A DNA stretch of 8,463 bases, taken from positions 1 through 8,463 of the forward strand of contig JAITGR010000142.1 of assembly GCA_031280455.1 (NCBI GenBank), written 5' to 3'. Below are positions 1-8,463 of this stretch, in pieces. A program made the translations under genes and the position numbers. The notes beneath the pieces were generated by a model. That model was not told where the DNA came from, did no database searches, and worked only from the letters and a program-made list of their open reading frames with translations. This DNA is from Spirochaetaceae bacterium. GTDB taxonomy: Bacteria; Spirochaetota; Spirochaetia; Treponematales; Breznakiellaceae. How positions within the stretch are numbered: the stretch's first letter is position 1; each line of letters starts with the position of its first letter.

Positions 1-4
1 TGAG

Positions 5-120
5 GCTGTTCCAAAACTTCAGTTTTTGGAACAGCTACCTTAAAAAACCGCAGTTTTGCAGGCTCCAGGCCGAAAAACTGCAAGAGCCTGTTACAAAACA
101 ACCGGTTTTGGAACAGGCTC
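5..120. repeat. Cluster of three intergenic hairpins sharing a GTTCCAAAAC-like arm
   Basis: Three inverted repeats lie in a row. The first pairs 5-16 with 24-35, 12 perfect pairs around a 7-base loop. The second pairs 50-57 with 74-81, 8 pairs. The third pairs 84-99 with 105-120, 15 of 16 positions, around a 5-base loop. The first and third share the arm GTTCCAAAAC or a one-base variant, so they look like diverged copies of one element. The GGCTC at 61-65 can also pair with GAGCC at 84-88, giving an alternative fold. There is no T-tract after any stem, so a classical intrinsic terminator is not supported. A dispersed palindromic repeat, or a 3' end-stabilising structure for a gene upstream of the window, is more likely. 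Confidence 0.75.
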
Positions 121-298
121 AATTTGGTATTGGGGACCGTACACATTATGCGCATAGTAACCTTCTCTGTTTTACCGCAAGAACATCGCGCGAAACGTGC
201 CGCGCTGACTAAAAGATAAATCTGGCCGCGCCATTGTGTCTAGACAAGCGCTGACGGTTGTCAGTTGTCAAAACCAAGATTAACCGAAAACTGAAAAA
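121..298. other. Non-coding stretch with small palindromes, no gene seen
   Basis: No reading frame here has a plausible start, ribosome site and composition. Two small patterns are visible: the perfect 10-base palindrome TATGCGCATA at 147-156 and two tandem copies of GTTGTCA at 257-270. Neither has an evident function. Confidence 0.5.
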
Positions 299-323
299 TT
301 GCACTATTCCGCTAAAAGTGCAA
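299..323. promoter_or_regulatory. Dyad upstream of the barrel-protein promoter, possible operator
   Basis: TTGCACT (299-305) and AGTGCAA (317-323) form a perfect 7-base inverted repeat with an 11-base gap. It ends 10 bases before the -35 box of the 334-363 promoter. An activator or other regulator could bind there, but no regulator gene lies nearby and the motif is not one I can assign to a family. Confidence 0.3.
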
Positions 324-333
324 ATAATTCGCT

Positions 334-363
334 TTGACAGATGGAAAAACCTGCTGGTACAAT
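334..363 (+). promoter_or_regulatory. Sigma70-type promoter of the outer-membrane protein gene
   Basis: The -35 box TTGACA (334-339) matches the consensus perfectly. An 18-base spacer separates it from TACAAT (358-363), which matches TATAAT at five of six positions. Transcription should start near 370, giving an untranslated leader of about 53 bases before the ATG at 423. This is the best-matching canonical promoter in the window and suggests strong basal expression. Confidence 0.8.
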
Positions 364-422
364 GATTTATATGGGAAACGGCGTTGCCGCGTACTAAAAA
401 CACTGTTTTGGAGGATGTTCTT

Positions 423-1874
423 ATGAAAAAAATGGTTTGTGGAATGCTGGCGCTCGTGTGTGCGGGCGGCAGTCTGTTTGCGGAGGTTGTTCTGTCGGGT
501 TCGGGCAGGATTCTGTGGGCGCCCTTTGGCGCGCAGTTGCCGAATGATGATTCCGCTAAATGGGGCGACGGCAAAGACTACCCCGTACGCACCTACTTTG
601 GCGCGGAAAATCCGTGGTGGAACGACGGCCCGCGTATCGGGCTTAACCTAAACGGCCAGCGGGAAGAAGGCAACATGGGCTTTAAGCTCGGCTTTCGCGT
701 GGAAAACGGCGCGCCAGTCATTGACGACTGCATCGCCAATGTGTGGCTCCGCCCCTTTTACAATGCCGAAGACGAAGGAAACGCCGTTTTAGGCAGCATA
801 ACACTGACCTTCGGGCAGTACGCCATAGACAACATGCGCTACAAGTTCGCCGGCTCGGGCATCGGCTTTCATAACTACGTCCAGTACATACGCGCCGGCG
901 ACAGCGGGGCGGGCCTTACTAACGAAGAATCCACCTTCCAGCGCTTCCAGTCACCGGGCTTTGGCACCCACATCAGCATAGAGCCGGTAAGCGGCCTGTG
1001 GCTTGGCGCGGGCTTTGGCAGCGTTGGCTCTAGCCGCCTGTTCCGCAACGAATGGCACGAAAACGGCTGGGTAGACGCCATGAAAAACGCGCAAATCGCC
1101 GCCGGTTACACCATAGAAGGCGTCGGCCTTGTCCGCGTCCAGTGGGTCGGCTGGCAGGAGAAATACTGGCGGGTAACCGAAGCGGATCCTTCAGGCAATC
1201 CTACCAAATGGGGCTGGGTGGTTGAATCGCTCGACAAGCCGCTCAACTACACAGGCGACGCGGGGAAAATACAGGCCGCGTTCAACCTAACGGCCGTTAA
1301 GGGCTTTAACGCCGACCTGGGTGTGAGTTTCGCGCTGGCCGATGAAAAAGACTGGTGGGACGACCTTGATAAAACGAACAAAACAAAGACCGTTACCACG
1401 CAGCCCAACCACACCGTGTCGCTGGGCTTCGACGTCAACACCCGCCCCGTGCGCGTGTACGGCATCGCGTCCGGCAAGTTCGGCGGGTATACCGAAGAAA
1501 AACCGGCTGTCGGCGATAGCACGACCGTTAAGCAGGGGACGGAGTTGTCGCTGAACATCGAGCCGTGGTGGTACATTAACTCCGGCCTTATGCTGGTTGC
1601 CGAGCTTTTTGTCGATACCCGCTTTGGCAGTGATGAAGAGGTAACCGGCTCCACAGGCCAGCGCGGGGCGGACGCCGACCCTTCGCGTAATCCTGACGCG
1701 GGCGCGAAGAACAACTACACCGACCTGGGCTTTGGCCTGTTTGTCCGCAAAAACATTCCCGGCGGCGATATTCGCGCGGGTGTGGCGTGCAAGGTGCCGG
1801 GTGTGGCGGGGGACGCGCACAAGGGCGCGGCACTGCAAATTACCGTGCCGGTTATGTTCAACTACGGTTTCTAG
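423..1874 (+). CDS. Secreted outer-membrane beta-barrel protein (porin-like), 483 aa
   Basis: The start is the ATG at 423: GGAGGA at 410-415 sits 7 bases upstream and a signal peptide begins at once. An in-frame TTG at 384 lies upstream of that ribosome site and is rejected. Residues 1-20 form the signal: MKK, a hydrophobic core (residues 4-16), and a signal peptidase I site after S-L-F-A. The mature protein has no membrane helix. It has alternating polar and hydrophobic short strands rich in W, Y, F, G, N and D (for example W-W near residues 60 and 380), and it ends in ITVPVMFNYGF, a C-terminal aromatic strand like the recognition signal of outer-membrane barrels. I cannot name the family. 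It lies upstream of a sugar-type ABC importer, but a repeat and a second promoter intervene, so a role as its outer-membrane channel is inference. Confidence 0.8.
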   Translation: MKKMVCGMLALVCAGGSLFAEVVLSGSGRILWAPFGAQLPNDDSAKWGDGKDYPVRTYFGAENPWWNDGPRIGLNLNGQREEGNMGFKLGFRVENGAPVIDDCIANVWLRPFYNAEDEGNAVLGSITLTFGQYAIDNMRYKFAGSGIGFHNYVQYIRAGDSGAGLTNEESTFQRFQSPGFGTHISIEPVSGLWLGAGFGSVGSSRLFRNEWHENGWVDAMKNAQIAAGYTIEGVGLVRVQWVGWQEKYWRVTEADPSGNPTKWGWVVESLDKPLNYTGDAGKIQAAFNLTAVKGFNADLGVSFALADEKDWWDDLDKTNKTKTVTTQPNHTVSLGFDVNTRPVRVYGIASGKFGGYTEEKPAVGDSTTVKQGTELSLNIEPWWYINSGLMLVAELFVDTRFGSDEEVTGSTGQRGADADPSRNPDAGAKNNYTDLGFGLFVRKNIPGGDIRAGVACKVPGVAGDAHKGAALQITVPVMFNYGF

Positions 1875-1925
1875 GGAAACACTGATTGCGCCATCCATAC
1901 ATGGTGAAATCACGTTGCGTAAAAT

Positions 1926-1999
1926 AAACCACGGAAAAACACGGAAAGGACACGGAATTGCGGTCTCTTTCCGCGTGGTTTCCGTGCCTTCCGTGGTTT
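1926..1999. repeat. Long imperfect palindrome built of six CACGGAA units
   Basis: CACGGAA occurs at 1930, 1940 and 1951. Its reverse complement TTCCGTG occurs at 1980 and 1989, and a variant with CG inserted (TTCCGCGTG) at 1969. The halves fold on each other: 1926-1936 pairs with 1989-1999 (11 perfect pairs), 1940-1947 with 1979-1986 (8 pairs), and 1951-1954 with 1974-1977. The structure lies 52 bases after the stop of the barrel-protein gene. No T-run follows it: the next bases are AAATCC. It resembles a REP-like mobile palindrome more than a terminator, though it could stabilise the upstream mRNA or partly end transcription. Confidence 0.8.
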
Positions 2000-2028
2000 A
2001 AATCCGATTTAATCAGCGGTTCCCTGGT

Positions 2029-2058
2029 TTGAATGTGTATAATTTTTATATGTATAAA
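2029..2058 (+). promoter_or_regulatory. Probable promoter of the ABC importer operon
   Basis: TTGAAT (2029-2034), an 18-base spacer and TATAAA (2053-2058) make a plausible sigma70 promoter. A perfect TATAAT at 2038-2043 is an alternative -10 box, but nothing resembling a -35 box lies at the right distance from it. This is the only AT-rich stretch between the palindrome and the first permease gene. Which -10 box is used cannot be decided by eye. Confidence 0.5.
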
Positions 2059-2095
2059 AATAATGCGTTAGCAAAGTGAAGGAGTATTGTGCTTT

Positions 2096-3013
2096 ATGAA
2101 GCAACCTACGAGTGTGCTGGCAAAGTACGTCAAAAAAACATGGATGTTGTATTTGATGCTGCTGCTGCCTATGGCTTTTTTTCTGGTGTTCCGCTATGTG
2201 CCAATGTGGAATATACAAATCGCGTTCAAGGATTACAACATTTTCCGCGGCGTCGACAGTTCGCCCTGGGTGGGCTTTAAGTGGTTTGCCGAGGCGTTCC
2301 GTTCGCGGGACTTTTTAATCGCGCTTAAAAACACCATTTGTCTTAACCTTCTGGATTTGATTGTCGGGTTTCCCGCGCCCATTATTCTGGCGATTTTGCT
2401 GAACGAGGTCGCGTACAAGCGGTATAAAAAAGTCGCGCAGACGGTTATGTACCTGCCGCACTTCTTGTCGTGGATTATCATCAGCGGTATCGCGGTGCAA
2501 CTGTTCGCGCCGTCTGGCGGCGTTATCAATCTTGCGCTGGCCAGGCTGGGGGGGAAGCCGGTCGACTTTCTCATGGATACCAGGATGTGGGTCGGCACCT
2601 ACATTGGGCTTGGTGTGTGGAAGGAGATGGGCTGGGGGACGATTATCTACCTGGCGGCGATTACCGGCATTAACCCCGAAATTTACGAGGCCGCCGAGGT
2701 TGACGGCGCGGGGCGCTGGCGCAAGATTTGGAACGTAACGCTGCCGGCGCTGCGCCCTACGATTATCGTTCTTTTAATTATGAACCTGGGGCGCATTTTG
2801 GGCAGCGAATTCGACCGCCCGTACACAATGAGCAACCCCAGCGTTATGTCGGTCGCCGACGTTATCGGTACCATGGTGTATCGCGTGGGTATTCGTTCCG
2901 GTCAGTTTAGTTTAACCGCCGCCGTGGGGCTGTTTCAGTCTGTGGTCTGCGTTGTCTTCCTGCTCAGCGCAAACGCGCTTTCCAAGAAGTTCGGCGAGCG
3001 CGGCATTTGGTAA
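2096..3013 (+). CDS. Sugar-type ABC importer permease, LplB-like (CUT1 family), 305 aa
   Basis: This is one of two inner-membrane subunits of a binding-protein-dependent importer. The N-terminus has a basic stretch followed by the first membrane segment (about residues 16-37), with the LplB-style passage YVPMWNIQIAFKDYN right after it. About six hydrophobic segments can be recognised. The cytoplasmic EAA loop, which contacts the ATPase, is clear at residues 198-217: EAAEVDGAGRW followed by RKIWNVTLP. Length is normal for the family. The ATG at 2096 is chosen: AAGGAG at 2079-2084 lies 11 bases before it, slightly far, but an in-frame TTG at 2087 is only 2 bases from that site. The second permease follows 12 bases after the stop, so the two are co-transcribed. 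No ATPase gene is nearby, so a shared MsmK/UgpC-type ATPase is inferred. LplB-type permeases transport oligosaccharides or related solutes; the substrate here is unknown. Confidence 0.9.
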   Translation: MKQPTSVLAKYVKKTWMLYLMLLLPMAFFLVFRYVPMWNIQIAFKDYNIFRGVDSSPWVGFKWFAEAFRSRDFLIALKNTICLNLLDLIVGFPAPIILAILLNEVAYKRYKKVAQTVMYLPHFLSWIIISGIAVQLFAPSGGVINLALARLGGKPVDFLMDTRMWVGTYIGLGVWKEMGWGTIIYLAAITGINPEIYEAAEVDGAGRWRKIWNVTLPALRPTIIVLLIMNLGRILGSEFDRPYTMSNPSVMSVADVIGTMVYRVGIRSGQFSLTAAVGLFQSVVCVVFLLSANALSKKFGERGIW

Positions 3014-3025
3014 AAGAGGTTTTTT

Positions 3026-3901
3026 ATGGCAATTAAATCAAAAACAACCAAGATATGGGATTTTGTCATCGCCGCGGCGGTGCTGGGCGTTATTATGCTG
3101 TGCTTGTTTCCCATGCTCAACATTTTCGCCCGCAGCGCCAGCGACCCCATGGCGATTGTCAACAAGCAGGTGTCGTTTTTGCCGGTGCGCCCCACGCTGG
3201 ATTCGTACCGCTTTGTGTTCGCCGACCCGAGTTTTAGCCGCGCGCTGGTGTGGACGGCGATTTTGACGATTATCTGCACGCTGTTTTCGCTGGCTATGAC
3301 CATTTTGTGCGCGTTCCCGCTGGTGTACGATGACTTAAAGGGGCGCAAGTTGTTCAACATGCTCATTTTAATTACAATGTATTTTTCCGCCGGCACCATT
3401 CCCAACTACATTCTTATGAAGTCGCTGGGGCTGCTTAACAATCCGCTGGTGCTGATTATTCCGGGGTGTATTTCGGTGTTTAACGTCATTATTCTGCGGA
3501 GTTTCTTTTTTAGCGTGCCGGTGAGTCTGCGCGAAAGCGCGGAGCTGGACGGGGCGCATCCGTTTTCGGTGTTGTGGCATGTGTACCTGCCGCTGTCGGC
3601 TCCGGTGCTGGCGACGCTTTCGCTTTTTTACGCGGTGGGGCGCTGGAACGGGTTTTCGGACGCGCTGTTGTACTTAACTGAATCGACGTTTCATCCTATT
3701 CAGTTGAAGTTGTACAACATCATCAACAACTTGTCGTCTATCGAAGTAGCGGCGCAGGAAGGGGGCGCGGCGACTCCGGCGGCCAGCGACGGCATGAAGG
3801 CGGCGGCGGTTATGTTTGCCACGATTCCTATTCTGATTGTGTATCCGTGGCTGCAGCGGTATTTTATCGCGGGTGTTTCGGTGGGCGCGGTAAAGGAATA
3901 A
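3026..3901 (+). CDS. Sugar-type ABC importer permease, YtcP/LplC-like (CUT1 family), 291 aa
   Basis: This is the partner permease of the 2096-3013 product. The start is well set: AGAGG at 3015-3019 stands 6 bases before the ATG. A membrane segment spans about residues 11-31 and is followed by the family's external stretch. That stretch contains P-M-A-I and SFLPVRPTLDSYRFVF, which corresponds to the usual N-S-F-xx-P-xx-T-L-xx-Y region. The EAA loop is at residues 170-189 (ESAELDGAHPF then SVLWHVYLP). About six membrane segments are recognisable and the length is typical. The C-terminus ends in the usual run with PWLQRYFIAGVSVGAVKE, which matches YtcP-type proteins. It sits 12 bases after the first permease. 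A gap of 145 bases holding hairpins separates it from the binding-protein gene, which is probably in the same transcript. Confidence 0.92.
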   Translation: MAIKSKTTKIWDFVIAAAVLGVIMLCLFPMLNIFARSASDPMAIVNKQVSFLPVRPTLDSYRFVFADPSFSRALVWTAILTIICTLFSLAMTILCAFPLVYDDLKGRKLFNMLILITMYFSAGTIPNYILMKSLGLLNNPLVLIIPGCISVFNVIILRSFFFSVPVSLRESAELDGAHPFSVLWHVYLPLSAPVLATLSLFYAVGRWNGFSDALLYLTESTFHPIQLKLYNIINNLSSIEVAAQEGGAATPAASDGMKAAAVMFATIPILIVYPWLQRYFIAGVSVGAVKE

Positions 3902-3903
3902 TG

Positions 3904-3996
3904 CTGCCGGTTTGGCGGGCGAAGCCCGCCATTCGGCTTGGCCCAAAAGGCGCAGCCTTTTGGGCAGCTCAACTGGGCAGACTGCCAGTTTGGCGG
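3904..3996. repeat. Two trinucleotide-loop hairpins and a third weaker one, flanked by a direct repeat, between permease and binding-protein genes
   Basis: The first hairpin is 3914-3920 with 3924-3930, 7 perfect pairs and loop GAA. The second is 3941-3951 with 3955-3965, 11 perfect pairs and loop GCA. The third pairs AACTGG (3971-3976) with CCAGTT (3985-3990) plus a bulged pair. The copies CTGCCGGTTTGGCGG (3904-3918) and CTGCCAGTTTGGCGG (3982-3996), 14 of 15 identical, bracket the first two. No T-tract follows, so full termination is unlikely. In importer operons such structures can protect upstream mRNA ends or set the ratio of permease to binding protein; that role is inferred here. Confidence 0.8.
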
Positions 3997-4010
3997 TGTA
4001 TATAAATTAG

Positions 4011-4031
4011 ATGTATATGAGATACATGTAT
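4011..4031. promoter_or_regulatory. AT-rich palindromic leader before the binding-protein gene
   Basis: ATGTAT (4011-4016) and ATACAT (4022-4027) are inverted repeats, and ATACATGTAT (4022-4031) is a perfect palindrome. TATAAA at 4001-4006 could be a -10 box, but no convincing -35 lies at 16-18 bases. This could be an operator, an internal weak promoter or simply AT-rich leader sequence. The following ribosome site is GGAGGA at 4038-4043. Confidence 0.25.
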
Positions 4032-4046
4032 GTTTTTGGAGGATGT

Positions 4047-5642
4047 ATGAAAACAAGAAAGATTATGGCGCTTCTGGCGCTGGGCGCGGCGGTGTTCGTT
4101 CTGGGCGGCTGCGCGAAAAAGGGCGGCGGCGCGGGCGGGCCGCAGAAAGTGGTTGTGGAAGTGTTTGACCGCGGAACGGACGGCGGCAAAACAAGCCCGA
4201 CGGACAATCAGTGGACAAAGTGGATTAAGGAAAAGGCGCTGAAGGACGAAAACCTGGTCGTTGAATTTGTCGCGGTCAACCGCTGGGACGAAGCGACCGC
4301 GCTCACCAACCTTATGGCCGCCGGTACGCCGCCCGATGTCTGTATAACGTACAACAACGGCAACATTACAAGCTGGGCCGAGCAGGGCGGGCTTTTTAAC
4401 GTCGCGCCGTATTTGGATTCAACGTTAAAGGACTTGAACGATTTCCTGGGCGAAGACAAGGCGCTTCCCGGGCGGCGTATGATTGAACGGCAGCGGGACG
4501 AAAAAACCGGCGAGATTTATTCCATGCCCGCCCGCCGCATGAATGTCGCGCGGCTCAACACGTTTATCCGCAAGGACTGGCTGGACAAGCTGGGCCTCCC
4601 GCTGCCGCGCACAACGCAGGAATACTACGATGCGCTGGCGGCGTTCAAAGAAAAAGACCCGGGCGGTGTTGGCAAAGAAAAAGTAATTCCGTTTTCCACG
4701 GCGGGGCTGCGCATCGACTGGGGCGCGGGCACCATGCTCGATTCGTTTCTTGACCCCGAAATTTCGGTAAAAGAATTGTGGATAAACTCGGTTGTCGAGC
4801 GTTTCTTTCTGGTGCGTAACTACAAAGAGGGGCTGCGCTTCCTCAACAAAATGTACAACGCCGGCCTTGTCGACCGCGACTTTCCGCTGTACAAGGACGA
4901 CAACACGCTGTACAACTTGCTAAAAAGCGGCGTTGTGGGGAGTTTCATCCACAACTGGGACCAGATTTACCGCGACGGCGACGCTATTCTGAAAGATTTG
5001 CAGAAAAACATTCCCACCGCCGAACTGGTGCCGGTGGACTGCTTTACGTCCAGCGACGGTGTTACGCACAAAACCATCTACGACGCCGCGGGCGCGTTCT
5101 ACTTCATTCCCGCCGGCGCGAAAAATCCCGACGCGGCCATGCGCTACCTTAACTGGCTTTCGCGCTACGAAAACTACCACTTTATCCAGGTTGGGCCGGA
5201 GGGCGTTGTGCACACCATGGTCGACGGCGTTCCCAAAATCAACCCGACTGCCGGCGACGGCTGGATGCAGAACAGCTCGCAGAACATTGATTACACGCTG
5301 ATGATGAACGGCCTCTTTTTGGGCAACGACGACGAGAACATCAAGGCGCTGGCCGCCGGTTATTCGTGGCCTGCCGAAAAAATTGTGGGCGCGTACGAAA
5401 TGTCGTTGACCAATGGCCGTCCGGCGATTATCGTTACCACAACCGGCCCCCTCACGGTCGCCGGCCCGCTGACCCAGACGCTTACCGACAAAGGCGTGGT
5501 TATTTTTACCAAGTCAATTCAGGCAAAGCCATCCGACTTTGACGCGACGTACGACGCGCTCATCAAGGACTGGCTGGATTCCGGCGCGCAAAAAGTCGTC
5601 GACGAGCGCCGCGAAAAGTTCATCGACCCGTTTAACCGGTAG
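4047..5642 (+). CDS. Lipoprotein extracellular solute-binding protein, LplA-like, 531 aa
   Basis: This is the substrate-capturing part of the importer encoded just upstream. The ATG at 4047 gives a clean lipoprotein signal: MKTRK, a hydrophobic core, then L-G-G-C with Cys22 as the lipidation site, followed by a small glycine-rich linker. An in-frame ATG at 4011 would place the ribosome site inside the gene and spoil the signal. GGAGGA (4038-4043) is only 3 bases from the ATG, a tight spacing. The mature protein is of family-1 type: a beta strand after the linker, the G-T-P-P-D-V motif near residue 93 followed by W-A-E-Q-G-G-L-F-N-V-A-P-Y-L, and W-rich C-terminal segments. At about 530 residues it matches LplA/YtcQ-type proteins, which are larger than classical maltose-type binders. 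No residue identifies the ligand. A strong terminator follows the gene. Confidence 0.92.
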   Translation: MKTRKIMALLALGAAVFVLGGCAKKGGGAGGPQKVVVEVFDRGTDGGKTSPTDNQWTKWIKEKALKDENLVVEFVAVNRWDEATALTNLMAAGTPPDVCITYNNGNITSWAEQGGLFNVAPYLDSTLKDLNDFLGEDKALPGRRMIERQRDEKTGEIYSMPARRMNVARLNTFIRKDWLDKLGLPLPRTTQEYYDALAAFKEKDPGGVGKEKVIPFSTAGLRIDWGAGTMLDSFLDPEISVKELWINSVVERFFLVRNYKEGLRFLNKMYNAGLVDRDFPLYKDDNTLYNLLKSGVVGSFIHNWDQIYRDGDAILKDLQKNIPTAELVPVDCFTSSDGVTHKTIYDAAGAFYFIPAGAKNPDAAMRYLNWLSRYENYHFIQVGPEGVVHTMVDGVPKINPTAGDGWMQNSSQNIDYTLMMNGLFLGNDDENIKALAAGYSWPAEKIVGAYEMSLTNGRPAIIVTTTGPLTVAGPLTQTLTDKGVVIFTKSIQAKPSDFDATYDALIKDWLDSGAQKVVDERREKFIDPFNR

Positions 5643-5664
5643 TACCGCGTAAACGGAATTTCCA

Positions 5665-5747
5665 CGCCGGTCGCGCCGAAAAGGAGGATGTCTCCCGCCC
5701 TTGGTAAAGAGGGCGGGCAAATTCCGGCGCAACCGGCGGTTTTTTTT
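5665..5747 (+). terminator. Strong intrinsic terminator of the importer operon, with a nested hairpin
   Basis: The outer stem pairs 5665-5678 with 5725-5738, 13 of 14 positions and GC-rich. It encloses a second hairpin, CCCGCCCT (5694-5701) with AGGGCGGG (5710-5717). Eight T residues (5740-5747) follow almost directly. It begins 23 bases after the binding-protein stop. There is no T-run on the minus strand past the stem, so it works in one direction and does not serve hisS. Confidence 0.88.
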
Positions 5748-5750
5748 CTT

Positions 5751-5771
5751 CAGATTTCAGATTTCAGATTT
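5751..5771. repeat. Three tandem copies of CAGATTT
   Basis: Exact copies lie at 5751-5757, 5758-5764 and 5765-5771, immediately after the terminator T-run. This short tandem repeat could vary in number between strains. No function is apparent. Confidence 0.9.
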
Positions 5772-5776
5772 CGGTC

Positions 5777-5817
5777 TTTGCGCCGATAACGCAGCGCAAA
5801 CCAGCGTGTTCTGCGTT
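5777..5817 (-). other. Overlapping alternative hairpins at the 3' end of hisS
   Basis: TTTGCGC (5777-5783) pairs with GCGCAAA (5794-5800), and AACGCAG (5788-5794) pairs with CTGCGTT (5811-5817), which includes part of the hisS stop codon. The two folds share bases, so only one can form at a time. No U-tract follows on the minus strand. They may slow or end hisS transcription against the convergent operon, but this is not a canonical terminator. Confidence 0.35.
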
Positions 5818-7135
5818 ACTCCGCGCTTTTGGCCGGTGGGCAAATCGCCGCAATAACCTCGGCGACAGAAAGCCCTTCGCGGCTTTCGCGGGCGTCAAGG
5901 TCGCGCAACGTTATCGCGCGCGGCCCCCCGTCGTCGAACACCGGAACAAGCGCCCAGCGAAGTCCGCGCCGCTGCGCGCCCATAAAGAACGCGCCCGCCT
6001 TCTTCGCGTCCGCGCCGAGAACCTCGCAGCCGATACCCGCGCCGCGTAACTCCGCCGCCAGCCGGTGGCAAAAACCCGCGGCCTTTTCGTCTACAAGCGC
6101 GATAGCCGCCTGCGCGTATGTGGCCGCGCCGCCAGATTTCCCCAGCACATCCAGCGCGGCAATCAGCCGGTCAAGCCCAATCGAAGCCCCCACGCCGGAA
6201 AGTTTTTTGCGCGTGTACAACCCGGCCAGGTCGTCGTAACGGCCGCCTGAACACACCGATCCAATCTCCACTAGGCCGGTTAAAAAACTTTCGTAGACAA
6301 TACCCGTGTAGTAATCCAGCCCGCGCGTAATAGACGGGTCAAGCGCAAACCCGTCCGCGCAGCCGGCGTCGCGCAAAAAAGCGTACAACGCCGCAAGCCG
6401 CTCCGATTCAGGACACACCCCGCCAGAACGCGCCGTCAACTCCGCCAGCGCCGCCGGCCAGTCGCCGGCGCATTCAACATACGCAAGAATTTCCCGCGCG
6501 CGCTCCCCTCCCGCGCAGGCGGCAAGCAGCGCTTCCGTTTCGGCGCGGCCAATTTTAGCCCGCTTGTCAACCGCCCGCAAAATCGCGGCAGACTGCTCCC
6601 GCAGCCCAAGACGCGCAAGAAACCGGTTAAACAACCCCCGGTGATTCACATGAATAACAACCTCGCCAGCGCCGGCAGCAGCCAACGCCTCGCGCATCAT
6701 ACACAAAATTTCAAAATCCGCAAACGCGCAATCCTCACCCACAGCGTCGCAATCGCACTGCGTAAACTCGCGGTACCGCCCCCGCTGCGTATTCTCCCCC
6801 CGCCACACCTTGGCAATGTGATACCGCTTAAACGGAAACGGCAGCACGTCAAAATTCGCCGCCACAAACCGCGCCAGCGGCACCGTCAAATCAAACCGAA
6901 GCGCCACATCACGCCCGCCAGAATCCGTAAACCGGTACACCTGCTTTTCCGTCTCCCCCCCCCCCTTACCCAGCAAGACACTTGTATACTCCAGCGCCGG
7001 CGTATCAATAGGAACATACCCATACAAGCGGTACACCCCCTCAATACGCGAAGTCAACGCCCGCCTGGCAATCTCGCCTGCCGGCAGCAAATCCCTAAAA
7101 CCCTTCAAAACCCGCGGTTCAATAATGTTCGCCAT
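5816..7135 (-). CDS. hisS: Histidyl-tRNA synthetase, 439 aa
   Basis: This cytoplasmic class II synthetase charges tRNA-His with histidine at the cost of ATP. The sequence reads as a complete enzyme. The family start KGFRDLLP is at residues 11-18. A motif-1-adjacent strand FDLTVPLAR spans 81-89. Motif 2 has R112 and E114, then GRYREFTQCD (119-128). The histidine-specific loops are LDYYTG (273-278) and CSGGRYDDL (295-303). Motif 3, GVGASIGLDR, spans 314-323. The last 90 or so residues form the anticodon-binding domain. The ATG at 7135 is chosen because MANIIEPRVLKGFRD matches the family start; a TTG 33 codons upstream would read through the promoter. Only GGGG, one base from the ATG, lies upstream, and the promoter position suggests a leaderless mRNA. 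Codons 57-61 contain 11 G in a row. The gene faces the importer operon tail to tail. Confidence 0.97.
   Translation of the reverse strand: MANIIEPRVLKGFRDLLPAGEIARRALTSRIEGVYRLYGYVPIDTPALEYTSVLLGKGGGETEKQVYRFTDSGGRDVALRFDLTVPLARFVAANFDVLPFPFKRYHIAKVWRGENTQRGRYREFTQCDCDAVGEDCAFADFEILCMMREALAAAGAGEVVIHVNHRGLFNRFLARLGLREQSAAILRAVDKRAKIGRAETEALLAACAGGERAREILAYVECAGDWPAALAELTARSGGVCPESERLAALYAFLRDAGCADGFALDPSITRGLDYYTGIVYESFLTGLVEIGSVCSGGRYDDLAGLYTRKKLSGVGASIGLDRLIAALDVLGKSGGAATYAQAAIALVDEKAAGFCHRLAAELRGAGIGCEVLGADAKKAGAFFMGAQRRGLRWALVPVFDDGGPRAITLRDLDARESREGLSVAEVIAAICPPAKSAE
6955..6965 (-). repeat. Homopolymer of 11 G (coding strand) inside hisS
   Basis: Eleven C on the plus strand read as 11 G in hisS, spanning codons Lys57, Gly58-Gly60 and Glu61. 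The glycines belong to a conserved loop near the active site, K-G-G-G-E-T-E-K-Q. The frame is intact at this length. Any change not a multiple of three would truncate an essential enzyme. Confidence 0.95.
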
Positions 7136-7141
7136 ACCCCA

Positions 7142-7170
7142 ATTATACGCGTCCCCCGCCGCCCAATCAA
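7142..7170 (-). promoter_or_regulatory. hisS promoter, positioned for a leaderless transcript
   Basis: On the minus strand, TTGATT (7165-7170) is followed by a 17-base spacer and a perfect TATAAT (7142-7147). If the -10 box ends at -7, position +1 falls exactly on the A of the ATG at 7135. The 6 bases between box and ATG contain GGGG, too close to serve as a usual ribosome site. Confidence 0.75.
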
Positions 7171-7216
7171 CCGCCGCCAGAAAATCGCCGATTAACCCGG
7201 GCAGAATTTGGGCGCA

Positions 7217-7492
7217 TTTGCCGCTGCGCGGCAAACCGCGCTTTCCGCTCCAATCTTTTTGCTCCGCCTGAAGGCGGGCAAAAAGTATTTCCGCTGCAAT
7301 CGCTTGCGCTGCCTAAAATCCGCATCCTGCGGATTTTAGGCTTGCATAGTTTGGCAAAGCCAAACTATGCAGAATTGGACACCAGCCGCCATCCATGGCG
7401 GCGACATCCATGGCGTTTTCTTAGCTTGTAGTTTGCGCAAAGCGCAAACGACAAGCCCAAAGTGCGCAGCACTTTGGGCAGGCATCCCTGCC
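7217..7492. repeat. Dense array of eight short hairpins, mostly with three-base loops
   Basis: H1 is 7217-7224/7228-7235, loop TGC. H2 is 7255-7268/7273-7285 with one bulge, loop TGAA. H3 is 7311-7324/7328-7341, 14 perfect pairs, loop TCC. H4 is 7343-7355/7359-7371, 13 perfect pairs, loop AAA. H5 is 7385-7391/7396-7402. H6 is 7424-7438/7442-7456, 14 of 15 pairs, loop AAA. H7 is 7455-7465/7469-7479, 11 perfect pairs, loop GCA. H8 is 7477-7482/7487-7492, overlapping H7 by a few bases. A 14-base direct repeat with one mismatch (7242-7255 and 7288-7301) brackets H2, and CATCCATGGCG occurs at 7390-7400 and 7405-7415. H7 and the 3941-3965 hairpin are versions of one sequence. It is not a CRISPR (no constant repeat) and shows no attC core. 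It may be a repeat family or a structured RNA. Confidence 0.85.
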
Positions 7493-7646
7493 GCCCATCC
7501 ATGCTCTGGAACATCTTGACCGTTTCGTCCAACATTCTCCATGCAGTCTCGACGGCCAAACAAAGCCTCATGGTTAGATTATCTTGAGATGCCGAAAGCC
7601 TTTCGGTCAGGTTTTTACTTGAGACATCACGGGGAAGGAGTACCGC
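7493..7646. other. Spacer before the alcohol dehydrogenase gene, with a hairpin and a ribosome site
   Basis: GCCGAAA (7591-7597) pairs with TTTCGGT (7601-7607) around loop GCC, and five T follow at 7612-7616, so a weak terminator or attenuator in the leader is possible. CTTGAGA is repeated at 7583-7589 and 7618-7624. GGAAGGAG (7633-7640) is the ribosome site for the gene at 7647. I see no clear promoter. On the minus strand a reading frame passes through this spacer with protein-like composition, but it also runs through the hairpins and into the dehydrogenase gene, so I do not call it a gene. Confidence 0.4.
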
Positions 7647-8463
7647 ATGAATAATTTTGTCTATTACGCGCCAACCAAAGTCCTGTTTGGCAAAGACACG
7701 GAAAATGAAGCCGGCGCGCTGGTGCGCGAAGCAGGCGGCAAAAATGTCCTTGTCCATTACGGCGGCGGCAGCGCGGTAAAATCCGGCCTACTGGACAGGG
7801 TGTGCCGTTCGCTGGACGCGGCGGGGCTTTCGCACGTTAAGCTGGGCGGGGTTGTCCCTAACCCGCGGCTTTCCAAAGTGTACGAGGGCATCGCACTCTG
7901 CAAAGAAAAACGCCTGGACTTTATCCTCGCTGTCGGCGGCGGCTCGGTGATTGATTCGGCAAAAGCCATAGGCTACGGGCTTGCCGCGGACGGGGATGTC
8001 TGGGATTTCTACGCCAAAACGCGCGTTCCCGCCGCGTCCGCGCCGGTTGGCTGCGTGCTTACTATCGCGGCGACCGGCAGCGAAATGAGCGATTCTTCGG
8101 TTATTACCCGCGAAAACGGCGCGTTAAAACGCGGCTGCAACAACGCTGTAAGCCGGCCTAAATTCGCGCTTATGAATCCGGCGCTGACCTTGACCCTGCC
8201 CTGGTACCAGACAGCCAGCGGCGCGGTCGACATACTGATGCACACGCTGGAGCGCTGGTTTGACAATATGCGGACAGCAACTGAATTGACCGACGCTATT
8301 GCGGTAAGCGTTATAAAAACCGTTATGCGAAACGTCCTTGTCTTAAAGGAAGACAACGGCAACTACAACGCGGCGGCGGAGCTTATGTGGGCGGGCAGCC
8401 TGTCGCACAACGGCCTCTGCGGCTGCGGCGGCTCGGGCGGCACGCCCCGCGGCGCCTGGGCCT
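7647..8463 (+). CDS. Iron-containing alcohol dehydrogenase (YqhD/BDH-like), 3' end outside the window
   Basis: The frame is open from the ATG at 7647 to the last base, 272 codons with no stop, so the gene is cut by the window edge; relatives have about 385 residues. GGAAGGAG lies 6 bases before the ATG. The enzyme would interconvert an aldehyde and an alcohol with NAD(P)H and a bound metal in the cytoplasm. The N-terminus NNFVYYAPTKVLFGK is characteristic. Nucleotide-binding glycines are at 39-42 (GGGS) and 97-100 (GGGSVIDSAK). The passage TIAATGSEMSDSSVI is the conserved substrate-side strand. D195 and H199, in GAVDILMHTLERWF, are the first two metal ligands. The window ends at G-A-W-A, just before the expected W-A-[T/S]-H that carries the third. 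The glycine-rich stretch before it (CGCGGSGGTPRG) seems a few residues longer than usual. Fermentative alcohol formation or aldehyde detoxification are both possible. Confidence 0.92.
   Translation, partial: MNNFVYYAPTKVLFGKDTENEAGALVREAGGKNVLVHYGGGSAVKSGLLDRVCRSLDAAGLSHVKLGGVVPNPRLSKVYEGIALCKEKRLDFILAVGGGSVIDSAKAIGYGLAADGDVWDFYAKTRVPAASAPVGCVLTIAATGSEMSDSSVITRENGALKRGCNNAVSRPKFALMNPALTLTLPWYQTASGAVDILMHTLERWFDNMRTATELTDAIAVSVIKTVMRNVLVLKEDNGNYNAAAELMWAGSLSHNGLCGCGGSGGTPRGAWA

Follow-up and report, generated by a model that had tools for sequence, protein, structure and literature searches.

A dispersed double-palindrome repeat in a spirochaete family and the probable maintenance of its second hairpin as DNA

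Two nearly identical hairpins in an 8,463-nucleotide stretch of spirochaete DNA (hereafter the window) are each the second hairpin of a repeated double hairpin, H2-AA-H3, where H2 and H3 are our names for the first and second hairpin of the unit and H1 denotes a further hairpin that sometimes lies ahead of them. The unit is dispersed both within and between genomes, and two odd hairpins thus lead to a repeat family that is matched in at least 74 of 190 genomes of one bacterial family. The letters of H2 are fairly constant; those of H3 are variable, while its pairing is conserved and its two arms covary. Taken as a whole, these observations are probably best explained by a dispersed, mostly intergenic double-palindrome repeat in which H3 is kept as a DNA palindrome.

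Besides its first gene (Table 1), the window carries genes for two ABC permeases, a solute-binding protein, a histidyl-tRNA synthetase (HisRS, on the minus strand) and an iron-containing alcohol dehydrogenase. The best relatives of its HisRS, with a top identity of 67%, come from MAGs titled Spirochaetaceae or Treponema, many of which were presumably obtained from termite guts. The family of the genome with the best HisRS relative, G001, supplied the set of genomes that was searched, which comprised 195 genomes for the exact pattern of the first-pass annotation and 190 otherwise. A second genome, G120, has a HisRS that is 63% identical to that of the window and therefore represents a species other than the window's. 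None of the HisRS loci examined for empty-site synteny (L001-L080, L101, L171 and the G001 contigs) carries any window gene besides HisRS.

Table 1. Positions of the features discussed, in window coordinates
Feature	Position	Strand	Remarks
Protein without Pfam match	423-1874		First gene of the window
Perfect hairpin TGGCGGGC-GAA-GCCCGCCA	3913-3931	+	Upstream of copy 1
H3-type hairpin, copy 1	3941-3965	+	GCCCAAAAGGC-GCA-GCCTTTTGGGC; 11 bp stem, loop GCA
Rfam Flavo-1 (RF01705) match	7230-7318	-	Directly after H3', same strand; 53.0 bits, gathering score 42, E=1.6e-9
Rfam TD-2 (RF03162) match, H1-H2'-H3'	7307-7402	-	48.7 bits, E=3.4e-5
H3' hairpin GCCTAAAATCCGCA-GGA-TGCGGATTTTAGGC (long form)	7311-7341	-	Minus-strand unit; R1 match
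H2' hairpin TGCATAGTTTGGC-TTT-GCCAAACTATGCA	7343-7371	-	Minus-strand unit
H1 hairpin GCCGCCA-TCCA-TGGCGGC	7385-7402	.	Between the two H2-H3 arms
H2 hairpin GTAGTTTGCGC-AAA-GCGCAAACGAC (one A.G mismatch) and AA spacer	7428-7454	+	Directly before copy 2; R1 match
H3 hairpin, copy 2	7455-7479	+	GCCCAAAGTGC-GCA-GCACTTTGGGC; 11 bp stem, loop GCA

The first-pass annotation had drawn attention to the two 25-base hairpins, and its description of them holds in every detail that we read from the sequence: they are identical at 21 of 25 positions, they differ at exactly pair 8 (A-T in copy 1, G-C in copy 2) and pair 9 (G-C and T-A) with full compensation, and both are directly followed by AG. Its pattern GCCCAAAN4GCAN4TTTGGGC, with up to three mismatches allowed, matches the window four times (copies 1 and 2, each on both strands) against 0.09 matches expected, a number that none of 200 shuffles reached, and five perfect hairpins with a stem of at least 11 bp stand against none in 20 Markov shuffles. 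Absent from that annotation were the richness in hairpins of the intergenic region 7217-7479, with its two Rfam matches to TD-2 and Flavo-1, and the fact that copy 2 is part of a double hairpin. Between the divergent HisRS and alcohol dehydrogenase genes, positions 7311-7479 form a symmetric array, H3'-H2'-H1-H2-H3. Copy 1, which is located between the genes for the second ABC permease and the solute-binding protein, belongs to a less canonical unit: the hairpin upstream of it does not have the letters of H2 and is separated from H3 by 9 nt instead of the usual AA, and its role as a diverged H2 is a possible one that we infer. Because both copies belong to a large dispersed family with a variable inner stem, two compensated pairs need not represent one event. 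The covariation that the annotation had proposed is real and stronger than it could see, a single shared event between these two sites is not required, and we retain both of the explanations that it had offered, namely selection on the fold and rewriting of one arm from the other by template switching.

The anatomy of the unit is clearest in G120, where a hairpin, typically reading GGGTTTTGCC-NNN-GGCAAAACCC and followed by AA, usually lies ahead of H3. An AA in front of the stem or a TT behind it gave the orientation of 46 out of 60 non-redundant hairpins. Several G120 units that were anchored on GCCCAA (L155, L157, L163 and L165) have H2 stems with other letters, which are also paired. Long forms of H3 carry the loop ATGGAT or ACGGAT, like the third hairpin of Rfam TD-2. 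Units are found singly, in tandem at a distance of about 87 bases, and as inverted pairs of the form H3'-TT-H2'-spacer-H2-AA-H3 (L269, L306), and the array in the window is such an inverted pair with H1 in its middle. Nested forms were also observed, with an H3-like hairpin inside the loop of H2 at two places in G120 (L170, contig 276, 9902-9965 and 11403-11465) and a small hairpin inside the loop of H3 in L289.

Dispersal was assessed with a covariance model, R1, which was built from 16 units of the single genome G120 with the window held out. R1 matches the window at 7428-7481 on the plus strand (46.2 bits, E=2.6e-11), at 7309-7370 on the minus strand (E=2.3e-7) and at 3923-3967 on the plus strand (E=6.1e-6), the last with most of the H2 part unaligned. 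The count of genomes with matches given above refers to E<=1e-4 in one spirochaete family, and this and other R1 genome counts are lower bounds, as strict filters were applied and no more than 31 candidates in each genome were scored. G001 has three R1 matches in its whole genome and none at E<=0.1 in 10 contigs. The exact pattern occurs in one of the 195 family genomes, G120, where it is found 17 times (10 forward, 7 reverse) against none for a control pattern. When the middle of the pattern is left free, 46 of 190 genomes have matches, mostly 1 to 3 as with the reversed control; the counts for G120 (58), G105 (33), G081 (26) and G086 (9) greatly exceed those of the controls (0 to 2). With the pattern widened slightly, 60 copies are detected in G120, versus 2 for its reversed control. 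Hairpins are common in bacterial intergenic regions, but chance or unrelated terminators are refuted by the shuffles of the window, by the held-out R1 match at 7428-7481 and by these 60 copies, which together leave that explanation with practically no probability. In 40 G120 contigs sampled at nearly regular intervals, perfect hairpins with a stem of at least 10 bp number 60 in 282,633 bases, a density of 2.12 per 10 kb (2 in the shuffle); the corresponding figures for 10 G001 contigs are 11 in 111,129 bases and 0.99 per 10 kb (1 in the shuffle). The genes that flank the units may be divergent (five units, of which the window has two), co-directional or convergent, and 30 of 74 units lie inside called ORFs, a number to be read in the light of crude gene calling in which some ORFs are probably over-extended. 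A bias of orientation relative to the downstream gene was considered and rejected, since 18 units lie on the same strand and 18 on the opposite strand where a downstream gene was called. In the G120 contigs C1, C33, C38 and C63, several units are no more than a few hundred bases away from where the contig stops; the repeat may therefore interrupt assemblies, and draft genomes may show fewer copies than are really present.

The pairing of H3 was examined from anchors consisting of H2 plus AA, which are blind to H3 itself. Among G120 loci, many of which had been fetched via the GCCCAAA pattern, a hairpin comes next at 34 of 37 anchors (27 perfect, 7 with one or two mismatches), and the three failures include one truncated unit. 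In 40 contigs chosen mostly regardless of GCCCAAA (L192-L231), a hairpin follows five of seven anchors and is perfect in four. Over all anchored loci there are 136 H2 anchors on both strands, about half of which face the wrong way because H2 is itself a palindrome, and a hairpin comes next at 68 of them. These represent 61 distinct hairpins from 25 genomes, about seven of which we judged from their spacer and by reading to be neighbours of H2 other than H3; 48 of the 61 are perfect. Uncompensated mismatches, on whose frequency in other copies the first-pass annotation had staked its claim, are few: 16 of 719 pairs, in 13 of the 61 hairpins, with G-T and A-C accounting for 5 each and other combinations for 6. 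Single-base bulges are absent from the 27 anchored sites that were examined in 60 contigs of G120, where 21 stems are perfect, with lengths of 11, 14 or 17 bp, three have one mismatch and three are unclassed, one of the latter being a hairpin with two mismatches.

Covariation was quantified in two sets of hairpins. In the first, which consists of 21 distinct 25-base H3, 19 supplied by G120 and two by the window, both sides change in 18 cells versus 4.1 in shuffles (reached by 0 of 500); the four pairs with change on both sides (106 of 500) and seven further pair types (84 of 500) are not unusual. In a wider set of 26 chosen 25-base hairpins, 24 from 16 genomes and two from the window, both sides change in 9 of 11 pairs (a value reached by 2 of 500 shuffles) and in 65 of 286 cells (versus 16.8 in shuffles, 0 of 500), further pair types number 18 (27 of 500), and the covariation score is 0.665 as opposed to 0.161 after shuffling (0 of 500). 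In this set 99.0% of cells pair, a proportion that drops to about half when the partner is slid by one column. Near-perfect pairing and the likeness of H2 across species arise partly by selection of the loci, which were fetched as R1 matches, as R1 rewards both pairing and the letters of H2.

H2-AA-H3 corresponds to the last two hairpins of Rfam TD-2 (RF03162, clan CL00124), which was reportedly described by Weinberg and colleagues in 2017 and with which the present units share the order H1-H2-H3, the AA before H3 and the ATGGAT-type loops in H1 and long H3. The minus-strand TD-2 match in the window is borderline, as its score equals the gathering score exactly, and neither of the two noted hairpins lies inside it. 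Around copy 2, H2-AA-H3 is clear and H1 lies 25 bases upstream of H2, and no plus-strand TD-2 match was found up to E=1. Matches to R1 and to TD-2 fall together on the minus strand of the window and in two G120 contigs, C166 and C225, with the TD-2 match in C225 falling short of the gathering score. However, the present family is broader than TD-2, since H3 is highly variable and many units have a short H3 with a three-base loop that the TD-2 model misses; G120 has three TD-2 matches at E<=0.001, two of them over the cut-off, and at least 31 R1 matches. This suggests that TD-2 covers only part of a larger repeat family. Matches to MIR8008 and mir-4520, all below their gathering scores, were taken as chance. 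A comparison of window positions 7200-7500 with phage records gave no match, and two IMG/VR stretches that match the pattern were rejected as viral copies, their inner positions being paired at two of four and none of four and no adjoining H2 being seen by eye.

The Rfam label of TD-2 is Gene; sRNA, and the matches to it in the window and in relatives, the strong covariation and the many units located between called genes would all be consistent with a structure acting at the RNA level, in which a transcribed H1-H2-H3 would serve as a small RNA, a 3'-end stabiliser or a terminator and covariation would keep the RNA fold. If an RNA fold mattered, however, G-U intermediates should exceed A-C mismatches, and on the sense strand G-T is no commoner than A-C (5 versus 5, a small number among 16 mismatches in all). 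Read in the H2-to-H3 direction, neither noted hairpin shows the GC-rich stem and subsequent T-run of an intrinsic terminator; terminator-like marks are confined to the minus strand of copy 2 (7479-7455, with a weak tail) and two other nearby sites, in chance-like numbers. Moreover, units stand in divergent intergenic spaces, the window's own included. We therefore regard a role as RNA as unlikely. The varied loops, the stems of different length without bulges and the absence of strand preference indicate a DNA palindrome, and we infer that it is this palindrome, and not an RNA fold, that is conserved.

These results suggest that the palindrome is kept as DNA, by selection on the folded strand, by template-switch copying between the arms, or by both. 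According to the explanation that we favour, the unit would spread through the genome by being copied as DNA. A folded single strand or a cruciform would be recognised, and this recognition would keep H3 perfectly paired; template switching during replication, by which one arm is corrected from the other, may help or even drive this pairing. Pair-by-pair drift of H3 stems within the family would then account for the differences between copies 1 and 2. Two cases carry signs of template-switch copying. In the tandem units of L168, there is one difference in 60 upstream bases, yet the H3 stems differ by three compensated pairs. In the neighbouring units of L156, the stem and the first 15 downstream bases are identical and the loops, TAC and GTA, are reverse complements. 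However, inverted loops, which would mark template switching most clearly, are not a general feature, because most loops keep one orientation: among oriented G120 units read by eye, GCA occurs 12 times and TGC three times, CAC five times and GTG never, and AAC four times and GTT never, though both GTA (four) and TAC (three) are found. Random flipping of loops as a general rule was thus not seen in the G120 units.

Template switching as the maker and keeper of hairpins in RNA genes is treated in PMC8794818, at least part of which describes features that the H2-H3 repeat shares, namely perfect stems, several compensatory changes at once and occasional loop inversion; the cases given there are RNA genes, whereas here we have a dispersed repeat in which loop inversion is not the rule. 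It is conceivable, though we consider it rather unlikely, that this process is sufficient, and that template switching between arms keeps the palindromes perfect in a repeat without function. The process as set out there for RNA hairpins would account for near-perfect arms, varied loops, the lack of bulges and of a G-U preference, and the one apparent loop inversion in L156 together with the occurrence of both GTA and TAC loops. However, correction alone would not be expected to leave H2 more alike across genomes than H3 (a difference that partly reflects the way in which loci were collected, model and anchors both favouring H2), most loops retain their orientation, and spread to dozens of places is not explained by mutation alone. 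Whether selection or template switching keeps hairpins perfect is a question raised in the same source, and a fairly constant stem beside a stem kept mainly by its pairing offers a direct test of the two. We speculate, as a tentative extension, that H2 is a nearly fixed address and that H3 can be almost any sequence with matching arms, renewed by arm-to-arm copying. If true, the H2-H3 element would document in nature how palindromes are corrected, simultaneously at numerous sites and in numerous species.

The nearest known kind of element to the H2-H3 repeat are REPINs, with which it shares dispersed extragenic palindromes, inverted pairs or doublets, tandem clusters and compensatory stem changes, as far as these are described in the relevant part of PMC3116915. 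This likeness could be taken to mean that the repeat is a classical REP or REPIN mobilised by RAYT or another Y1 transposase, but several points make this quite improbable. The repeat has two hairpins per half-element, and visual inspection revealed no unpaired GTAG or CGTC tag that is constant; H2 usually starts with GGAG or GGG, and where GTAG starts H2, in the window (7428) and in L249, it does so as stem letters. G-T pairing, which is noted in a passage of PMC3733652 as often observed in the stems of GTAG-type repeats, is rare here. Finally, Y1_Tnp (PF01797) does not track the repeat: of four repeat-rich genomes, G105 and G086 have none, G120 has a fragment of 34 positions and G081 has one, while G009 has one PF01797 match and, under strict filters, no R1 match. 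As these genomes are drafts, the absence of PF01797 carries little weight. Dispersal needs some copying machinery, and the candidate mobilising enzyme, a Y1 transposase, is not distributed in step with the repeat. Within titles and the beginnings of abstracts, a body of literature that includes few subscription papers, we recognised no description of the H2-H3 repeat.

H3 appears to be the end of a module, after which comes a promoter, Flavo-1 or the next unit. TTGAC starts 0-6 bases after the end of the R1 match in 12 of 74 units, compared with about 0.5 expected by chance from a hand calculation, and by eye several of these run on into plausible -10 boxes, so units could have a role at promoters; none of the three window units is among the 12. 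A Flavo-1 match lies directly downstream of H3 on the minus strand of the window, in L249 and, below the gathering score, in L178. Flavo-1 is listed for Bacteroidetes in the portion of PMC2864571 that concerns it, and is here a module separate from H2-H3 in a spirochaete family; at E<=0.001 it is matched in 69 of the 190 genomes, 43 of which have matches over the cut-off, whereas G120 has no match. This suggests that Flavo-1 is a neighbouring module in spirochaetes.

Several other palindromic features were observed. A long imperfect inverted repeat follows the first gene of the window, at 1935-1989, and its sole Rfam match is far under the gathering score. At window positions 1-121 there is a second hairpin composite, with arms at 5-16 and 24-35 and at 84-99 and 105-120; by eye, its linear boxes CTACCTT and GCAGGCTCC recur with differing stems in the G120 loci L083 and L088, and the composite appears to represent a second repeat family whose stems change. 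Several G120 contigs (for example L196 7521-7556, L205 7006-7041 and L226 80-115) contain yet another dispersed palindrome, AGTCTGTCTATAATGTGTCCACATTATAGACAGACT, with its loop in both orientations, GTCC and GGAC, and L220 carries, at 574-734, an array of TTGTCTCAAGACAA / TTGTCTTGAGACAA palindromes in steps of about 21 bases.
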